Below are positions 1 to 64,000 of a stretch of 64,000 bases of DNA, piece by piece (the first letter of the stretch is position 1; every line of letters begins with the position of its first letter). The translations under genes and the position numbers were made by a program. This DNA comes from Beggiatoa leptomitoformis (lineage in GTDB: Bacteria; Pseudomonadota; Gammaproteobacteria; Beggiatoales; Beggiatoaceae): positions 1,054,001 through 1,118,000 of the forward strand of contig NZ_CP012373.2 in assembly GCF_001305575.3 (NCBI RefSeq). The letters are read 5' to 3'. Under the pieces are notes generated by a model. That model worked only from the letters and a program-made list of their open reading frames with translations, searched no databases and had not been told where the DNA came from.

Positions 1-140
1 GTTTCAACAATTTCACAGTGAAAGTCTATACCCAGTATGTCATGCACAAAGCTGTTGAAAATTTCAACATCGCAAAAGGCTTTTTTAAATATCACGCCGT
101 AACGTAGTGGGGCGACTTGTTTTATGTTGGTTTTGCTCAT
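1..140 (-). CDS. Rpn-family PD-(D/E)XK nuclease/transposase, first tandem copy (partial, runs off window start)
   Basis: Only the first 46 or so codons are inside the window. The reading frame starts at 140 with MSKTNIKQVVPLRYGVIF, the same start as the two complete copies that follow. The DNA is nearly identical to 960-1099 (for example aaaggc against gaaggc in the N-terminal region). It is preceded on its own strand by the same AGGT-type ribosome site as the next copy. The rest of the gene lies outside the window, so it cannot be said whether it is intact. Identification rests wholly on identity to the neighbouring copies. Confidence 0.8.
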   Translation of the reverse strand, partial: MSKTNIKQVAPLRYGVIFKKAFCDVEIFNSFVHDILGIDFHCEIVE

Positions 141-223
141 GATTAACCTGTTAAATGTTTCTGATGTTCAATAAAGCGATTGAACGCCTGTAATCAGTCA
201 CAGGAGTCTAATCGCTTCTTAAT

Positions 224-1099
224 CTAATTTTTTAACTGTTGAATTTCTTCCGCATTTAGCCCCGTTGCTTGTTCAATGGCTGCGGTATCTAAACCCAGTG
301 AGATTAATTTTTTTGCAATCTCTGTTTGTGTACTGGTTCGTCCTTGCATTAAGCCTTTCTCCATGCCTTTCTCAATGCCTTTCTCGATACCCTTCTCCAT
401 GCCCTCTTTAACCGCTTGTTCCCGCATTTCGCGTTTGGCTTTTTCGTCGTTGTATTCTTCAATCATCCAATAGCGTTCTTCTGGGGATATATCATCTTTT
501 TCAATGCGGTGGACTATTTTCTGAATTTCTGGGCGGTCATATTGGGATTCGTCAATTTCGCCGTCTAGGCTGTCATCTATGACTTGTAACCATTCACGGT
601 ATAGCGTGGGTGTATCGTCGTTAAGGTATTTAGGGCAGAGGTAAACAATTTTATGGGGAATTTCTCCCAGTGGTTCGCCACGCCAGTTTTTGGGGTCGAA
701 GTCTATGACGGATAATGGGGATTTATGTTTGTCGCCTGAGGTTAAAACAACGATGGTATAAACCGCTAAGTTAGGTCGGTAATCATAAGAATTTTTGATT
801 TGTTCTAGGAGTGCCGCGCAGTGGTAGTGTAAAAAACGGTCATAGTGGTCATGGTCTCTGCGGTGTTGGATGTCGACGATAATGCGTTTTTTCTTGTCTT
901 CAGCGTAGAGGTCAAAGCGGGGTTTGACATTGCCTATGATTGTGTCAAATTCTTTTTCGGTTTCAACAATTTCACAGTGAAAGTCTATACCCAGTATGTC
1001 ATGCACAAAGCTGTTGAAAATTTCAACATCGCAGAAGGCTTTTTTAAATATCACGCCGTAACGTAGTGGGACGACTTGTTTTATGTTGGTTTTGCTCAT
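224..1099 (-). CDS. Rpn-family recombination-promoting nuclease / PD-(D/E)XK transposase-like protein, second tandem copy
   Basis: 291 residues. The N-terminal half has the layout of the Rpn (PDDEXK_2, formerly 'transposase_31') family: LRYGVIFKKAF near residue 13, an acidic residue in RFDLYAED around 60-67, and IIVDIQHRRDHD around 73-84, where the family usually has E-x-Q and this copy has D-I-Q. The C-terminal part is charged and ends with a tetrapeptide-type repeat (KGMEKGIEKG around 235-252) followed by a short helical tail. E. coli Rpn proteins are Mg-dependent nucleases that promote RecA-independent recombination; that role is family knowledge, not shown here. The start is supported by an AGGT site about 6 bases upstream. 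It is one of three tandem copies separated by an equally conserved 83-bp spacer. Confidence 0.85.
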   Translation of the reverse strand: MSKTNIKQVVPLRYGVIFKKAFCDVEIFNSFVHDILGIDFHCEIVETEKEFDTIIGNVKPRFDLYAEDKKKRIIVDIQHRRDHDHYDRFLHYHCAALLEQIKNSYDYRPNLAVYTIVVLTSGDKHKSPLSVIDFDPKNWRGEPLGEIPHKIVYLCPKYLNDDTPTLYREWLQVIDDSLDGEIDESQYDRPEIQKIVHRIEKDDISPEERYWMIEEYNDEKAKREMREQAVKEGMEKGIEKGIEKGMEKGLMQGRTSTQTEIAKKLISLGLDTAAIEQATGLNAEEIQQLKN

Positions 1100-1182
1100 G
1101 ATTGACCTGTTAAATGTTTCTGATGTCCAATAAAGCGATTGAACGCCTGCAATCAGTCACAGGAGTCTAATCGCTTCTTGAT

Positions 1183-2082
1183 CTAATTTTTTAACTGTTG
1201 AATTTCTTCCGCATTTAGCCCTGTGGCTTGTTCAATGGCGGCGGTATCTAAACCCAGTGAGATTAATTTTTTCGCAATTTCTGTTTGTGTACTGGTTCGT
1301 CCTTCCATTAAGCCCTTCTCAATGCCTTTCTCGATGCCTTTCTCGATACCCTTCGCCATACCCTGTTCTATACCCTTCTCCATGCCCTCCTTAATCGCTT
1401 GTTCCCGCATTTCGCGTTTGGCTTTTTCGTCGTTGTATTCTTCAATCATCCAATAGCGTTCTTCTGGGGATATATCATCTTTTTCAATGCGGTGGACTAT
1501 TTTCTGAATTTCTGGGCGGTCATATTGGGATTCGTCAATTTCGCCGTCTAGGCTGTCATCTATGACTTGTAACCATTCACGGTATAGTGTGGGTGTATCG
1601 TCGTTTAAGTATTTAGGGCAGAGGTAAACAATTTTATGGGGAATTTCTCCCAGTGGTTCGCCACGCCAGTTTTTGGGGTCGAAGTCTATGACTGATAGTG
1701 GGGATTTATGTTTGTCGCCTGAGGTTAAAACAACGATGGTATAAACCGCTAAGTTAGGTCGGTAATCATAAGAATTTTTGATTTGTTCTAGGAGTGCCGC
1801 GCAGTGGTAGTGTAAAAAACGGTCATAGTGGTCATGGTCTCTGCGGTGTTGGATGTCGACGATAATGCGTTTTTTCTTGTCTTCAGCGTAGAGGTCAAAG
1901 CGGGGTTTGACATTGCCTATGATTGTGTCAAATTCTTTTTCGGTTTCAACAATTTCACAGTGAAAGTCTATACCCAGTATGTCATGCACAAAGCTGTTGA
2001 AAATTTCAACATCGCAGAAGGCTTTTTTAAATATTACGCCGTAACGTAGTGGGACGACTTGTTTTATGTTGGTTTTGCTCAT
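1183..2082 (-). CDS. Rpn-family recombination-promoting nuclease / PD-(D/E)XK transposase-like protein, third tandem copy
   Basis: 299 residues from the start homologous to the other copies (MSKTNIKQ at 2082). An in-frame ATG exists at 2109 and would add nine residues, but the shared AGGT-type site and start of the neighbours favour 2082. Over most of its length it is identical or almost identical to the copy at 224-1099. The difference is in the KG-rich repeat tract, which is 24 bp (8 residues) longer here and reads KGIEQGMAKGIEKGIEKG. The upstream spacer differs from the other two copies after about 2095, so this is the promoter-proximal edge of the tandem array. Function as for the second copy. 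Confidence 0.85.
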   Translation of the reverse strand: MSKTNIKQVVPLRYGVIFKKAFCDVEIFNSFVHDILGIDFHCEIVETEKEFDTIIGNVKPRFDLYAEDKKKRIIVDIQHRRDHDHYDRFLHYHCAALLEQIKNSYDYRPNLAVYTIVVLTSGDKHKSPLSVIDFDPKNWRGEPLGEIPHKIVYLCPKYLNDDTPTLYREWLQVIDDSLDGEIDESQYDRPEIQKIVHRIEKDDISPEERYWMIEEYNDEKAKREMREQAIKEGMEKGIEQGMAKGIEKGIEKGIEKGLMEGRTSTQTEIAKKLISLGLDTAAIEQATGLNAEEIQQLKN

Positions 2083-2150
2083 GATTGACCTGTTAATAGA
2101 TAACATCAATTCTTGCTGGAACTAAGGTAGTTCATTGTCTAAAGGGATTT

Positions 2151-2201
2151 GTCTGAATCAGAATTAAAAAAATTAATTATTGGGTAAATTCTGATTCAGA
2201 C
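2151..2201. terminator. Perfect 15-bp inverted repeat GTCTGAATCAGAATT, likely terminator/dispersed element downstream of the porin
   Basis: The arms 2151-2165 and 2187-2201 are exact reverse complements with a 21-base AT-rich loop. The element lies directly 3' of the FadL-type gene (stop at 2212) and 5' of the third Rpn copy, so it could end the porin transcript. The same arm sequence recurs at 42596, 42678, 55811 and 61754, so it is also a dispersed repeat. Confidence 0.6.
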
Positions 2202-2211
2202 GAGCAGAAAA

Positions 2212-3504
2212 TTAGAATCGTAAACTCCATCCTAATTCAAGTTCGTATTCTTGTAGTTGAATACTCCCCGTTTGTGTGCCTGTATTTGGGTTTGTTCCAT
2301 TGATGGTTTTTTCTGGGGCATACATAAAGGATAAATTTAATTCGTTTTGTTTATCCAGTAAATGACTGAACCCAAAGGTTATATGTTGGCTGATTGTTGC
2401 AGGGGCAAGAATATTAAACAGGGCTTGGGTTGAGGGTATCACGCTTGTTGCATGGCTGTAGCCTGCGCGTAATGTCCAGTCTTCGTTATATTCCCATTGC
2501 ACGCCAAATTTAATAACGTCGGTATCTTTCCAGCCAAATCCTAAACCGTTATCTGTGCCAAGTAGCGTATCTCCAAATGTAAAGGTTAAGTCTGAGGCGT
2601 TGCTAATGGCGGCGACATCAGAAAATTCAATTCGTTGCCAGTCTAATAAAAAGGTTAATTCGGGCGTGGCTTTAAAAGCGGTGCCGATGGTAAACGTTGG
2701 TGGTGTATCAAAATCTCCTTGTTCTGCGAATAGACCTTTGTAGTCGTCAAACGCGCTCATGTAAAGACGGCTTTGATAAGATGCACCAACAGAAAATTGT
2801 TCGGTTAATTCGCCAAACCAACCGACCCGTAAACCACCGCCATAAGAGTAGTCGTAGCCGTTATTGGTTAAAGATTCGGGGGCATTGGAAAATGGGCTGA
2901 AAGGGGCTAAACCGTAGGCTTTAAACCATTGTACGGCGACAATGGGCATGATGCCGATGGTATGTTGTGCATTGATTTTATAGGCGTAGGGTATGCCCAT
3001 GAATATTTGGGCTAAATCGACACCTGTTGGTGAGCTGGCTTGTCCATAGGGGTTATTAAATGGGGCAAAAACGGTTGTTGGGTATTCGGTATTCATGCCA
3101 CCGTTGCCACTAATCGCAACACCTATACTGCTGTATTCATTTAGTAATTTGTTGTAGGTAATATATGGAATTGGAAAGTATTCTTTGTCACTGTCATAGG
3201 TGCCGGGTGTAATGGTTGCAGGGCCGAGTGGGGGGGGAACGGATGAGCCGTTATCGTCTGCGGTGTAGCTACGGCGAGGGGAAAAAATTGATAATCCCAT
3301 TTCAAAACGGTTGCCTACACCAACCATTAGCGCGGGATTTGTCCCTGCACTGAGTCCTTCTAGGGGAAGGGCAACACCTGCCCCTGCAAGGGCTTTACTT
3401 TTTGTCCCGAATCCATGTGCTAAATAGCCATTCGTTGCCCATAGACAAGGGGATTGTGTTGTTAGCAATAGACTGATGATAATATAAGTTTTTTTTAATT
3501 GCAT
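2212..3504 (-). CDS. FadL/OmpP1/TodX-family outer membrane beta-barrel porin
   Basis: 430 residues, close to family size. Residues 1-24 are a signal peptide ending near CLWATNGY, and the mature protein begins NGYLAHGFGTKSKALAGAGV, the typical FadL N-terminal 'hatch' with an N-x-x-x-x-G-x-x-x-x-A-x-G-G-A-type pattern and a following NPA motif (GTNPALMVGV). The rest alternates aromatic and polar residues as in a 14-strand barrel and ends with the aromatic residue of LGWSLRF, the usual outer-membrane C-terminal signature. Family members take up long-chain fatty acids or other hydrophobic compounds across the outer membrane; the substrate here is unknown. A GGAG site lies about 9 bases before the start. 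It is a single-gene unit followed by the palindrome at 2151-2201. Confidence 0.85.
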   Translation of the reverse strand: MQLKKTYIIISLLLTTQSPCLWATNGYLAHGFGTKSKALAGAGVALPLEGLSAGTNPALMVGVGNRFEMGLSIFSPRRSYTADDNGSSVPPPLGPATITPGTYDSDKEYFPIPYITYNKLLNEYSSIGVAISGNGGMNTEYPTTVFAPFNNPYGQASSPTGVDLAQIFMGIPYAYKINAQHTIGIMPIVAVQWFKAYGLAPFSPFSNAPESLTNNGYDYSYGGGLRVGWFGELTEQFSVGASYQSRLYMSAFDDYKGLFAEQGDFDTPPTFTIGTAFKATPELTFLLDWQRIEFSDVAAISNASDLTFTFGDTLLGTDNGLGFGWKDTDVIKFGVQWEYNEDWTLRAGYSHATSVIPSTQALFNILAPATISQHITFGFSHLLDKQNELNLSFMYAPEKTINGTNPNTGTQTGSIQLQEYELELGWSLRF

Positions 3505-3657
3505 AGCATTATTCTCCTTGTTGTTCTTTATTTCTTCTAAAGGTGATAGTCATCTTGGATGACTTGTCTATTAGGTTGCTAAACAAGGAGAATTGTCAAT
3601 CATTTCTAAAATGATATATTTTTATTTATATAAAGCTGAAAAATTTAAGATAAACCA

Positions 3658-5145
3658 TCATGATGTTATTACACAAGCCCGTTGTTTGATAACAATCAAG
3701 GTAATATCGTCCATTGGGCGCATTGCGCCGAGATGGTTATGCACATCGGCAATCACGGCTCTTTTAATCAGTTTTGCAGATAAATCCCAATGTTGGCTGA
3801 TAACTTCGCATAAGCGTTTAATACCGTACAATTCGCGTTTGTGATTTAACGCTTCTGTAACGCCGTCGGTATAAAGTACAATCCCTTCATTTTCTTGTAA
3901 ATATATGTCTTTGTGTGCAATCCAGTTTTCTATATCAGGTTCAAGCCCAACGATAAAACCTAAATCACGTGTATCAATCCGTTTAACAATGCCATAACTA
4001 TCAATAAATAATACTTCTTCATGTTGTCCGCTTAGTCGTACTTTGCCTTGTTCGTAATCTAAGAGGGAGAGGGTTAGGTTTTTATCTGAATCCATGCGTT
4101 GCACGTTGTCGTAAATCGCACGATTTAAAACGGATAAAAATAGTTTGGGGTCGGTTACATTATTGGTCAGTAGGGTGCGCACAGCCATTTGTACCATGAG
4201 CATTAACACGCCACTTTCTAAGCCATGTCCTGTTACGTCGCCAATGCCAATTTTAATCGAGCCATTGCTTTGTAAAACATCATAATAATCGCCACCAACT
4301 TCTGTCGCAGGTTCCATGCAGACGGCAATATCGAGTTCTTCAATCCCTGCTAGTTCGTATTCTTTTGGTAAAACCATTTGTTGTAAACGGCGGGTAACTG
4401 ATAATTCGGTTTCCATGCGTTGGTTATCGGCTTTTAGTAGGTTGTTTAGTATTGATATTTCGCGCAAAGCATAGCGTAACGCATTTTCTTGTAGATTAAT
4501 CCGTTTAACCACAAAACCGATAATGGAGAGGGATAAAAGAATCGCAATTCCGCCTAAGGTAGTTACTTGTTTTACGGTTTGTTGGTAAGCAATGGTTGCG
4601 GCTTGTAGTGATTTTTCTGCTTCGACTTCGCGGGCGTGGCGAATTTCTTGTAATTCGCTAATAATTTGATTACTAATGATTTGAGCATGTGCTAGTAGTT
4701 GTTTTGCGGTGTTCATTTGTCCTGATTGTGCATAATCTACTACTTTTCCTAATGTTGCTTGTCCTTGAGCAAGGATGGCTTTTTGGTTTTCTAGGAGTTG
4801 ATATTCATGTGGACTGAGGTTCAGGTGATACAATTGTTCGCGTGATTTTAGAAACTCTCTGGCGTATTCGCTAAATTTTTCCCATTCAGCATCAATTTCG
4901 AAAGGGTCTGTCATGTTTGTAATATTGTAAACACTGATAATGCGTTCTCGTACTAAGTCACGCATATAATTAATTAATTTATACTTTACGTTATTTTCTG
5001 TTACTAAGGTTTCTAGTTGTTGATTAACCGTTGTTAAGCTAGATAGGCCTAAGATGGCGGCAAGTGTCAATACAGACAAGATGCTGATAAATCCTAGTAA
5101 TACTAAGACGGCTTGTCTTTTTGAAAGAGTCGTATGGTTTTGCAT
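3658..5145 (-). CDS. Membrane-anchored SpoIIE/RsbU-type PP2C serine phosphatase
   Basis: 495 residues. A transmembrane helix at about 13-34 and a second at about 193-213 flank a mostly helical periplasmic region resembling a four-helix-bundle sensor (LETLVTENNVKYKLINYM onward). A short coiled segment (ISILNNLLKADNQRMETE) joins to a SpoIIE phosphatase domain from about residue 255 to the end, with the metal-binding signatures VGGDYYDVL and GDVTGHGLESG and the late YTDGVTEA motif. Such enzymes dephosphorylate anti-sigma-factor antagonists or feed two-component outputs. No STAS or HATPase partner is adjacent, so the target is not evident. It is transcribed divergently from pmbA across a 271-bp gap. 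Confidence 0.85.
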   Translation of the reverse strand: MQNHTTLSKRQAVLVLLGFISILSVLTLAAILGLSSLTTVNQQLETLVTENNVKYKLINYMRDLVRERIISVYNITNMTDPFEIDAEWEKFSEYAREFLKSREQLYHLNLSPHEYQLLENQKAILAQGQATLGKVVDYAQSGQMNTAKQLLAHAQIISNQIISELQEIRHAREVEAEKSLQAATIAYQQTVKQVTTLGGIAILLSLSIIGFVVKRINLQENALRYALREISILNNLLKADNQRMETELSVTRRLQQMVLPKEYELAGIEELDIAVCMEPATEVGGDYYDVLQSNGSIKIGIGDVTGHGLESGVLMLMVQMAVRTLLTNNVTDPKLFLSVLNRAIYDNVQRMDSDKNLTLSLLDYEQGKVRLSGQHEEVLFIDSYGIVKRIDTRDLGFIVGLEPDIENWIAHKDIYLQENEGIVLYTDGVTEALNHKRELYGIKRLCEVISQHWDLSAKLIKRAVIADVHNHLGAMRPMDDITLIVIKQRACVITS

Positions 5146-5416
5146 AAAAGTAATGACCTAGTGTGTTTTATCTTGCATTCCGTTATTGGTCATTGGTGAT
5201 TGTAATCAGCATAAGTTTTTTTTACTAAGAATATTCAGATAAGTAGCTTTAGCATTCGGTTATAACTTGAATAAATGGAGAGTGGCTTCAAACAGTTTTT
5301 TCTGTTATTTCGGGTTATGATGTGGCGGTAAATGAAATAATTTTCGTGTGTAACTGTCTTGTTATAAAAAAGATGGTTATGTTGGTGTTTATGCTTTTTT
5401 CCTAATAATTAATGAT

Positions 5417-6739
5417 ATGCAACAACAAGAACTAGAACAACGACTCGCTTTTATTCTTTCTCAGGCTAAACAAAAAGGTGCAAGCAGTGCTGAAGCGAGT
5501 CTGCGCCTTAGTCATGGGCAATCTATTAATGTACGCAATGGTAATGTGGATACGATAGAACATCAGCAAAGTAAAGGGTTTGCGATTACTGTTTATAAGG
5601 GACAGCGTACAGGTTCTGCGAGTAGTACCGATTTGAGCGATAGCGCGATTGTTGAAACCGTCAGCGCGGCTTGTGATATTGCTAGCTATACACAAGCTGA
5701 TGAGTGTGCAGGGTTAGCGGATGCGCGTTTAATGGCAACCAATATTCCTGATTTGGATTTATATCATGCGTGGGAACTGAGTACCGAGCAGGCAATAGCA
5801 CTTGCTCTCACGACTGAACAGGCTGCGTTAGCGGTTGATAGTCGTATTAAGCAGGTGGACAACAGTAGTGTTGATAAGGGTCAAATCACGCGGATATATG
5901 GTAATTCTCATGGGTTTATGGGGAGTTGGACAAGCAGCAGTTATTCAATCAGTTGTCGAGTCATCGCTCAGGAAGCCGAAGGGCAAATGCAGCGTGATTC
6001 TTGGTACACCGCTGGTCGTGACCCGCAGTTGTTAGCGTCTGCTGATAGTGTGGGACGTACTGCCGCAGAGCGGGCATTAAAACGTTTAAATCCACGACAG
6101 GTTAAAACACAACAAGCCCCTGTTTTATTCAGCGCGACAGCCGCCGTCAGTTTGTTAGGGCATTTTATTGGGGCCATTGGTGGAACGAGTTTATATCGTA
6201 AGTCTTCTTTTTTATTGGATGCAGTGGGGAAACAAATTTTTCCTACAATAATGCATATTCGAGAAAATCCTCATTTGTTAAAGGGCTTAAGCAGTGCGCC
6301 ATTTGATGGTGAGGGGGTTGCAACGCAAGCTCGGGATTTGGTGACGGCGGGTGTGTTGCAGGGCTATGTTTTAGATAGTTATACCGCGCGTAAATTGGGG
6401 TTACAAACCACAGGTAATGCAGGTGGTATTTATAATTTACAAGTGGATAGTACGGCGGGTGATTTGGATAGTTTGTTACAACAATTGGGGACAGGTTTGT
6501 ATATAACGGATTTAATGGGAATGGGGGTTAATTTGCTCACGGGGCATTATTCGCGTGGTGCGGGTGGGTTTTGGGTGGAAAACGGTAAAATTCAGTTTCC
6601 TGTGCAAGAAATCACTATTGCGGGCAATTTGGTGGAGATGTTTCAATCTATACAAGCTATTGGTAATGATGTAGAAAAGCGTGGTAGTGTGGCAACGGGT
6701 TCGTGGTTGTTACCAACGATGATGATTGCAGGACATTGA
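5417..6739 (+). CDS. pmbA: PmbA/TldE-type metalloprotease subunit
   Basis: 440 residues, about the family's usual 450. The N-terminal region has the PmbA/TldD signature (ASSAEASLRLSHGQSINVRN, EHQQSKGFAITVYKGQRTG) and the C-terminal half has the conserved GEGVATQ, LDSYTARKLG and glycine-rich TGHYSRGAGGFWVENG segments. PmbA (TldE) forms a heterodimer with TldD and helps process modified peptides such as microcins and the CcdA antitoxin; the HExxH zinc site belongs to TldD and is absent here, as expected. No tldD lies in the window. No strong ribosome site is visible before the ATG, but no better in-frame start exists. Confidence 0.92.
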   Translation: MQQQELEQRLAFILSQAKQKGASSAEASLRLSHGQSINVRNGNVDTIEHQQSKGFAITVYKGQRTGSASSTDLSDSAIVETVSAACDIASYTQADECAGLADARLMATNIPDLDLYHAWELSTEQAIALALTTEQAALAVDSRIKQVDNSSVDKGQITRIYGNSHGFMGSWTSSSYSISCRVIAQEAEGQMQRDSWYTAGRDPQLLASADSVGRTAAERALKRLNPRQVKTQQAPVLFSATAAVSLLGHFIGAIGGTSLYRKSSFLLDAVGKQIFPTIMHIRENPHLLKGLSSAPFDGEGVATQARDLVTAGVLQGYVLDSYTARKLGLQTTGNAGGIYNLQVDSTAGDLDSLLQQLGTGLYITDLMGMGVNLLTGHYSRGAGGFWVENGKIQFPVQEITIAGNLVEMFQSIQAIGNDVEKRGSVATGSWLLPTMMIAGH

Positions 6740-6887
6740 TAATTTTTAAAATTGCTTATTTTTAGGATTTTTAAAGACGCTAGATAAAAACCGTATGCAG
6801 TGGCGATTATAAAAATGTGCTAATACGCCTTTTTAATTTAAGTGTATATAAAACCCCTTTCATTCCTTTTAAATTAATGAGAAATAT

Positions 6888-8462
6888 ATGTCATCAGAAC
6901 AGCAAGATAGTTATGACGCATTACCCTATTTGTCTAATGTAATGCACTATACCCAGCCTTATCATATTGCGGCAATTGCGCAGTTGTTTGGTATGAATCC
7001 ACCGCGTCCTGAAACAGCGCGAATTTTGGAGCTAGGTTGTGCAAATGGTGGAAATATTGTGGCAACAGCACATGCTTTTCCGCAAGCTACGTGTGTTGGT
7101 ATTGAGTTGTCTGCCCGTCAAGTCGCTATGGCAAACGGTATTATTCAACATTTAGATTTGAAAAATATTGTTGTTAAGCAAATGGATATTTTAGACTTTA
7201 GCGAACAAGAGGGCATGTTTGATTATATTATTGCACATGGTATTTACACGTGGGTAACAGCCGATGTGCAGGAAAAAATTCTACGTATTTGTCAGCAACA
7301 TTTAAATCCAAATGGTATCGCTTATATCAGTTATAACACTAAACCCGGTTGGAATATGCGTGGCACTATTCGGGATATGATGTTGTACCATACGAAGTCT
7401 ATTAAAGACCCGCATGAAAAAGTTGTACAAATGCGAGCGTTATGGCAGTTTTTAGCAGAAACAACACAGGCAGGACGAGATTCTTATAGTCTATTTTTGA
7501 ATGAGGAATTCAAATTATTTGCAGAATTTGATGAATCTTATTTATTTCATGATTTCTTAGAGGCTGAGAATAATCCTTTATATTTACATGAGTTTGTTGA
7601 GCAAGCAAGTGCGCATGATTTGGTTTATGTGGGGGATACGTATTTACATACAATGTTAGCCAGCAATTTCCCGCCTGAGATTGCTAATACCTTGAGTTTG
7701 TTTAAAGATGATTTAGTACATCAAGAGCAGTATATGGATTTTTTACGCAATCGGCATTTTCGCCATTCATTGCTATGTCATAAAAATACGCCTTTACAAC
7801 GTGCTATTTCAGCAGAACGATTGATTAATTTATATGCTGTTTCTACCTTAGAAGAAGTGCAAGATACGCAAGTACCCGCAGGTAAAACCGTCTTTGCCAA
7901 TCGTTTGGGCAATTTGGTAACAGATAATCCTATTATTATTGCGGGATTACATTGTTTACGTGAGCAATTCCCACAGTCTATGCAGTTATCCGATTTAGTC
8001 GCACAGGTTAAATTACGCTTACCCAGCGATTTAGTCGTTGATAGTGCTACGATAGAACACAATCTAGCCGATATTTTATTACAGGTTTATACCAAGGGGC
8101 TGATTGAATTACATGCTTGTCCCTTGCCATTTGTCATTACTGTTAGTGATAAGCCTAAAGCCAGCACGTTGGCACAATGGCGAATCACACAAGGTATTAA
8201 AGCCTCTAATCTGCGTTTTGAAACATTGACTATAGAACATCCTGTTGGCGGTTTGATTTTGCCGTATTTGGATGGCACGCGAGATAGAGCGGCATTAATT
8301 GCGTTGTTACAAGAAAAAGTGAGCAGTGGCGAATTGTTATTTGATGTGAAAAAAGAAGGCAATGAAGTTGAATTGACGGCTGCACAAGCTCAAACAGTAT
8401 TAGCACAAGCCTTAGAGGAATCTTTGCAGTTGTTGGCAAGGTCAGCAATGTTAGTTGCTTAA
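6888..8462 (+). CDS. Class I SAM-dependent methyltransferase with methyltransferase regulatory domain
   Basis: 524 residues. The N-terminal third is a Rossmann methyltransferase with motif I ILELGCANGGN at about 46-56, an acidic ribose-binding residue in CVGIELSARQ, and FDYIIAHGIYTWV at the motif IV position. The central region (about 210-330) matches the methyltransferase regulatory domain often fused to such enzymes, and the C-terminal 200 residues look like a winged-helix module of the PKMT type (LPYLDGTRDRAALIALL). Relatives include enzymes thought to methylate lysines of outer-membrane proteins, but the substrate cannot be read from sequence. It is a single gene, convergent with rpoH across a shared hairpin. 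Confidence 0.8.
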   Translation: MSSEQQDSYDALPYLSNVMHYTQPYHIAAIAQLFGMNPPRPETARILELGCANGGNIVATAHAFPQATCVGIELSARQVAMANGIIQHLDLKNIVVKQMDILDFSEQEGMFDYIIAHGIYTWVTADVQEKILRICQQHLNPNGIAYISYNTKPGWNMRGTIRDMMLYHTKSIKDPHEKVVQMRALWQFLAETTQAGRDSYSLFLNEEFKLFAEFDESYLFHDFLEAENNPLYLHEFVEQASAHDLVYVGDTYLHTMLASNFPPEIANTLSLFKDDLVHQEQYMDFLRNRHFRHSLLCHKNTPLQRAISAERLINLYAVSTLEEVQDTQVPAGKTVFANRLGNLVTDNPIIIAGLHCLREQFPQSMQLSDLVAQVKLRLPSDLVVDSATIEHNLADILLQVYTKGLIELHACPLPFVITVSDKPKASTLAQWRITQGIKASNLRFETLTIEHPVGGLILPYLDGTRDRAALIALLQEKVSSGELLFDVKKEGNEVELTAAQAQTVLAQALEESLQLLARSAMLVA

Positions 8463-8473
8463 TTACCGTGATG

Positions 8474-8500
8474 AAAGGCGGACTTGCTCCGCCTTTTATG
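8474..8500. terminator. Bidirectional intrinsic terminator between the methyltransferase and rpoH
   Basis: AAAGGCGGA (8474-8482) pairs perfectly with TCCGCCTTT (8488-8496) around a 5-base loop, followed by TTTT on the plus strand and preceded by AAA for the minus strand. It sits in the 48-bp gap between convergent stop codons. Confidence 0.85.
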
Positions 8501-8510
8501 AAAGACTTAA

Positions 8511-9380
8511 TTATGCGTCAATTACAATATTTTTCTTTAGTTTTTTCATCGCTTCACTTTCAATCTGGCGAATGCGTTCCGCAGAAACATTATATTTTGC
8601 GGCTAAGTCGTGCAATGTCGCTTTCTCGTCACTCATCCAGCGTTGCCAAATAATATCTTTACTGCGGGCATCTAAACTGGCAAAAGCGGTGTGCAATTGT
8701 CCATCGTTATGTTGTTCCCACTCATTTTCTTCAATCAATACAGCGGGGTCATAACGAACATCTTCTAAATAGGCCGCAGGGGCAAGCATTTCATCAGCTT
8801 CATCACTTTCTTCGGGTGGGTCAAAAGAAATATCGTTTAACCCCATCCGTTTTTCCATCTCTAACACGTCTTTAATACTAACCCCTAAATCGGTCGCCAC
8901 TTTTTCAACTTCTGCATGTGACATCCAACCCAAGCGTTTTTTTGAGCTACGTAAATTAAAGAATAGTTTTCGTTGTGCTTTTGTTGTCGCAACTTTAACG
9001 ATGCGCCAATTTCGCAAAATATATTCGTGAATTTCTGCACGAATCCAATGAACCGCGAAAGAAACCAAACGCACACCCATAGTCGGGTCAAACCGTTTGA
9101 CTGCTTTCATCAAGCCAACATTGCCTTCTTGAATTAAATCGGCTTGAGGCAAACCATAGCCCCGATATCCGCTAGCGATGTGTAAGACGAATCGCAGATT
9201 GGAGAGAATTAAAATCCGTGCTGCTTCTAAATCACCTTCTTTTTGCAAGCGTTCGGCAAGTTCTCGTTCTTCTTCCGCGCTTAACATCGGCACCGTTTTT
9301 ACCGCTCTGGCATAACGGTCGACATCGTGACTGAGTACAGCTAATTGACTATCGATATTTAAAGCGAGTGCATTTGACAT
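8511..9380 (-). CDS. rpoH: RNA polymerase heat-shock sigma factor RpoH (sigma-32)
   Basis: 289 residues, typical length. Region 1.2/2 carries [32 protein letters not shown] and [20 protein letters not shown]; the RpoH-specific box is visible at about 130-140 ([15 protein letters not shown]); region 4 ends in [23 protein letters not shown]. It directs RNA polymerase to heat-shock promoters. GGGAG lies about 10 bases upstream of the ATG. The leader holds a perfect CIRCE operator starting 24 bases before the start codon, which suggests that the repressor HrcA controls this gene. That would be a different circuit from the translational thermosensor and sigma-E control known in E. coli. Confidence 0.97.
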
Positions 9381-9404
9381 ATATTCTTATCTCCCACTTT
9401 CATT

Positions 9405-9431
9405 TTAGCACTCTCTCGAATGGAGTGCTAA
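9405..9431 (-). promoter_or_regulatory. CIRCE operator (HrcA-binding site) in the rpoH leader
   Basis: TTAGCACTC (9405-9413), nine bases, GAGTGCTAA (9423-9431). This is an exact match to the CIRCE consensus TTAGCACTC-N9-GAGTGCTAA bound by HrcA. It lies between the predicted promoter and the ribosome site of rpoH, where bound repressor would block transcription. Confidence 0.92.
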
Positions 9432-9442
9432 TAATGATTAAT

Positions 9443-9470
9443 AGCATAAGGATTATTAGAAAAAAATCAA
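9443..9470 (-). promoter_or_regulatory. Predicted sigma-70 promoter of rpoH
   Basis: On the minus strand TTGATT (9470-9465), a 16-base spacer, then TATGCT (9448-9443). Transcription would begin at about 9436, immediately next to the CIRCE element. Predicted by eye only. Confidence 0.5.
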
Positions 9471-9619
9471 GTCTATTTAAATGACAGATAATAAATACTC
9501 AGTGGTATAAATCCATAGATAAAAGGTATCATCACGTATTTCAAGTAAAATACATATTTATTAAATAAATGTGAATCGCTACAATGCGTATTACTACTGT
9601 TGTTTTATGGAGTTTAATA

Positions 9620-11479
9620 ATGAAAAAATACTTTCTCTTATTGAGTACGCTACTGTTAATGTTCAATATTAACAGTGCTTTTGCTAAAGCTGAAAAGGTT
9701 ACTATTTGTCATAAAGGCAAACACACCATTACCGTTTCAGAATCTGCACTGCCTGCCCACCTAAAAAATGGCTCAACCATTGGTGCGTGTGAGGATGATG
9801 GCAATGAGGATGACAGCACAGATGTAGATGATGACTTGGGAAATCCGACGACAACGCAAGCTGTCATCGTAGTTATTGTTGATGCAACGGGCAATCCTAG
9901 CACTGTTGGAACAAGCATTACTATCAACTTTTCTATCTTAACTGCAACGACAATAAGCAAAATTCCTGCCGCTGTTTTTGCTTTATTTAAAGCAGACCAA
10001 CTCGCTTTAATTCCTGAAGATGCTTTAGAAGGGCTGACAGTTGAACAAATTAAGTTCTTACGTCCTATCGCATTTACGGGTTTTACGGTAAAACAAGTTG
10101 TTAAACTGTCTATTAATATTTTTACGGTTTTAACAGCATCACAAGTTGCAGGCTTTGAACCTGAAACCATTGTAGGCTTGTCCGCAACTCAAATTGCTAA
10201 GATTAAACCCGCCGCTTGTATGGGGTTAAGTAAGTCACAAATTGCTGCCATTAATAAGGAAACCGTTAAAGGCATCACCGCAACGCAACTCTCTTATATT
10301 ACTTATACAGCTATTGGTGGTTTTAGTACCGCACAATTCCAAAACCTGAGTTTAGAATCTTTAGCAGGTTTAACAACCAGTAATGTTGCGGGATTAGATA
10401 AAGAAATTTATGGTGAAATGGGTAGCGAGCTTTTAACCTTATTGGGAACAACCGTTGTTTCTTCTTTAGCGTTAGAAGACTTGACAGTCATTGTTTTCAG
10501 TTTGGATTTTACTAAAGTTACAATTTCCACAATTTACAAATATTTACCCACAACTTGGATAATTAACCCTTTTAACGGCAAAATTAAATTCCCGAAAGGC
10601 AAAATTACTTTACCTAAGTTCAAGCTGAAAAAGAGTGAATCCGTTGTTGTTTCCTTACCTGAAGGTATTCCAGACTTAAATGTATCTTTAACACTGAATG
10701 AAGATACAAGTTTGCAAGATACGATTATCAATGTTGTGAACCGCACATTAATCAGCCTGAATTATGCGAATTTCACCGTTGCACAGGATGATGGTTTAAT
10801 CAGTGTGATGGGAACAGGCAGTGCAGAAGGCGTAGAATTATCCTTACTCCCTGATGAAGATGGCGTTGAGCAAGTTGATGACAATGAACCCGCTGGACTT
10901 ACCATTGATGATGAAGGCAAGTATTTACTCACGACGCTTGAGGGTATTCGCTTAACCTTAATTCCTGCCCCTCGTAAAACGGTTTATTTTAACAATATCG
11001 GTTTAAAAATTCGGGTCAAGAAGAAAGGCGAAGTGCGTTTAGAAATACCTAAGCTTAATCGGGTTGTTTCTGCGGTATTCTCACCCTTTATTGTCAAAGC
11101 ACCCGTAGGAATGGCGCAAGGCGTAACATTCAGCGAAGATGGCACTACATTATATGTGGTGTTTGAAGATGGCATGATGCAAACCGCATCACCAATGGTG
11201 ATAGACAGAGATATTATGGTCTTAGCACGGAATTTATTACCTGATGCGTTCCGTTATGGGGATTATAAGTTCCTAGCAAATGGCAAAATAAACTTTGTTT
11301 ATAATGGTTTATTGATTGAATCTAGCCCTACTTTTGATATTAAAATTGGCTATAGTGTCAAACGCTTAAGCCCTGTTATTAATCTGGTGAAAATGGCAGA
11401 AGAAGCGGATTTAGTAACCGAAGAGGGTGAACGTCAACTCTTTAAACTGCGTGTGATTGGTAAGCCTAGCGATTTATAA
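9620..11479 (+). CDS. Secreted protein with ten tandem 16-residue repeats (unknown function)
   Basis: 619 residues from the ATG at 9620, chosen because TGGAG lies 8 bases upstream and the protein then begins with a clean signal peptide (MKKYFLLLSTLLLMFNINSA, cleavage near AFA). An earlier ATG at 9584 would add 12 residues that spoil it. Residues about 26-58 form a small cysteine-containing module (VTICHKGKHTITVSESALPA) found in many secreted bacterial proteins, followed by an acidic linker. Residues about 108-267 are ten uninterrupted 16-residue repeats with pattern [ST]-x-x-Q-h-x-x-h-x-x-x-x-h-x-G-h, such as TASQVAGFEPETIVGL. The remaining 350 residues are beta-rich and not recognised. It is a monocistronic unit with a strong terminator. 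Likely an exported structural or surface protein; this is inference. Confidence 0.75.
   Translation: MKKYFLLLSTLLLMFNINSAFAKAEKVTICHKGKHTITVSESALPAHLKNGSTIGACEDDGNEDDSTDVDDDLGNPTTTQAVIVVIVDATGNPSTVGTSITINFSILTATTISKIPAAVFALFKADQLALIPEDALEGLTVEQIKFLRPIAFTGFTVKQVVKLSINIFTVLTASQVAGFEPETIVGLSATQIAKIKPAACMGLSKSQIAAINKETVKGITATQLSYITYTAIGGFSTAQFQNLSLESLAGLTTSNVAGLDKEIYGEMGSELLTLLGTTVVSSLALEDLTVIVFSLDFTKVTISTIYKYLPTTWIINPFNGKIKFPKGKITLPKFKLKKSESVVVSLPEGIPDLNVSLTLNEDTSLQDTIINVVNRTLISLNYANFTVAQDDGLISVMGTGSAEGVELSLLPDEDGVEQVDDNEPAGLTIDDEGKYLLTTLEGIRLTLIPAPRKTVYFNNIGLKIRVKKKGEVRLEIPKLNRVVSAVFSPFIVKAPVGMAQGVTFSEDGTTLYVVFEDGMMQTASPMVIDRDIMVLARNLLPDAFRYGDYKFLANGKINFVYNGLLIESSPTFDIKIGYSVKRLSPVINLVKMAEEADLVTEEGERQLFKLRVIGKPSDL
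9941..10420 (+). repeat. Region encoding ten 16-residue protein repeats
   Basis: The encoded segment divides into ten blocks of exactly 16 codons, for example SATQIAKIKPAACMGL, SKSQIAAINKETVKGI, TATQLSYITYTAIGGF and STAQFQNLSLESLAGL. The DNA itself has diverged between blocks, so this is an old protein repeat and not a recent DNA expansion. Confidence 0.85.
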
Positions 11480-11495
11480 TTTATATTAATCGCTT

Positions 11496-11533
11496 AAATC
11501 CCTCCCTGCTCGTTGGGGGAGGGATTTTTTTTT
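11496..11533 (+). terminator. Strong intrinsic terminator after the 16-residue-repeat exoprotein gene
   Basis: AAATCCCTCCC (11496-11506) pairs with GGGAGGGATTT (11517-11527), followed by a run of nine Ts. It begins 16 bases after the stop codon. Confidence 0.92.
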
Positions 11534-11603
11534 GGTGAATGAGACTTTATTTTAGTCATCTCTAGCAAAATATAGTAACCGTATTTTAAAAAGAGGATAA
11601 GAA

Positions 11604-11638
11604 ATGACCTATTCAACAGATTTCCGTAAAAAAGTATT
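11604..11638 (+). pseudogene. Remnant of an IS630-type transposase N-terminus
   Basis: An ATG at 11604, preceded by GAGGATAAG, begins MTYSTDFRKKVL, the typical first residues of IS630-family transposases. The frame is broken at once by the palindromic element starting at 11639, and no further transposase sequence can be followed downstream. Only about 12 codons survive, so the family assignment is tentative. Confidence 0.5.
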
Positions 11639-11781
11639 GCTCGTTACCAAGTTTCACTTGGTAATGCCTATTCGCTAAGCTCTGCTTGGCGGGTACTTGA
11701 ACGCCCTACGCTTAAGTCCGCTTGTACTCGGCAAGCGGAGCTTGCAAGACAGGCATTACCAAGCAGAGCTTGGTAACGAGC
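11639..11781. repeat. 143-bp nested palindromic element (MITE/REP-like)
   Basis: The outer arms GCTCGTTACCAAG (11639-11651) and CTTGGTAACGAGC (11769-11781) are exact inverted repeats. Next to each is a second complementary half, so each end also folds alone: TTACCAAG-tttca-CTTGGTAA on the left and TTACCAAG-cagag-CTTGGTAA on the right. GGTAATGCCT and AGGCATTACC extend the outer pairing. The middle holds further small hairpins (AAGCTCTGCTT, CGCTTGTACTCGGCAAGCG). There is no coding capacity. The layout fits a non-autonomous palindromic mobile repeat inserted into the transposase remnant. Confidence 0.75.
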
Positions 11782-11996
11782 AAATTGTTCTATTGATGCG
11801 CTCTTTTTACTCATATTCTATTTAATCTTTTTATAGTACTGTTGCTATATTTGGGCTTAACGGAATTTTCAGGATAGCTGTTTTACACTTCGCTTATCAC
11901 CTGAATCAATATGGTTGACCAGTATAAAAAATGCTTGCATTGATAATACTGATTCAAATAGTTTTTTTCTGCTTATCACAAATAAGTTATTAATTA
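11782..11996. other. Non-coding stretch upstream of mutY
   Basis: No open frame is supported. It contains a weak inverted pair related to the dispersed GTCTGAATCAGAATT repeat (CACCTGAATCAATA near 11901 and AATACTGATTCAAA near 11945), probably a decayed copy, and must also hold the mutY promoter, which is not recognisable. Confidence 0.4.
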
Positions 11997-13070
11997 ATGA
12001 TGTCGACTGATAGTTTTAGCGTGCGGTTACTAGCATGGTTTGAAAAACATGGACGTAAAGAACTCGCATGGCAAATAAATCCAACCCCTTACCGTGTCTG
12101 GGTATCGGAAATTATGTTGCAACAAACACAAGTTGCAACAGTGATTCCTTATTACGAGCGTTTCATGCAACGCTTTCCTACGGTTCAAGAGTTGGCAATT
12201 ACGCCGTTAGATGAGGTATTGCACTATTGGACAGGTCTAGGTTATTACGCCCGTGCGCGACATTTACACAAAACTGCGCAGACGGTGTGCAATCAATATA
12301 ATGGTGTTTTTCCAACAACATTGCTTGAAATGGAAGCACTTGCAGGTATCGGACGCTCAACAGCGGCGGCAATTTTGGCATTATCACAAGGACAACGCCA
12401 AACTATTTTAGATGGTAATGTGAAGCGGGTATTGTGTCGTTATCATGCCCTGACTAAACCGCCCACAGACCCGCAGACATTGGCACAATTATGGCTTTTT
12501 GCCGAACAACACACGCCAGACACGCAACTTGCCGCTTATACCCAAGCAATTATGGATTTAGGTGCAACTGTTTGTACTCGCAGTAAACCACAATGCACAT
12601 TATGTCCATTACAAGCGGATTGTTTAGCTTATCAACAAGGCAATACGGCCGCTTATCCTGTGCCTAAACCCAGTAAAATATTACCTGTGAAAACAACATT
12701 TTTTATTATTGTGCAACAAGCAATGGGACAAGTATTGTTACAACAGCGACCTGCTGTGGGTATTTGGGGTGGCTTGTGGAGTTTTCCTGAATGTGCCAGT
12801 TTTAATGATGTCGTACCTTGGATTGAAACTAATTTACAGTTATCTGATTACCATATAGAAAATGGTTTATCACTCAGACATACCTTTACCCATTTTCATT
12901 TAGACATTACGCCCATATATATCCAATCTAAATCGACACCGCTTGCTATACCGTTGTTGCATACCTGTTGGTATGACCCGCATCATCCCCCCGCTATAGG
13001 ACTTGCCGCACCTGTGGTAAAATTATTGAAACAGTTAGCTAAATTGACAGTAGGAGAAATGTTGTTATGA
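11997..13070 (+). CDS. mutY: A/G-specific adenine DNA glycosylase MutY
   Basis: 357 residues, usual length. The N-terminal HhH-GPD domain shows [19 protein letters not shown] (catalytic Glu region), the helix-hairpin-helix [13 protein letters not shown] at about 113-125, and [13 protein letters not shown] with the catalytic Asp. The 4Fe-4S loop C-x6-C-x2-C-x5-C is visible as [17 protein letters not shown] at about 193-209. The C-terminal MutT-like domain ([12 protein letters not shown]) recognises 8-oxoguanine. It removes adenine mispaired with 8-oxoG. A second ATG follows the first directly, so the start could be one codon later. It overlaps yggX by 4 bp (ATGA), the arrangement seen in E. 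coli. Confidence 0.97.
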
Positions 13071-13351
13071 CACATACCGTTTTTTGTGCAAAGTTAGGCA
13101 AAGAAGCTGAAGGCTTAAAAGTGCCTCCATATCCTGGGGAATTGGGTAAGCGGATTTTTAATAACACGTCCCAAGAAGCATGGCAATTGTGGTTAAGACA
13201 CCAAACAATGTTGATTAATGAGTATCGTTTATCACCCGTCGACCCGAAAGCACGTAAATTGCTGGAAGAAGAGATGGAAAAGTTTTTATTTAGTGATGAA
13301 ATACAAAAACCAGCAGGCTATGTACCGCCCAAAGAAGAAACGAACCCTTAA
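13067..13351 (+). CDS. yggX: Probable Fe(2+)-trafficking / oxidative-damage protection protein YggX
   Basis: 94 residues, matching the family's 90 or so. It shows the conserved start [20 protein letters not shown] with the family cysteine, then the [20 protein letters not shown] block and the [20 protein letters not shown] block. YggX helps protect iron-sulfur clusters and limits iron-driven oxidative damage, which fits co-expression with the Fe-S glycosylase MutY. It is translationally coupled to mutY by an ATGA overlap. Confidence 0.96.
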
Positions 13352-13506
13352 TTTGTAGATTTGTAATTATTTGTCAAAAAGTCAATGAGATAACTGCTAG
13401 TTACGTTATTTTATTGGCTTTTTTATTGGGCGAATTTTTTGATTCTGTTTCAAGAAAAAATCATGTTAGTATTACTCGCTAAATCATTTTACGGTGTGTA
13501 AACAAC

Positions 13507-13986
13507 ATGTCTAAAGAGAATTTTGCTGTTTTATCTGTTTGTCCATTATTTAATGGGTTAAGTAAGAAACAAATCTTTTATATCACAGCTTTTTTTAAAC
13601 AAGCCTTGTTTAGTAAAGGGGCTATTGTGATGCAAGAAGGACAAAAAGTAGATCAGTTATATATTGTAAGCCATGGGAAATGGGAGGTTTTTTTACCTAA
13701 AGATAATCAAGATATACCACGTGAACAGGAAGTACGCTTGGGTATGCTGGAATGTGGTGCGTTAATTGGTGAATATTCTTTTATTGATGAATACTTTGCT
13801 TCTGCATCAGTACGCACCTTAGAGAAGGGCGGATTATTAATGATTAATCGCCCAGATTTTGAACGGATTCTTGAAAGTAGTAATCAGGTAGGCAAAATTA
13901 TTTATAAAAATTTACTGTTAGGTTTAATTTCGCGCTTGCGCAAACAAAACGAAGAAAAAGAATTACTAAACTTGTTTGATTTCTAA
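13507..13986 (+). CDS. Stand-alone cyclic-nucleotide-binding (Crp-like cNMP) domain protein
   Basis: 159 residues forming one cNMP-binding beta-roll: VCPLFNGLSKKQIFYI as the leading helix, then KGAIVMQEGQKVDQLYIVSHGKWEV, and the phosphate-binding-cassette region GALIGEYSFIDEYFASASVRT, where the usual arginine position can be matched only loosely. There is no DNA-binding helix-turn-helix and no enzymatic domain, so it probably works as a sensory subunit or scaffold. It is a single gene; the ribosome site is weak. Whether it binds cAMP, cGMP or nothing cannot be told from sequence. Confidence 0.8.
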   Translation: MSKENFAVLSVCPLFNGLSKKQIFYITAFFKQALFSKGAIVMQEGQKVDQLYIVSHGKWEVFLPKDNQDIPREQEVRLGMLECGALIGEYSFIDEYFASASVRTLEKGGLLMINRPDFERILESSNQVGKIIYKNLLLGLISRLRKQNEEKELLNLFDF

Positions 13987-13994
13987 AAATAAAA

Positions 13995-14030
13995 AGGACG
14001 GAACACACCGAGGGATAGTTTGTTCCGCCT
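13995..14030. terminator. Hairpin between convergent cNMP and HAD genes
   Basis: AGGACGGAACA (13995-14005) pairs with TGTTCCGCCT (14021-14030) with one bulged base and a 15-base loop. It lies 9 bases after the cNMP gene's stop. There is no T tract, so termination is uncertain. Confidence 0.4.
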
Positions 14031-14094
14031 ACTAAAAGCACACATAGCGTGTTAAGGGTATTTTCAGCAGTTTGTATTGCAACATGATGACATG

Positions 14095-14877
14095 TTACAA
14101 ACTCTCTAACATTGTCCCCAATGACTTAATAGAATTAATAATTAAATCAGGCTTTACCGTAGATTTAACCACTTGTTCCGTTCTAAACTTTCCTGTCTGG
14201 ACTAAAATCCCCATTAATCCACAAGCCTGTCCACCACCAACATCTGCTTCTACGTCATCGCCAATAACTGCGATTTGTTCGCGTGGTAAGTGCAAGTCTT
14301 TAAAAGCTAACTCAAAAAAAGTTGGCGATGGCTTGCCAACAATAATGGCACTTTTACCCGTCGCATATTCTAAACCCGTAATAAACGCGCCAATATCTAA
14401 TTGCAGTCCGTTTGCCGTTTGCCAAAATTTGTTTTTATGCAATGCAATTAATTCTGCGCCTGCCATCATGTATTGAAAGACCTGATTTAGTAAGGAATAA
14501 CGCCATACATCACCAATATCGCCAATAACAATAAAGTTGGGTTTGTCTTCTGTTTGCGGAAATTCTCGAAAATCGCGCTTTGCATCTTCTGCTAACAATA
14601 AGTAACAGCGGGCTTGGGGTTTTTGGCGTAGATATAAAACCGTTGCGTAAGGCGTGCTAATAATTTCATCTTGTTCTATGGCAAATCCCATTTGTTTTAA
14701 TTTTTGGTATAGCGTTGTCGTAGATTTGGTTGAGGTATTTGTTAAAAAACGGCACGCAATTTTGCGTTTTTTTAACAAAGCAACAGTTTCTATTGCGCCA
14801 TCAATGGGTGCATTATCTACATATAAAACACCGTCTAAATCAAATAAATAACCTTTAATTTTGCTTAAATCAGTCAT
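14095..14877 (-). CDS. HAD-superfamily subfamily IIA phosphatase (NagD/LHPP-like)
   Basis: 260 residues. Motif I is YLFDLDGVLYVDN at about 10-22 (nucleophile and acid/base Asp), motif II is CRFLTNTSTKS, the lysine of motif III is in IVGKPSPTFFELAF, and motif IV is VIGDDVEADVGGG, so all catalytic residues are present. The large C2-type cap between motifs II and III is typical of the IIA subfamily, which includes NagD, p-nitrophenylphosphatases and LHPP. The substrate is not predictable. The gene begins inside the 3' end of rsmG (8-bp overlap), so the two are translationally coupled. Confidence 0.88.
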   Translation of the reverse strand: MTDLSKIKGYLFDLDGVLYVDNAPIDGAIETVALLKKRKIACRFLTNTSTKSTTTLYQKLKQMGFAIEQDEIISTPYATVLYLRQKPQARCYLLLAEDAKRDFREFPQTEDKPNFIVIGDIGDVWRYSLLNQVFQYMMAGAELIALHKNKFWQTANGLQLDIGAFITGLEYATGKSAIIVGKPSPTFFELAFKDLHLPREQIAVIGDDVEADVGGGQACGLMGILVQTGKFRTEQVVKSTVKPDLIINSIKSLGTMLESL

Positions 14878-15490
14878 GACACAGTACCACTAAATGACGT
14901 TCTGCATTTAATAAGGGAACAGACAACGGTATGGTTTTAATTTTAATTGGGACATCCGTTAGTTCTGCAATTTCGTTGGTTGGTAACGCACCTTTCATCG
15001 CCATGATTTGTCCTGTTGGTTTACACAATCGTAGTGTTTGATGGTAAAACAAGGCTAAATTTGAGTAAGCCCGAGAAATCACTGAGTCAAATAATTCAAC
15101 AGGTTGATACTGTTCAACCCGACTGTGTATAACCGTTACATTGGACAAATTTAATTCGACAATAACTTGCTGCACAAAGCGTGTTTTTTTTACATTACTG
15201 TCCAATAACACATAAGACCATTCAGGCATACACAATGCGATGACCAACCCCGGTAAACCCGCGCCAGTACCAACATCCAAGACACGTTCACCCTGCATAT
15301 AAGGCAAAACGACTAGACTATCTAATAAGTGTTTCACCACCATTTCTTGTGGCTGACGAATAGCCGTCAAGTTATAAGCCTGATTCCATTTGTGTAATAA
15401 CTCTATGTAACGAATTAATTGTACTTGCACAGTAGATGGAATCTCTAATGACAAGGCGTGCAAGCCTTGTTGTAGCGTATCACTCAGCAC
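14870..15490 (-). CDS. rsmG: 16S rRNA (guanine-527-N7) methyltransferase RsmG
   Basis: 206 residues, the usual length. The family pattern is clear: YIELLHKWNQAYNLTAIR, LLDSLVVLPYM, the SAM-binding VLDVGTGAGLPGLVIA at about 70-85, and the late VISRAYSNLALFY block. It methylates G527 of 16S rRNA in the 30S decoding region, and loss gives low-level streptomycin resistance in other bacteria. In many genomes rsmG follows mnmG near the origin; here it instead heads a two-gene unit with a HAD phosphatase. Confidence 0.95.
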   Translation of the reverse strand: MLSDTLQQGLHALSLEIPSTVQVQLIRYIELLHKWNQAYNLTAIRQPQEMVVKHLLDSLVVLPYMQGERVLDVGTGAGLPGLVIALCMPEWSYVLLDSNVKKTRFVQQVIVELNLSNVTVIHSRVEQYQPVELFDSVISRAYSNLALFYHQTLRLCKPTGQIMAMKGALPTNEIAELTDVPIKIKTIPLSVPLLNAERHLVVLCHD

Positions 15491-15547
15491 GATGAAATAA
15501 TCAACAATTAAAGAGGGGGGAAAAGTATAGCAGTTAAGTGCGATGAA

Positions 15548-15565
15548 AGGCGGAACATTCCGCCT
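15548..15565 (-). terminator. Hairpin after the dat-ybeD unit
   Basis: AGGCGGAA (15548-15555) pairs with TTCCGCCT (15558-15565) around two bases, with a short TTTC on the minus-strand side. It lies 18 bp downstream of the ybeD-like stop. The preceding GATGAAAGGCGGA is also present at the terminator at 8471. Confidence 0.55.
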
Positions 15566-15582
15566 AAATTGGGTAGAAAATC

Positions 15583-15873
15583 TTATAATACCATTGTAAC
15601 TCGTTGATGGTTACTTAATTCTTGGTATAAGGCATCTAGTTGCTCACGGTTATGTGCGATGATGGTAACGGTTACTGCTATGTACTTACCGCCGCTACTT
15701 TTCCGTAAACTAACAGCCCCTTCTCGCAATTCGTCACGACAATGTCGTCGCACAATTTCCACCACCAATAAATCAAAATCTTGCTCTGCTAATCCCATTA
15801 CTTTAATGGGAAAATCACAGGGAAAATTAAATAATTCATCATTATTGTCTGCACGAACATCAGAACCGTTCAT
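15583..15873 (-). CDS. YbeD-like DUF493 family protein
   Basis: 96 residues. It matches the small DUF493/YbeD family: FPCDFPIKVMGLAEQDFD, then SLRKSSGGKYIAVTVTIIAHN and the closing LDALYQELSNHQRVTMVL. It is an ACT-like ferredoxin fold of unknown biochemical role, usually encoded with lipB and dacA in gammaproteobacteria. It follows the D-amino-acid transaminase gene by 9 bp, a linkage that recurs in dacA-dat-ybeD-lipB clusters, but lipB is not next here. Confidence 0.92.
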   Translation of the reverse strand: MNGSDVRADNNDELFNFPCDFPIKVMGLAEQDFDLLVVEIVRRHCRDELREGAVSLRKSSGGKYIAVTVTIIAHNREQLDALYQELSNHQRVTMVL

Positions 15874-15882
15874 GATTACTTC

Positions 15883-16725
15883 CTATTGATTTAATGCTTG
15901 CTGTTTAAACGTTTGAAATACATCCCACGCATGTGACCAAACAGCACCCACTTGACCAGAACCGACGGGTTTATTATCTAAACGCGTAACTGGTGCAACT
16001 TCTAGGCTCGTACTCGTCAGCCAAATCTCGTCTGCTGTACGCAATTGTGATTCAGAAACAGGCGTTTCTTGACAAGGAATCCCTGCGCGCTGTAAAAACT
16101 CAATTAATACGTCACGAGTAATCCCATGTAAAATAAAATTGGTCTTTGGCGGTGTCATGACAACGCCTTTTATAACGATAAAAACGTTGGTCGCCGCGCC
16201 TTCGGTTAAATAACCGTCCCGTATTAGGATGGTTTCTTTTGCATCATTTGCAATGGCTTCTTGACGAAGCAGCACGTTTCCTAATAATGCGGTTGATTTA
16301 ATATCACAACGTAGCCAGCGGATATCTGGGCGAGTGATGGCTGTGTAGCCTTGTGTTACTTTGACAGGCGCACTAAATGGGGAGCTAGTCATTAAAACGG
16401 TAGGGGTTACACTATCAGGAAAATGATGTTGTCGTTTTTCAACACCACGGGTAACTTGAAGATAAATGGTTTGACTGCCACCGCCATTTCGTTCAATTAG
16501 CACATTCATAAACCGCAGCCAATCCGCACGGGTATAAGGGTTAATTAATTGAATTTTAGCTAAACTATTTTCTAAGCGTTGTAAATGTTCCTGAATACGA
16601 AATAATTGCCCGTCATAAACGGGGATAACTTCATAAATGCCATCACCAAAAATAAATCCTCGATCAAGCACAGGAATTTTTGCTTCCGCCAACGGCAGAA
16701 ATTCACCATTCAAATAAACAATCAT
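15883..16725 (-). CDS. dat: D-amino-acid aminotransferase (D-alanine transaminase), fold-type IV PLP enzyme
   Basis: 280 residues from the start at 16725 (MIVYLNGEFLPLAEAKIPV), which fits the family's 280-290; an in-frame start at 16791 would add 22 non-conserved hydrophobic residues. Fold-type IV marks are visible: VLDRGFIFGDGIYEV near residue 18, the PLP lysine in CDIKSTALLGNV, YLTEGAATNVFI, and the ITRDVLIEF block. It interconverts D-alanine and D-glutamate with their keto acids, feeding peptidoglycan synthesis. Branched-chain aminotransferases share the fold, but the RDGYLTEG pattern and the coupling to ybeD favour D-amino-acid transaminase. Confidence 0.85.
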   Translation of the reverse strand: MIVYLNGEFLPLAEAKIPVLDRGFIFGDGIYEVIPVYDGQLFRIQEHLQRLENSLAKIQLINPYTRADWLRFMNVLIERNGGGSQTIYLQVTRGVEKRQHHFPDSVTPTVLMTSSPFSAPVKVTQGYTAITRPDIRWLRCDIKSTALLGNVLLRQEAIANDAKETILIRDGYLTEGAATNVFIVIKGVVMTPPKTNFILHGITRDVLIEFLQRAGIPCQETPVSESQLRTADEIWLTSTSLEVAPVTRLDNKPVGSGQVGAVWSHAWDVFQTFKQQALNQ

Positions 16726-16861
16726 AGTTTGTAAAAAAATCCGTAAGAATAGTATAGAACCATCATTAACGATGGATTTTGTAAAAATCATTAAGCCAAT
16801 AAAAATGAGATATATTTATAACAGTGCAAGCAAACTTAACCAATATTGGAAGATTGGCTAA

Positions 16862-17428
16862 TTAACTAGCGGGTAAAAACTCGATAATAACCGTCCCTTC
16901 AGGTAGGGAAGGACGATAAACCATCATGACTTTTTCCGTATAGGGATGGATAAAACGGGCGATGTAGTGTGCGCGTAATTTCGGCGTTTGTGTTGATAAA
17001 ACGACAGGACTTCCATCAGCATAATCAGTTCCATAAACAATCTGAATACGTTGAGCAGGACGGATAATTAGTTGCTTTAAAACAGTTTTTAGTTGTAAAC
17101 TTTCTGTTGAGGTTAGCAGGGCTTGATCGCGCTGAAAATGTAAAAGAATGTGTTTGTTATAAGTTTGTTGTTCTAAAGGTGTAGTCTGAAATGCGGTGGC
17201 ATGTTGCGTTATCGGTGTTTGTGGTGGCAGTAATAAACGGCTATCTGTTTGCAACCCAACAGGACGATTTACCACAGGGGCCATTTCAGCTTGTACGCTA
17301 CTGATTAAAGATTTCTCTTTAACAAGCCGTTGTTGTGGATTTAGATAATTAACAATCCCTGTAATCAGTGCCATGTTGCCTAATAACAACACTGGGATAA
17401 ACATTATTTTAATGATTGTTTTTAACAT
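16862..17428 (-). CDS. Membrane-anchored periplasmic protein with OmpA-like C-terminal region
   Basis: 188 residues. One N-terminal transmembrane segment at about 6-28 (IMFIPVLLLGNMALITGIV) is followed by a linker of low conservation. The C-terminal 95 residues weakly resemble an OmpA-type peptidoglycan-binding fold: HILLHFQRDQALL as the first strand, RIQIVYGTDYADGSP as the central strand, and KLRAHYIARFI in place of the usual R-x-x-x-V helix. No family is certain. It is a single gene upstream of the dat unit on the same strand, with 71 bp between its stop and the extended dat frame. Confidence 0.55.
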   Translation of the reverse strand: MLKTIIKIMFIPVLLLGNMALITGIVNYLNPQQRLVKEKSLISSVQAEMAPVVNRPVGLQTDSRLLLPPQTPITQHATAFQTTPLEQQTYNKHILLHFQRDQALLTSTESLQLKTVLKQLIIRPAQRIQIVYGTDYADGSPVVLSTQTPKLRAHYIARFIHPYTEKVMMVYRPSLPEGTVIIEFLPAS

Positions 17429-17688
17429 GATGAATTGAAAAATTTGTAAAAACCCTATTTTCCCAAGGCAAAAAATACGCCAACCCTTTTTATCTATATT
17501 ATTATAAATAAGCTATATTTCACATCGTCATGTACCGTCCATTCTAGGCGGTTTTAATGTAGCCTGCTCATGATAAAGCATCGACAACTTGAGTAATGAA
17601 TACTTATATTTACTCTTTGCTTTACCTTGTACTACATTCCTGTCTAAAATAAGCTCGCTTTTTTTAATTATAAAACGGTGATTTTAAC

Positions 17689-18012
17689 ATGACTTTTGTG
17701 GTGACTGATAACTGTATTCGTTGTAAATACACCGACTGTGTTGAGGTCTGTCCTGTAGATTGTTTTCACGAAGGTCCTAACTTCCTCGTGATCGATCCAG
17801 AGGAGTGTATTGACTGTACTTTATGTGAGCCAGAATGCCCCGCACAGGCAATTTTTTCCGAAGATGACTTGCCGCCCGAATTTATACCTTTTGTAGAGAT
17901 TAATGCAGAACTCGCAAAACAATGGCCAGTCATTGCAGAACAAAAAGAGGCACTTGCTGATGCAACAGAATGGGATGGTGTGAAAGATAAATTGCAATAC
18001 TTAGAACGTTAA
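17689..18012 (+). CDS. fdxA: 7Fe ferredoxin (FdxA type, 3Fe-4S plus 4Fe-4S)
   Basis: 107 residues. Cysteines are placed as in seven-iron ferredoxins of Azotobacter FdI type: [14 protein letters not shown] at 9-21 with an extra C25, and [12 protein letters not shown] at 40-50. The C-terminal tail after residue 60 is the acidic extension characteristic of this group. It is a soluble low-potential electron carrier. It is monocistronic, with a strong terminator 20 bases after the stop. Confidence 0.95.
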
Positions 18013-18028
18013 GTATTTAATAACTCAT

Positions 18029-18070
18029 AAAACACAACGTTAGCAAACGCGACTGACGTTGTGTTTTTTT
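18029..18070. terminator. Bidirectional intrinsic terminator between fdxA and hemL
   Basis: AACACAACGT (18031-18040) pairs with ACGTTGTGTT (18056-18065) followed by TTTTTTT; the minus-strand side also has flanking A residues. It sits in the 67-bp gap of a convergent pair. Confidence 0.88.
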
Positions 18071-18079
18071 ATGTCTATG

Positions 18080-19363
18080 TTAGGTTAAGTCAACAAAAAT
18101 CTTTTCTGCTGTAGCTAAGGTCAATTCAATGTCTGCATCTGTGTGCGCGGCAGAAACAAAGCCCGCTTCAAACGCTGAAGGCGCAAGATAAATACCAGCT
18201 TGTAACATGTGATGAAAAAAGTGTTTAAAGCGTTCTACATTGCATAAACTGACTTCTGCAAAAGAATGAATAGCCGTAGCATCACTAAAAAACAATCCAA
18301 ACATCCCGCCTGCATAATCAGCAAACAAGGGAATCTTAGCAGCCATCGCGCGTTCTTTAAGTCCATTGACTAATTTTGCTGTTTTTTGCGTTAACTGCGT
18401 GTAGAAATCGGGGGTAGAAATCAAGTCTAATGTCGCCAGTCCAGCCGCCATCGCAACAGGGTTACCTGATAATGTACCTGCTTGATATACAGTGCCTAAG
18501 GGCGCGATACAGTGCATAATTTCACGTTTTCCCCCAAATGCACCAACAGGCATTCCGCCACCAATGACTTTACCCAAAGTGGTTAAATCAGGTTTGATAC
18601 CGTAGTAAGCTTGCGCACCGCCTAATGCAACGCGAAAACCTGTCATCACTTCGTCAAAAATTAATACACTGCCATAGTCATCGCATAATTGGCGCAACCC
18701 TTGTAAAAACCCTGTAACAGGCGCAACAAAATTCATATTACCTGCAATCGGTTCAACAATAATGCAAGCAATTTCTTTACCCCATTGTTGAAAAATCGCT
18801 TTTAGTTGTTCAAGGTCATTATAGTCTGCGGTAATCGTGTGTTGAGCCAAATCAGCAGGCACACCGGGACTATTTGGTAAGCCAAGGGTTAAGACACCAG
18901 AGCCTGCTTTTACCAGCAAAGAATCCGCATGTCCATGATAACAACCACTAAACTTGACGATTTTGTCTCGTCCCGTATAACCACGTGCTAGACGAATCGC
19001 ACTCATGGTTGCTTCTGTGCCAGAACTTACCATCCGCACCATTTCAATGGATGGGATAAGCTTACAAATACGTTCTGCCATCATGGTTTCTAATGGGCTA
19101 GGTGCGCCAAAGCTCAAGCCTTTTATAGCGGTTTCTTGTACCGCTTTAATAACATGTGGGTGTGCATGTCCTGCAATCATGGGTCCCCAAGAGCCAACAT
19201 AATCTATATATTTTTTTCCGTCTGTATCATAAAGATATGCGCCCGCCGCGCGATCGATAAAAATGGGTTCTCCGCCGACACCGCGAAAAGCACGAACAGG
19301 GGAATTGACACCGCCGGGTATAACTTGTTGTGCATTAAGAAAGTGTTGATGTGATGTTGTCAT
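18080..19363 (-). CDS. hemL: Glutamate-1-semialdehyde 2,1-aminomutase
   Basis: 427 residues, the usual size. It opens with [18 protein letters not shown], the hallmark of HemL; the PLP lysine is in [17 protein letters not shown] at about 260-276, and [19 protein letters not shown] and [13 protein letters not shown] are in place. It converts glutamate-1-semialdehyde to 5-aminolevulinate in the C5 pathway of heme synthesis. It is a single gene with no linked hem genes. Confidence 0.97.
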
Positions 19364-19431
19364 GGTATTCCTTTTAATAAGCCATTTTCTTTTAAAGGCA
19401 TTGCTAAAAATAGTCTTAACAGACAGTTGTT

Positions 19432-21672
19432 TTAAACAGTTTCTGTGTTTAATAAGCGTTGTACTAGCGTTGTGAACTCTTCTAGTTTAAAGGGTTTTCT
19501 AATATACGCTTGGATAATTGGGGGAAATTCTGGCGGAATTGTATCTGTTATGGCTAACAGTGCGACGACGGGGACTGTTTGAATGGTGTGGTGTAGTGTG
19601 TCTAATAGGGGTTGGTGCATTAATAAGTTAGGATGACAATTGATAAAAATCAAAGCGTACTGCTGTTGTTTCAGTAAGCAGATGGCTTCTTCATCTGTAT
19701 TGACAATAACGGGGTGTAATCCCAGCTTTTTTAACATACGTAAGGCGATTTTTTGATTAAAAATATCGTCTTCTATCAATAAAATATTTTTTGTATCTGC
19801 TGATGGTGCATTATTAACCTGCGTATTATCAATTTTTACCGATAGGTTTCCTTGCATAATACATTGAATTTTTTTATATAACTGGTGTAAATATATTGGT
19901 TTTTGTAGAAAGTGTGGATATTCTAGGATTGTCAAATGATTACAGGGAACAAGCACAATATTGGGTTTTGTAAAACCAGATAAAATCCTACTGGGCAGTA
20001 AGCAACTATCTAGGAGGAGCATATCGGCTTCTGTTTGTTTATCTAGGAGTTCTAAATAATGGGTAGTTGTCATCGTTTGAATATTAAATTGGGATACATA
20101 ATCTTGTAAGTATTGACAAATTGTTACACTGGGATGGGCAATGAGAAGATGTAAATGTTCGAATGGTGCGTATTGTTCCGTGTGGGTGTTGGCAGTAAAC
20201 CCGATGGTAAACCAGAAACAACTGCCTACTTGTGGCGTAGAAACTAATCCCATTTGTCCTTGCATACAGGTAACTAAGCGTTTAGACAAGGCAAGCCCTA
20301 AACCCGTTCCCTCATGGCGACGAGTGCTAGAATTATCTATCTGCGAAAAAACATCAAAGATTTTAGCCTGATGCTCTAGGGGAATACCAACTCCTGTATC
20401 ACTGACTTCACAATGCAAATAGAGTTTTGTCGTTTCCATAGCCGATGGTGTAGCCGCACGGCGAATGGTGATGATAATTTCCCCTTTCTCTGTAAATTTT
20501 ATAGCGTTACTAATCAGGTTGTGTAATACCTGACAAAAACGGGCGTGTTCTCCCTCTAATCGTTCAGGAATATCTGTGTCAATCCATACTAACACTTCTA
20601 ACCCTTTGGTTTGTGCGGATAAAGCAAATTCGCTAAGGAGTTTTTCTATTGTTTGGTGGAGGTAAAACGTTTCTTCAGTTAATACAAGCTGCCCTGCTTC
20701 TAACATTGCAAAATCTAAAATATCGTTAATCATTTCTAACAGTTCATGCCCTGAACGATTGGCAATTTCAACATATTCGTTCTGCGTATCATCTAGTGCG
20801 GTGTGTAATGTGAGCGACAACATTCCCAACACAGCATTTAAGGGGGTGCGTAGTTCATGGCTCATGGTCGCTAAAAATTCACTTTTTGCTTGACTAGCAT
20901 GTTCAACAAGCTGTTTTGCCTGTTCCATTTCTTGTAACAAGCGGTCGCGTTCCTTCAGTTTGTCTTCAATCGTATTCAGCAGTTGATTTGTTGAATGTGT
21001 CAATTGTCCTAATTCATCTTGTTCATGGTGTAATGGACATATTAACCGTTGTTTTTCTGGCTGTTTTGGGTCTATTTGACGTAATGCAGCCACCATATTT
21101 AATAGTGGATTTGTTAATAAACGATTAAAAAGAAAGAGTAAAATAAGGGCTAATATAATATTGCGTATCACGCCAGAAATGAGGGTAATAAAAGCACGGT
21201 CAAAAAAATGGGTTGCAAGTAAATGATTATCCACAGTTACTCGTAATAAACCGAAATTGTTGGTATCACTTAAATAGAGCGGGCTGTCATAAACCGTATT
21301 GCTACCAAAAAGTAGTTCAGAAAACCACCGCCAATGAGTGGGTAACAGAGGACGTTCTCGCTTAATCAAATATTCTCGGCGGCTATCAAATAATTCAATT
21401 TTATAAATGGGTTGGTACTGAAATAGCCCCTGTGCCAAACTCTCTGCTAATTTGTTATCTTCATTATCAACCGCTTGTATGGCTGATTTTTTTACCGTAT
21501 TAACAACTTGTTTAACGGTGTTATCTAATTCTGCTTGCGCAGAAAAGTAATCAAGATAAATTTGTAAGAAACTAAATAACATACCTAACGCGAGCGCGAT
21601 AAGCATGACTGAGCGTGCTTGTTGATAAGATAAACGTTTATGTAGTGGTAGCATTGATGAGTTAAAAGGCAT
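19432..21672 (-). CDS. Hybrid sensor histidine kinase with HAMP region and two degenerate receiver domains
   Basis: 746 residues. A transmembrane helix at about 22-42 and another at about 165-185 bracket a periplasmic sensor region, followed by a HAMP-like stretch and coiled coil. HisKA carries the intact phospho-His box ([15 protein letters not shown]), and the HATPase domain has the N box ([13 protein letters not shown]), DTGVGIP and [12 protein letters not shown]. Two receiver-like domains follow. The first (about 500-610) lacks the acidic pair, reading HLLIAHPSV. The second (about 628-746) keeps LIEDD and the lysine IRKPF, but has Asn at residue 678 (LIFINCHP) where the phospho-accepting Asp should be. 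The kinase core looks active while neither receiver is canonical. Confidence 0.88.
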
Positions 21673-21985
21673 AATGACGGTTTAAAAAGAAAAAATCTTA
21701 ATTACAATAGTATGTAAGCACATTCGTGTTTCTTACGTGTATGGGTATAACGGGGTGTTATATTTCGCATTCTCATGAGGGACAAGGTACAATAAATTCA
21801 CGGTGTCAATGGTGTAAAAAATATAACTACGTTAAAACGCTGGCACATTGTCGGTTAATACCCCCGTTGTGCGCAGTGCTTGCTTGAAATAACTTAATAA
21901 ATTTTCAAGAATATTTTCACCAAGACCATGCCAACTTCTCATAGTTGTATTTAGACAAATAATTTACTTTTAAGGCGTTCTAACC
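21673..21985. other. Intergenic region between divergent kinase and parvulin genes
   Basis: 313 bp. It must contain both promoters. No recognised RNA or operator was found. It contains one small open frame on the minus strand (listed separately at 21832-21942). Confidence 0.4.
21832..21942 (-). CDS. Possible 36-residue small protein or gene remnant
   Basis: ATG at 21942 to TAA at 21832, beginning MRSWHGLGENILENLL and ending TGVLTDNVPAF. The composition is protein-like and the frame uninterrupted, but there is no clear ribosome site and no recognised family. It may be a fragment of a decayed gene. Confidence 0.2.
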   Translation of the reverse strand: MRSWHGLGENILENLLSYFKQALRTTGVLTDNVPAF

Positions 21986-22459
21986 ATGTTGAAATTACCT
22001 TATTACTGTTGTTTCAGTTTGTTGTTATTGTTGGGTGCTTGTGGTGGTGGCGAAGCGGTAAAAGAAGAAACAACATCCACACAATCATCAACAACGGCAA
22101 CACCAGAAACAGCGACAACGCAACAAGAGACTTACGAATATCATATTTTTCATATTCTGATTGCAACACCGCGTGGTATTAGTGCCGCTGACAGTGCATC
22201 CTTACAAGAACAAGCTGACAGGGTGTTAAAAATGGTTAAAGGCGGTGAAAACTTTCAAGGCGTTGCCGCAACCGTTTCTAGTGGTTCTAGTGCCGAAACA
22301 GGTGGCGATTTAGGTTGGCGGACTGCGCGCGAAATTCCTTCGTTATTTACTGATACGGTAAAAACAATGCAAGTTGGTGATGTTAGCGATTTAATCCGTA
22401 ATGAAAGTGGGTTTCATATCATAAAGTTAGCGGATAAAAGACCTTCGCAACGTAAGTAA
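21986..22459 (+). CDS. Parvulin-type peptidyl-prolyl cis-trans isomerase, lipoprotein
   Basis: 157 residues. The signal peptide ends in a lipobox (LLLLLGACGGGE), so the mature protein should start at Cys19 and be lipid-anchored. A low-complexity Thr/Ser/Glu linker leads to a single PpiC/SurA-type rotamase domain at about 50-155: EYHIFHILIATPRG, then SSAETGGDLGWRT and the closing SGFHIIKLADKR. It would assist folding of exported or outer-membrane proteins in the periplasm. TTTTAAGG lies about 11 bases before the ATG. It is a single gene. Confidence 0.88.
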   Translation: MLKLPYYCCFSLLLLLGACGGGEAVKEETTSTQSSTTATPETATTQQETYEYHIFHILIATPRGISAADSASLQEQADRVLKMVKGGENFQGVAATVSSGSSAETGGDLGWRTAREIPSLFTDTVKTMQVGDVSDLIRNESGFHIIKLADKRPSQRK

Positions 22460-22487
22460 TCGTAAGCAACAAATCCTCTGATGGGGT

Positions 22488-22511
22488 GGGGCTGGTTTTA
22501 ATGTTAGCCCC
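22488..22511. terminator. Weak hairpin between convergent parvulin and hydrolase genes
   Basis: GGGGCT (22488-22493) pairs with AGCCCC (22506-22511) in the 83-bp gap. There is no T tract. Confidence 0.35.
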
Positions 22512-22542
22512 TAAAGCCCGCTCAAAAAGGCTTATAAAATTT

Positions 22543-23463
22543 CTAAGAAGCAGAAAACTTTTGTTTTATCCATTGCCACCACGATGGTTTTGGCAATGTT
22601 GCTGTACGTAAGGTAGAAAAAGAATATTGATTTTGTAAGCTAGTTCCATTACTTTTAATAAACTCAAAAATAATTTGATTAAAAGAATCAGGTTGTTCCA
22701 GTTGTGGCACATGTCCCACCATTGGTAAAATCACCAGTTGTGCGTGTTGTAGTGCCAATATCATTCGTTCTAGTGCATCGCGCTTAACCAGCGTGTCGTG
22801 TTCCCCCCATATAATCAGAACAGGCAGGGACAACTCGTTTAATCTGTTTTGTACATTCCATGTTGTCAACGAATTCATAAAACCAACAATTGCTTCGGGT
22901 GGCATCCGTGCAGCATCATCCACCAGTGCGATAAAGTCAGCAGTTTGATGATTTAATGAAGGGGTCATTTGCTTGAAAATTCTCAATAGAATTGAGCGAT
23001 TGAGATGCAAAGAATGCAATAGTGCATGAAATTCAAAAGACTCTAATAATCCAGTTATAAAGCTATTATGTTCTTGTTTTAAATGAGACATTCCTTCAGC
23101 AGGAGCAGGCGCGACCAGCGTCAGGGTAATGACACACTCAGGATGGTCTAGGGTAAATTGTTGAACAACCGCACCCCCTAAAGAATGTCCAACCAGATGT
23201 AGCGAAGGCAAATTTAATGCGGTTATAAACAGGTGTAAGTCTGTAGCAAGCTGTTCTATATCATACCCATTTGCTGTATGGTCGGTATCACCACAGCCGC
23301 GTAAATCAGGTAGGTAAGCGGTGTAATGTTCAGGTAAGTGCGAAAAAACGGAACGCCACCAACGCCACGAGGCAAAGTTACCGTGAACAAAAACAATAGG
23401 GACTTTTCCTTGTCCCATCTGTTCATAATGAACTGATAATTCTGGTATTTTTATGAATGGCAT
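22543..23463 (-). CDS. Alpha/beta-hydrolase fold protein
   Basis: 306 residues. The triad is complete: nucleophile Ser in the elbow LHLVGHSLGGAVVQ at about 90-103, acid Asp in LIIWGEHDTLVKRD, and His in LPMVGHVPQLEQPD. The oxyanion segment is FVHGNFASWRWW near the N-terminus. The protein ends with a basic, Trp-rich tail (PKPSWWQWIKQKF) that might contact membrane. Esterases, haloalkane dehalogenases and epoxide hydrolases share the fold, so the substrate remains open. Confidence 0.85.
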   Translation of the reverse strand: MPFIKIPELSVHYEQMGQGKVPIVFVHGNFASWRWWRSVFSHLPEHYTAYLPDLRGCGDTDHTANGYDIEQLATDLHLFITALNLPSLHLVGHSLGGAVVQQFTLDHPECVITLTLVAPAPAEGMSHLKQEHNSFITGLLESFEFHALLHSLHLNRSILLRIFKQMTPSLNHQTADFIALVDDAARMPPEAIVGFMNSLTTWNVQNRLNELSLPVLIIWGEHDTLVKRDALERMILALQHAQLVILPMVGHVPQLEQPDSFNQIIFEFIKSNGTSLQNQYSFSTLRTATLPKPSWWQWIKQKFSAS

Positions 23464-23610
23464 AATGATAAAGGTCTATTCAGCGTTATTAATTCTATGA
23501 AAGAAAACAAGTACATTTGATTTTTTTTATCTATTTGACGCAATCATAACCTAAACTGGTTTAATACTTGCTATATCAAGAAAAACAATTAAACAATCAT
23601 AAGTTGAGCT

Positions 23611-24447
23611 ATGCTACCCGACCCCATTGTGGCCTTTTTTTGGCAACATGCTGAAATACTGTGGCTATTAACCGTCATTTTTGACTTATCCACAACCATT
23701 CTTATGTACCGCTGGTTTGGTAAAGCGGGACTTTATGGGGTTGTCGTCATGAGTGTTATGCTCAGTAATCTGCAAGGTCCTAAGCTCATCACCGTATTTG
23801 GGATGCAAACAAGTGTCGGGGTAATTTTATATTCTGGCATTTACTTTGCGACGGACATTTTAAGTGAGAAATATGGCAGCCGTGAGGGACAACGAGCTGT
23901 TATGATTGGTTTTGTTGCCAGCATCATGATGGTATTCATGATTTATATCAGTTTGCTGTATGAACCCGCTAATGTGCCATTTGCAAAAGCAACGCATGAA
24001 GCAATTCTCACTTTATTTAACTTTACGCCTTTATTTGTTTTTGGTTCGTTATTTGTTTATTTGGTTAGTCAAAGTTTTGATGTATGGGTTTATCATAAAC
24101 TGATGCACTGGACACAAGGGCGACATCTTTGGTTACGCAACAATGTCTCAACCATCGCCTCACAAACGCTAGACACGGCACTATATGCAGTCATTGTTTG
24201 GGCACCTATCGTTGGCATGAGTGAAGCCATAGAATTGGCGATTGCTAAATACATTCTTAAAGTCGTTGTTGCGTTAATGGATACGCCCTTTATTTATTGG
24301 GCAGCTTCATGGGATATGCGTCATCGTGATTGGAGCGAAACCCGACACGGAAAAGTTTATAACTATGAGGAAATAGAAGGTATTCCAGCTTTACCCGTTG
24401 TTACTACAACGCCTACCAAAAAAATAACGGAAGAAACAATTCCCTAA
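23611..24447 (+). CDS. Queuosine precursor transporter (YhhQ/Vut_1 family)
   Basis: 278 residues with about six hydrophobic segments. The family pattern is visible in VGVILYSGIYFATDILSEKYG at about 70-90 (the charged DILSEKYG follows the membrane helix), then VPFAKATHEAI, and later LRNNVSTIASQTLDTALY with the membrane-embedded polar residues typical of YhhQ. Members import preQ0/preQ1 or related 7-deazaguanines for tRNA queuosine synthesis. It has a longer C-terminal tail than E. coli YhhQ. It is a single gene; no que genes are nearby. Confidence 0.88.
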   Translation: MLPDPIVAFFWQHAEILWLLTVIFDLSTTILMYRWFGKAGLYGVVVMSVMLSNLQGPKLITVFGMQTSVGVILYSGIYFATDILSEKYGSREGQRAVMIGFVASIMMVFMIYISLLYEPANVPFAKATHEAILTLFNFTPLFVFGSLFVYLVSQSFDVWVYHKLMHWTQGRHLWLRNNVSTIASQTLDTALYAVIVWAPIVGMSEAIELAIAKYILKVVVALMDTPFIYWAASWDMRHRDWSETRHGKVYNYEEIEGIPALPVVTTTPTKKITEETIP

Positions 24448-24461
24448 TAAATGGTCGACTG

Positions 24462-25658
24462 TCACGGTTTACATGCACAAATAAAACCAATTTTCTGGAA
24501 ATAGCTTAGATAGATTGCCATACGTTCTTCATCTATCACAGGGCAAGTTAAAGATGTTGCTGATAACTGTTCAATAGTTTGATCCACCTTAAAAATAGGG
24601 GTATCTGTAAAAAAAGCAGCTGTACGTAATAAGAAGCGTAGTAGGGTGAAAACCTCTTCTTTTGGCGTTGCTATTGCCTGTTGTGTTACTGCCTGTGACC
24701 AGTCGGCATAACTCAATGCCGTTAATGAATAGCCTTGTTGCTTAACCAACGCCATTAATTTAAGCCACGTTACATTTTGTGGATTTAACAAGTGAAATGT
24801 CTTGCCTATCGCTTCAGGTTGTTGGGATAACTGCACGACTGCAAGGCTTACATAATCTATTGGTGTTAAATTTAAATGTGTTATTACATCAGGATAATAA
24901 CCGAGTTGAATACACGCCTTTAAAATCAAACAAAATAAATCATTTAAATTACTATGTGCGCCCGTTTGACTATGCCCTGTAATGCGTCCCGGGCGATAAA
25001 TACAAGCAGGTAAACCACGTGCTTGTGCAATTCTAACTAATTCCTCCGCAACCCACTTTGTTTGACGATATCCGCCTTGTAACTGTCGTCCATCAGGCAA
25101 CAACGTTTCGGCAATTTTTCCCCGATGTGCAGGGCTAAAAAAAACCGCCACTGTAGAAATGAAATGTACAGGTTTTGTATGATACAAACTAGCGAGATGT
25201 AAAATAGTTTGTGTACCCGACACATTAGTTGCCTTTAAAGCATCATAGGGACGTAACGCATTTACTTGCGCACCATTATGATAAATAACACTAATTTCTC
25301 GTGCAAGTTGTTGATAATCCGTTGCAGATAATCCCAGAAAAGGTTGGGCAAGGTCGCCTTGAACAATATGCACTCGTTGCAATTCTGTGCTAGAAAGTAA
25401 ACCATGCGTCTGTAAATGTGTTTCTACACGCTTCATTCCCGTCGCACTATCAGCACAACGCACTAAACAATAAACCTCAGCACGGGTAAACTGTAACAAA
25501 CTGTATAACAGATACGCGCCTAAAAACCCCGTTGCACCTGTCAGAAATACTGCACGGGGCGCGTGATAATCATCGGCGATAGGCTGATGATATTGAATCA
25601 TTTCATCTAACTGGGCTTCTGCCAATAAATCTATTGAAGGAATTGCCTGTTTTAACAT
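24462..25658 (-). CDS. Stand-alone thioester reductase (NAD(P)-dependent SDR, Lys2/CarR-type)
   Basis: 398 residues. After a short N-terminal segment, the NAD(P)-binding motif is FLTGATGFLGAYLL at about 38-51, followed by CLVRCADS, VQGDLAQPFLGLS, VIYHNGAQVNALRPY and FISTVAVF, and the active-site Tyr-x-x-x-Lys is in GGYRQTKWVAEELV. This order is that of the thioester reductase domains that release acyl chains from carrier proteins in NRPS, PKS and carboxylic acid reductases as aldehydes or alcohols. Here it stands alone, with no adenylation or carrier domain nearby. Its start codon is only 12 bp from that of the divergent sulfotransferase. Confidence 0.85.
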   Translation of the reverse strand: MLKQAIPSIDLLAEAQLDEMIQYHQPIADDYHAPRAVFLTGATGFLGAYLLYSLLQFTRAEVYCLVRCADSATGMKRVETHLQTHGLLSSTELQRVHIVQGDLAQPFLGLSATDYQQLAREISVIYHNGAQVNALRPYDALKATNVSGTQTILHLASLYHTKPVHFISTVAVFFSPAHRGKIAETLLPDGRQLQGGYRQTKWVAEELVRIAQARGLPACIYRPGRITGHSQTGAHSNLNDLFCLILKACIQLGYYPDVITHLNLTPIDYVSLAVVQLSQQPEAIGKTFHLLNPQNVTWLKLMALVKQQGYSLTALSYADWSQAVTQQAIATPKEEVFTLLRFLLRTAAFFTDTPIFKVDQTIEQLSATSLTCPVIDEERMAIYLSYFQKIGFICACKP

Positions 25659-25670
25659 GTTTAGCCACCC

Positions 25671-26999
25671 ATGAATAACGAACCTTCATTCTATAAACTT
25701 CCCACTACTTTTGACAGCAGGCTGTTTCAGGCAGATATGATTCAGCACGATTTCGATATCCTTCTGACTACTTTGAGCCAGAAAGCGATTCCAGTAGATG
25801 ATTGGTTAACCTTTACACATCATCTGCAAACATTGCGTGAACGATGGATTAATACCATCGATATTTTTGGTCAACGCCTAGAAGGTGAATTAGCTTATCG
25901 GGATTTAGTCTTACGCTTTCACGAACAAATTGCCATTTTTGCAAAACAATGGCTATTAGCTACGGAACAAACGGATGCGGATGCCATTGCTGTCTTAGAT
26001 AAACTACAACATCTTTGCCCTGTGGCTATCACAGAAATCCCCAAAATCAATAAACAGTTTTTGGAAAGACAACGTTGGAAGGCAAAATTAAAAAAAATGC
26101 CTACTGATATTCCTTATCCTGTTTTTGAACGCACCATATTTATTGTCTCTGCGCCACGTTCAGGCAGTACATTACTTTACGAGACATTAAGCCAATTCAA
26201 AGAATTATGGACAATTAATGGGGAAAGTCACGATATTATAGAAAGTATTCCAACATTACATGCTTCCTATCAACACTATGAATCTAATTGTCTATATGCA
26301 GAAGCCGCAACAACAGAAATTATTCACGCGCTACAACAAGGCTTTAGTCGAGAATTACAAAATGCAGCCGGACAATATTACTTAGAATTACCCATTGAAG
26401 AACGCCCGTTGACTATTCGTTTTTTAGAAAAAACGCCAAAAAACGCGCTGAGAATTAACTTTCTCAAACAAGCTTTCCCTGATGCGCTATTCATCTATCT
26501 CTATCGTGACCCTGAGGAAAACATTAATAGCATTATGGAAGGCTGGCGTTCGCGTCGATTTACAGCCTATCGCCACCTACCGCTTGACTGGGCCTATCAA
26601 GAATGGAGTTTCTTACTCCCACCGCATTGGCGCGATTTAGCGGGTAGGGCGTTGGTCGACATTGCTGCCTATCAATGGAAAGCCTCAAATGACCATATTA
26701 TTCAAGAGCTACTTAAATTATCCCCCGATTCTTGGCGATTTATTTATTATCAAGACCTCTTGCGTCACCCACAGGCAATTATACAACAACTTAGTCATTT
26801 TATGGGGTTACAATGGAATACATCGATTGATGATTATGTAAAAAAAGGCTTACCGCTCTCCAAAATGACCTTGTCTGCACCCGCACCTGATAAATGGCGA
26901 CAAAATGCAGAAGAAATTTTACGCGTCTTACCCAGTCTGCAAACAACGCGAGAACAAATTGCAACGATTGCTAAGCATTCTAATGCTTTAAAACCCTAA
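25671..26999 (+). CDS. PAPS-dependent sulfotransferase family protein
   Basis: 442 residues. The PAPS 5'-phosphosulfate loop is visible as IFIVSAPRSGSTLLYETL at about 150-167. A 3'-phosphate-binding region with the conserved Arg and Ser appears as ALFIYLYRDPEENINSIMEGW at about 280-300. An N-terminal helical region of about 140 residues precedes the catalytic domain, as in several bacterial sulfotransferases linked to lipids or polyketides. It would transfer sulfate to a hydroxyl or amine. It is divergent from the thioester reductase with 12 bp between start codons, so the promoters must lie within coding sequence or one start is misplaced; MIQHDFDIL at residue 23 is an alternative start. Confidence 0.85.
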   Translation: MNNEPSFYKLPTTFDSRLFQADMIQHDFDILLTTLSQKAIPVDDWLTFTHHLQTLRERWINTIDIFGQRLEGELAYRDLVLRFHEQIAIFAKQWLLATEQTDADAIAVLDKLQHLCPVAITEIPKINKQFLERQRWKAKLKKMPTDIPYPVFERTIFIVSAPRSGSTLLYETLSQFKELWTINGESHDIIESIPTLHASYQHYESNCLYAEAATTEIIHALQQGFSRELQNAAGQYYLELPIEERPLTIRFLEKTPKNALRINFLKQAFPDALFIYLYRDPEENINSIMEGWRSRRFTAYRHLPLDWAYQEWSFLLPPHWRDLAGRALVDIAAYQWKASNDHIIQELLKLSPDSWRFIYYQDLLRHPQAIIQQLSHFMGLQWNTSIDDYVKKGLPLSKMTLSAPAPDKWRQNAEEILRVLPSLQTTREQIATIAKHSNALKP

Positions 27000-27014
27000 T
27001 TACGCAAAGAGATA

Positions 27015-27638
27015 ATGATGGAGACTTCTTTTTTAGCCGTCGTTTTAACGTTCCCAACCGTTATTTTTACAATCTTATTGGGAATAATTCTGCTTTACTG
27101 GCTATTGGTTATTTTAGGCACGCTAGATATTGACTTTATTGATATTGATGAGTTGGATAGTTTTTTACAAACCATTCATAGCGGTTTCACTAATATCCCT
27201 TTCACCATTATATTTAGTTTGCTAGTGCTTTGTGCGTGGATAATTTCTGCAATAGCAACCCGTTATATTCTCTTGAGTATTGAATGGCATTTTGGGCAAT
27301 TTCTTGTAGGATTTGTGGTGTTATTACTCAGTATTTGGCTGGCTACTTATATAGCGGTTTACCTGATTATCCCATTACAGTCCTTTTTACCTAAAACAGA
27401 AACCGCCCATATTCTCAATGGACGAGGCTTGATAGGTAAAGTATGTGTCGTTACAACCGCGCAAGTGTCCACAACGGCAGGACAAGCAGAATATAACGAT
27501 GGTGGTGCGGGTTTAATCTTGACGGTTCGCACTATAAAACCCAGTGTTTTTTTAAAGAAAAAGGATAACGCGTTAATTATTGATTATGATGCTAATCATA
27601 ATCTTTATTATGTTGATTTTTATGATGATACGCTGTAA
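27015..27638 (+). CDS. YqiJ-like inner-membrane protein with C-terminal OB-fold
   Basis: 207 residues. There are three or four transmembrane segments: about 5-35, 62-90 and 95-125. A soluble C-terminal domain of about 75 residues (ILNGRGLIGKVCVVTTAQVS, then NALIIDYDANHNLYYVDF) has the small beta-rich OB-like pattern of the YqiJ/NfeD-type proteins. In enterobacteria YqiJ is encoded with the flotillin-like YqiK; here no flotillin gene is adjacent. It begins 15 bp after the sulfotransferase stop, so it may share its transcript. Two consecutive ATGs leave the start uncertain by one codon. Confidence 0.6.
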   Translation: MMETSFLAVVLTFPTVIFTILLGIILLYWLLVILGTLDIDFIDIDELDSFLQTIHSGFTNIPFTIIFSLLVLCAWIISAIATRYILLSIEWHFGQFLVGFVVLLLSIWLATYIAVYLIIPLQSFLPKTETAHILNGRGLIGKVCVVTTAQVSTTAGQAEYNDGGAGLILTVRTIKPSVFLKKKDNALIIDYDANHNLYYVDFYDDTL

Positions 27639-27656
27639 GTCTTTTTATCAAGACAT

Positions 27657-27684
27657 AACGGAGGAGGTTTTATCCTTCTCCGTT
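27657..27684. terminator. Hairpin between convergent YqiJ-like and cation efflux genes
   Basis: AACGGAGGAGG (27657-27667) pairs with CCTTCTCCGTT (27674-27684) with one G-T pair and a 6-base loop. There is no T tract. Confidence 0.45.
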
Positions 27685-27747
27685 TAAGGTTGGTTATCGT
27701 TGAGGTCATCACTCTCTATAACCAGATGGAATTTAACCAATTTATAA

Positions 27748-28662
27748 TTATTTTGTCATAAGATGGGTGAGTGTAAAGCCTGTCCGTTCTAATTCTGATT
27801 CAGGTTCGACATGTATCGTAACAATAGCCTGATGCAATGCCTTATCTAAGGCTTTTTCAATGCGCTCACAGATTAAATGTGCTTCCTGCACGGGCATGTC
27901 TGCTGATACAACTAAGTGAAATTCCACAAACGATAAATGCCCTGCACGACGAGTACGAATCTGATGTGCTTGTATCGCACCTTGCATTTCTGCACGAATA
28001 ATATCGTAAACGGGTTGTAACTCTCTATCGGACATACTTTCATCCATCAAACCACTCATGGAATTTCTTAATAAATGACTTCCCATCCATAAAATATTTA
28101 CAGCAACTAAAATGGCTAATAAGGGGTCTAACCACCACCATCCTGTAAGCCACGCTAAACCAATGCCAACTAATACACCAATAGAAGTAATAACATCGCT
28201 AAATATATGTAATCCATCTGCTTTTAATGCAGGCGAATAATGTTGGCGACTTTGCCAAATCAAATAAAAAGCCAATAGCGCATTAATGCCTGATGCGAAT
28301 AAGGAAACACTTAAACCAATGGTTAATCCTTCCAATGCAATGGGGGAAAATAAACGCGACCATGCTTCTAAAATAATTAAAATAGCGGCGATGATGATTA
28401 ATAAACCTTCAAAAATAGCCGAGAAATACTCCGCTTTTGTATGTCCATAAGGATGATTTTTATCAGGCGGATTATAAGCAACACGCAATGCTAATAAAGC
28501 GGCGGTTGCAGCGGCAATGTTTACAAAAGATTCCAACGCATCAGAATATAAAGCAATAGAACCTGTTAGCCAGTAGGCCAGCCATTTAAATCCTAAGACA
28601 AAACAGCCAACTAATAAGCTCAAAAAAGCAACGGATAATGGTGAAATATTGTTTTTTGTCAT
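27748..28662 (-). CDS. Cation diffusion facilitator (CDF/FieF-like) divalent metal efflux transporter
   Basis: 304 residues. Six transmembrane helices occupy the first 200 residues. The metal-site residues appear in YSDALESFVNIAAA (TM2) and LHIFSDVITSIGVLVG (TM5), each with Ser-Asp followed by a second polar position, and in the histidine-rich connection NPPDKNHPYGHTKAEYF. The cytoplasmic C-terminal domain at about 210-290 (HQIRTRRAGHLSFVEFHLVV) is the metallochaperone-like dimerisation module. It exports Zn, Fe or Mn against protons; the metal cannot be assigned. It is a single gene. Confidence 0.92.
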   Translation of the reverse strand: MTKNNISPLSVAFLSLLVGCFVLGFKWLAYWLTGSIALYSDALESFVNIAAATAALLALRVAYNPPDKNHPYGHTKAEYFSAIFEGLLIIIAAILIILEAWSRLFSPIALEGLTIGLSVSLFASGINALLAFYLIWQSRQHYSPALKADGLHIFSDVITSIGVLVGIGLAWLTGWWWLDPLLAILVAVNILWMGSHLLRNSMSGLMDESMSDRELQPVYDIIRAEMQGAIQAHQIRTRRAGHLSFVEFHLVVSADMPVQEAHLICERIEKALDKALHQAIVTIHVEPESELERTGFTLTHLMTK

Positions 28663-28902
28663 TATGATATGCTCAGTTAGGAGAAAAAATGAACTGTAAC
28701 ATATATGATAGGACTTAAATGTGAATTAACATGGTTTATAAGCGTGTAAAATGAAGACAAACAATGGAGGCTACCATTCAATGCCGTGTTGTTGTCTGCT
28801 TACGATTTAAGTCTGAACGCGCATTGGCAGATAAAAGCATTTATTTTCTTATTTGTTAATTTTCAAATACGGGTAATTCTGCGAACTTTGATACAGATAG
28901 AC

Positions 28903-30339
28903 TTAACCGACTGCCCGATGAATGCCAAGTTTTATCATTCGAGAACGTAATGTATTAGGGTGAATATCTAGCAGTGCTGCAGCACCTTTTTCGCCCGCGA
29001 TTGTGCCATGTGTGACGGTTAAAGCGTGCAAGATATGACGGCGTTCTGCTTCTGCAAGGGTAATAATTTCTGCTGGGTTTTCTACAACAGGTGGAGCAGG
29101 ATGCAATAAAAAATCATCAACCGTTAAAAGTGTCGATTGCGCAACAATTACCGCCCGTTCCAGTGCATTTTGCAATTCTCGAATATTACCGTGCCAATAG
29201 GCTTGTTGTAAGGTCGTTAATGCTTCTTGGTTAATCGCACAACTGTTTTTACCAAATTTTTTCGCGGCTTTGCCTAAAAAATAGCGGATTAATAAGGGAA
29301 TATCATCGCGTCTTTCCCGTAATGGGGGGATATATAAGGGGAAAACGGTAAGCCGATAAAATAAGTCTTGGCGAAATGTGCCTGCATGAATGAGTTGTGT
29401 CACGTCTCTATTGGTTGCGGCAATAATGCGGACATCCACTTTTAGCGTATGACTACTGCCAACCCGTTCAAACTCTTGTTCTTGTAAAACACGTAATAAT
29501 TTTACTTGTGTTTCTAGCGGTAACTCGGCTATTTCATCTAAAAATAAAGTTCCTCCATCCGCTAGTTCAAAACGTCCAATCCGTTGATGTAATGCCCCTG
29601 TAAATGCCCCTTTTTCATGTCCAAATAATTCGCTATCCACTAAACTGTGGGCAATAGCGGCACAATTGACTTTAATGAGGGGTTTATCTTTGCGTTGACT
29701 GCGATTATGTATAGCACGCGCAATCAGTTCCTTGCCTGTACCGCTTTCACCTTGAATTAAAACACTGGCATCTGTTGGCGCGACTTGTGACACTTGACGC
29801 AATACTTTTTGTAAAGGTGCGCTGTGTCCAATAATTTCTTCAAAGTTATGTTCTGTATTGATTTCTTCACGTAAATAATGATTTTCTGCTTGTAATTGTT
29901 CTTTAAGATGTTGTACTTCAGCAAGGGTTTGATGTAGGCGTAATTCCGCACAACGGCGTTCTGTAATATCTTGAAAAACAACAACTGCACCAATGACTTT
30001 ATCACCATCATAAACGGGGGTGCTGGTATAATCTACAGGAAAACACGTGCCGTTTTTGCGCCAAAAAACTTCATTATCGCCATGATGAATCAAGCCATCG
30101 CGAATCGCCATGTAAATTGGACATTCCTCGCGTGAATAGGGTGAACCGTCGGCATGGCTATGATGGTGCATATCATGAATGGGCTTGCCAATAATTTCCT
30201 CTAATGACCAACCTATCATTTTTAATGCGGCAGGATTGATAAAGGTTGCGTTGCCAATACTGTCTAAACCAAAAATACCTTCTCCTGCGGCAAGTAGGAT
30301 GCTGTCATGTTGGAGTTGTTTTAGGCGAGGGTTGGACAT
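28903..30339 (-). CDS. Sigma-54-dependent transcriptional activator with PAS sensor
   Basis: 478 residues. An N-terminal PAS domain (about 10-130, GIFGLDSIGNATFINPAALK to VVVFQDITERR) is joined by a coiled coil (LKEQLQAENHYLREEI) to an AAA+ domain with Walker A GESGTGKELIARAIH, the sigma-54 contact loop EKGAFTGALHQR and Walker B GGTLFLDEIAELPL. The C-terminal Fis-type HTH is at about 435-475. PAS may bind heme, flavin or a small ligand; the cysteine in REECPIYMAI is notable but not diagnostic. The activator has no adjacent kinase and is divergent from a hydroxylase gene. No -24/-12 promoter was found nearby. Confidence 0.93.
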   Translation of the reverse strand: MSNPRLKQLQHDSILLAAGEGIFGLDSIGNATFINPAALKMIGWSLEEIIGKPIHDMHHHSHADGSPYSREECPIYMAIRDGLIHHGDNEVFWRKNGTCFPVDYTSTPVYDGDKVIGAVVVFQDITERRCAELRLHQTLAEVQHLKEQLQAENHYLREEINTEHNFEEIIGHSAPLQKVLRQVSQVAPTDASVLIQGESGTGKELIARAIHNRSQRKDKPLIKVNCAAIAHSLVDSELFGHEKGAFTGALHQRIGRFELADGGTLFLDEIAELPLETQVKLLRVLQEQEFERVGSSHTLKVDVRIIAATNRDVTQLIHAGTFRQDLFYRLTVFPLYIPPLRERRDDIPLLIRYFLGKAAKKFGKNSCAINQEALTTLQQAYWHGNIRELQNALERAVIVAQSTLLTVDDFLLHPAPPVVENPAEIITLAEAERRHILHALTVTHGTIAGEKGAAALLDIHPNTLRSRMIKLGIHRAVG

Positions 30340-30556
30340 AGTTATTGTTGGGTTAAGAGAAATAGAAGGCTATTTTAACAAGGTGAGGGGGAAATTATAG
30401 TGATATAGTCAAACTCAACAGCTTGTCTAAATCCAAACCCACCAAATTTCTAAACACGAAAGCATTATGAGACCACTTGTAAAAGTAGCAAGGCTAACGT
30501 GGAAGATTATTGCGCTGTCTTATCAATAGGCCTAAACTTAATTTATTAATTTAATA

Positions 30557-31786
30557 GTGAATTTCTCTATGAAACGAGTAGCTGATTTTGATGTTATTGT
30601 CGTTGGGAGTGGCATTGTTGGCTCAACACTGGCATGTGCTTTGTTAGACGCTGGCTTAACCATCGCGTTGGTAGAAGCTAATTCTGAAACAGAAATAGAT
30701 ACCAGCACACCAGACTTGCGGACATTTGCCATCACACGTGCATCAGAGCGAATTTTTCAGCAATTGGGTGTGTGGCGAACAATGCAGGCCTTACGTGTTA
30801 GTCCTTTTCAATCCATGTATGTTTGGGATGCGAATGGCTCGGGTAAAATTCATTTCGATTGCACGCAAATTGTTGAACCTGTTTTAGGTCATATTGTTGA
30901 ACAGTCTGTTATTCGCGCAGCATTGCATCAGCAGTTGATGACTTATACAAATTTACAATGGTTTCGTCCCGCAAAGGTCACGGACTTGGCTTTTACACAA
31001 CATACAGCACAAATTACATTAGATTCAAAAACCTATTTACAGGCTCGTTTATTGGTTAGTGCTGAAGGTTCACAGTCTTCAATCCGTACCTTTGCAGGTA
31101 TTCCTTATTATATTCAAGAGTATGGGCAGCAAGCCATTGTTGCAAATATTCAAACCGAACATTCACATCAACACACTGCATGGCAACGATTTTTAACGGA
31201 TGGTGTGTTAGCGTTCTTACCTTTGTTAGACGAACATACTTGCTCTATTGTCTATAGCATACCAACACCTAAAGTAAATCAACTACTTGCTTTATCAAGC
31301 GATGAGTTTATAAGTCATTTATCGGAGGCTTTTTCGCATCGCTTAGGTGATGTACAAGCCAGTAGTGAGCGGCTGGCTTTTCCTTTACAACGTCGCCATG
31401 CACAACATTATGTACAAGCGCGTCTTGCACTGGTTGGAGATGCAGCCCATACCATTCATCCATTAGCAGGACAAGGCGTAAATTTAGGTTTATTAGACGC
31501 AGCGACACTCGCCGAAGTGGTTATCAATGCGTATCGAGCAGGACATGATATTGGAGAATATGCCCTGTTGCGTCATTATGAACGTTGGCGTAAGGGGGAT
31601 AATGTTGCGATGATGTTGGCAATGGATGGCTTTAAACACTTGTTTAATACACAAACACGTCCTTTGCAATGGTTACGCAGTCAAGGATTAAATTTAACCA
31701 ATTCATTAAGTCCTGTGAAGGCGTTATTAATGCGTCAAGCAATGGGTTTAACAGGTGATTTACCTAAATTGGCGAAAGTATCATGA
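30557..31786 (+). CDS. UbiH/UbiF/UbiI-family FAD-dependent ubiquinone-ring hydroxylase
   Basis: 409 residues. The FAD dinucleotide fold is VIVVGSGIVGSTLACALLDA at about 9-28. The DG-type motif is RLLVSAEGSQSSIRTFAGI, and the ribityl-binding GDAAHTIHPLAGQGVNLGLLDA block at about 294-315 is characteristic of the UbiH/COQ6 group. It would insert a hydroxyl into the ubiquinone precursor ring. Which of UbiH, UbiF or UbiI it represents cannot be decided from sequence alone. The SD-like sequence before the ATG is weak. It is followed 87 bp downstream by a TauE-type transporter on the same strand. Confidence 0.9.
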   Translation: MNFSMKRVADFDVIVVGSGIVGSTLACALLDAGLTIALVEANSETEIDTSTPDLRTFAITRASERIFQQLGVWRTMQALRVSPFQSMYVWDANGSGKIHFDCTQIVEPVLGHIVEQSVIRAALHQQLMTYTNLQWFRPAKVTDLAFTQHTAQITLDSKTYLQARLLVSAEGSQSSIRTFAGIPYYIQEYGQQAIVANIQTEHSHQHTAWQRFLTDGVLAFLPLLDEHTCSIVYSIPTPKVNQLLALSSDEFISHLSEAFSHRLGDVQASSERLAFPLQRRHAQHYVQARLALVGDAAHTIHPLAGQGVNLGLLDAATLAEVVINAYRAGHDIGEYALLRHYERWRKGDNVAMMLAMDGFKHLFNTQTRPLQWLRSQGLNLTNSLSPVKALLMRQAMGLTGDLPKLAKVS

Positions 31787-31873
31787 ACCAGCTTATGATT
31801 GTTTAATCAAGATTTCAGTCCCTATTCAGTTTTATTTTTAAATAGTTATTACAATCAATAAGGAATAAAGCCA

Positions 31874-32662
31874 TTGGAAATTATTAGTTTACTCGCATTA
31901 GGCGTTATTGCAGGTATTCTGGCGGGCTTATTGGGGGTTGGGGGCGGTGTGGTGATTGTCCCCGGATTAATGTGGATTTTTCATTACTATCCTGAATTAC
32001 CCAGTAGTCACTTGATGCACATTGCAGTCGGCACGTCGTTAGCGACGATTGTTATTACCTCGCTCTCTTCTATTTATGCCCATCATAAACGCGGTGCAGT
32101 CATTTGGGCGATAGTGATTAAACTGACCCCCGGTATTATCGTTGGCGCGTTAATTGGTGCATTTATCGCGGATACACTCTCTAGTGATACGTTAAAAAAG
32201 ATATTTGCCGTTTTCTTACTTTTTGTGTCGATTCAACTTGGTTTTGGCGCACGCCCAGCACCTTCACATAAACTACCCAGTTGGTTGGGGAGTTCTCTTG
32301 TTGGTAGCGTTATTGGTGTTGTTTCCTCATTGGTTGGCATTGGTGGCGGGTCATTAACCGTGCCTTTTCTGGTGTGGTGCAATATTAGTATTCGTAATGC
32401 TGTTGCAAGCTCGGCAGCCTGTGGCTTCCCCATTGCCGTTGCGGGAGCGATAGGCTTTATGATAACGGGCTGGAATACAGAAGGGTTGCCAACAGGGAGC
32501 ATAGGCTATGTATATCTGCCGATTTTTATAACCATTGCCATTACAAGTATGTTATTCGCACCTTTAGGGGCAAAACTTGCGCATAGCGTACCAATGCGCG
32601 CCCTGCAAATTTTTTTCGCCCTCTTTTTAGCGGTTATGTCAGTTAAGCTATTATTTAGTTGA
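31874..32662 (+). CDS. TauE/SafE-family sulfite/organosulfonate exporter-like permease
   Basis: 262 residues. The start is a TTG at 31874 with AAGGA 9 bases upstream; no ATG is suitable. About eight transmembrane helices are arranged as two four-helix repeats, each opening with a glycine-rich helix: LLGVGGGVVIVPGLMWIF near 20 and VSSLVGIGGGSLTVPFLVW near 145. This internal repeat is diagnostic of the family. Members export sulfite, sulfoacetate or related anions; a sulfur role would fit a sulfur-oxidising host but is not shown. It ends in a bidirectional terminator. Confidence 0.9.
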   Translation: MEIISLLALGVIAGILAGLLGVGGGVVIVPGLMWIFHYYPELPSSHLMHIAVGTSLATIVITSLSSIYAHHKRGAVIWAIVIKLTPGIIVGALIGAFIADTLSSDTLKKIFAVFLLFVSIQLGFGARPAPSHKLPSWLGSSLVGSVIGVVSSLVGIGGGSLTVPFLVWCNISIRNAVASSAACGFPIAVAGAIGFMITGWNTEGLPTGSIGYVYLPIFITIAITSMLFAPLGAKLAHSVPMRALQIFFALFLAVMSVKLLFS

Positions 32663-32669
32663 GTGATTA

Positions 32670-32716
32670 AAACAGGATTAACAAGGTTGAGCATAGTCCC
32701 CACATTAATCCTGTTT
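32670..32716. terminator. Bidirectional terminator-like hairpin between the TauE gene and the propeller protein gene
   Basis: AAACAGGATTAA (32670-32681) and TTAATCCTGTTT (32705-32716) are perfect 12-bp inverted arms with a 23-base loop, in the 63-bp gap between convergent genes. Confidence 0.6.
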
Positions 32717-32725
32717 CCAATCGCT

Positions 32726-34681
32726 TTACAACGGGCTTTCAGTAATTAAGGCAAATGTGACTTGCCCTTGATTATTCCATGTATTGAATAACTGATTATC
32801 TTCAGTAATACCAAAAACATTGGCTTCAACGCCCCGTATTTCGTTAGAAATTAAATAAGGTTGTAACGCAACACCCCAATCAGGAATATTTTCAACCTGC
32901 CATTTTTCTTGATAAAAAATATGGGCTAACCGACCGTCAGAATTGACCGCGAACAAACCTTTATCATTTGCAACCAGAGAATCAGCTTGCACAGTGCCAA
33001 TTTCGGTTAAAAAGCCAAACTGAATTATGCCCGCGCTGTCTAACCACGTATTAAACACTTCACCTGCGCGAGTCACGCCATAAATCTTACCTTTGACATC
33101 TTCTTCACCTTGAATCAGACGGACAATATCCAACGCATCTGTTGCTAACATTGTAAATGCCCAACCGGTTGCCGTTTGATAAATCCAGATTAATTGCCCT
33201 GCCTGTGTCACTGCAAAAAGACCACTATCTAACCGCCCTAACGCCAACAAACCCACTTTAAGCAATGGAATATTATGGATTTTTTGCAGACTAATATGGG
33301 TTGTTGTTCCCGTAATAGAGAACAAACTGCCTTGCTCAGTTATGGCAAATAAACCTTGTTTTCTATCGCTAACTAAAGGACTGCGTAATTTACCATCAGG
33401 ACTGGCAACTGTTTCCGTAAGCCATTTATTTTGCTGTATATCATAATAAGCATGAAACAATTCCCCTGCCGTTGTAATCGCAAATCCACCATTCTCATTA
33501 GCTGCTAATGAAGGTGCTTGTAAATCTTGTCGTTCACTGACCAACCCTGCTTGTATGCTTTGCCCATCTATCCACGTATTTAATAATTGTCCTTGCTGAT
33601 TAATGGCATACACTTTTGCATAACTATTTGGCTCTGCCTGCGTAATCGCAATGACCCGTCCAATAACACCTGTAACAGGGGTCAACTGCCAACCATCGGT
33701 ATATTTTGCGTGTAATAATCCGCCTGCGCTGGTAATCGCAAATAAACCACTGTCTTGTGCTGCTAAGGACATCGGTGGACAAGTGCTACATGTCGTTATT
33801 AATGCATCGGGTTGTGTGGGGTCTGGTTCTACGGTTGTATCAAGCAATTGCCAATCCACGCCCATAAAAACCAACTGTTGCAATTGATTATTTGCATTAT
33901 AAAAAGTAATGTCATCCTGCCCATCTGCATTTGTATCGCTAACCGTCAACTGTGCGCGATATTGCCATAACAAACTGCTATCTTCCCCTGTTTGAACCCA
34001 ATAAGGCGACCAATTACCCGCAGTAAATCGCCATAAACTCAGGGTTGTTTTATCAAATTGCAGTAAATCGTCCTGTTTATCCCCGTCAAAATCACCAATA
34101 TACAAATATTCCACATTTTCCAACGTAGGATAGGCTTTAATCTTAATTTGCAAAGGATGATTCCCATTAAAAATCACGGTTCCATCGGATAAACGATAAC
34201 CAAAAAAGATATTTAATGTCCCTGTTGCGAAAAATTTATCTTGATAAATAGAAAATAACCATTCACTTTCCAATTTTTTATCAATGGTTTGTGGTATTAA
34301 CGTGGGTATTTTTTTATCCCATTCTTCAACATGCCCTGCCTGATTAATTACAAACCCTGTTTCGAAATCTGTCTCTGATTGATATTCTGCAAAAACAAGC
34401 CCTTCTACTATATTGCCAAGTTGTGCAGTATCAACTGCTACTTTTCCTTTAATTTCAATACTATCAGCGAGGCTAACCGTAATTGTATTTTGAGTAATAA
34501 CCTGTTCGTTGACAACAATACGCCCCCAAAAATGGTCAGTTGCACTAGACAACTGCCCCTCTGCTGATACAAGCGTACCCTGTTCTAAATCTATCCAATC
34601 CGTTGTATCAACTGCATAAGTCATTACAGAGATACCCAAGAAAAACAACCCTACTGTTACAGATAATGATAAATATTTCAT
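32726..34681 (-). CDS. Exported protein with FG-GAP-like segment and eight beta-propeller-type repeats
   Basis: 651 residues. It has a signal peptide at 1-23 (ending VMTYAVD). An N-terminal beta-rich domain is followed by two FG-GAP-like calcium motifs (YIGDFDGDKQDDLLQFD and SDTNADGQDDITFYN) at about 195-275. From about 300 to the end there are eight blades, each with a core such as GLFAITSAGGLLHAKY, KVYAINQQGQLLNTW, GGFAITTAGELFHAYY, GLFAVTQAGQLIWIY or KIYGVTRAGEVFNTW. They alternate between an 'FAIT...H..Y' and a 'Y.I...NTW' version, suggesting paired blades. It is probably periplasmic or secreted. No enzymatic residues were recognised. Single gene. Confidence 0.75.
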   Translation of the reverse strand: MKYLSLSVTVGLFFLGISVMTYAVDTTDWIDLEQGTLVSAEGQLSSATDHFWGRIVVNEQVITQNTITVSLADSIEIKGKVAVDTAQLGNIVEGLVFAEYQSETDFETGFVINQAGHVEEWDKKIPTLIPQTIDKKLESEWLFSIYQDKFFATGTLNIFFGYRLSDGTVIFNGNHPLQIKIKAYPTLENVEYLYIGDFDGDKQDDLLQFDKTTLSLWRFTAGNWSPYWVQTGEDSSLLWQYRAQLTVSDTNADGQDDITFYNANNQLQQLVFMGVDWQLLDTTVEPDPTQPDALITTCSTCPPMSLAAQDSGLFAITSAGGLLHAKYTDGWQLTPVTGVIGRVIAITQAEPNSYAKVYAINQQGQLLNTWIDGQSIQAGLVSERQDLQAPSLAANENGGFAITTAGELFHAYYDIQQNKWLTETVASPDGKLRSPLVSDRKQGLFAITEQGSLFSITGTTTHISLQKIHNIPLLKVGLLALGRLDSGLFAVTQAGQLIWIYQTATGWAFTMLATDALDIVRLIQGEEDVKGKIYGVTRAGEVFNTWLDSAGIIQFGFLTEIGTVQADSLVANDKGLFAVNSDGRLAHIFYQEKWQVENIPDWGVALQPYLISNEIRGVEANVFGITEDNQLFNTWNNQGQVTFALITESPL

Positions 34682-34997
34682 ACTCTTTCTTCAAACTTTA
34701 GTGGTTTAATAAGGAAATCACTCAGCCTACTGCGATAGGCAACCTAAGAATTCAAGCATAATATATTGAAAAATAGTTATTATATTTGATATAACTAACG
34801 CGCGTTTGACATTTCTTGTTCCTATTTTTGATAGTATTAAACAAGTAAGGGCAATGCGTTCCCTTTCCCTTTCCCCTTTTCTTTTTTATTACTACGCTCG
34901 TTTTTAATTATCAACCATACGTCATCGTTAAAATAAGCATTACACGTAAATTGCTAGAAAAAAACGATACATTAATTCCCCTATAGATTCCCTATTT
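34682..34997. other. Intergenic region upstream of the ExeA-type ATPase gene
   Basis: 316 bp between divergent genes. One plausible promoter toward the ATPase gene is TTGACA (34806-34811) with GATAGT (34830-34835) and an 18-base spacer. A pyrimidine-rich stretch (ccctttccctttcccc, near 34861) follows it. Nothing else was recognised. Confidence 0.35.
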
Positions 34998-36296
34998 ATG
35001 TATTACGAACATTTTGGTTTACACGCGCCTCCTTTTAAAATCACCCCTGATATACACTTATTTTATGCAGGCAGTAAACGCGGATTGGTCTTAGAAGCCT
35101 TGATATACGCGATAAAAACAGGAGAAGGGATTGTTAAAGTCGTGGGTGAAGTTGGTAGCGGAAAAACCATGCTTTGCCGTATGTTAGAAACTAAATTGCC
35201 CCCGCATATCGACGTTGTTTATCTTGCGAATCCACATATTTCACCCGAGATGGTATTACACGCGATTGCGTTTGAAATGCGTCTAGCCGTCAGTACAGAC
35301 GACAACCGCCTACACGTCATGCACGCCTTACATGCCGCACTATTAGAAAAACACGCAAATCATCGGCAAGTTGTCGTTTTTATTGAAGAGGCGCAAGCAA
35401 TGCCTTTAGACACATTAGAAGAAATTCGCCTGCTAACAAACTTAGAAACCAACCGCGATAAACTCTTGCAAATGGTGTTATTTGGACAACCCGAGTTAGA
35501 TATTAACCTAGCTAAATCGCATGTTAGACAATTAAAAGAACGGATTACACACAATTTTCATCTTGAACCGTTTACAAAACAAGATATTGAAAACTATTTA
35601 TATTTTAGAATGCAAGCCGTTGGGTATCGCGGGCTACCCGTTTTTGATAAACCTGCAATCAAAACATTACATCTAATTTCACAAGGACTGATACGACGCG
35701 TTAATATTTTGGCGGATAAGGCCTTACTCATCGCTTTTATGGATAACACCCATTTTGTGCATAAAAAACACATTCTCCATGCCGCACAAGATAGCCATTT
35801 TACAATTCCTTACACCTGTCATTTACCCGCCAAATTACTGATTTTTTTCCTATTTGCATTATTCATGGCAATTATCTTGTCGCCACAAAATCAATGGTTA
35901 AACACACAATTGCAACACCTTTTAATAGAAAACCAAACAAAAACAATCCACCTACCCGTTACAAACCCACAGCCCATCAATAACACCTTTATACAACAAC
36001 GTCTTGCTGCAACACAAACGTGGCTACAACAAGTTAATTCACAGCATTACACAATACAACTTTTGCAAATAAATGCGGATAAACTTGAAGCCGTAGCACG
36101 TTTTTTATATTTGCCAGAAGTACAAGCCTTACAACAACCGCTATTTATTATCAAAACGACACTGGGCTGGATACTCACTTATGGCGAATTTACCGACGAA
36201 GCTCAAGCCAGCGCGCAACTAAAAACCCTGCCTGAGCGACTACAACGTAATAAACCATTTATTCGACGCATGGAAAACCTTAAACCACACGAATAA
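34998..36296 (+). CDS. ExeA/GspA-type AAA+ ATPase with transmembrane helix and SPOR-like C-terminus
   Basis: 432 residues. It opens with the ExeA signature MYYEHFGLHAPPFKITPD. The Walker A loop is VGEVGSGKTMLCRML at about 47-61, and Walker B is QVVVFIEEAQAMP at about 123-135. A single transmembrane helix follows at about 277-296 (LLIFFLFALFMAIILS). The C-terminal 80 residues (HYTIQLLQINADKLEAVARF to FTDEAQASAQLKTLP) have a SPOR/DamX-like pattern for peptidoglycan binding. ExeA proteins help pass secretin or pilus parts through the cell wall. No secretion genes are adjacent. An IS5-family element is inserted 22 bp after the stop. Confidence 0.85.
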   Translation: MYYEHFGLHAPPFKITPDIHLFYAGSKRGLVLEALIYAIKTGEGIVKVVGEVGSGKTMLCRMLETKLPPHIDVVYLANPHISPEMVLHAIAFEMRLAVSTDDNRLHVMHALHAALLEKHANHRQVVVFIEEAQAMPLDTLEEIRLLTNLETNRDKLLQMVLFGQPELDINLAKSHVRQLKERITHNFHLEPFTKQDIENYLYFRMQAVGYRGLPVFDKPAIKTLHLISQGLIRRVNILADKALLIAFMDNTHFVHKKHILHAAQDSHFTIPYTCHLPAKLLIFFLFALFMAIILSPQNQWLNTQLQHLLIENQTKTIHLPVTNPQPINNTFIQQRLAATQTWLQQVNSQHYTIQLLQINADKLEAVARFLYLPEVQALQQPLFIIKTTLGWILTYGEFTDEAQASAQLKTLPERLQRNKPFIRRMENLKPHE

Positions 36297-36388
36297 AATT
36301 TAATTTTAATTAACCTTAGGGCGTGTCATCAAATAGTAAAAAATGTTATATTATAATCATATACCCAGATATCGCCAAGGATAAAACA

Positions 36389-36808
36389 ATGAGTCGTCGC
36401 TATGCCTTAACCGATGAACAATGGTCAAAACTAGAACCGCTACTCCCTGGGCGTAAAGGACATGTCGGGATGACGGCTAAAGATAACCGCTTGTTTATTG
36501 ATGCTGTTCTATTCCGTTATCGCAGTGGCATTCCTTGGCGCGACCTCCCCGAACGCTTTGGTGATTTCCGTGTCGTCCATACCCGCTTCAGTCGTTGGTC
36601 TAAGAAAGGTGTCTGGGAACGTGTTTTCAAGATACTAAGTGCCGATGCCGATAATGAATATGCCATGATAGACAGCACAATAGTTAGAGCGCATCAACAT
36701 AGTAGTGGTGGTGGCGCAGATGAAGCCATTGGACGTAGCGCAGGGGGTTTAAGTACCAAGATTAACTCCGTTGTTGACGCACTGGGCAATCCGACCCTTT
36801 TTTTTTGA
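36389..36808 (+). CDS. IS5-family transposase, first frame (OrfA)
   Basis: 139 residues from MSRRYALTDEQWSKLEPLLP; the frame is open upstream to 36323 but the homologous start is 36389. It holds the N-terminal region (DUF4096-like) and the first catalytic Asp of the DDE triad in YAMIDSTIVRAHQHS. It ends at a TGA directly after nine Ts (36798-36806). The product continues in the -1 frame (next entry), so the functional transposase is probably made by programmed -1 frameshifting on T9, as in other IS427-type elements. A sequencing or mutational indel is the alternative. Confidence 0.88.
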   Translation: MSRRYALTDEQWSKLEPLLPGRKGHVGMTAKDNRLFIDAVLFRYRSGIPWRDLPERFGDFRVVHTRFSRWSKKGVWERVFKILSADADNEYAMIDSTIVRAHQHSSGGGADEAIGRSAGGLSTKINSVVDALGNPTLFF

Positions 36809-37137
36809 CTGCGGGACAGGCAAGCGACCTTGAAGGGGCTGATGCTCTTATTCCTCAGATAAAGGCAAACGCTTTATTGGCTGATAAGGCTTATGATGCT
36901 GATGAACGGGTTAGAGATGTTTTAAAACAGAAAAGCATAGAACCTGTGATTCCGTTCAGGAAAAATCGTTTAAATCCACCTGATTATGATAAAGCTCTTT
37001 ATAAGGCACGTTATTTAATCGAGCATTTCTTTGGTAAATTAAAGCAATATCGTGCAATAGCTACACGATATGATAAACGCGCTAGGAATTTCTTAAGTGG
37101 GGTTTATTTGGCTTCTACCTTGATTCTTTTAGCTTGA
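36805..37137 (+). CDS. IS5-family transposase, second frame (OrfB, catalytic C-terminal part)
   Basis: 110 residues readable from a TTG at 36805, but most likely expressed as a fusion with OrfA after a -1 slip on the T9 run. It carries the second Asp (ALLADKAYDADE) and the catalytic Glu (RYLIEHFFGKLKQYR) of the DDE triad, then the closing ARNFLSGVYLASTLILL. Its last bases overlap, on the opposite strand, the IS-encoded tail of the GT-C-like gene. Confidence 0.88.
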   Translation: MTAGQASDLEGADALIPQIKANALLADKAYDADERVRDVLKQKSIEPVIPFRKNRLNPPDYDKALYKARYLIEHFFGKLKQYRAIATRYDKRARNFLSGVYLASTLILLA

Positions 37138-38679
37138 ACCTTTAACCCTTCTTATTTGATGACAGGCTCTAATTTCCTCTAACGGATGTTGTTCTAAACG
37201 CCCATCAATCAGACGAAATAACAAGGTTTTTTCAGGAACAAGATATTTTGTTGGACGTTGAGAACCCGTATAAATTTCGCTCTGATTTTCTACAGGCGCT
37301 TGTATATAAACACCGGTCGCATCACGTTTTACATCTTCTATTGAATAAACCGCCAGTTGATTATTGCCATACCAAACTTTTACCCCACTGTCTTTATTAA
37401 AGGCCCAAATATCAACTTCTGCAAAAATTAACGTTGTTTCATTAGGTAATACAGGATATTGTCCTTGTAACTGGGTTTTAACCAAATTCACCATTTCCGC
37501 CCGTCTGATTAAAATATTTGTTCCATCGGCAAGCGTTTGTTGCGCTAGTTTCTCATTAAAAAGCACATTAGCTTGATAAATGCCTGACACGACAACCAAA
37601 GCCCCAAGCCCAAATAATAACTTTTCCCCTCTAACCTGTTGTAATAAAAATTGAATGGCTAATAAAACCAAGCTAATAAATGCGGGCAGCGAATAAATTG
37701 CATAATAACGGTAGGTGTGATGCGGTAGGAATAACACGGGCAACAACGCGACAATCAGCCAAATAGCAAATAATAAAAATATCTTTGCCTGCTGACGGTC
37801 GATAAATAAATAGAGAATATTGAGGACGAATAAACTGACAACGCCTATGTTACGTGCAAGCCGAATAAACTCGCTTTCTGTCTGCCAAAATGGAAAAAAG
37901 ACTTGTGTGAGCCATTTACTATAAAATGAACCATTCGCAATGATATGAAACCCATAAGGGTCAATAAAATAAGGATGACTGGGTGGCAGACTTAATGGCG
38001 ATACCGCAAAACTTTTTAGGCCGATAACCCACAACATAACAATGATAAACGGCACTACACGCGGCAGCAGTGATTTAACCCCATGCCATGTATATTCCTT
38101 TAATTCAAAAATAAAAAGATAACTAAATAAAATCAGTGGTAATGTAACAGTTGATTCTTTAAACGACGTGGCAATAAAAAAAATGATGACACTAAGCATC
38201 GTTCTTTTTTGTAAAAAAAGCCAGAAAGCCAGTAAAAAACAAAACGCTCCCCCTAAATCATAAATACCCACCGCCCACAACAATGGGTCAAGGTTAATTG
38301 CAATAGCAGTGGCATAAATAAATGCCGTGAGATAAGCGATAGGGGCAGATTGTGTTAGAAAACGGATAATATAACTAATCAGTAACGCATTAAAAAAGTG
38401 TAGTAATAGCGTGATAAGATGGAAAAATAAGGCATTTGTACCAAATAATTCGTACATTAACCACATATAGGTTTGTCCTAACGGACGATAAAATAATTTT
38501 CCTGTAACACTGAAAAAGGCCGTTAGTAATGTTGCTGCTGAATTATTCTGAAAATCCCAAAGCAATCCCCAATCATCTTGAATAAAAGGCATGAATAATA
38601 CTTGCCAATAAGTGATTAAGATAATGAATACAAGGAAAAGTGGGAAAAATCGGGCAATCGGTAGAGAACGCATAATCAT
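37129..38679 (-). CDS. GT-C-like polytopic membrane protein (TMTC/PMT-like glycosyltransferase), C-terminus replaced by IS
   Basis: 516 residues with about ten transmembrane helices in the first 370. The first loop carries a DD pair (FMPFIQDDWGLLWDF) and FYRPLGQTYMWLMYELFG, with LLLHFFNALLISYI after it, a pattern of GT-C enzymes such as TMTC and PMT-type mannosyltransferases, which use polyprenyl-phosphate sugars. The C-terminal region is soluble. Residues 504-516 (RACHQIRRVKGSS) and the stop codon are encoded by the right end of the IS5-family element, so the native C-terminus has been lost or altered. It may still be functional if only a few residues are missing. The sugar donor and acceptor are unknown. 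Confidence 0.65.
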   Translation of the reverse strand: MIMRSLPIARFFPLFLVFIILITYWQVLFMPFIQDDWGLLWDFQNNSAATLLTAFFSVTGKLFYRPLGQTYMWLMYELFGTNALFFHLITLLLHFFNALLISYIIRFLTQSAPIAYLTAFIYATAIAINLDPLLWAVGIYDLGGAFCFLLAFWLFLQKRTMLSVIIFFIATSFKESTVTLPLILFSYLFIFELKEYTWHGVKSLLPRVVPFIIVMLWVIGLKSFAVSPLSLPPSHPYFIDPYGFHIIANGSFYSKWLTQVFFPFWQTESEFIRLARNIGVVSLFVLNILYLFIDRQQAKIFLLFAIWLIVALLPVLFLPHHTYRYYAIYSLPAFISLVLLAIQFLLQQVRGEKLLFGLGALVVVSGIYQANVLFNEKLAQQTLADGTNILIRRAEMVNLVKTQLQGQYPVLPNETTLIFAEVDIWAFNKDSGVKVWYGNNQLAVYSIEDVKRDATGVYIQAPVENQSEIYTGSQRPTKYLVPEKTLLFRLIDGRLEQHPLEEIRACHQIRRVKGSS

Positions 38680-38777
38680 GGTCGCTAGTGAAATAACATA
38701 GGCGCGTATAGTAGCGTTTTTTAATGCGTAATTCTTTAGTGATAATTGATTTTAATGCAGGGAAAAATACAGGCAGG

Positions 38778-38806
38778 TGTCGGAAGGTCTATTGACCTTC
38801 CTGACA
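38778..38806 (-). terminator. Hairpin downstream of the BI-1/YccA-type gene
   Basis: GGAAGGTC (38782-38789) pairs with GACCTTCC (38794-38801), extended by TGTC/GACA after a mismatch. It lies 16 bp or so downstream of the stop at 38822 on the minus strand. No direct T tract follows. Confidence 0.5.
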
Positions 38807-38821
38807 GGACGGAGAGAAAAA

Positions 38822-39523
38822 CTATTCGTCGCCGAAAATACCTAAAATGTTTAATAAACTGACAAATAAGTTATAAATACTGATATATAACGTTACGGTT
38901 GCCATGATGTAATTGGTTTCGTAACCATGCACCATGTCACTCGTCTGCCATAAAATCATGCCTGACATAAGCAATACAAACATGGCAGAAACCGCTAAAT
39001 GCAGTCCGGGTAAATTAAAAACCAGCGCACCAATACCCGCTAAAAAGGCAATTAATACGCCTGTCACAACAAAACCGCTCAGAAAACTAAAATCTTTCCG
39101 CGAAGTCAGCGCGTATCCTGATAACCCTAAGAAAATCACCGCAGTTGAACCAAAAGCCATCATCACTAACTCGTGACCATTCCCAAAGGCTTTCATGTAC
39201 ATGCCAACAACAGGCCCTAATGTCATCCCCATAAAACCCGTCAGGGCAAATACAGCCAAAATTCCCCAAACACTGTTACGCAAGGCAGAAACAGTAAAAA
39301 ATAAGCCAAAATAGCCAACCAATACAATAACCCAATGTAAAGGAGGCATATCCATTGCCAATGCAATACCCGCTGTTATCGCACTGAACAATAAAGTCAT
39401 GGATAACAAAGTATAAGTATTACGAATCAGCTTATTCGCTTCTGTTGTTGATAAGGGCTGTACAGAATCCATATCAATTACTTGCGCGGTGGGTACTCGA
39501 TTAAACAGGCTTTTATCACTCAT
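38822..39523 (-). CDS. Bax inhibitor-1/YccA-family integral membrane protein
   Basis: 233 residues from the ATG at 39523, chosen because a perfect AGGAGG (39530-39535) lies 6 bases upstream; an upstream in-frame start at 39538 overlaps that site. Seven transmembrane helices follow a polar N-terminal 40 residues. Family marks include the Asn/Thr-rich N-terminal block (TTEANKLIRNTYTLLSMTL) and late helices ending GYETNYIMATVTLYISIYNL with the conserved Asp/Asn-containing region and a final acidic tail. YccA in E. coli binds and restrains the protease FtsH; BI-1 relatives conduct calcium. Single gene. Confidence 0.9.
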   Translation of the reverse strand: MSDKSLFNRVPTAQVIDMDSVQPLSTTEANKLIRNTYTLLSMTLLFSAITAGIALAMDMPPLHWVIVLVGYFGLFFTVSALRNSVWGILAVFALTGFMGMTLGPVVGMYMKAFGNGHELVMMAFGSTAVIFLGLSGYALTSRKDFSFLSGFVVTGVLIAFLAGIGALVFNLPGLHLAVSAMFVLLMSGMILWQTSDMVHGYETNYIMATVTLYISIYNLFVSLLNILGIFGDE

Positions 39524-39673
39524 AATTAACCTCCTCAAGAAAACCGTTGCATATAATTCTGCTTACTCAAATGCAGATGGTTTGCTAACCCCGCATTATT
39601 ATTCACTAAAAGCAATACAAGACATATTATGGGGGGAGAAATGCAGATTTGCAAGTTTCTATCATCACCTAAA

Positions 39674-40309
39674 TTATGGCTTACGTTGCCATTGCCCGCG
39701 TGTATCCTGATACCACCATCCTTTTGCTGCCCGTTCAATCCAACGGCTAGCAAATGTCGAGCGAATTTCAGTTTCCCACTCAGGATGTCCATTTGCCAAC
39801 GCTAATTCACGATAAAGAGCTAAACGGTCATTATTTTCTTCCACAACCCAACGATTAACATTATTACGGTTTTTTAAGGGAACAAGACTAGGATCACGTA
39901 AAGTAACCAATGCATCAGCCGTTAAACCCACCGCGCCACTCTCATAATAAGCCTTTAAATCCTTAAAACGGGTTGCCATCCCGTTTTGTAAGACTTGAAT
40001 CGTTGGGCTAGACACATCAATATTTGCCTCAGCCTGCGCGCTAGGAATCAATAATTCGAACACACTGGCAAACCAATTGCTTGATTGAGGTAATGCGGAT
40101 TGCTTATCTGTCGCAGGTTTTACCTCGGTTACAGGCTTCTCTGTTGCTGGTTTGTCTGTTGCCCCTGATTTTTCACCCCATACTTGGTCAATAATTTGAT
40201 CTGCTGCTTTTTCTGCGGCGGCAGCAGGAAAATACACGTTAATGGTGACACATGCTGTTAAGAAAAGTCCCAATAATGCGGTTACAAAATGGATTGGTCG
40301 TATAAACAT
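39674..40309 (-). CDS. YdbL-like DUF1318 lipoprotein
   Basis: 211 residues. The signal peptide has a lipobox (LGLFLTACVTINVYFPAAAA), followed by the DUF1318 hallmark VYFPAAAAEKAADQIIDQVW. A Lys/Thr/Pro-rich linker is longer than in E. coli YdbL. The C-terminal domain at about 105-210 (YYESGAVGLTADALVTLRDP, NRNNVNRWVVEENNDR) is the conserved part. YdbL is encoded with YdbH and YnbE, which bridge the envelope for lipid transport; neither partner is adjacent here. The final Trp-rich stretch (GWWYQDTRGQWQRK) is probably an extension. Single gene. Confidence 0.8.
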   Translation of the reverse strand: MFIRPIHFVTALLGLFLTACVTINVYFPAAAAEKAADQIIDQVWGEKSGATDKPATEKPVTEVKPATDKQSALPQSSNWFASVFELLIPSAQAEANIDVSSPTIQVLQNGMATRFKDLKAYYESGAVGLTADALVTLRDPSLVPLKNRNNVNRWVVEENNDRLALYRELALANGHPEWETEIRSTFASRWIERAAKGWWYQDTRGQWQRKP

Positions 40310-40608
40310 GCAAAGCTCCTTGTATCTGCTATCAACTGCCTATGTTTAAATAATACTGGTAAATGCCGTTCATTATGACAGAAATCAATCATACTTCAGG
40401 GGATTCTCTGCCAACACTTTATGAGTGGTATTATCAGCAAGTCCATCAAAAAAACATTAATAACCCCATTTACACCCATATAACAACCCAATTTTTTACT
40501 ATTTTTAACAAAATAGCTCATACACACTATAAAATGGAAGATTGCCCAATTGAGTGCAAAACTCCTACAATAGCAACATTATCCTATATTTGTTTTTAAG
40601 GTTACGAT

Positions 40609-42351
40609 ATGACTGAAGAAGCCACAATGACTCAAGAAAAAATATCCCCAGATAGCGTTAATAATCCAGAAAAAAAACCTGCTCCAAATTTTATTCGTCA
40701 TATCATTAATGAGGATATTCAAACCAATAAACACGGTGGCAACGTTGCTACCCGCTTTCCCCCCGAGCCTAACGGCTACTTACACATCGGACACGCGAAA
40801 TCTATCTGCCTTAATTTTGGCTTAGCGTTGGAATATAACGGCGTATGTTACATGCGCTTCGACGATACCAACCCCAGCAAAGAAGACATTGAATACGTTG
40901 AAAGTATCATGCGCGATGTTCGCTGGCTAGGCTTTGAATGGGGAGAAGGGAATTTACGCCATTCCTCAGACTACTTCGACCAACTATATGACTATGCCAT
41001 ACAACTGATAAAACGAAATAAAGCCTACGTTTGCAGTTTAAGTCCCGAAGAAATTCGCACCTATCGCGGTACACTAACCGAAACAGGCAAAGACAGCCCC
41101 TATCGTAACCGCTCTATTGAAGAAAATTTAGACCTGTTTGAACGGATGCGACTTGGCGAATTTAACGAAGGCGAACAAGTATTACGGGCAAAAATCAACA
41201 TGCAATCGCCCAACATAAACCTGCGCGACCCTGTTATCTACCGCATAAAAAAAATGACGCACCACATGACGGGTGACAAATGGTGTATTTACCCCATGTA
41301 TGACTACACCCACTGCCTATCCGACATGCTAGAAGGCATCACCCACTCCATTTGCACCCTAGAATTTGAAGACCATCGCCCCTTGTATGACTGGGTATTA
41401 GACGAACTACAAACCCCCTGTCATCCACAACAAATTGAATTCGCGCGACTATCCCTAAATTACACAGTAATGAGTAAGCGAAAACTCAACGAACTAGTCA
41501 TAAATCGCTACGTCAATGGCTGGACTGACCCACGCTTACCCACCATCAGCGGTTTACGTCGTCGCGGCTACACACCCAACGCCATCCGTGATTTTTGTGA
41601 ACGGATAGGCGTAACAAAATCCGATACTTGCATAGATATGGCATTACTAGAAACCTGTGTACGCGAAGACCTAAACACCAGCGCGCCACGGGCTTTCTGC
41701 GTACAACGCCCCTTAAAACTCATCATCGACAACTATCCTGCCGACCAAGTGGAATACATGGAAGCCCCATGGCTAACAGAAAAGCCCGAATTAGGCGTGC
41801 GGAAAATCCCATTTACCCGTGAATTATTCATTGAGCAAGAAGACTTCATGGAAACCCCGCCCAAAGGCTACTTCCGCCTACAACCCAATGGAGAAGTCCG
41901 CCTGCGCTACGGCTACATCATAAAATGCATAAGCGTAGAAAAAGACCCCATAACGGATGAAATCCTTGCAGTTCACTGCACATACGACCTAGAAACCCGC
42001 CATGGAATGCCACAAAGCAACCGAAAAGTAAAAGGCACAATCCACTGGTTATCTGCCAACCATTCCATCCCTGCGGAAGTCCGTTTATACGACCGATTAT
42101 TCACCGTCGCCAATCCTGACAGCGCGGGGGGAGATTACAAAGACCATTTAAACGCCGATTCGATGATTGTTTTAAAAGACAGCCGTGTCGAACCCGATTT
42201 AGCAACCGCAAAACCCGAAGACCACTATCAATTTGAACGTTTAGGATATTTTTGTGCAGATGAATTTGATAACAACGCAGAACATCTAGTCTTTAACCGC
42301 ACTGTCACACTACGCGACACATGGGCAAAGGTAGAAAAGAAAGGCAAATAA
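40609..42351 (+). CDS. glnS: Glutaminyl-tRNA synthetase
   Basis: 580 residues, near the bacterial norm of 555-560 with a short N-terminal extension. The class I signatures are present: [20 protein letters not shown] (HIGH) at about 45-65 and TVMSKRKL (KMSKS variant) at about 285. GlnRS-specific blocks [17 protein letters not shown] and the C-terminal anticodon-binding beta-barrels ([13 protein letters not shown]) are intact. It charges tRNA-Gln directly, as expected in gammaproteobacteria. AAGG lies about 9 bases before the ATG. The 299 bp upstream hold no supported gene. Confidence 0.97.
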
Positions 42352-42364
42352 GATAAAGAGAACA

Positions 42365-42388
42365 GCGGCGAATTTATTTATTCGCCGC
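42365..42388 (+). terminator. Hairpin after glnS
   Basis: GCGGCGAAT (42365-42373) and ATTCGCCGC (42380-42388) are a perfect 9-bp stem with a 6-base loop, 13 bases after the glnS stop. There is no T tract. Confidence 0.6.
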
Positions 42389-42595
42389 ATAACTACATGG
42401 AAATAAACAAGTAGCATCGTTCGTTACAAGTAAAAATTTACCGCCGAATCCGTGCTAAAATGGGTTGTTCACCATTAAAAACCAGTAAACCAGCATTATA
42501 AAGTCACTTTTTGCATTGCAGGTAACACATTTATTTAATGTGATTTATTTTATTAACCTTATTTATTTGCACTGCCCTTTATTCAATTAAAAACC

Positions 42596-42692
42596 GTCTG
42601 AACCAGAATTCGCAGATATACAGCGTTTTTAGATAAAATAACGCTTATCCACATATTTTTATCCTTAAAATACCATCAATTCTGATTCAGAC
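42596..42692. repeat. Second copy of the GTCTGAATCAGAATT inverted repeat, with an inner hairpin
   Basis: The arm at 42596-42610 (GTCTGAACCAGAATT, one mismatch) pairs with AATTCTGATTCAGAC at 42678-42692. Inside the loop, AGCGTT (42622-42627) and AACGCT (42640-42645) form a second hairpin. It lies just 3' of nrdA and is the same element as at 2151-2201. Confidence 0.7.
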
Positions 42693-42706
42693 AAAAACGC
42701 TACTTT

Positions 42707-45535
42707 CTATTGACAAGCCTCACAATCAGGGTCGTCAATCAAGCAGACTTTAGGGATTTCGTTTTCCTCATCTTCTATAACGGCTGCTTTGTTACTGCGA
42801 ACCGTGTTTTTCTCAACATGGGTTGCCCCCATAGAACGTAAGTAATACGTGGTTTTTAAACCCCGTAACCACGCTAATTTGTATAACAAATCTAATTTAC
42901 GCCCCGATGGTTCTAAGAGATAAAGATTGAGCGATTGCGATTGGTCTATCCATTTTTGCCGACGTGACCCCGCTTCAATTAGCCATGATGGGTCAACTTC
43001 AAATGCAGTCGCATATAATGATTTTAACTCATTGGGAACTCTATCAATATTCTGCACACTACCATCAAAATATTTTAAATCGTTGACCATGACTTCATCC
43101 CACAAATTCAGACTTTTTAAGTCACGGACTAAATAGGGATTAACAACGGTAAACTCACCCGATAAATTTGATTTTACAAATAAGTTTTGATAAGTCGGCT
43201 CAATGGATTGCGTAACACCCACAATATTGGAAATCGTTGCAGTTGGTGCAATTGCCATGCAGTTGGAATTTCGCATTCCATCACGTTTTACTTTTTCGCG
43301 TAGTGTTTCCCAATCTAGGGTGAAACTGTTGGACATTTCCAAATATTGCCCGCGTGTTTCATGCAGTAAATTAACACTATCAATGGGTAAAATGCCCTGA
43401 CTCCACAATGACCCCGCAAAAGTGGAATATTTCCCGCGTTCAACGGCTAATTCATTAGAGCCTTCAATCGCAAAATAGCTTATATATTCCATTGATTCAT
43501 CAGCAAAAGCAACGGCTTTATCGGTACTGTAGGGAATACGTAATTGATAGAGTGCATCTTGAAAACCCATGATGCCAAGTCCGATGGGGCGGTGTCTTAA
43601 GTTGGCGGTACGTGCTTGTGGAACGGCGTAATAATTGATGTCGATAACATTATCAAGCATCCGCATGGCGGTTTTGACGGTACGTTGTAGTTTTGCAACA
43701 TCTAAACGGTCGTTTGTGATATGTTGCGCGAGATTAATACTCCCTAAATTGCAAACCGCTATTTCATAACGAGATGTATTTAAAACTATTTCTGTGCACA
43801 AATTAGATGAATGCACAACGCCAACATGTTGTTGTGGTGAACGCACATTGCAGGGGTCTTTAAAGCAAATCCATGGATGCCCTGTTTCAAATAGCATGGT
43901 GAGCATTTTGCGCCAGAGTTCTACGGCAGACACTCGTTTGTAAATCTTTAATTTGCCTTGTTCGGCAATCGCTTCGTAGCTTTCATAGGCTGTTTTGAAT
44001 GTATCACCACATAAATCATGCAAATCTGGGGTTTCATTGGGTGAGAATAACGACCAATGCCCATTTTCCATCACTCGTTGCATGAATAAATCAGGAATCC
44101 AGTTTGCGGTATTCATGTCATGCGTGCGACGGCGTTCATCACCCGTGTTTTTGCGTAATTCGAGAAATTCTTCTATGTCAATATGCCATGTTTCTAAGTA
44201 GGCACATCCTGAGCCTTTGCGCTTGCCACCCTGATTAACGCTGACTAGGGTATCATTCGCCACTTTGAGAAAAGGCACAACGCCTTGCGATTTGCCGTTA
44301 GTGCCTTTGATTCTCGCGCCCATTCCGCGCACAGGTGTCCAGTCGTTGCCAATTCCACCTGCCCATTTTTGCATCATGGCGTTGTCTTTTATCGCGCCGA
44401 AAATGCCGTCTAAATCATCAGGAACAGTGCTAACAAAACAGCTTGAGAGTTGTGAGCGTAGCGTACCCGAGTTGAAGAGGGTCGGGGTACTGCTCATAAA
44501 ATCGAAACGGGATAGGAGATTATAAAATTCAATGGCGCGTTCTTCGCGTTGAATTTCATTAATTGCAAGCCCCATTGCAACGCGCATAAAAAACGCTTGT
44601 GGGAGTTCAAAACGGGTATCTTGGCTGTGTAAAAAGTAGCGGTCGTAAAGGGTTTGTAAGCCTAAATAGGTAAATTGTAAATCGCAATGGGCATTTAATG
44701 CCGCACCGAGTTTGTCTAAATCGAACTCCGCTAAAATGGGATTTAATAATTCTAATGCGATACCTTTATGAATATAGTGTTTAAAGTATTCCGCATAGTA
44801 GTGTTTCATTTCTGTCGCAGTAACTGTATGCGGTTCAAACTTGAGCAGGGTTAAGGCTTCCGTGCGTAAATTGTCGAGCAGCAACCGTGAGGCGACATAA
44901 GTGTAATTCGGCTCTTTTTCAACCAACGCGCGCGCACTCATGACTAATACATGACTGACATCTTTTTCAGAAATGCCGTCGTAGAGGTTTTTTAGGCTTT
45001 CTTCAACAATCTTTTCAGGATTAACATAGTCTAAGTTTTCACAGGCTTCGGCAACGATTCTGTGTAAGCGGTCTTCATTTAATGGCATGAGATTATTATC
45101 TAAGTCTTTGACGTGTAACACAGCTGTTTTTTTCCGTTCCGCACGAAGGGCTGCATGTCGCTCGCGATATAAAACATATTCACGGGCAATTTTATGTTCT
45201 CCTTCACGCATTAATGCAAGTTCTACTTGGTCTTGAATTTCTTCAATGTGGACTTTGCCTGTTTCTTCTAATCGGCGTTCAATACCTTTAAGAACTTGCT
45301 TAGTAAGTTGTTGTACAAGGGTTTTTATGCGATTAGAGCTAGAGGCGGAGTGTCCTTCCACTTCTAAAAATGCTTTGGTAATCGCAATGGCTATTTTGTT
45401 CGCGTCGAAACTGGTCAACTGTCCTTGTCGGCGAATAACTTGGTATTGGTTTAATTCCGCGTTATCCCATTCAGTGAGGATGCTATCCATCAACAGGTTT
45501 GCGGTTTGAGGTGCGATGTGAGTATCAATTGTCAT
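42707..45535 (-). CDS. nrdA: Class Ia ribonucleoside-diphosphate reductase alpha subunit
   Basis: 942 residues, at the long end for NrdA because it has two ATP-cone domains in tandem: QVIRRQGQLTSFDANKIAIA at about 33-52 and VKDLDNNLMPLNEDRLHRIV at about 142-161. The active-site elements are present: QLSSCFVSTV, the SSNLCTEI segment with the radical-site Cys, and the C-terminal redox pair in DPDCEACQ at the very end. It reduces ribonucleotides to deoxyribonucleotides with NrdB. No nrdB is in the window, which is unusual because the two normally adjoin. The leader contains an intrinsic-terminator-like hairpin 50 bases upstream of the start. Confidence 0.96.
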   Translation of the reverse strand: MTIDTHIAPQTANLLMDSILTEWDNAELNQYQVIRRQGQLTSFDANKIAIAITKAFLEVEGHSASSSNRIKTLVQQLTKQVLKGIERRLEETGKVHIEEIQDQVELALMREGEHKIAREYVLYRERHAALRAERKKTAVLHVKDLDNNLMPLNEDRLHRIVAEACENLDYVNPEKIVEESLKNLYDGISEKDVSHVLVMSARALVEKEPNYTYVASRLLLDNLRTEALTLLKFEPHTVTATEMKHYYAEYFKHYIHKGIALELLNPILAEFDLDKLGAALNAHCDLQFTYLGLQTLYDRYFLHSQDTRFELPQAFFMRVAMGLAINEIQREERAIEFYNLLSRFDFMSSTPTLFNSGTLRSQLSSCFVSTVPDDLDGIFGAIKDNAMMQKWAGGIGNDWTPVRGMGARIKGTNGKSQGVVPFLKVANDTLVSVNQGGKRKGSGCAYLETWHIDIEEFLELRKNTGDERRRTHDMNTANWIPDLFMQRVMENGHWSLFSPNETPDLHDLCGDTFKTAYESYEAIAEQGKLKIYKRVSAVELWRKMLTMLFETGHPWICFKDPCNVRSPQQHVGVVHSSNLCTEIVLNTSRYEIAVCNLGSINLAQHITNDRLDVAKLQRTVKTAMRMLDNVIDINYYAVPQARTANLRHRPIGLGIMGFQDALYQLRIPYSTDKAVAFADESMEYISYFAIEGSNELAVERGKYSTFAGSLWSQGILPIDSVNLLHETRGQYLEMSNSFTLDWETLREKVKRDGMRNSNCMAIAPTATISNIVGVTQSIEPTYQNLFVKSNLSGEFTVVNPYLVRDLKSLNLWDEVMVNDLKYFDGSVQNIDRVPNELKSLYATAFEVDPSWLIEAGSRRQKWIDQSQSLNLYLLEPSGRKLDLLYKLAWLRGLKTTYYLRSMGATHVEKNTVRSNKAAVIEDEENEIPKVCLIDDPDCEACQ

Positions 45536-45580
45536 GGTTATCTTGCGCTAACATATTGTTTAAGCTGAATCGGTTTAGAT

Positions 45581-45604
45581 AAAAAAAGGTGTCATAGACA
45601 CCTT
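45581..45604 (-). terminator. Terminator-like hairpin in the nrdA leader (possible attenuator)
   Basis: Read on the minus strand: AAGGTGTC (45604-45597), three bases, GACACCTT (45593-45586), then TTTTT. This perfect 8-bp stem plus U tract has the form of an intrinsic terminator, but lies about 50 bases before the nrdA start on the same strand, so it would end transcripts begun further upstream unless an alternative fold forms. Confidence 0.6.
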
Positions 45605-46103
45605 GTCGGTTAATAAGGATTCAAACGAGAAAATACAGCCACTGGCATGAATCTTGTGGTTAGATTTTCTTTTTCTATAGTACTTTTCCCCTGTAAAATA
45701 GGTGAAAATTATTGTTTTATTTACAATATGATAGTTAGAAAAAAAAAGGGAAGTTATCCAACGTTTGTCTTTCTATATTACCTTAAAATGGACAACTCGC
45801 TTTAAAAAACTATAGAGAAAAATAACCACTTTGCTTTAAATGGTTTTTACGGAAGGCTGTGAGGTTATGAAAAGGGTTTAATTTAAAATAAACCATAATA
45901 TTATATAGTTATCGGTTAAATATATACACTGATTGCCCACGATTAAGTTTGTAAATATATGATTGTATGTATTCCTGCTAACTCAGGTTAAAATAGGGTG
46001 AGTTTGATGATTCGCCTATGTCATAAGTGCAAATTTATCAGCTTTTGTCCTGCTAATAGTTTAATTAACATAGTTTTATTCTTTTTCCTGTTTACGTGTC
46101 ACA
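45605..46103. other. Long AT-rich intergenic region upstream of nrdA and the zinc-ribbon gene
   Basis: About 500 bp between divergent genes with no supported open frame. A conserved-looking segment at 45610-45660 contains AAGATTCA and TGAATCCTT on the minus strand, which can pair with each other and might compete with the leader terminator. No NrdR box could be assigned with confidence. Confidence 0.4.
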
Positions 46104-47336
46104 ATGCTGCAATGTCCTGTTTGCCAATTTGAAAACGCTGAAGAAGCCACGGCTTGCCAACAATGTGGCTGGGCGTTTACTTATTATTTAAATCTCACAC
46201 CAGAGGATGAAATTACCTATAAAACGCAACTGACTCAAGCACAAGCAAAATGGCAAGCAATTCAAAATCCCGCAAAACCCGCACCTACCACACCCATAGC
46301 AGTGCCTGATTTAACACAAGATGTTTTTGAAAGTGAAGAAGAGTTTAAACAACGCATTGAAAAACAAAATCCCTATTTTGCGGGTACAGCAACATTGTTG
46401 CGTGAACAATATGATGCACAAAAAGAAATTTTCCCACTAACCGTGCAATGGCAATCATGGCTAAGCCCAGCTAGTCGCGGCTTATATGTTAAAGTGGATA
46501 GACTATCCGCAAAACAGTTATATGAACAAAATTCGGAACATGCCATTTATATACAATTAACAGTTAAAGAAGGATTGGTCGTTATTACTAAATTAAATGT
46601 GCAATGTGAAACAAATAGTTACTTAATTCATCAAGAAGAAGATGACCAAGTTTGGACATGGACACAACAATATGACAGTGCTGAAGCCTATCAACAATAT
46701 TTAAACAGCCAAACATTAAAAACACATTATCTTGATGCCAAAAAACGGCTAAAACACAAACAATTAGAAACAAAACGCGCAGAAATAAAAACCATTGCCT
46801 TACACCTGACATTAGCTATTATCGGGACAACTGTCGGGACGATGGCAACTATTCAATGGATAGGAACATTAAGCAGCGCATTATTAGGCGGTGTCGTTGG
46901 GGCAGTGTTCATTGTTGGGGCGAGTTATTGGATATTATTATGGATAACCGAATTAAGATGTGTTGGTAGTAACACATTATATTCACTAGAAATATTAAAT
47001 GGAAAACGGTTAATGTCGCAACATGCAAGCGTCAGTCGTGAGAAATACCCGCAATTATCTATTCAAGGTTGGGCAGTAGATGAGGTTGCGAAAAGAGCCG
47101 CAGCGGGGGTGCTGGTTTGCATTGATAACGTTGACACCTTAGCCTTATATGGCAAAGAACGTGCAGATGTTGTCCGCAATTGGAATAATGTGGACTATCA
47201 ATATTCAGGTTTCTCAGCCGTTGTTGATATACAAAAACTTTCTAAAGGCGAGCATCAAATACGGTTAAAAATTATTACGGCGGACAAAAAAGGCTACTAC
47301 ATGCCTGATAAAGCATTTACCTTATTAATTTTGTGA
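46104..47336 (+). CDS. Zinc-ribbon membrane protein of unknown function
   Basis: 410 residues. The N-terminus is a zinc ribbon with two CxxC knuckles (MLQCPVCQFENAEEATACQQCGW). A cytoplasmic region of about 200 residues contains the segment DVFESEEEFKQRIEKQNPYF, which resembles the start of a regulatory module found in other bacterial zinc-ribbon proteins. Two hydrophobic helices follow at about 230-252 and 256-280, then a soluble C-terminal domain of about 120 residues. No enzyme motif was found. It is followed 77 bp downstream by a roadblock-like gene in the same direction, and the two may form a unit. The preceding 500 bp are non-coding. Confidence 0.6.
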   Translation: MLQCPVCQFENAEEATACQQCGWAFTYYLNLTPEDEITYKTQLTQAQAKWQAIQNPAKPAPTTPIAVPDLTQDVFESEEEFKQRIEKQNPYFAGTATLLREQYDAQKEIFPLTVQWQSWLSPASRGLYVKVDRLSAKQLYEQNSEHAIYIQLTVKEGLVVITKLNVQCETNSYLIHQEEDDQVWTWTQQYDSAEAYQQYLNSQTLKTHYLDAKKRLKHKQLETKRAEIKTIALHLTLAIIGTTVGTMATIQWIGTLSSALLGGVVGAVFIVGASYWILLWITELRCVGSNTLYSLEILNGKRLMSQHASVSREKYPQLSIQGWAVDEVAKRAAAGVLVCIDNVDTLALYGKERADVVRNWNNVDYQYSGFSAVVDIQKLSKGEHQIRLKIITADKKGYYMPDKAFTLLIL

Positions 47337-47413
47337 TAATTAAATAATTTTTTTAAGCATTTTTGAATATCATAAATATAGATATAACGCATTAACAAAA
47401 AAAGGGAAATACA

Positions 47414-47788
47414 ATGGCAAATATTACAGAATCTATTCAACAAGCCATGCAATTAAAAGGCATTATCGGAGTTGCCATCGTTGATATTGAATCTGGTATG
47501 TGTTTGGGAATGGCAACGACGCAAACGGAATTTGATATGGAATTAGCCGCTGCGGGAACGACAGAAGTAGTTAAAGCAGAGTTACAATTGAAAGAGTTAT
47601 TACAATTAGCTAATCCTGTTGAAGATATTTTGATTACAGTAGATAAACAGTATCATGTTATTCGAGTTTTTCAACATCAACCTGCTTTATTCATGTATGC
47701 CGTTTTACATCGTGATACAGGCAGTTTACCGCTCGCTCGCTTAGAATTTCGCCGTTTAGAACGAGAATTTGTTATGAACGGACAATAA
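47414..47788 (+). CDS. Roadblock/LC7-like small protein
   Basis: 124 residues. The pattern fits the roadblock/LC7 fold: an opening helix (NITESIQQAMQLKGIIGVAI), a beta hairpin with DIESGMCLGMA, a middle helix (ELQLKELLQLANPVEDIL), and the strands ITVDKQYHVIRVFQHQPALF and FMYAVLHRDTGSL. Such proteins (MglB-like) regulate small GTPases or act as scaffolds in motility and signalling. No GTPase gene of the MglA type is adjacent. AAAGGGAAA lies about 6 bases before the ATG. Assignment is by fold pattern, so moderate confidence. Confidence 0.6.
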   Translation: MANITESIQQAMQLKGIIGVAIVDIESGMCLGMATTQTEFDMELAAAGTTEVVKAELQLKELLQLANPVEDILITVDKQYHVIRVFQHQPALFMYAVLHRDTGSLPLARLEFRRLEREFVMNGQ

Positions 47789-47919
47789 AAACCAAAATAA
47801 ACGTTAATAAATTGTTTTTAAAAACTATTATTTTGCGAAACCCTCGCATGTCTTAACAGATGACTATGAGGCAAATCTAGCGTTGCGCAAATAACGTAGG
47901 ATAAAAGAAACTCCCTTGT

Positions 47920-47942
47920 CCCCCAAAATGGGGGATATTTTT
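47920..47942 (+). terminator. Terminator-like hairpin downstream of the roadblock-like gene
   Basis: CCCCC (47920-47924), AAAAT, GGGGG (47930-47934), then ATATTTTT. It lies 132 bp after the stop. Confidence 0.55.
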
Positions 47943-48015
47943 CAATAAATTCAAGTTAGAATTTAATCAATCTTAACGCTCAATATCCGTCGCTTGTTAA
48001 TTTCTAACCCAACCT

Positions 48016-48144
48016 TTACCCCACCTTCTCTTGTTTCAAAAGCTCAGCCTCTGCAAATTCGTCTTTCATCCATGCGCGGTCTTGTGGAGTCGATTCATCT
48101 GTTTTAATTAAATTTAAGACTTTTAAAACTTCATTTTTTTGATA
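48016..48144 (-). pseudogene. C-terminal fragment of an Rpn-type nuclease gene
   Basis: A minus-strand frame ending at TAA 48016 reads EVLKVLNLIKTDESTPQDRA, then WMKDEFAEAELLKQEKVG. It aligns with the C-terminal part of the Rpn copies at the start of this window (IQKIVHRIEKDDISPEERYW, then MIEEYNDEKAKRE), sharing the D-x-[ST]-P-x-x-R-x-W-M core. The rest of the gene is missing: the frame is closed at 48190, and the IS1 element lies just beyond. Confidence 0.65.
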
Positions 48145-48297
48145 ACTCGTTTGAGGGAGAGATATAAAAAACGAGTGGCTATAAGTTATTTAGCAGGCGT
48201 ATAGATATTAGATGTCTTGATTTAAATAAAAATAGGTAGTGCTAAAGAGAAAGTGATATTAAAATAAGAAAACAGAAGAAAGAGAAGAGTCCCTAAA

Positions 48298-48597
48298 ATG
48301 CTAACCTGCCCAAGCTGTAAAGCGACACACATCGTGAAATACGGAAAAACCCGCACAGGGACACAAAACTACAAATGTCGCGAATGCGGACGGAGATTTG
48401 TAGAACAACCCACCAAGAAATACATAAGCCAAGAGACGTGGGCACAGGTGGACAAGCTATTAAAAGAAAAACTCTCGTTAAGAGGAATAGCCCGTGTTAC
48501 GGGAATCTCAGGCACATGGCTACAACATTATGTCAATGGTTTGTATGCGCAACAAAGACTAGAACAAGCGGTTAAAAAAAAGGACAGTTGCGCTTAG
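48298..48597 (+). CDS. IS1-family InsA-type protein
   Basis: 99 residues. It starts with a zinc finger (MLTCPSCKATHIVKYGKTRT, then YKCRECGRRF, so C-x2-C and C-x2-C) and an HTH (SLRGIARVTGISGTWLQHYV), as in IS1 InsA, the DNA-binding repressor of transposition. It ends shortly after an A8 run (48574-48581), where the -1 frameshift to InsB would occur. Confidence 0.9.
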   Translation: MLTCPSCKATHIVKYGKTRTGTQNYKCRECGRRFVEQPTKKYISQETWAQVDKLLKEKLSLRGIARVTGISGTWLQHYVNGLYAQQRLEQAVKKKDSCA

Positions 48598-49001
48598 AAT
48601 GCGATGAGATGTGGTCATTTGTTGGGCAGCGTCGCCAGAAAGTGTGGGTATGGTTAGCGTTAGATAGAGACTCACGAGAGGTTGTCGGGATTGCCTTTGG
48701 AAAGCGAGATGCGGAGGGAGCGCAAGCACTCTGGGACTCACTCCCAGCGGTATATCGGCAATGTGCAGTCTGTTACACCGACTTCTGGGAAGCGTACCAG
48801 AAAGTTCTACCGAGTAAACGGCATAAAGCGGTAGGGAAGGAGACGGGGCTGACCAATCATATAGAGCGATTTAATAATACGTTAAGACAGCGTGTCAGTC
48901 GTTTAGTGAGGAAAACCTTATCTTTCTCCAAGAAGATAGAAAATCACATCGGGGCTACTATTTTTTTCATTAATGATTATAACAAATCACTGCTTCTTTA
49001 G
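48588..49001 (+). CDS. IS1-family InsB-type transposase (catalytic frame)
   Basis: 137 residues readable from a TTG at 48588, but normally produced as an InsA-B' fusion by a -1 slip on the A8 run (phase difference confirmed from coordinates). It has the IS1 DDE residues: the Asp of RLECDEMWSFVG, the Asp of VCYTDFWEAY, and the Glu of LTNHIERFNNTLRQR. The frame is open to its stop at the right terminal repeat, so the element appears functional. Confidence 0.9.
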   Translation: MRLECDEMWSFVGQRRQKVWVWLALDRDSREVVGIAFGKRDAEGAQALWDSLPAVYRQCAVCYTDFWEAYQKVLPSKRHKAVGKETGLTNHIERFNNTLRQRVSRLVRKTLSFSKKIENHIGATIFFINDYNKSLLL

Positions 49002-49010
49002 CACTACCTT

Positions 49011-50882
49011 AATGCACAGTCGTCATCAGGTAGTGGTTTTATCGTAAAAGTTTTTGAAGAATTATCAGGAAAACAAACTTATTATGTTTTAACTGTAAAA
49101 CACATATTTAAAACTGAAAATTTTAATATAGAACCAAATAGTGATAATGTTTCTCTTGAATATTTCATCCAAAACAAATCTACTAACTTATTGTTTACCG
49201 ATTGTATATTTATCGATGAATATGATATTGCTATATTTGTTCTTGATCAAGAAAGCGTTAACGCATATTTACAGTCACAGAGTATTGAGTTACTCAATAT
49301 TTTAGACAGTGATTTTCAAGAGTGTTTCATTCTTGGCTATCCTGCTAACCGTCTGAATCATAGAGGAGAATTGGAATCTTATCGCTGTTCTTATGATATA
49401 ACTCATGAAGTTGCAGATGAGATAAATCCGCAATATGAAGTTATTTCATCTGATAAATCACTATCATCTTATGGTTGTAAAGAATCAAAAAATATTAGGG
49501 GATTATCTGGTAGTGGTGTTTTTACACAACAAAAAAATACAATTTATTTAGTTGGTATTCAAAAAGAAGTAAGAAAGCCCTTTAACTTAAAATGTATTGA
49601 TTTAAGGAGAGCTATCTCCATTGTTAACGAAGTGTTAAAGACTAAAGAATATCCACCAATTCCAGTAAAAGAAATATATGAGGGAGAAATTACAGGGGTT
49701 GATTTTGAAAGGTTTGATTTAGATGCAGCATTAGAGATTTTAAAAAACTCAGAAGAAATACAAAAAATCAGTGAAAATGACGGTTATCAGTCTATAAAAA
49801 ATAGAAAAAATGATAAGTTAAGAGAATATCAGAAAAATCTTTATAAACAACAGAAAATACTTGCAGATTTATATTTACATCGTGGTATTGTTTGCCACAA
49901 GCAAAAAGACAATAGAAGAGCGAGCTTTAATTTTGCACAAGCAATTAAATATGCTCCAGATTACAAAGTATTCTTTTTAATTGCTAAAAACTTACGAATT
50001 AACAGTAAAACAGAAAACAATGAGATTTCAATAGAAGATAATTATTTAGAACTTTTAAGATTATATGAACATCAAGACCCAGATAACATTGAGATACATA
50101 TAATTGAGAAAAAAATCACAGTATCTTGCGAGCTTGCTGAGTTTTACTTTCAAGTTAAAAACTATTCACGCATGGAGACTTACTTATTAAATGATACGTA
50201 TTTTTTTGGACAATTAAATCTAATATGCAAAAAAACAAATAGTATCAGCATAGATGCAAAAGAACTTCTAGTTTCTCTCACACAAAAGCTCTATAAGCTG
50301 GTATATGGTTACATATTACAAAAAAGTTATTTCGAAGCAGAAAAAATATTATTAGAAGGATTAGAACAAGTTGACTTCTCGCTTATCGATATAGTTCAAC
50401 AATTACCTAATTGTTCAAAATATAAATATGTATTAGCCTTTGGAGTAATTGATGTTTTTTGCAAACAAAAAAAGTATCCAGAAGCTTTGTTTTGGTGGAA
50501 CAATACATTTAAATTATTGAAGTCAAGTGAACGCTTTTACATTCATGCGTTCGAGTTTTTTGTGCGTAAACTCGAAATAAACAATGGATTAGGAATGAGT
50601 ATAGAAGATAGTAAATATTATTATAAATTAGCTAAAAACTCCTTAAATAAAATAAGAGTATCTAATTTAACGCTTAGTCAAAACCTTGAGTTGAGGCTAA
50701 GAAAGTTGTGTTTTTCTATCACTACCCGTATGGTTGAGGAAAACATCTCCTCAGACAATAAATTAAAAGAAGATATACAACAGCTTCAAAACAGTGTAGC
50801 TAAACTTACCAATGATTACCCATTAGTTAAAGAGCAATTATTAGAAATAAAACAGTTGCTAGAGAAAAAATTCTCCGCTTAA
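49011..50882 (+). CDS. Trypsin-like serine protease fused to TPR-like repeats, 5' end lost at the IS1 element
   Basis: The open frame runs from the right end of the IS1 element to 50882 (about 623 codons); the first usable start codon is a TTG at 49191, which would leave 563 residues. Upstream of that TTG the frame still encodes SSSGSGFIVKVFEELSG and YYVLTVKHIF, the conserved start and catalytic His of a chymotrypsin-fold protease. The Asp is in IDEYDIAIFVL and the Ser in RGLSGSGVFTQQ. So the catalytic His lies in the part no longer preceded by a start codon. The C-terminal 400 residues are helical, with TPR-like units (ADLYLHRGIVCHKQKDNRRA, SFNFAQAIKYAPD). The base composition is clearly more AT-rich than its neighbours, suggesting transfer. 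Likely a pseudogene. Confidence 0.7.
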   Translation, partial: NAQSSSGSGFIVKVFEELSGKQTYYVLTVKHIFKTENFNIEPNSDNVSLEYFIQNKSTNLLFTDCIFIDEYDIAIFVLDQESVNAYLQSQSIELLNILDSDFQECFILGYPANRLNHRGELESYRCSYDITHEVADEINPQYEVISSDKSLSSYGCKESKNIRGLSGSGVFTQQKNTIYLVGIQKEVRKPFNLKCIDLRRAISIVNEVLKTKEYPPIPVKEIYEGEITGVDFERFDLDAALEILKNSEEIQKISENDGYQSIKNRKNDKLREYQKNLYKQQKILADLYLHRGIVCHKQKDNRRASFNFAQAIKYAPDYKVFFLIAKNLRINSKTENNEISIEDNYLELLRLYEHQDPDNIEIHIIEKKITVSCELAEFYFQVKNYSRMETYLLNDTYFFGQLNLICKKTNSISIDAKELLVSLTQKLYKLVYGYILQKSYFEAEKILLEGLEQVDFSLIDIVQQLPNCSKYKYVLAFGVIDVFCKQKKYPEALFWWNNTFKLLKSSERFYIHAFEFFVRKLEINNGLGMSIEDSKYYYKLAKNSLNKIRVSNLTLSQNLELRLRKLCFSITTRMVEENISSDNKLKEDIQQLQNSVAKLTNDYPLVKEQLLEIKQLLEKKFSA

Positions 50883-51016
50883 ATCCTCTCTAAAATAAGT
50901 ACCGTACTTGTTTTAACTACTCGCGCAGTTGCCTAAATAAGCTATACGCCACAACGTGCTGTTTAATTAAGTCAGCATTTTTCAATAAGTAAGCTCTTAA
51001 TTTCATTAATCTTAAC

Positions 51017-51044
51017 AAACAGGAATGAATGAATTCATCCCTGT
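51017..51044 (-). terminator. Hairpin downstream of the ricin-type lectin gene
   Basis: AACAGG (51017 region) and CCTGTT (51044 region) flank a near-palindrome (AATGAATGAATTCATCC). On the minus strand it is followed by TGTTTGTT, a weak U tract. Confidence 0.45.
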
Positions 51045-51068
51045 TCTAAAATACGTTACGATAATTTG

Positions 51069-51563
51069 TTACCAATGCCATTTCTGGTTGGGTGCGTCAT
51101 TGCAATCCCAAATTTGGACATTTGTACCCACTTTATTAATATCACCACCCACATCTAGGCATTTTCCACCCGCATTAACCAAGCGTCCGCCTTCTAATCG
51201 CCATTGTTGATTGGGTGCGTCATTGCATCCCCAGATTTGGGCGTTTGTGCCTGCTTTTTTCACATCACCCCCCGCATCTAGGCATTTACCCGCTTCGTTA
51301 ATGAGCTTTCCACCTTCTAGTCGCCATTTTTGATTGGGGGCATCATTACAATCCCATATTTGCACGTTTGTGCCTGCTTCATTTGGGTTTCCGCCTATGT
51401 CCAGACATTTACCCCCTTCGTTATAAAAACGCTTGTTTGAGGTTGCCTCACGTGCAGCTTGTAATTTTTTTTCAAGGGCTTGTTGTACTTTGTCCAAGTT
51501 ATCCGCGTAGCTTGGCAGACTGAAAAGAATAAAAGGTAGTAGCCCTAAAACACGCTTAAACAC
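51069..51563 (-). CDS. Secreted ricin-type beta-trefoil lectin domain protein
   Basis: 164 residues. The signal peptide is at 1-20 (LLPFILFSLPSYADN). A short charged helix (KVQQALEKKLQAAREATSNK) leads to three tandem repeats of about 41 residues, each with GGKCLDxGGxxxxAGTNxQIW-type and NDAPNQKWRLEGG-type motifs (for example CLDIGGNPNEAGTNVQIWDC and CNDAPNQKWRLEGG). These are the three lobes of a single ricin B-type trefoil, which binds galactose or other sugars; the repeated Q-x-W motif is intact in all three, although the last ends abruptly at KWHW. There is no catalytic domain. It probably sticks to cell-surface or environmental polysaccharide. The DNA repeats match closely, suggesting recent duplication. 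Confidence 0.88.
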   Translation of the reverse strand: MFKRVLGLLPFILFSLPSYADNLDKVQQALEKKLQAAREATSNKRFYNEGGKCLDIGGNPNEAGTNVQIWDCNDAPNQKWRLEGGKLINEAGKCLDAGGDVKKAGTNAQIWGCNDAPNQQWRLEGGRLVNAGGKCLDVGGDINKVGTNVQIWDCNDAPNQKWHW

Positions 51564-51708
51564 GATATAAACTCCTTTTGTAAACCAGTGGATGGAAGTA
51601 ATCTCTTTATATAGCTGGCAGGATTGCTAGCAATCAGATACTAATGATAATAGTAAATTGTGTGGAAAATGTAGCCGAGTTTTCATTATTATTCATTTTA
51701 TTGAGAAT

Positions 51709-52773
51709 TTAATCATGTGTGTCTAGCCAGCTTCCTATCGTGTTGGGCATGGTTTTTTGTACGCGTTCACTGACATAAATGCCAATGTGTCCTGCTTTGA
51801 GTGCGAGTTCTTGATAATCTGTGCTTTTAACCAGTTTTTTTAAGGCAATGGCGGCTTTGGGTGGAACGATATGATCTTCTGTTGCATAAATATTGAGTAT
51901 GGGCATTGTAATATTTTGTAAATCAACGCGTTTTTCACCTATGATAAGTTTGTTATTTATCAAGGCGTTTTGTTGAAAGAACCATTTGGTAAATTGGCGA
52001 AATGCTTCACCTGCTTGGTCGGGGCTATCAAAAATCCATTTTTCCATGCGTAAAAAGTTTTTAGCGGCTTCGGTGTTATGTAAGCTGTCCACCATTTCTA
52101 AATATTTTTGTCCTGTTAGACGGAAGGGTTTCATGGACAAAAACGTCCAGTTTAATAGTTCGCCGGGAATATTTCCCATTGTATCCACTAACAAATCAAC
52201 ATCAATTTTTTCTAACCAGTGGCTGAGTAGGTTATCAGGGGTATGAAAATCAATAGGTGTTACCATCGTAATCAAGTTTTTAACTTTTTGCGGATATAAC
52301 GCGCTGTAACAAACGCTTAGTGTTCCGCCTTGACACACGCCTAAGACATTAACTTTATTAATTCCATGTCGTTTACAAAGTGTTTTAACACAACGGTGTA
52401 TGTAACCATGAATATAATCTTCTAAGGTTAAATAGCGGTCTGCCTCGTCAGGATAGCCCCAATCAATTAGGTAAACATCTTGTCCTGTTTCTAGTAAGCC
52501 ACGAATTGTGGAGCGATTGGCTTGTAAATCTAACATATAAGGGCGATTTACGAGCGCGTAGATAATTAGTAGAGGGATAGGGTTTGGATTGTCAACAATC
52601 GGTTTGTAGCGGTATAACACTAAGTTATCTTCTTTATAAACCGCTTCTTTAGGGGTTGAGCCTATATCTATGTCGGTAATGTCTGCAAGCGTTTTTAACC
52701 CTTCTCCCAGTTTTTTATTAAACTCCAACATTTCTTGAACAGCATGTTCCATACGAATATTGAGTGGTGACAT
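51709..52773 (-). CDS. phaC: Class III poly(R)-hydroxyalkanoate synthase subunit PhaC
   Basis: 354 residues, the size of class III PhaC (about 355-360). The lipase-like box with the catalytic Cys is NVLGVCQGGTLSVCY at about 142-156. The Asp is in YATEDHIVPPKAAI and the His in ALKAGHIGIYVSE. Helix-rich linkers match PhaC from purple sulfur bacteria. It polymerises (R)-3-hydroxyacyl-CoA into storage granules. Class III enzymes need the partner PhaE, which is not adjacent: the upstream gene is a divergent kinase and the downstream one a lectin. Confidence 0.93.
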   Translation of the reverse strand: MSPLNIRMEHAVQEMLEFNKKLGEGLKTLADITDIDIGSTPKEAVYKEDNLVLYRYKPIVDNPNPIPLLIIYALVNRPYMLDLQANRSTIRGLLETGQDVYLIDWGYPDEADRYLTLEDYIHGYIHRCVKTLCKRHGINKVNVLGVCQGGTLSVCYSALYPQKVKNLITMVTPIDFHTPDNLLSHWLEKIDVDLLVDTMGNIPGELLNWTFLSMKPFRLTGQKYLEMVDSLHNTEAAKNFLRMEKWIFDSPDQAGEAFRQFTKWFFQQNALINNKLIIGEKRVDLQNITMPILNIYATEDHIVPPKAAIALKKLVKSTDYQELALKAGHIGIYVSERVQKTMPNTIGSWLDTHD

Positions 52774-53061
52774 TGTTAATTTCCTAAAAAAACAGAAAAC
52801 GGTTTAACATACTAAACTGAAGGTGTGATTACCTTATAAAAATTAGGTTAATGAATCACGTTTTTAATCTACATCATTGCGTTAATGTATTATCATTGTG
52901 AAAAATAATCAGGTATTCATCTGTCATTGCTATTATTCATTATGCAAATGCCCGATTTATTGTGTCCTCGTTTTGTGGATGGGCATATAACTATCAAGCG
53001 ATTTTAACAACTATGGGTTATGCGTTTTTACGACTTCTCTTTAACTGAGGGATAATAAACT

Positions 53062-55254
53062 ATGTCCATAGATGATATTTACGCAAGAGCTGAGTTATCG
53101 CTTCAACAGCGGACTAACGGACAAACAGAAGTTATGATTCATGCAGATGAAATGACCGCTCTACTTCAAGCACTTAGTACGAATAAAATTAAATTAGAAA
53201 CGCAAAACGAAGTATTACGTCAAACACAGGATGCTTTTGCAGCACTGAAAAACAGATATTTTGACTTATATAATTTCACCCCTGTTGCCTATTTCACTCT
53301 TAATATACAGGGTGATATTTTAGAAACCAATTTAAGAGCTACACAACTATTGGGGATAAAGCCATATTTTACTAAAAATGAATCGCTTTTTTCTTATTTA
53401 ACCAAGCCATCACAATCCGTTTTTCATCAACACATACAAACCTTATGCCAGCAGAAAAACCGCCAACTCTGTGAGCTAGAAATTATTTGTGCCGTCAATA
53501 AAGAATTACTTTATGTACGAGTGGAAAGTTTACCGATTTTAAGCGGTGATAACACACAGGTAGATAAAATTTTTACAAGTTTTACTGATATAAGTGACTG
53601 TAAACACGCGGAAAATTTATTACGTATTCAACGCGATCTTAGTTTTAATCTTATCACGGCAACCGATTTAAGCAGCGCGAGCCAACAAATTTTAGAAGCC
53701 TGCTGTCAAATTCGCGAAATTGACTGCGGTGGTGTCTATCTTTCACACCCCGAATCAGGTGATTTATCCCTTATTGCACATACAGGGCTAACCGACACCT
53801 TTGTTGCTAAAACGCACTACTACCCTGCAAACAGCGTAGAAGCACAGCTAACACAGGCAGGACATTCACTCTATGCCCACTTTAAGGATTTACCCCTCGC
53901 ACGTATCGCCTGTTTAGCCAGCGAAGGGTTGCAAGCAACGGCTATTCTACCTATACAAAATGAAGGCAAAATTATTGGTGCAATGCAACTCGCCTCCCAT
54001 ATCTACCAACATATTTCCCCCAATAGTCGCCATGCAATAGAAACCATTGCCAATAAAATACATGGTGTTATTGCGCATCTGAGCGCGGAAGATGCTAACC
54101 GCCGTAAATTAAGCGCGGAAATTGCCAGTCGTGCCAAAACGGAATTTATTGCAAATATGAGCCATGAACTCCGTACCCCACTTAATTCACTCCTCATTCT
54201 TGCTGAAGGGTTGCAAGAAGGCACGTATGGCGAACTCAATAGCCGACAGCAACATTTTCTACATGTCATTGAAGAAAGTGGACGACATCTACTTTCACTC
54301 ATCAACGATATTTTAGACCTCGCCAAAATTGAAGCCGATAAAGTAGAACTCAATTTACAACTTCTTGCTGTTGAACCCGTTTGCCAAGCCAGTTTACGTC
54401 TTGTTCGACAAATGGCGCATCAGAAAAAACAACAACTACATTTTGACATTGCTGAAATTGGCTTAATGCTCTACAGCGATGAACGACGACTCAAGCAAAT
54501 ACTCGTCAATCTTTTAAATAACGCCATTAAATTCACCCCTGTTAAAGGCACAATTGGGTTAAAAGTACACACTAATGCCGCACAAAAACAAATATTTTTT
54601 ACTGTTTGGGATACAGGAATTGGCATTTCCCTTGAGGATCAAAAACGCCTATTTACCGCGTTTGTCCAACTGAATAAAAAGGAAAATAAAGAATATGAAG
54701 GGACAGGCTTGGGGTTAAATCTGGTCTATCATCTGGTGAAATTACACGGTGGTAGCATTAATGTCGCTAGCGAACCGCTCTTTGGTAGCCATTTTATTGT
54801 TGGCTTACCTTGGCAAACAGACTTAGAAAAACAACAAACTAATACAGCACTTATAGAACAAAAACATACTGTTATTCGCCCAGCAACCCAAATAAACATT
54901 TTACTGGTTGAAGATAACATCATTACTGCGCAAGGACTTTGCGACTATTTAGAAAACATTGGCTACAACGTAACCCTAGCAGAAACAGGTACACAGGCTC
55001 TACAGTGGGCGCAAACACAAGCACCACATTTAATTTTACTAGATATTCAACTACCTGAGTTAGATGGTTTGTCTGTTACCCAACAAATCCGTGCAAATGT
55101 GAAAACTGCACATATTCCCATTGTTATTCTAACCGCAATGGCAATGCCGGGTGACCGTGAAAAATGTCTTGCCATTGGCGCGACCGACTACTTAAGCAAA
55201 CCCATTACCTTAAAACATCTAATAACGATGATCGAACGACTATGCCAAACATAA
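53062..55254 (+). CDS. Cytoplasmic PAS-GAF hybrid histidine kinase with intact receiver
   Basis: 730 residues with no transmembrane segment. A coiled N-terminal region leads to a PAS domain (LYNFTPVAYFTLNIQGDILE at about 74-93) and a GAF domain (about 195-345, ACLASEGLQATAILPIQNEG). HisKA carries [20 protein letters not shown], followed by the HATPase with NLLNNAIKFTPVKG, DTGIGIS and GTGLGLNLVYHLV. The receiver from about 613 has ILLVEDN, the phospho-Asp in LILLDIQLPELDG and the lysine in DYLSKPITL, all intact. Compared with the kinase at 19432, this one can plausibly run the full phosphorelay. Its output partner is not adjacent. Single gene. Confidence 0.92.
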   Translation: MSIDDIYARAELSLQQRTNGQTEVMIHADEMTALLQALSTNKIKLETQNEVLRQTQDAFAALKNRYFDLYNFTPVAYFTLNIQGDILETNLRATQLLGIKPYFTKNESLFSYLTKPSQSVFHQHIQTLCQQKNRQLCELEIICAVNKELLYVRVESLPILSGDNTQVDKIFTSFTDISDCKHAENLLRIQRDLSFNLITATDLSSASQQILEACCQIREIDCGGVYLSHPESGDLSLIAHTGLTDTFVAKTHYYPANSVEAQLTQAGHSLYAHFKDLPLARIACLASEGLQATAILPIQNEGKIIGAMQLASHIYQHISPNSRHAIETIANKIHGVIAHLSAEDANRRKLSAEIASRAKTEFIANMSHELRTPLNSLLILAEGLQEGTYGELNSRQQHFLHVIEESGRHLLSLINDILDLAKIEADKVELNLQLLAVEPVCQASLRLVRQMAHQKKQQLHFDIAEIGLMLYSDERRLKQILVNLLNNAIKFTPVKGTIGLKVHTNAAQKQIFFTVWDTGIGISLEDQKRLFTAFVQLNKKENKEYEGTGLGLNLVYHLVKLHGGSINVASEPLFGSHFIVGLPWQTDLEKQQTNTALIEQKHTVIRPATQINILLVEDNIITAQGLCDYLENIGYNVTLAETGTQALQWAQTQAPHLILLDIQLPELDGLSVTQQIRANVKTAHIPIVILTAMAMPGDREKCLAIGATDYLSKPITLKHLITMIERLCQT

Positions 55255-55265
55255 ATAAAACAAAG

Positions 55266-55282
55266 GGCGAATTAAATTCGCC
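55266..55282. terminator. Hairpin between convergent kinase and globin genes
   Basis: GGCGAATT (55266-55273) pairs with AATTCGCC (55275-55282) around one base, in the 57-bp gap. There is no T tract. Confidence 0.45.
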
Positions 55283-55311
55283 ACTGAGTTAACAGCTATA
55301 AGCAATACAAA

Positions 55312-55740
55312 CTATCCCAGTTTTGCATACTTTTCTTGTTCTATTTTAATCAGCACATCCGCTAAAAACTGATAAGCCTCAGCCCAACCGTTAATAATCT
55401 CGGGGGTTGCTGCACTCCCCAATACATCACGAATCGCTTGCAGTAATGCTGCCCCTACGAGCGGATAATGCTCAGCTTTTACCTGCGTTACCACGTGTTT
55501 ATCAGTAATTTTTCCGATTGCACCCGTTAAAGCCCCCAAATTATCAATATTGTTACAATAAGCGATAATCGCCTGTGCTAATACCGTTGGCTGGGCTTGT
55601 GGTGCATTCACAAATAATAATTTGAGTTCAGGATGTTGTGTAAAGAGTATGTCATACATTCTGGTTGCGATTTCTACCGCTTTCTCTCTTAAAACGGGCG
55701 TTGTTGCCTTAACAATCGCTTTAGCATTTTCTGATAACAT
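55312..55740 (-). CDS. Single-domain haemoglobin, Vitreoscilla (VHb) type
   Basis: 142 residues from the ATG at 55740, which has AGGGA about 8 bases upstream and matches the start of VHb; a TTG two codons earlier is possible. The fold and key residues are visible: KATTPVLREKAVEIATRMYD (helix A-B), ELKLLFVNAPQAQPTVLAQA, the proximal His in ITDKHVVTQV, then EHYPLVGAALLQAIRDVLG and INGWAEAYQFLADVLIKIE. VHb binds oxygen and supports respiration at low oxygen; it also handles nitric oxide with a reductase partner. No FAD-reductase domain is fused here. This type suits a microaerophile. Confidence 0.92.
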   Translation of the reverse strand: MLSENAKAIVKATTPVLREKAVEIATRMYDILFTQHPELKLLFVNAPQAQPTVLAQAIIAYCNNIDNLGALTGAIGKITDKHVVTQVKAEHYPLVGAALLQAIRDVLGSAATPEIINGWAEAYQFLADVLIKIEQEKYAKLG

Positions 55741-55810
55741 GTACAATTCCCTGCAAAATAGTTTATTAAATCAAATATAACGCATGAAAATAATGTTGAG
55801 GATATGCGTT

Positions 55811-55825
55811 ACCCGAATCAGAACT
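55811..55825. repeat. Half copy of the GTCTGAATCAGAATT repeat
   Basis: Bases around 55812-55825 (CCCGAATCAGAACT) match the arm with a few substitutions, between the globin start and the transporter stop. No partner arm was found. Confidence 0.4.
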
Positions 55826-55872
55826 CACAAAATAGTAAAATTAAACAAACAGACACAAACTAACCCACATGA

Positions 55873-58800
55873 CTAAGCTGCAACGGCTTTACGTGGTTTA
55901 TCAATCAACAATTCGCGGGATTTTTTTGTCAATACCAAACGTGGCATTTTTGCCTGATCTTTATAGTTATAAAACAAACATGCTTTAAGCAAATCATTTT
56001 TTAATGCAAACATGTGTATTTCATAATTATCCACAGTAATTTCTAACGGTTCACCATACAATAAAAGATGCACCCGATGATAAGCCTGAATATCGGTAAA
56101 TCGCTCATCAAAATACTTTACAATACGCTCAGTTAAAAACTTTTCACCTGCATTTAATAAAACTTCTAATGCATTGCCTTGATTTGCCCGACTGCCAGAT
56201 AATAAACCGCGCGTTACCCGTTGAAAAAATTCTAAATTCCCTTCTGTTTCGTAAGTAATAACCGTTAGGATATGTAAAATCTGGTTTTCCGCCATTTCTT
56301 CTAACAATTTAGTAATTAAATCATGTGCTTTACCGTTTTTTTCTGCTTGGCGATGTAAGCGAATCAAACAATTTAAACAAATAAATGTCTGTAAGGCTTT
56401 ATCCGCCATTTGTCGCAACCGTTCTTTTTGTAACTCATTCAGACGGGAATAAACCAAAGACAAAATTTCAAAGCGTTGTTGAACGGATATATCCTCTGTA
56501 AAGAGTTGTTTTACTAAAGCATTACGACAAACCCCTAAACTTAAGCGTAATAACTCTTTACTCTCATTCACAACGGCATGGTCTTTTGCACCCAACAACT
56601 CAATAACGGTTGTCCAATCAGTCAGCGGTTGACACTCTTTTAAGGCTTGTAATGCCGTGATTCGCATACGATTATCTTCAGAGGATAACGCAGTGATTAA
56701 TCGATCTTTATAAGGGTCTAATTGTCCTTCTAACATACGCATATAAGCCATCAACGCCGCTAGCTGAACATCAGGGCGCGGATTACTATCTAAATAAGGC
56801 AACAAATAGAAAATATATTGCTGTTGTTTTAGTTCACCTAATGCGTACAAATATAAGGGTAATTCTGATGAATTTCGATTTTCTTGCAGGCGGTGTAAAA
56901 TTTTATCGGCAACCCCTTTTTTTCCTCGATAATCAGGATGTTTATGTAAACATAACGCCGCTTCTATAAATACCTGTGATGTACTGTGGGATAAAAATTT
57001 TTCTACTTGAGCGTTTAAATTAACATTATTAAAAAGAGAGAGATGCTTTAAAGCGATTGCCAAAATAACGGGATCTGTTTCAACGTGTAACATTTCGGCA
57101 AAATAGCTTGCATTCGTATGCGATTGTGGCAAAACTGCAAGCGTATCAAGGCAATGTTTTTTAATATCAAAATGACTACTTTTTATCGACGCTAATAAAT
57201 TGCGTGTTTGATTTAATTTATTCCGACTAATCGTTACTTGTTCTTCTATTTCAATCCGTTCTGTTGAACCTGCGGGTAAATGTTTTGCCTCATTTTTCAA
57301 TCGTTTTGAATCTATTTCAAAGTGTTTGGCTTCTAATTCTAACGGTTTTGTTTCTTCAATTTCCATGCGCTGCACTTTGAGCATTAAATTACCAACTTGG
57401 TTACTAAATTGACTCAATTGTAAAAGGCGTATCATTTCTAATGCAGCAATAACATGATGTGAATCGTGGCTATTGAGTTTTTCATCAATAACAGAACGTA
57501 AGTCACTATTTTTACCAGAACCGATTTCAATATTACGGTCAAATAACTCACGATTGAGTAAACCAAACACACCATCGTTATAAGCCGACCATTGGGGGAA
57601 AGCAATGAAAATACCCAGTACGGAAGCGATTAAGGCAATAGCGGGTAAAACGTAACTTAGTTGCGTTATGCTTAAAAAATGGCTATCTCCCGTCATAAAG
57701 ATTAAAAAGCCACCCGCAATCGTGGTAGAAAAGGGAAAAATAATGCCATTTAAAAAGGCCTTATTAACTCCCCATTGATTGGGGGGAATTGCATTAAACA
57801 ATAAATTATTTGCAGGTGTACGTAATGCCCCGCGCATTTCTTGATTAACAAATTGTGTGGTTACAGCAAGTAATAACATTAAAAACAAATTATTATCTAC
57901 AGCATTCGGGGTGTAGGGATTCCAATAGAAATACATTAATAAGCCGACACTCACTGTTGCAGCAAGAACGGGATAGATGAGATTGGTAACGCCAACACCC
58001 AAGCCAACAATCAGGCGTGATGTTACAAAGAGTTGAATAAATAGCCAGGTTAAATTGGCAAAAATTTCGTAAAAGGCGAAAAAAGAAGCGCGTGATGTGG
58101 TATCAGGATAAATAGATGGATATATAATAACTTGATATTGATATTCTAGTAATTTATTAGCAATAACAAAGAATATAAGCCCTAATGACATAAAAATCAT
58201 AAGACGCGAGTTTATAATATATTTAAAAGCACTGACTAGCTCACGGAAAGGGGTTTTATTATTACCTCGTGTTTCTGAAACACTAGAGCGGACAGGGCTT
58301 AAACGCGTACTAATAATTTTAAGTAAGCCTATAACGCCTAAACAAGATAATCCTAAGACTAAAATAAGATAGTTTGGCGGGAGATGAAATATGTTTAAAC
58401 AGGTGACTAGCACTAAACCGCCCAGTGTACCGCCAATCGGAATACCTGCATTAATCACGGTTGTAACGCGCTTAACCTGCACGGCATTAAAATAAGAGGC
58501 AACAACGCTACCAATATGAATAAAAATCAATACATAGAAAAAGAAAAATCCGACAAAAAAGAGTCCATAAATCCATGTAAATGAGGGCAGCCAGTTTAGA
58601 ACGATTATGAGTAAGCATTGAATAATAAACGCAAAGATTGCCATTGCGACAAAGAAAAACTTTAAAATATATAATCCACTGATTTTTTTAGTGTATTTTG
58701 CATAAGTAATAGAACCGACCATGACAGAAAGGTCGATTAAAATGAACATTAAAGGCAGTTGACCGGGCAGGTTTTGAATGAGCAATGCCATACCAATACT

Positions 58801-58923
58801 GCGGGCAAAACTTGCTCCAAAAGAAAAGACGAGAAAAACGAGAAAAAAATAAACAACACCATCCCACTCGTTGGGTTTAATCGAGAATAAGCTACTTAAT
58901 AAACGCGTGAGTTTAACTGGCAT
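55873..58923 (-). CDS. MFS/nucleotide-transporter-like protein fused to HEAT repeats
   Basis: 1016 residues. The first 440 or so form about 12 transmembrane helices with the general plan of the ATP/ADP antiporter (NTT)-like MFS family: GASFARSIGMALLIQNLP, a cytoplasmic loop around RLSPVRSSVSETRG, and FVNQEMRGALRTPANNLLFN near 365. A charged coiled region with repeated ELEAKHFEIDSKRLKNEAKH follows. The last 450 residues are alpha-helical repeats of HEAT type (VILAIALKHLSLFNN, DVQLAALMAYMRMLEG, NRMRITALQALKECQ). In related proteins a cNMP domain follows in the same chain; here it is encoded by the gene just upstream. The substrate is unknown. It starts 11 bp after the partner's stop. Confidence 0.7.
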   Translation of the reverse strand: MPVKLTRLLSSLFSIKPNEWDGVVYFFLVFLVFSFGASFARSIGMALLIQNLPGQLPLMFILIDLSVMVGSITYAKYTKKISGLYILKFFFVAMAIFAFIIQCLLIIVLNWLPSFTWIYGLFFVGFFFFYVLIFIHIGSVVASYFNAVQVKRVTTVINAGIPIGGTLGGLVLVTCLNIFHLPPNYLILVLGLSCLGVIGLLKIISTRLSPVRSSVSETRGNNKTPFRELVSAFKYIINSRLMIFMSLGLIFFVIANKLLEYQYQVIIYPSIYPDTTSRASFFAFYEIFANLTWLFIQLFVTSRLIVGLGVGVTNLIYPVLAATVSVGLLMYFYWNPYTPNAVDNNLFLMLLLAVTTQFVNQEMRGALRTPANNLLFNAIPPNQWGVNKAFLNGIIFPFSTTIAGGFLIFMTGDSHFLSITQLSYVLPAIALIASVLGIFIAFPQWSAYNDGVFGLLNRELFDRNIEIGSGKNSDLRSVIDEKLNSHDSHHVIAALEMIRLLQLSQFSNQVGNLMLKVQRMEIEETKPLELEAKHFEIDSKRLKNEAKHLPAGSTERIEIEEQVTISRNKLNQTRNLLASIKSSHFDIKKHCLDTLAVLPQSHTNASYFAEMLHVETDPVILAIALKHLSLFNNVNLNAQVEKFLSHSTSQVFIEAALCLHKHPDYRGKKGVADKILHRLQENRNSSELPLYLYALGELKQQQYIFYLLPYLDSNPRPDVQLAALMAYMRMLEGQLDPYKDRLITALSSEDNRMRITALQALKECQPLTDWTTVIELLGAKDHAVVNESKELLRLSLGVCRNALVKQLFTEDISVQQRFEILSLVYSRLNELQKERLRQMADKALQTFICLNCLIRLHRQAEKNGKAHDLITKLLEEMAENQILHILTVITYETEGNLEFFQRVTRGLLSGSRANQGNALEVLLNAGEKFLTERIVKYFDERFTDIQAYHRVHLLLYGEPLEITVDNYEIHMFALKNDLLKACLFYNYKDQAKMPRLVLTKKSRELLIDKPRKAVAA

Positions 58924-58934
58924 GACTTAAGACT

Positions 58935-59369
58935 CTAATTTTTGGTATTGTTTAGCATACCACGCATACGACTAATCAATACTTTAATAAAACCAAACGC
59001 AATGGCAGGATATTCGTGTGCTAACTGCTCCATATCATTACGGTCTATCACTAAAAATGTACTAGACCCACTACAACGAGCTGTTGCTGTGCGTGTTTCT
59101 GCATCAAACAATGCGAGCTCACCCAAAAAGTCGTTTTCTTTTAAGGTTGCAATAGGTATTTCCATTCCCCCTTTATTTTTTAAAATTGTCACCTGTCCTG
59201 TAACCACAATGTACAGTCTATCGCCTACGTCCCCTTCATAAAATAAAGTGTGACCATCTTCGTATGCTTCTTCGCTCGCAATGGTCGATATTCTATGAAT
59301 ATCTTCCGTTTTTAGCGTAGAAAACAAAGGTACTTTACTGAGAACAATAATTTTCTCTAAAGGGATCAT
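58935..59369 (-). CDS. Stand-alone Crp-like cNMP-binding protein, partner of the MFS-HEAT transporter
   Basis: 144 residues, one cNMP-binding beta-roll: LSKVPLFSTLKTEDIHRI, the GHTLFYEGDVGDRLYIVVTG segment, NDFLGELALFDAETRTATAR (phosphate-binding cassette with F-L-G-E-L-A-L and the conserved Arg), and a closing helix. There is no DNA-binding domain. The cassette is close to the canonical FGE-x-A-L-x(n)-R-x-A sequence, so nucleotide binding is likely. Its stop is 11 bp before the start of the MFS-HEAT gene, so the two should be co-expressed; it probably gates or senses for that transporter. Single promoter region upstream (343 bp). Confidence 0.85.
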   Translation of the reverse strand: MIPLEKIIVLSKVPLFSTLKTEDIHRISTIASEEAYEDGHTLFYEGDVGDRLYIVVTGQVTILKNKGGMEIPIATLKENDFLGELALFDAETRTATARCSGSSTFLVIDRNDMEQLAHEYPAIAFGFIKVLISRMRGMLNNTKN

Positions 59370-59712
59370 CAGGGATGTTGAATGGTTCGCAAGATTACTG
59401 ATTAAAAAATAAGGATTAGCTTGATTATACGGTTTGAAAAAAACTTATTCTACGTACTTTTAAAATGAACGCATAGTGATGTATCTCTGACGGCAATATA
59501 TTTATACTTTAAACAATACGGAAAAACACTTAAGTATCTTACCTTTTTTGTTTCTTGTTGTAAGCAGGTAACGAAAGATTCTAAACAGGCTCTATCTACG
59601 CTGTTTGTTATAACAAATCATTCTTAATAACGATTTTTTGTCATGCGCGTAGGATTATTTATCTATTTTAGAAATGAACTCATTTTTTCTAAATTATTTA
59701 TGAGGAAAAAAC
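59370..59712. other. Intergenic region upstream of the cNMP gene and the 79-residue gene
   Basis: 343 bp, AT-rich, divergent promoters expected. No RNA, operator or repeat was recognised. Confidence 0.4.
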
Positions 59713-59952
59713 ATGCGTAAACGTAAAATTATGCAAATCATGCCTGCGGACGGTTGGCAGGCGGTTTTTCGAGATCAAAATGGGGCGGATAGTTTTGAGC
59801 CTATTGTTTGTTTTGCATTGATTTGGCACATTTACTCTACGGATGATGAGGCATTGGAATATCATGTTATCCCGATGGTTAGTTCAGAAAAAGGCATTGT
59901 CCTCGCTGATGAAAATCCACATTATGTAACCGCAGTAAAACAGGCAAACTGA
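59713..59952 (+). CDS. Conserved-looking small hypothetical protein (79 residues)
   Basis: It begins MRKRKIMQIMPADGWQAVF and contains FEPIVCFALIWHIYSTDDEA and EYHVIPMVSSEKGI. ATGAGGAAA lies just upstream of the ATG, a reasonable ribosome site, and codon use resembles its neighbours. It has no signal peptide or transmembrane helix. It resembles small soluble proteins annotated as hypothetical in many proteobacteria; no function is known. It is followed by dsbA after 105 bp. Confidence 0.65.
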   Translation: MRKRKIMQIMPADGWQAVFRDQNGADSFEPIVCFALIWHIYSTDDEALEYHVIPMVSSEKGIVLADENPHYVTAVKQAN

Positions 59953-60057
59953 TGACTGTATTACAATTTTGTAACCCGCATTTTCTTAAACATGAGTATG
60001 GTAAACTGAGATTTAGCGATAAACTGATATTGTTCATCATTAGGATAGGAAAAATTT

Positions 60058-60804
60058 ATGAAACGTTGGTTATTACAATTATTTACCATTGGTTTTATTG
60101 GTATAAATGCCGTGTTACCTGTTGCTCATGCAGAAGAAGAGCTATACAAGGATGCTTACACGTTAATCAATCCCCCTCAACCTACTGCAAATAGTGACAA
60201 AGTAGAAGTTGCAGAGCTGTTTTGGTACGGTTGCCCACATTGTTTTGCGTTTGAACCGTATTTACAAGCATGGTCAGCCAAGAAGGCAGATTATATCGAC
60301 TATGTGCATGTGCCTGCAGTCTTTAACAATAATTGGGCGTTACACGCAAAGGCTTTTTATACCGCCGAGACATTAGGCGTTGTGAGTAAATTACACACAG
60401 CATTATTTAACGCCATTCACGTGCAAAAGCGTAAATTGTCTGATGAAGCTTCTATTATGGCGGTATTTACGGAAAATGGAGTGAGCGAGGACGACTTTAA
60501 AAAGACGTTCAGTTCTTTTAGCGTAGATAGCAAAATGCGACGGGCAAATGTGTTAAGTGTCGGCTATGGCGCGACTGGTGTTCCTGCTATCGTGGTGAAT
60601 GGTAAGTATTTATTATCTAGCGATAAAGCGGGCGGATATGACAATCTACTAAAAGTCGTGGATTATTTAGCAGAAAAAGAATACAAAGCAATGAAGGCAA
60701 CGGCAAAACCAACAACAGAAACCACGCCTAAGACTGTTCCAGAAACAACACCTACGCCTACACCATCGGCTATTGAACCCACTAAACCAGCAGAACAGAA
60801 ATAA
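60058..60804 (+). CDS. dsbA: Periplasmic thiol:disulfide interchange protein DsbA
   Basis: 248 residues. The signal peptide is at 1-24 (cleavage near PVAHAEEE). The thioredoxin fold has the active site FWYGCPHCFAFEP (CPHC) at about 57-69 and the cis-Pro region TGVPAIVVNGKYL at about 175-187, with the helical insertion between. It introduces disulfides into exported proteins; its partner DsbB is not in the window. After the fold the chain has an unusual Thr/Pro-rich tail (about 30 residues, TPKTVPETTPTPTPSAIEPT), which is absent from E. coli DsbA and may extend from the folded domain. Confidence 0.95.
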   Translation: MKRWLLQLFTIGFIGINAVLPVAHAEEELYKDAYTLINPPQPTANSDKVEVAELFWYGCPHCFAFEPYLQAWSAKKADYIDYVHVPAVFNNNWALHAKAFYTAETLGVVSKLHTALFNAIHVQKRKLSDEASIMAVFTENGVSEDDFKKTFSSFSVDSKMRRANVLSVGYGATGVPAIVVNGKYLLSSDKAGGYDNLLKVVDYLAEKEYKAMKATAKPTTETTPKTVPETTPTPTPSAIEPTKPAEQK

Positions 60805-60834
60805 ATATATTTTGTGACCGTTGGAATATGTAAT

Positions 60835-60854
60835 GGTGCGACAGTTGTCGCACC
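60835..60854. terminator. Hairpin between convergent dsbA and rnfH
   Basis: GGTGCGACA (60835-60843) pairs perfectly with TGTCGCACC (60846-60854). There is no T tract. Confidence 0.55.
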
Positions 60855-60861
60855 TACTGCG

Positions 60862-61173
60862 TTAGATATCCCCGCCTCCTTTTTTCATTTTTTTCCCCTC
60901 ATCTGCCCGCTGTTTGCGAACAAGTTTAGGATCAGCAATCAGAGGACGATAAATTTCTACCCTATCACCTTCTTGTAATACTGTATCTAATGCACAGATT
61001 TTACTAAAAATACCAATTTTTTGTTGTGTTAAATCAATTTCCTGAAAACGAGTTTTAATATTAGATAATTCAATTGCTTGTTCGGCAGTTGTATTATTTG
61101 GCACGGTCAATGGAATAATTGCCTGTTCTGCCTGTTTCGCGTATGCCACTTCAATGTGAATGAGGGTATCCAT
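60862..61173 (-). CDS. rnfH: RnfH/UPF0125-family ubiquitin-like protein
   Basis: 103 residues, the family's size. It opens with IHIEVAYAKQAEQAIIPLTV, then KIGIFSKICALDTVLQEGDR and VEIYRPLIADPKLVRKQRAD, the conserved RnfH ending of a beta-grasp fold. Its function is unclear; it is encoded with RatA in most gammaproteobacteria, here 17 bp downstream of ratA. The last residues are Lys/Gly-rich (KKMKKGGGDI). Confidence 0.92.
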   Translation of the reverse strand: MDTLIHIEVAYAKQAEQAIIPLTVPNNTTAEQAIELSNIKTRFQEIDLTQQKIGIFSKICALDTVLQEGDRVEIYRPLIADPKLVRKQRADEGKKMKKGGGDI

Positions 61174-61190
61174 TGCAAACTCCTATAACG

Positions 61191-61631
61191 CTAGACCGTA
61201 TTAAACCGTTCATAGGCTTGTTGAATAAACGAATCCATTAATGTATCTACTATTTTAGTAAAAATAGGTTTTAAACTAATACGTAGCAAAGGATTAGAAA
61301 TCTCAAATTGCATATCTAATGTAATTTTACACCCCTCATTACCCAAAGGCTCAAACAGCCATTTACCATATAAATGACTAAAAGGGCCTTCCATCAAGTG
61401 CATTTCAATAGATGTATTAGGGATTAATACGTTACGTGTAGTAAACGACTTATCCAATCCTATGCGCCCCATCGTAATACTTGCATTAACTTCTGTCCCC
61501 TGAGTAGAAAGCACACGGGTTGACTTACACCATGGCAAAAAATCGGGATAATCTTCTATCCGACTAACCAGTGCGTACATATCATGAACTAAATAAGGGA
61601 CTAGCGCGGTTTTATGAATATGAGTTGTCAT
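61191..61631 (-). CDS. ratA: RatA/Coq10-like START-domain protein
   Basis: 146 residues. SRPBCC (START) fold: MYALVSRIEDYPDFLPWCK, then VNASITMGRIGLDKSFTTRN, and the closing KPIFTKIVDTLMDSFIQQAY with the typical long C-terminal helix. RatA in E. coli associates with the 50S subunit and blocks 70S formation, while its homologue Coq10 binds ubiquinone; either role could apply. It is upstream of rnfH as in other gammaproteobacteria. The usual divergent smpB is not found in the next 555 bp, which instead lead to dnaE. Confidence 0.9.
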   Translation of the reverse strand: MTTHIHKTALVPYLVHDMYALVSRIEDYPDFLPWCKSTRVLSTQGTEVNASITMGRIGLDKSFTTRNVLIPNTSIEMHLMEGPFSHLYGKWLFEPLGNEGCKITLDMQFEISNPLLRISLKPIFTKIVDTLMDSFIQQAYERFNTV

Positions 61632-62186
61632 AATGCGTATATATTTAAAATGAGGGCAAGAATAGCGAAGGCGATTCGTTGGCTAACATAAGCCGATTAT
61701 TTGATAACTGGGTAGTGCCTAGTAAGCATAAGTCATTTTCTTAATGAGAGACGGTCTGAAACAGAATTATCAATGCAACAGTTTTTTATAGCTGTCAATG
61801 TTGAAAATCCTGATTGAGGACATGATTACATTTATCTTTTTTATCTTTAACACTACTTTTTCTCTACCCTAGTTTATAGCGTTTTTTATAGATTATGAAC
61901 AGCTTTCTATTTATTTATCATATAATTCAGCATTATAAAACACTTTATAACTTTTAAGGATTGATTACAATGGTTAATGAAAGAAATGATAACCCGTGTA
62001 GGATGGCGAATGAAAAAGATGGATAACACCATTTCCAGCGATAGTACCCATAGCAGCTTGGCAAGCAAGCACGGGGAAATTTTTAGAAATATAAGAATAT
62101 CAATGAATAAATAAATTCACCCTTACATTTTTCAACCTAAAAAGGCTACACTAAGCCCCATTTTTCCTGCACGCCCATTTGCTACC
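61632..62186. other. Intergenic region between ratA and dnaE
   Basis: 555 bp. It holds a decayed copy of the inverted repeat (GTCTGAAACAGAATT at 61754-61768 with a weak partner AATCCTGATTGAGG near 61805-61818). It also holds a very short frame at 61970-62026 with AAGGA 9 bases upstream (18 residues, starting MVNERNDNPC), which could be a leader peptide or chance. No smpB. Confidence 0.45.
61754..61818. repeat. Third, decayed copy of the GTCTGAATCAGAATT inverted repeat
   Basis: The left arm GTCTGAAACAGAATT differs by one base; the right arm near 61805 is imperfect. It lies between ratA and dnaE. Confidence 0.5.
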
Positions 62187-64000
62187 ATGTCCCGTTTTAT
62201 TCACCTTCGTTGCCACACAGAATACTCTCTTGTCGATAGCCTTATTCGTCTTAAGGGCTTGATTAAAGCGGTAGAAAAGGCAGAAATGCCCGCCGTTGCA
62301 ATGACCGACCTGAATAATTTATTCGGACTCGTCAAATTCGTTAAAACCGCACAATCCGCAGGCATAAAACCCATTGCAGGCGTTGATGCGTTCATCCTAC
62401 ATCCCAGCGGTGAAAGCTCCCGTATTTTACTACTTTGCCAAGATAAACAAGGCTATAAAAATATCACTCGCCTTGTTTCCGATGCCTACATCAAAGGACA
62501 ACAAAAAGGTGTTCCCTATATTCATTGGGATTGGTTAGTCGGTGCAACAGAAGGATTAATCGCCCTATCGGGTGGACTATATGGCAATATTGGACAAGCC
62601 TTAATCAATGGAAATACCAACGTTGCCCAACAACATCTAAACGCATGGAAAACACTGTTTCCTGACAGATTTTATATAGAACTCATGCGTACAGGGCGCG
62701 TTAACGAAGAAACTTATCTACATGCTGCGGTTGAACTAGCCTTAGCAACACAAACGCCCGTTGTTGCGACCAATGACGTATGCTTTTTAGACAAAAGCGA
62801 TTTTGATGCGCATGAAATCCGCGTGTGCATACATGAAGGGCGCACCATTACCGACCCCAACCGTCCCAAAAATTACAGCCCCGAACAATACTTACGCACG
62901 CCCGAAGAAATGGCGGAATTATTCTCAGATATTCCAGAAGCAATTGAAAATACATGGCAACTTGCACAACGCTGCAATATAGAACTCTCTCTCGGTAAAC
63001 CTTTTTTACCCCTGTTCCCTATTCCCGAAGGCAAAAACATGGATGAATTTTTCCGTGAGCAAGCCGCGCGTGGATTAGAAGAACGCATGTTAAAACAATT
63101 TGATAGCCATTCAGCTGATTTCGCCAAACAGCGCAAACCCTACGATGAACGCTTACAAATCGAGCTAGACGTTATTATCAACATGGGGTTTCCCGGCTAT
63201 TTTTTAATCGTTGCTGACTTTATTCAATGGGCAAAAGATAACAACATTCCCGTTGGACCGGGGCGCGGTTCAGGTGCAGGCTCACTGGTTGCATACGCCT
63301 TAAAAATAACAGATTTAGACCCATTACCCTACGATTTACTGTTTGAACGATTTTTAAATCCTGAACGGGTATCCATGCCCGACTTTGATATTGATTTTTG
63401 CATGGAAGGACGAGATACCGTTATTCGCTATGTCGCAGATAAATATGGACATGATAAAGTTTCCCAAATTATTACCTATGGCACAATGGCAGCAAAAGCC
63501 GTCGTGCGCGACGTAGGACGTGTACTCGACCATCCCTATGGATTTGTGGATAAAATTGCCAAACTAATTCCCTTTGAAATCGGAATTACACTAGAAAAAG
63601 CCTTAGAAGTAGAAGAAACCTTACGCACTCGCTATGAACAAGAAGAAGAAGTCCGTGAACTCATTGATATGGGTAGGAAATTAGAAGGATTAACCCGTAA
63701 CGTAGGTAAACATGCGGGGGGGGTCGTTATCTCTCCCTCCGTTTTAACCGATTTTTCCCCACTATATTGTGAAGAAAAAGAAGGCGGTTTAGTCACCCAA
63801 TTTGATAAAAGTGATGTGGAAGAAGCGGGTTTGGTCAAGTTCGACTTTTTAGGCTTGCGGACGCTAACGATTATTAAATGGGCATTAGAAATTATTAATT
63901 CCTACATCGATACCCCATTAGACATCATACAAATCCCGCTAGATGATGCCCCCACTTATGATTTATTAAAAAAAGCCAATACAACCGCCGTGTTTCAATT
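62187..64000 (+). CDS. dnaE: DNA polymerase III alpha subunit (5' part; continues past window end)
   Basis: About 604 codons are present from ATG 62187, with the frame open to the window end. The PHP domain begins [20 protein letters not shown] and continues with [16 protein letters not shown]. The polymerase core shows [18 protein letters not shown] at about 357-375 and the catalytic Asp pair in [13 protein letters not shown] at about 400-412. The later [15 protein letters not shown] and [14 protein letters not shown] blocks are also in place. It is the replicative polymerase of the chromosome. The C-terminal OB and clamp-binding parts are outside the window. Confidence 0.96.

Follow-up and report, generated by a model that had tools for sequence, protein, structure and literature searches.

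One of the two rpoH paralogs of Beggiatoa leptomitoformis is preceded by a perfect CIRCE element, which very probably serves as a working operator for the repressor HrcA through the mechanism proposed below. CIRCE in front of rpoH is a known arrangement, and the variant found here is its presence on one of two paralogs. In the reading that we consider best, the HrcA brake on rpoH would be old and inherited, and would survive on one copy of a duplicated sigma32 gene.

The window, by which we mean the whole analysed stretch of 64,000 nucleotides, contains a single CIRCE match when up to three mismatches are allowed, against a chance expectation of 0.03. On the rpoH strand this match reads TTAGCACTC-CATTCGAGA-GAGTGCTAA and agrees without mismatch with the operator form of HrcA/CIRCE systems, TTAGCACTC-N9-GAGTGCTAA; its arms are the same in the window and in another genome of the genus (G005), and its spacer is not. 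The perfect element described upstream of rpoH in the earlier note is thus confirmed: it lies 24 bp before the ATG of a gene, here called rpoH-B, whose score exceeds the curated cut-off of the equivalog model TIGR02392 (323.1 bits). The rpoH-B protein comprises Pfam sigma70 regions 1.2, 2 and 4, and its translation includes the RpoH box QRKLFFNLR. On the opposite side of the gene, and convergent with it, lies a methyltransferase gene (6888-8462, +) whose product has domains of regulatory and winged-helix type (PF10119, PF21782). The divergent neighbour (9620-11479, +) encodes a 619-aa protein with a signal-like N-terminus, for which no Pfam or NCBIfam match was found.

Features of the rpoH-B locus in the window (positions are those of the window).
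Feature	Position	Strand	Basis
Promoter-like region, overlapping sigma32-type and sigma70-type	9443..9471	-	motif scoring; similar layout in family B copies and groESL promoters
CIRCE operator, perfect consensus, at predicted rpoH-B transcript start	9405..9431	-	pattern match
GGGAG ribosome-binding site	9391..9395	-	read from sequence
rpoH-B, sigma32 paralog B, 289 aa	8511..9380	-	TIGR02392 399 bits; B clade

The remainder of the genome supplies most of the partners that such an operator would need. The gene hrcA, whose absence the earlier note had named as refuting its interpretation, is present (PF01628, 222.6 bits against a cut-off of 22.2), with grpE and dnaK recognised by eye in the translations downstream of it. 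Across the single contig of 4,265,317 bases, CIRCE occurs at three places with at most three mismatches (one place for the reversed control pattern): before rpoH-B (no mismatches), before groESL-1 (none) and before groESL-2 (two). The genome therefore has two CIRCE-bearing groESL operons, groESL being the expected co-member of an HrcA/CIRCE regulon. Of the further CIRCE sites that had been suggested, those before both groESL operons exist, and the search to three mismatches found none at the hrcA-grpE-dnaK cluster, so that a part of the usual HrcA loop is missing. Just before the CIRCE of each groESL operon (at 3073862 and 3965307 of the genome) we also observe a sigma32-type promoter scoring 12/13.

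The second rpoH gene, rpoH-A, lies at 2028656-2029456 of the same genome and is without CIRCE. Among 42 genomes of the family, rpoH matches were obtained in 38, of which 30 have two copies and 8 have one. The tree of the 68 family RpoH proteins divides them into 35 B and 33 A sequences, and the window gene belongs to B. Once the tree is extended by 51 rpoH genes of other families, the family genes fall on one side of a branch with SH-aLRT 94 and A separates from B on a starred branch, which places the duplication of rpoH inside the window's family; all 51 genomes with rpoH sampled elsewhere in the class have a single copy. CIRCE (up to three mismatches, within 500 bp) precedes 27 of the 35 B genes as opposed to 4 of the 33 A genes. 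Three of these A genes are the sole rpoH detected in their genomes (G002, G014, G022), and the fourth is from G001, where CIRCE is on the A copy and missing from the B copy. On the 68-protein tree the CIRCE label changes 8 times, compared with 22.9 in shuffles, implying several gains or losses. The proposal that two heat-shock systems are wired in series in this organism is thus supported as regards the HrcA site on rpoH-B, and it is narrowed by rpoH-B being just one of two paralogs: given the second gene, the supply of sigma32 is not wired through HrcA alone, and rpoH-A could provide sigma32 regardless of HrcA.

Does the operator follow its repressor? The gene hrcA was detected in 31 of the 42 family genomes, some of the other 11 being incomplete assemblies. 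A genome-wide scan allowing two mismatches found CIRCE anywhere in 33 genomes, namely in all 31 with hrcA and in 2 of the 11 without. One of these two, G024, is 59% complete. In the other, G034, a second CIRCE is situated near a contig end beside genes that we take, by eye, to be nadK- and recN-like; the nadK/recN neighbourhood often houses hrcA, which makes a missed hrcA or an assembly gap plausible. This site is also the exception among the nine CIRCE loci away from rpoH that the genome-wide scan gave as loci, the other eight of which precede groES. In a set of 38 rows, consisting of the B genes and the three single-copy A genes, hrcA and CIRCE at rpoH are both present in 28 and both absent in 6. 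The 4 discordant rows are G034 and G024, with CIRCE and no hrcA detected, and G001 (where the A copy carries the element) and G007, with hrcA and no CIRCE. G007 has hrcA and a groESL CIRCE, yet none at its one detected rpoH.

The same association extends to the class, which in GTDB usage takes in the betaproteobacteria. Of the 56 genomes in an even sample of the class, 54 lie outside the family; rpoH was found in 51 of these, and all 51 leaders were read. In the 250 bp before rpoH, a CIRCE with no more than three mismatches is present in 30 of the 33 genomes that have hrcA and in 1 of the 18 that lack it (Fisher p 1.3e-9, relatedness ignored). The exceptions are three genomes with hrcA that lack CIRCE at rpoH and one, G055, with the element and no hrcA detected. 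A tree-aware test on 7 independent pairs on supported branches, which is underpowered, gave a median p of 0.0625; CIRCE follows hrcA in about 4.6 of these pairs, opposes it in 0.0 and shows no difference in 2.4. In G019, in which no hrcA was found, an inverted repeat with a longer spacer, TTAGCATTCG...CGAATGCTAA, occupies the position of CIRCE upstream of rpoH, perhaps a decayed or re-purposed operator.

The breadth of the arrangement is apparent from titled genome contigs, which were scanned for CIRCE with rpoH codons behind it and gave at least 120 stretches; because the scan demanded CIRCE, it shows breadth and not frequency. Among the matches listed, rpoH directly behind CIRCE was verified in 118 of 120, the other two being from Bacillota. 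The record labels of these 118 among the matches listed are Betaproteobacteria (53), Gammaproteobacteria (50), other Pseudomonadota (9), Desulfuromonadia (2), and one each of another deltaproteobacterium, an unplaced record, Verrucomicrobiota and Chitinophagia. The last two of these listed matches look mislabelled or misbinned; their rpoH and that of the window share about 57% identity.

The comparison lends good support to HrcA control of rpoH. Relatives in both the family and the class conserve the site, and the lack of conservation that had been named as grounds for rejection did not occur. The impression that rpoH is an unusual setting for CIRCE does not survive: this is the majority state in sampled genomes with hrcA, and by its sequence the predicted operator at rpoH is the usual arrangement in the sampled gamma- and betaproteobacteria that keep hrcA, not a local oddity. 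Where hrcA is absent, CIRCE is nearly always absent from rpoH, the exceptions named above aside. The core of the earlier interpretation (HrcA site, hrcA, groESL, conservation) is upheld, and it is the setting in which it was placed that proves too narrow.

The promoter from which rpoH-B would be transcribed is less clear-cut than the operator. The proposed sigma70 hexamers, TTGATT (9470-9465) and TATGCT (9448-9443) separated by 16 bp, are present as described, with a sigma70 match of just 8/12. They are not among the 4 sites that a sigma70 scan with a filter of 9/12 returned, against 4.9 in shuffles; two other sites of that scan, at 9481-9452 and 9431-9402 on the rpoH strand, fall in the rpoH-B leader, which thus offers a 9/12 match in a different register. 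The same stretch as the hexamers also reads CTTGATT-N13-CCTTAT (9471-9446), a sigma32-type sequence scoring 9/13 against the pattern CTTGAAA-N11-15-CCCCAT. Among the 27 CIRCE-bearing B promoters of the family, 20 reach 9/13 for sigma32 (16% of shuffles) and 17 reach 9/12 for sigma70 (26% of shuffles), so that sigma70-like sequences are enriched too. Many of these promoters show CTTGAT or CTTGAA followed by CC(C/T)NAT-like letters before CIRCE, a layout likewise seen in those family groESL promoters that were read. We read the rpoH-B promoter as being as much sigma32-like as sigma70-like, either overlapping or of sigma32 type, and no longer prefer a plain sigma70 promoter; the assignment in the earlier note is in this respect ambiguous. 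If the promoter is sigma32-dependent, rpoH-B would be self-amplifying under an HrcA brake. A sigmaE promoter was looked for as well and not found: the motif GGAACTT (one mismatch)-N15-17-TCNNA occurs in none of the 68 family rpoH leaders (250 bp), the window's included. No RpoE above the curated cut-off was found in the 42 family genomes, some of them incomplete, with weaker matches in 33; the E. coli control passes.

What could such a circuit do? The step in which GroEL is titrated is known from work on HrcA in other systems. HrcA, held active by free GroEL, would bind CIRCE at the predicted transcript start and block RNA polymerase. Once unfolded protein occupies GroEL, HrcA would become inactive, and rpoH-B and both groESL operons would be released together. 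Fresh sigma32 would then act on the sigma32-type groESL promoters and probably on that of rpoH-B itself. The outcome would be a feed-forward loop with self-amplification, ending once GroEL is free again. The sites, the genes, their conservation and the joint absence of CIRCE and hrcA are observed; HrcA binding, coupling to GroEL, sigma32 autoregulation and induction are our inferences.

Among the alternatives, the one that survives best is that HrcA binds and carries little weight, rpoH-A supplying sigma32 while translation and stability dominate as in E. coli, where the level of sigma32 is set mainly by these two. The family does have two rpoH genes, and both paralogs retain the RpoH box (33/33 A and 29/35 B proteins) and the region 4.2 signature (32/33 and 34/35, respectively). 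Against this, CIRCE is retained at most B genes and is rare in genomes that lack hrcA, a pattern that implies selection for the element; we consider this alternative unlikely, though it deserves more weight than the others.

It appears very improbable that the main role of the repeat is that of an RNA hairpin in the leader of rpoH, as a stability element or a thermosensor, and not that of an HrcA operator. The CIRCE arms do form a hairpin in the predicted lowest-energy fold of the leader RNA, a second hairpin in the prediction has the ribosome site and the start codon paired with bases early in the coding sequence (folded stretch 9320-9437, -), and the whole leader stretch has a z of -1.79, 8 of 200 shuffles being as stable. 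The CIRCE hairpin, however, leaves the ribosome site uncovered, and the stretch around that site is no more stably folded than its shuffles (median z of 0.42 in 35 B leaders, -0.38 in the window). Throughout the class, both arms agree with the HrcA consensus in sequence and not just in pairing, and the absence of CIRCE from most genomes without hrcA also speaks against a hairpin-only function. Least credible of all is that CIRCE serves the divergent gene, which shares the intergenic region with rpoH-B but adjoins rpoH in only 2 of 71 locus rows whose flanks were examined (the window genome and G005), whereas CIRCE at rpoH is widespread in family and class and lies 24 bp from the rpoH ATG, while the divergent gene could start about 150-190 bp away. 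Both of these readings receive low weight from the fold and neighbour comparisons; HrcA repression of rpoH-B is the preferred reading.

Outside the family, the operator appears to be combined with a second input. The sigmaE -35 box is GGAACTT, and among the matches listed outside the family it is found at a near-fixed distance before CIRCE, at offsets of -15 to -17 in 44 of 78 leaders. We assembled 148 CIRCE-rpoH leaders from 117 among the matches listed (one of the 118 verified leaders was left out, its flank being too short) and 31 from the class sample, with no identical leaders shared. In these, GGAACTT (one mismatch)-N15-17-TCNNA is present in 75 and absent from 73. The -10 box lies inside CIRCE in 71 of the 75 and upstream in 4; of the 71, in the same combined set, 63 begin with the TC that ends the left arm, and the other 8 start four bases further on, in the spacer. 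When the upstream 45 bases and the spacer were shuffled and the arms kept, 300 shuffles averaged 0.53 and never exceeded 4. Since the TC of the arm comes from CIRCE itself, the independent indication comes from the last A of TCNNA, which is present in 44 of 52 leaders with the box at -16 versus 28 of 66 without a box at -12, -13, -15, -16 or -17 (p 3.4e-6 with relatedness ignored; matches listed plus class sample). Within 350 bp of rpoH in the class sample, the motif accompanies 16 of the 31 CIRCE-bearing leaders and 2 of the 20 that lack CIRCE.

These observations lead us to predict a sigmaE-type promoter overlapping CIRCE at rpoH in many gamma- and betaproteobacteria, where bound HrcA would cover the sigmaE -10 box. 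It is conceivable, if somewhat short of probable when taken as a whole, that rpoH ancestrally had two inputs that were later split between copies A and B. The ancestral gamma- and betaproteobacterial rpoH would have been a switch with a sigmaE -10 box built into the HrcA operator, envelope stress bringing polymerase and cytosolic folding stress removing the HrcA block. Lineages of the E. coli type would have lost HrcA, leaving the sigmaE input alone. The window's family would have lost canonical RpoE, duplicated rpoH and divided the inputs: copy B may have retained HrcA and acquired a self-amplifying promoter of sigma32 type, and copy A may have come under a sigma70 promoter whose IscR-like box would link this copy to iron-sulphur status.

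The leader of rpoH-A in the window genome contains TTGACA followed by TACCTGAGTGTTACACT, a box that recurs with at most three mismatches in 19 of 33 A leaders and in none of the 35 B leaders. An IscR-like palindrome at 2029607-2029632 of the genome lies on the sigma70-type promoter of rpoH-A, and a similar box is seen in the leader of iscR (locus L195, about 1325-1350), a gene identified by TIGR02010 over its cut-off. A longer degenerate form of the box matches three places in the genome, rpoH-A and iscR with one mismatch each and a third place with three, and its reversed control has no match there; a stricter consensus finds rpoH-A only, at three mismatches. The degenerate form was drawn up with the rpoH-A copies and the iscR leader already in view, so the iscR match does not constitute an independent test. 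An IscR-type operator at rpoH-A is our guess.

How does this compare with known systems? The rpoH gene of E. coli has a sigmaE promoter and an RNA thermosensor, and its product belongs to the same sigma factor family as that of the window. A search for HrcA in 14 control genomes, E. coli included, gave matches in 7, of which E. coli is not one. The rpoH promoters of relatives with hrcA are often of the sigmaE type GGAACTT-N15-17-TCNNA, which likens them to E. coli, whereas the window's family differs from it in having neither RpoE over the cut-off nor a sigmaE-type motif before rpoH. Part of what we describe may already be contained in the 2003 survey of beta-, gamma- and epsilon-proteobacteria by Permina and Gelfand (cited in PMC545781) or in the 2007 work of Ueki and Lovley on RpoH of Geobacter sulfurreducens (cited in PMC2725144). 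Our literature search, which covered mostly openly available papers, returned no statement of a class-wide rule linking CIRCE to rpoH, nothing joining HrcA, sigmaE and rpoH, and nothing on rpoH of Beggiatoa.

The closest precedent is G. sulfurreducens, for which CIRCE before rpoH was predicted by sequence in 2004; the accessible part of that paper gives perfect elements at rpoH (position -51) and groESL (PMC545781). That organism is a deltaproteobacterium and, in the same part of the source, also has CIRCE at hrcA-grpE-dnaK-dnaJ and one rpoH row, as opposed to the two rpoH paralogs and the CIRCE-free hrcA of the window genome. With the classic HrcA/CIRCE regulon of groESL and hrcA-dnaK (described in part in PMC545781) the window genome shares the operator consensus, the repressor family and groESL; it differs in having rpoH as an extra target and no CIRCE at the hrcA-grpE-dnaK cluster. 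Two RpoH sigma factors of differing behaviour are described for Sinorhizobium meliloti in the accessible part of PMC5745026, a likeness to the two heat-shock sigma factors here. S. meliloti is an alphaproteobacterium, whereas in the window's family the duplication lies within one family and CIRCE is on one copy. In the literature covered, including the accessible parts of PMC545781, PMC10696704 and PMC2725144, no report was found of a sigmaE -10 box within CIRCE.

Descriptions of how the master regulator of the heat-shock response is controlled at transcription usually draw on E. coli, an organism without HrcA. Our comparison suggests that rpoH control in E. coli is a remnant left after the loss of HrcA, and also that a repressor sensing the chaperonin feeds straight into sigma32 in most of the sampled relatives that have hrcA. 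The duplicated rpoH of the window's family shows how such inputs may have been shared between two genes.
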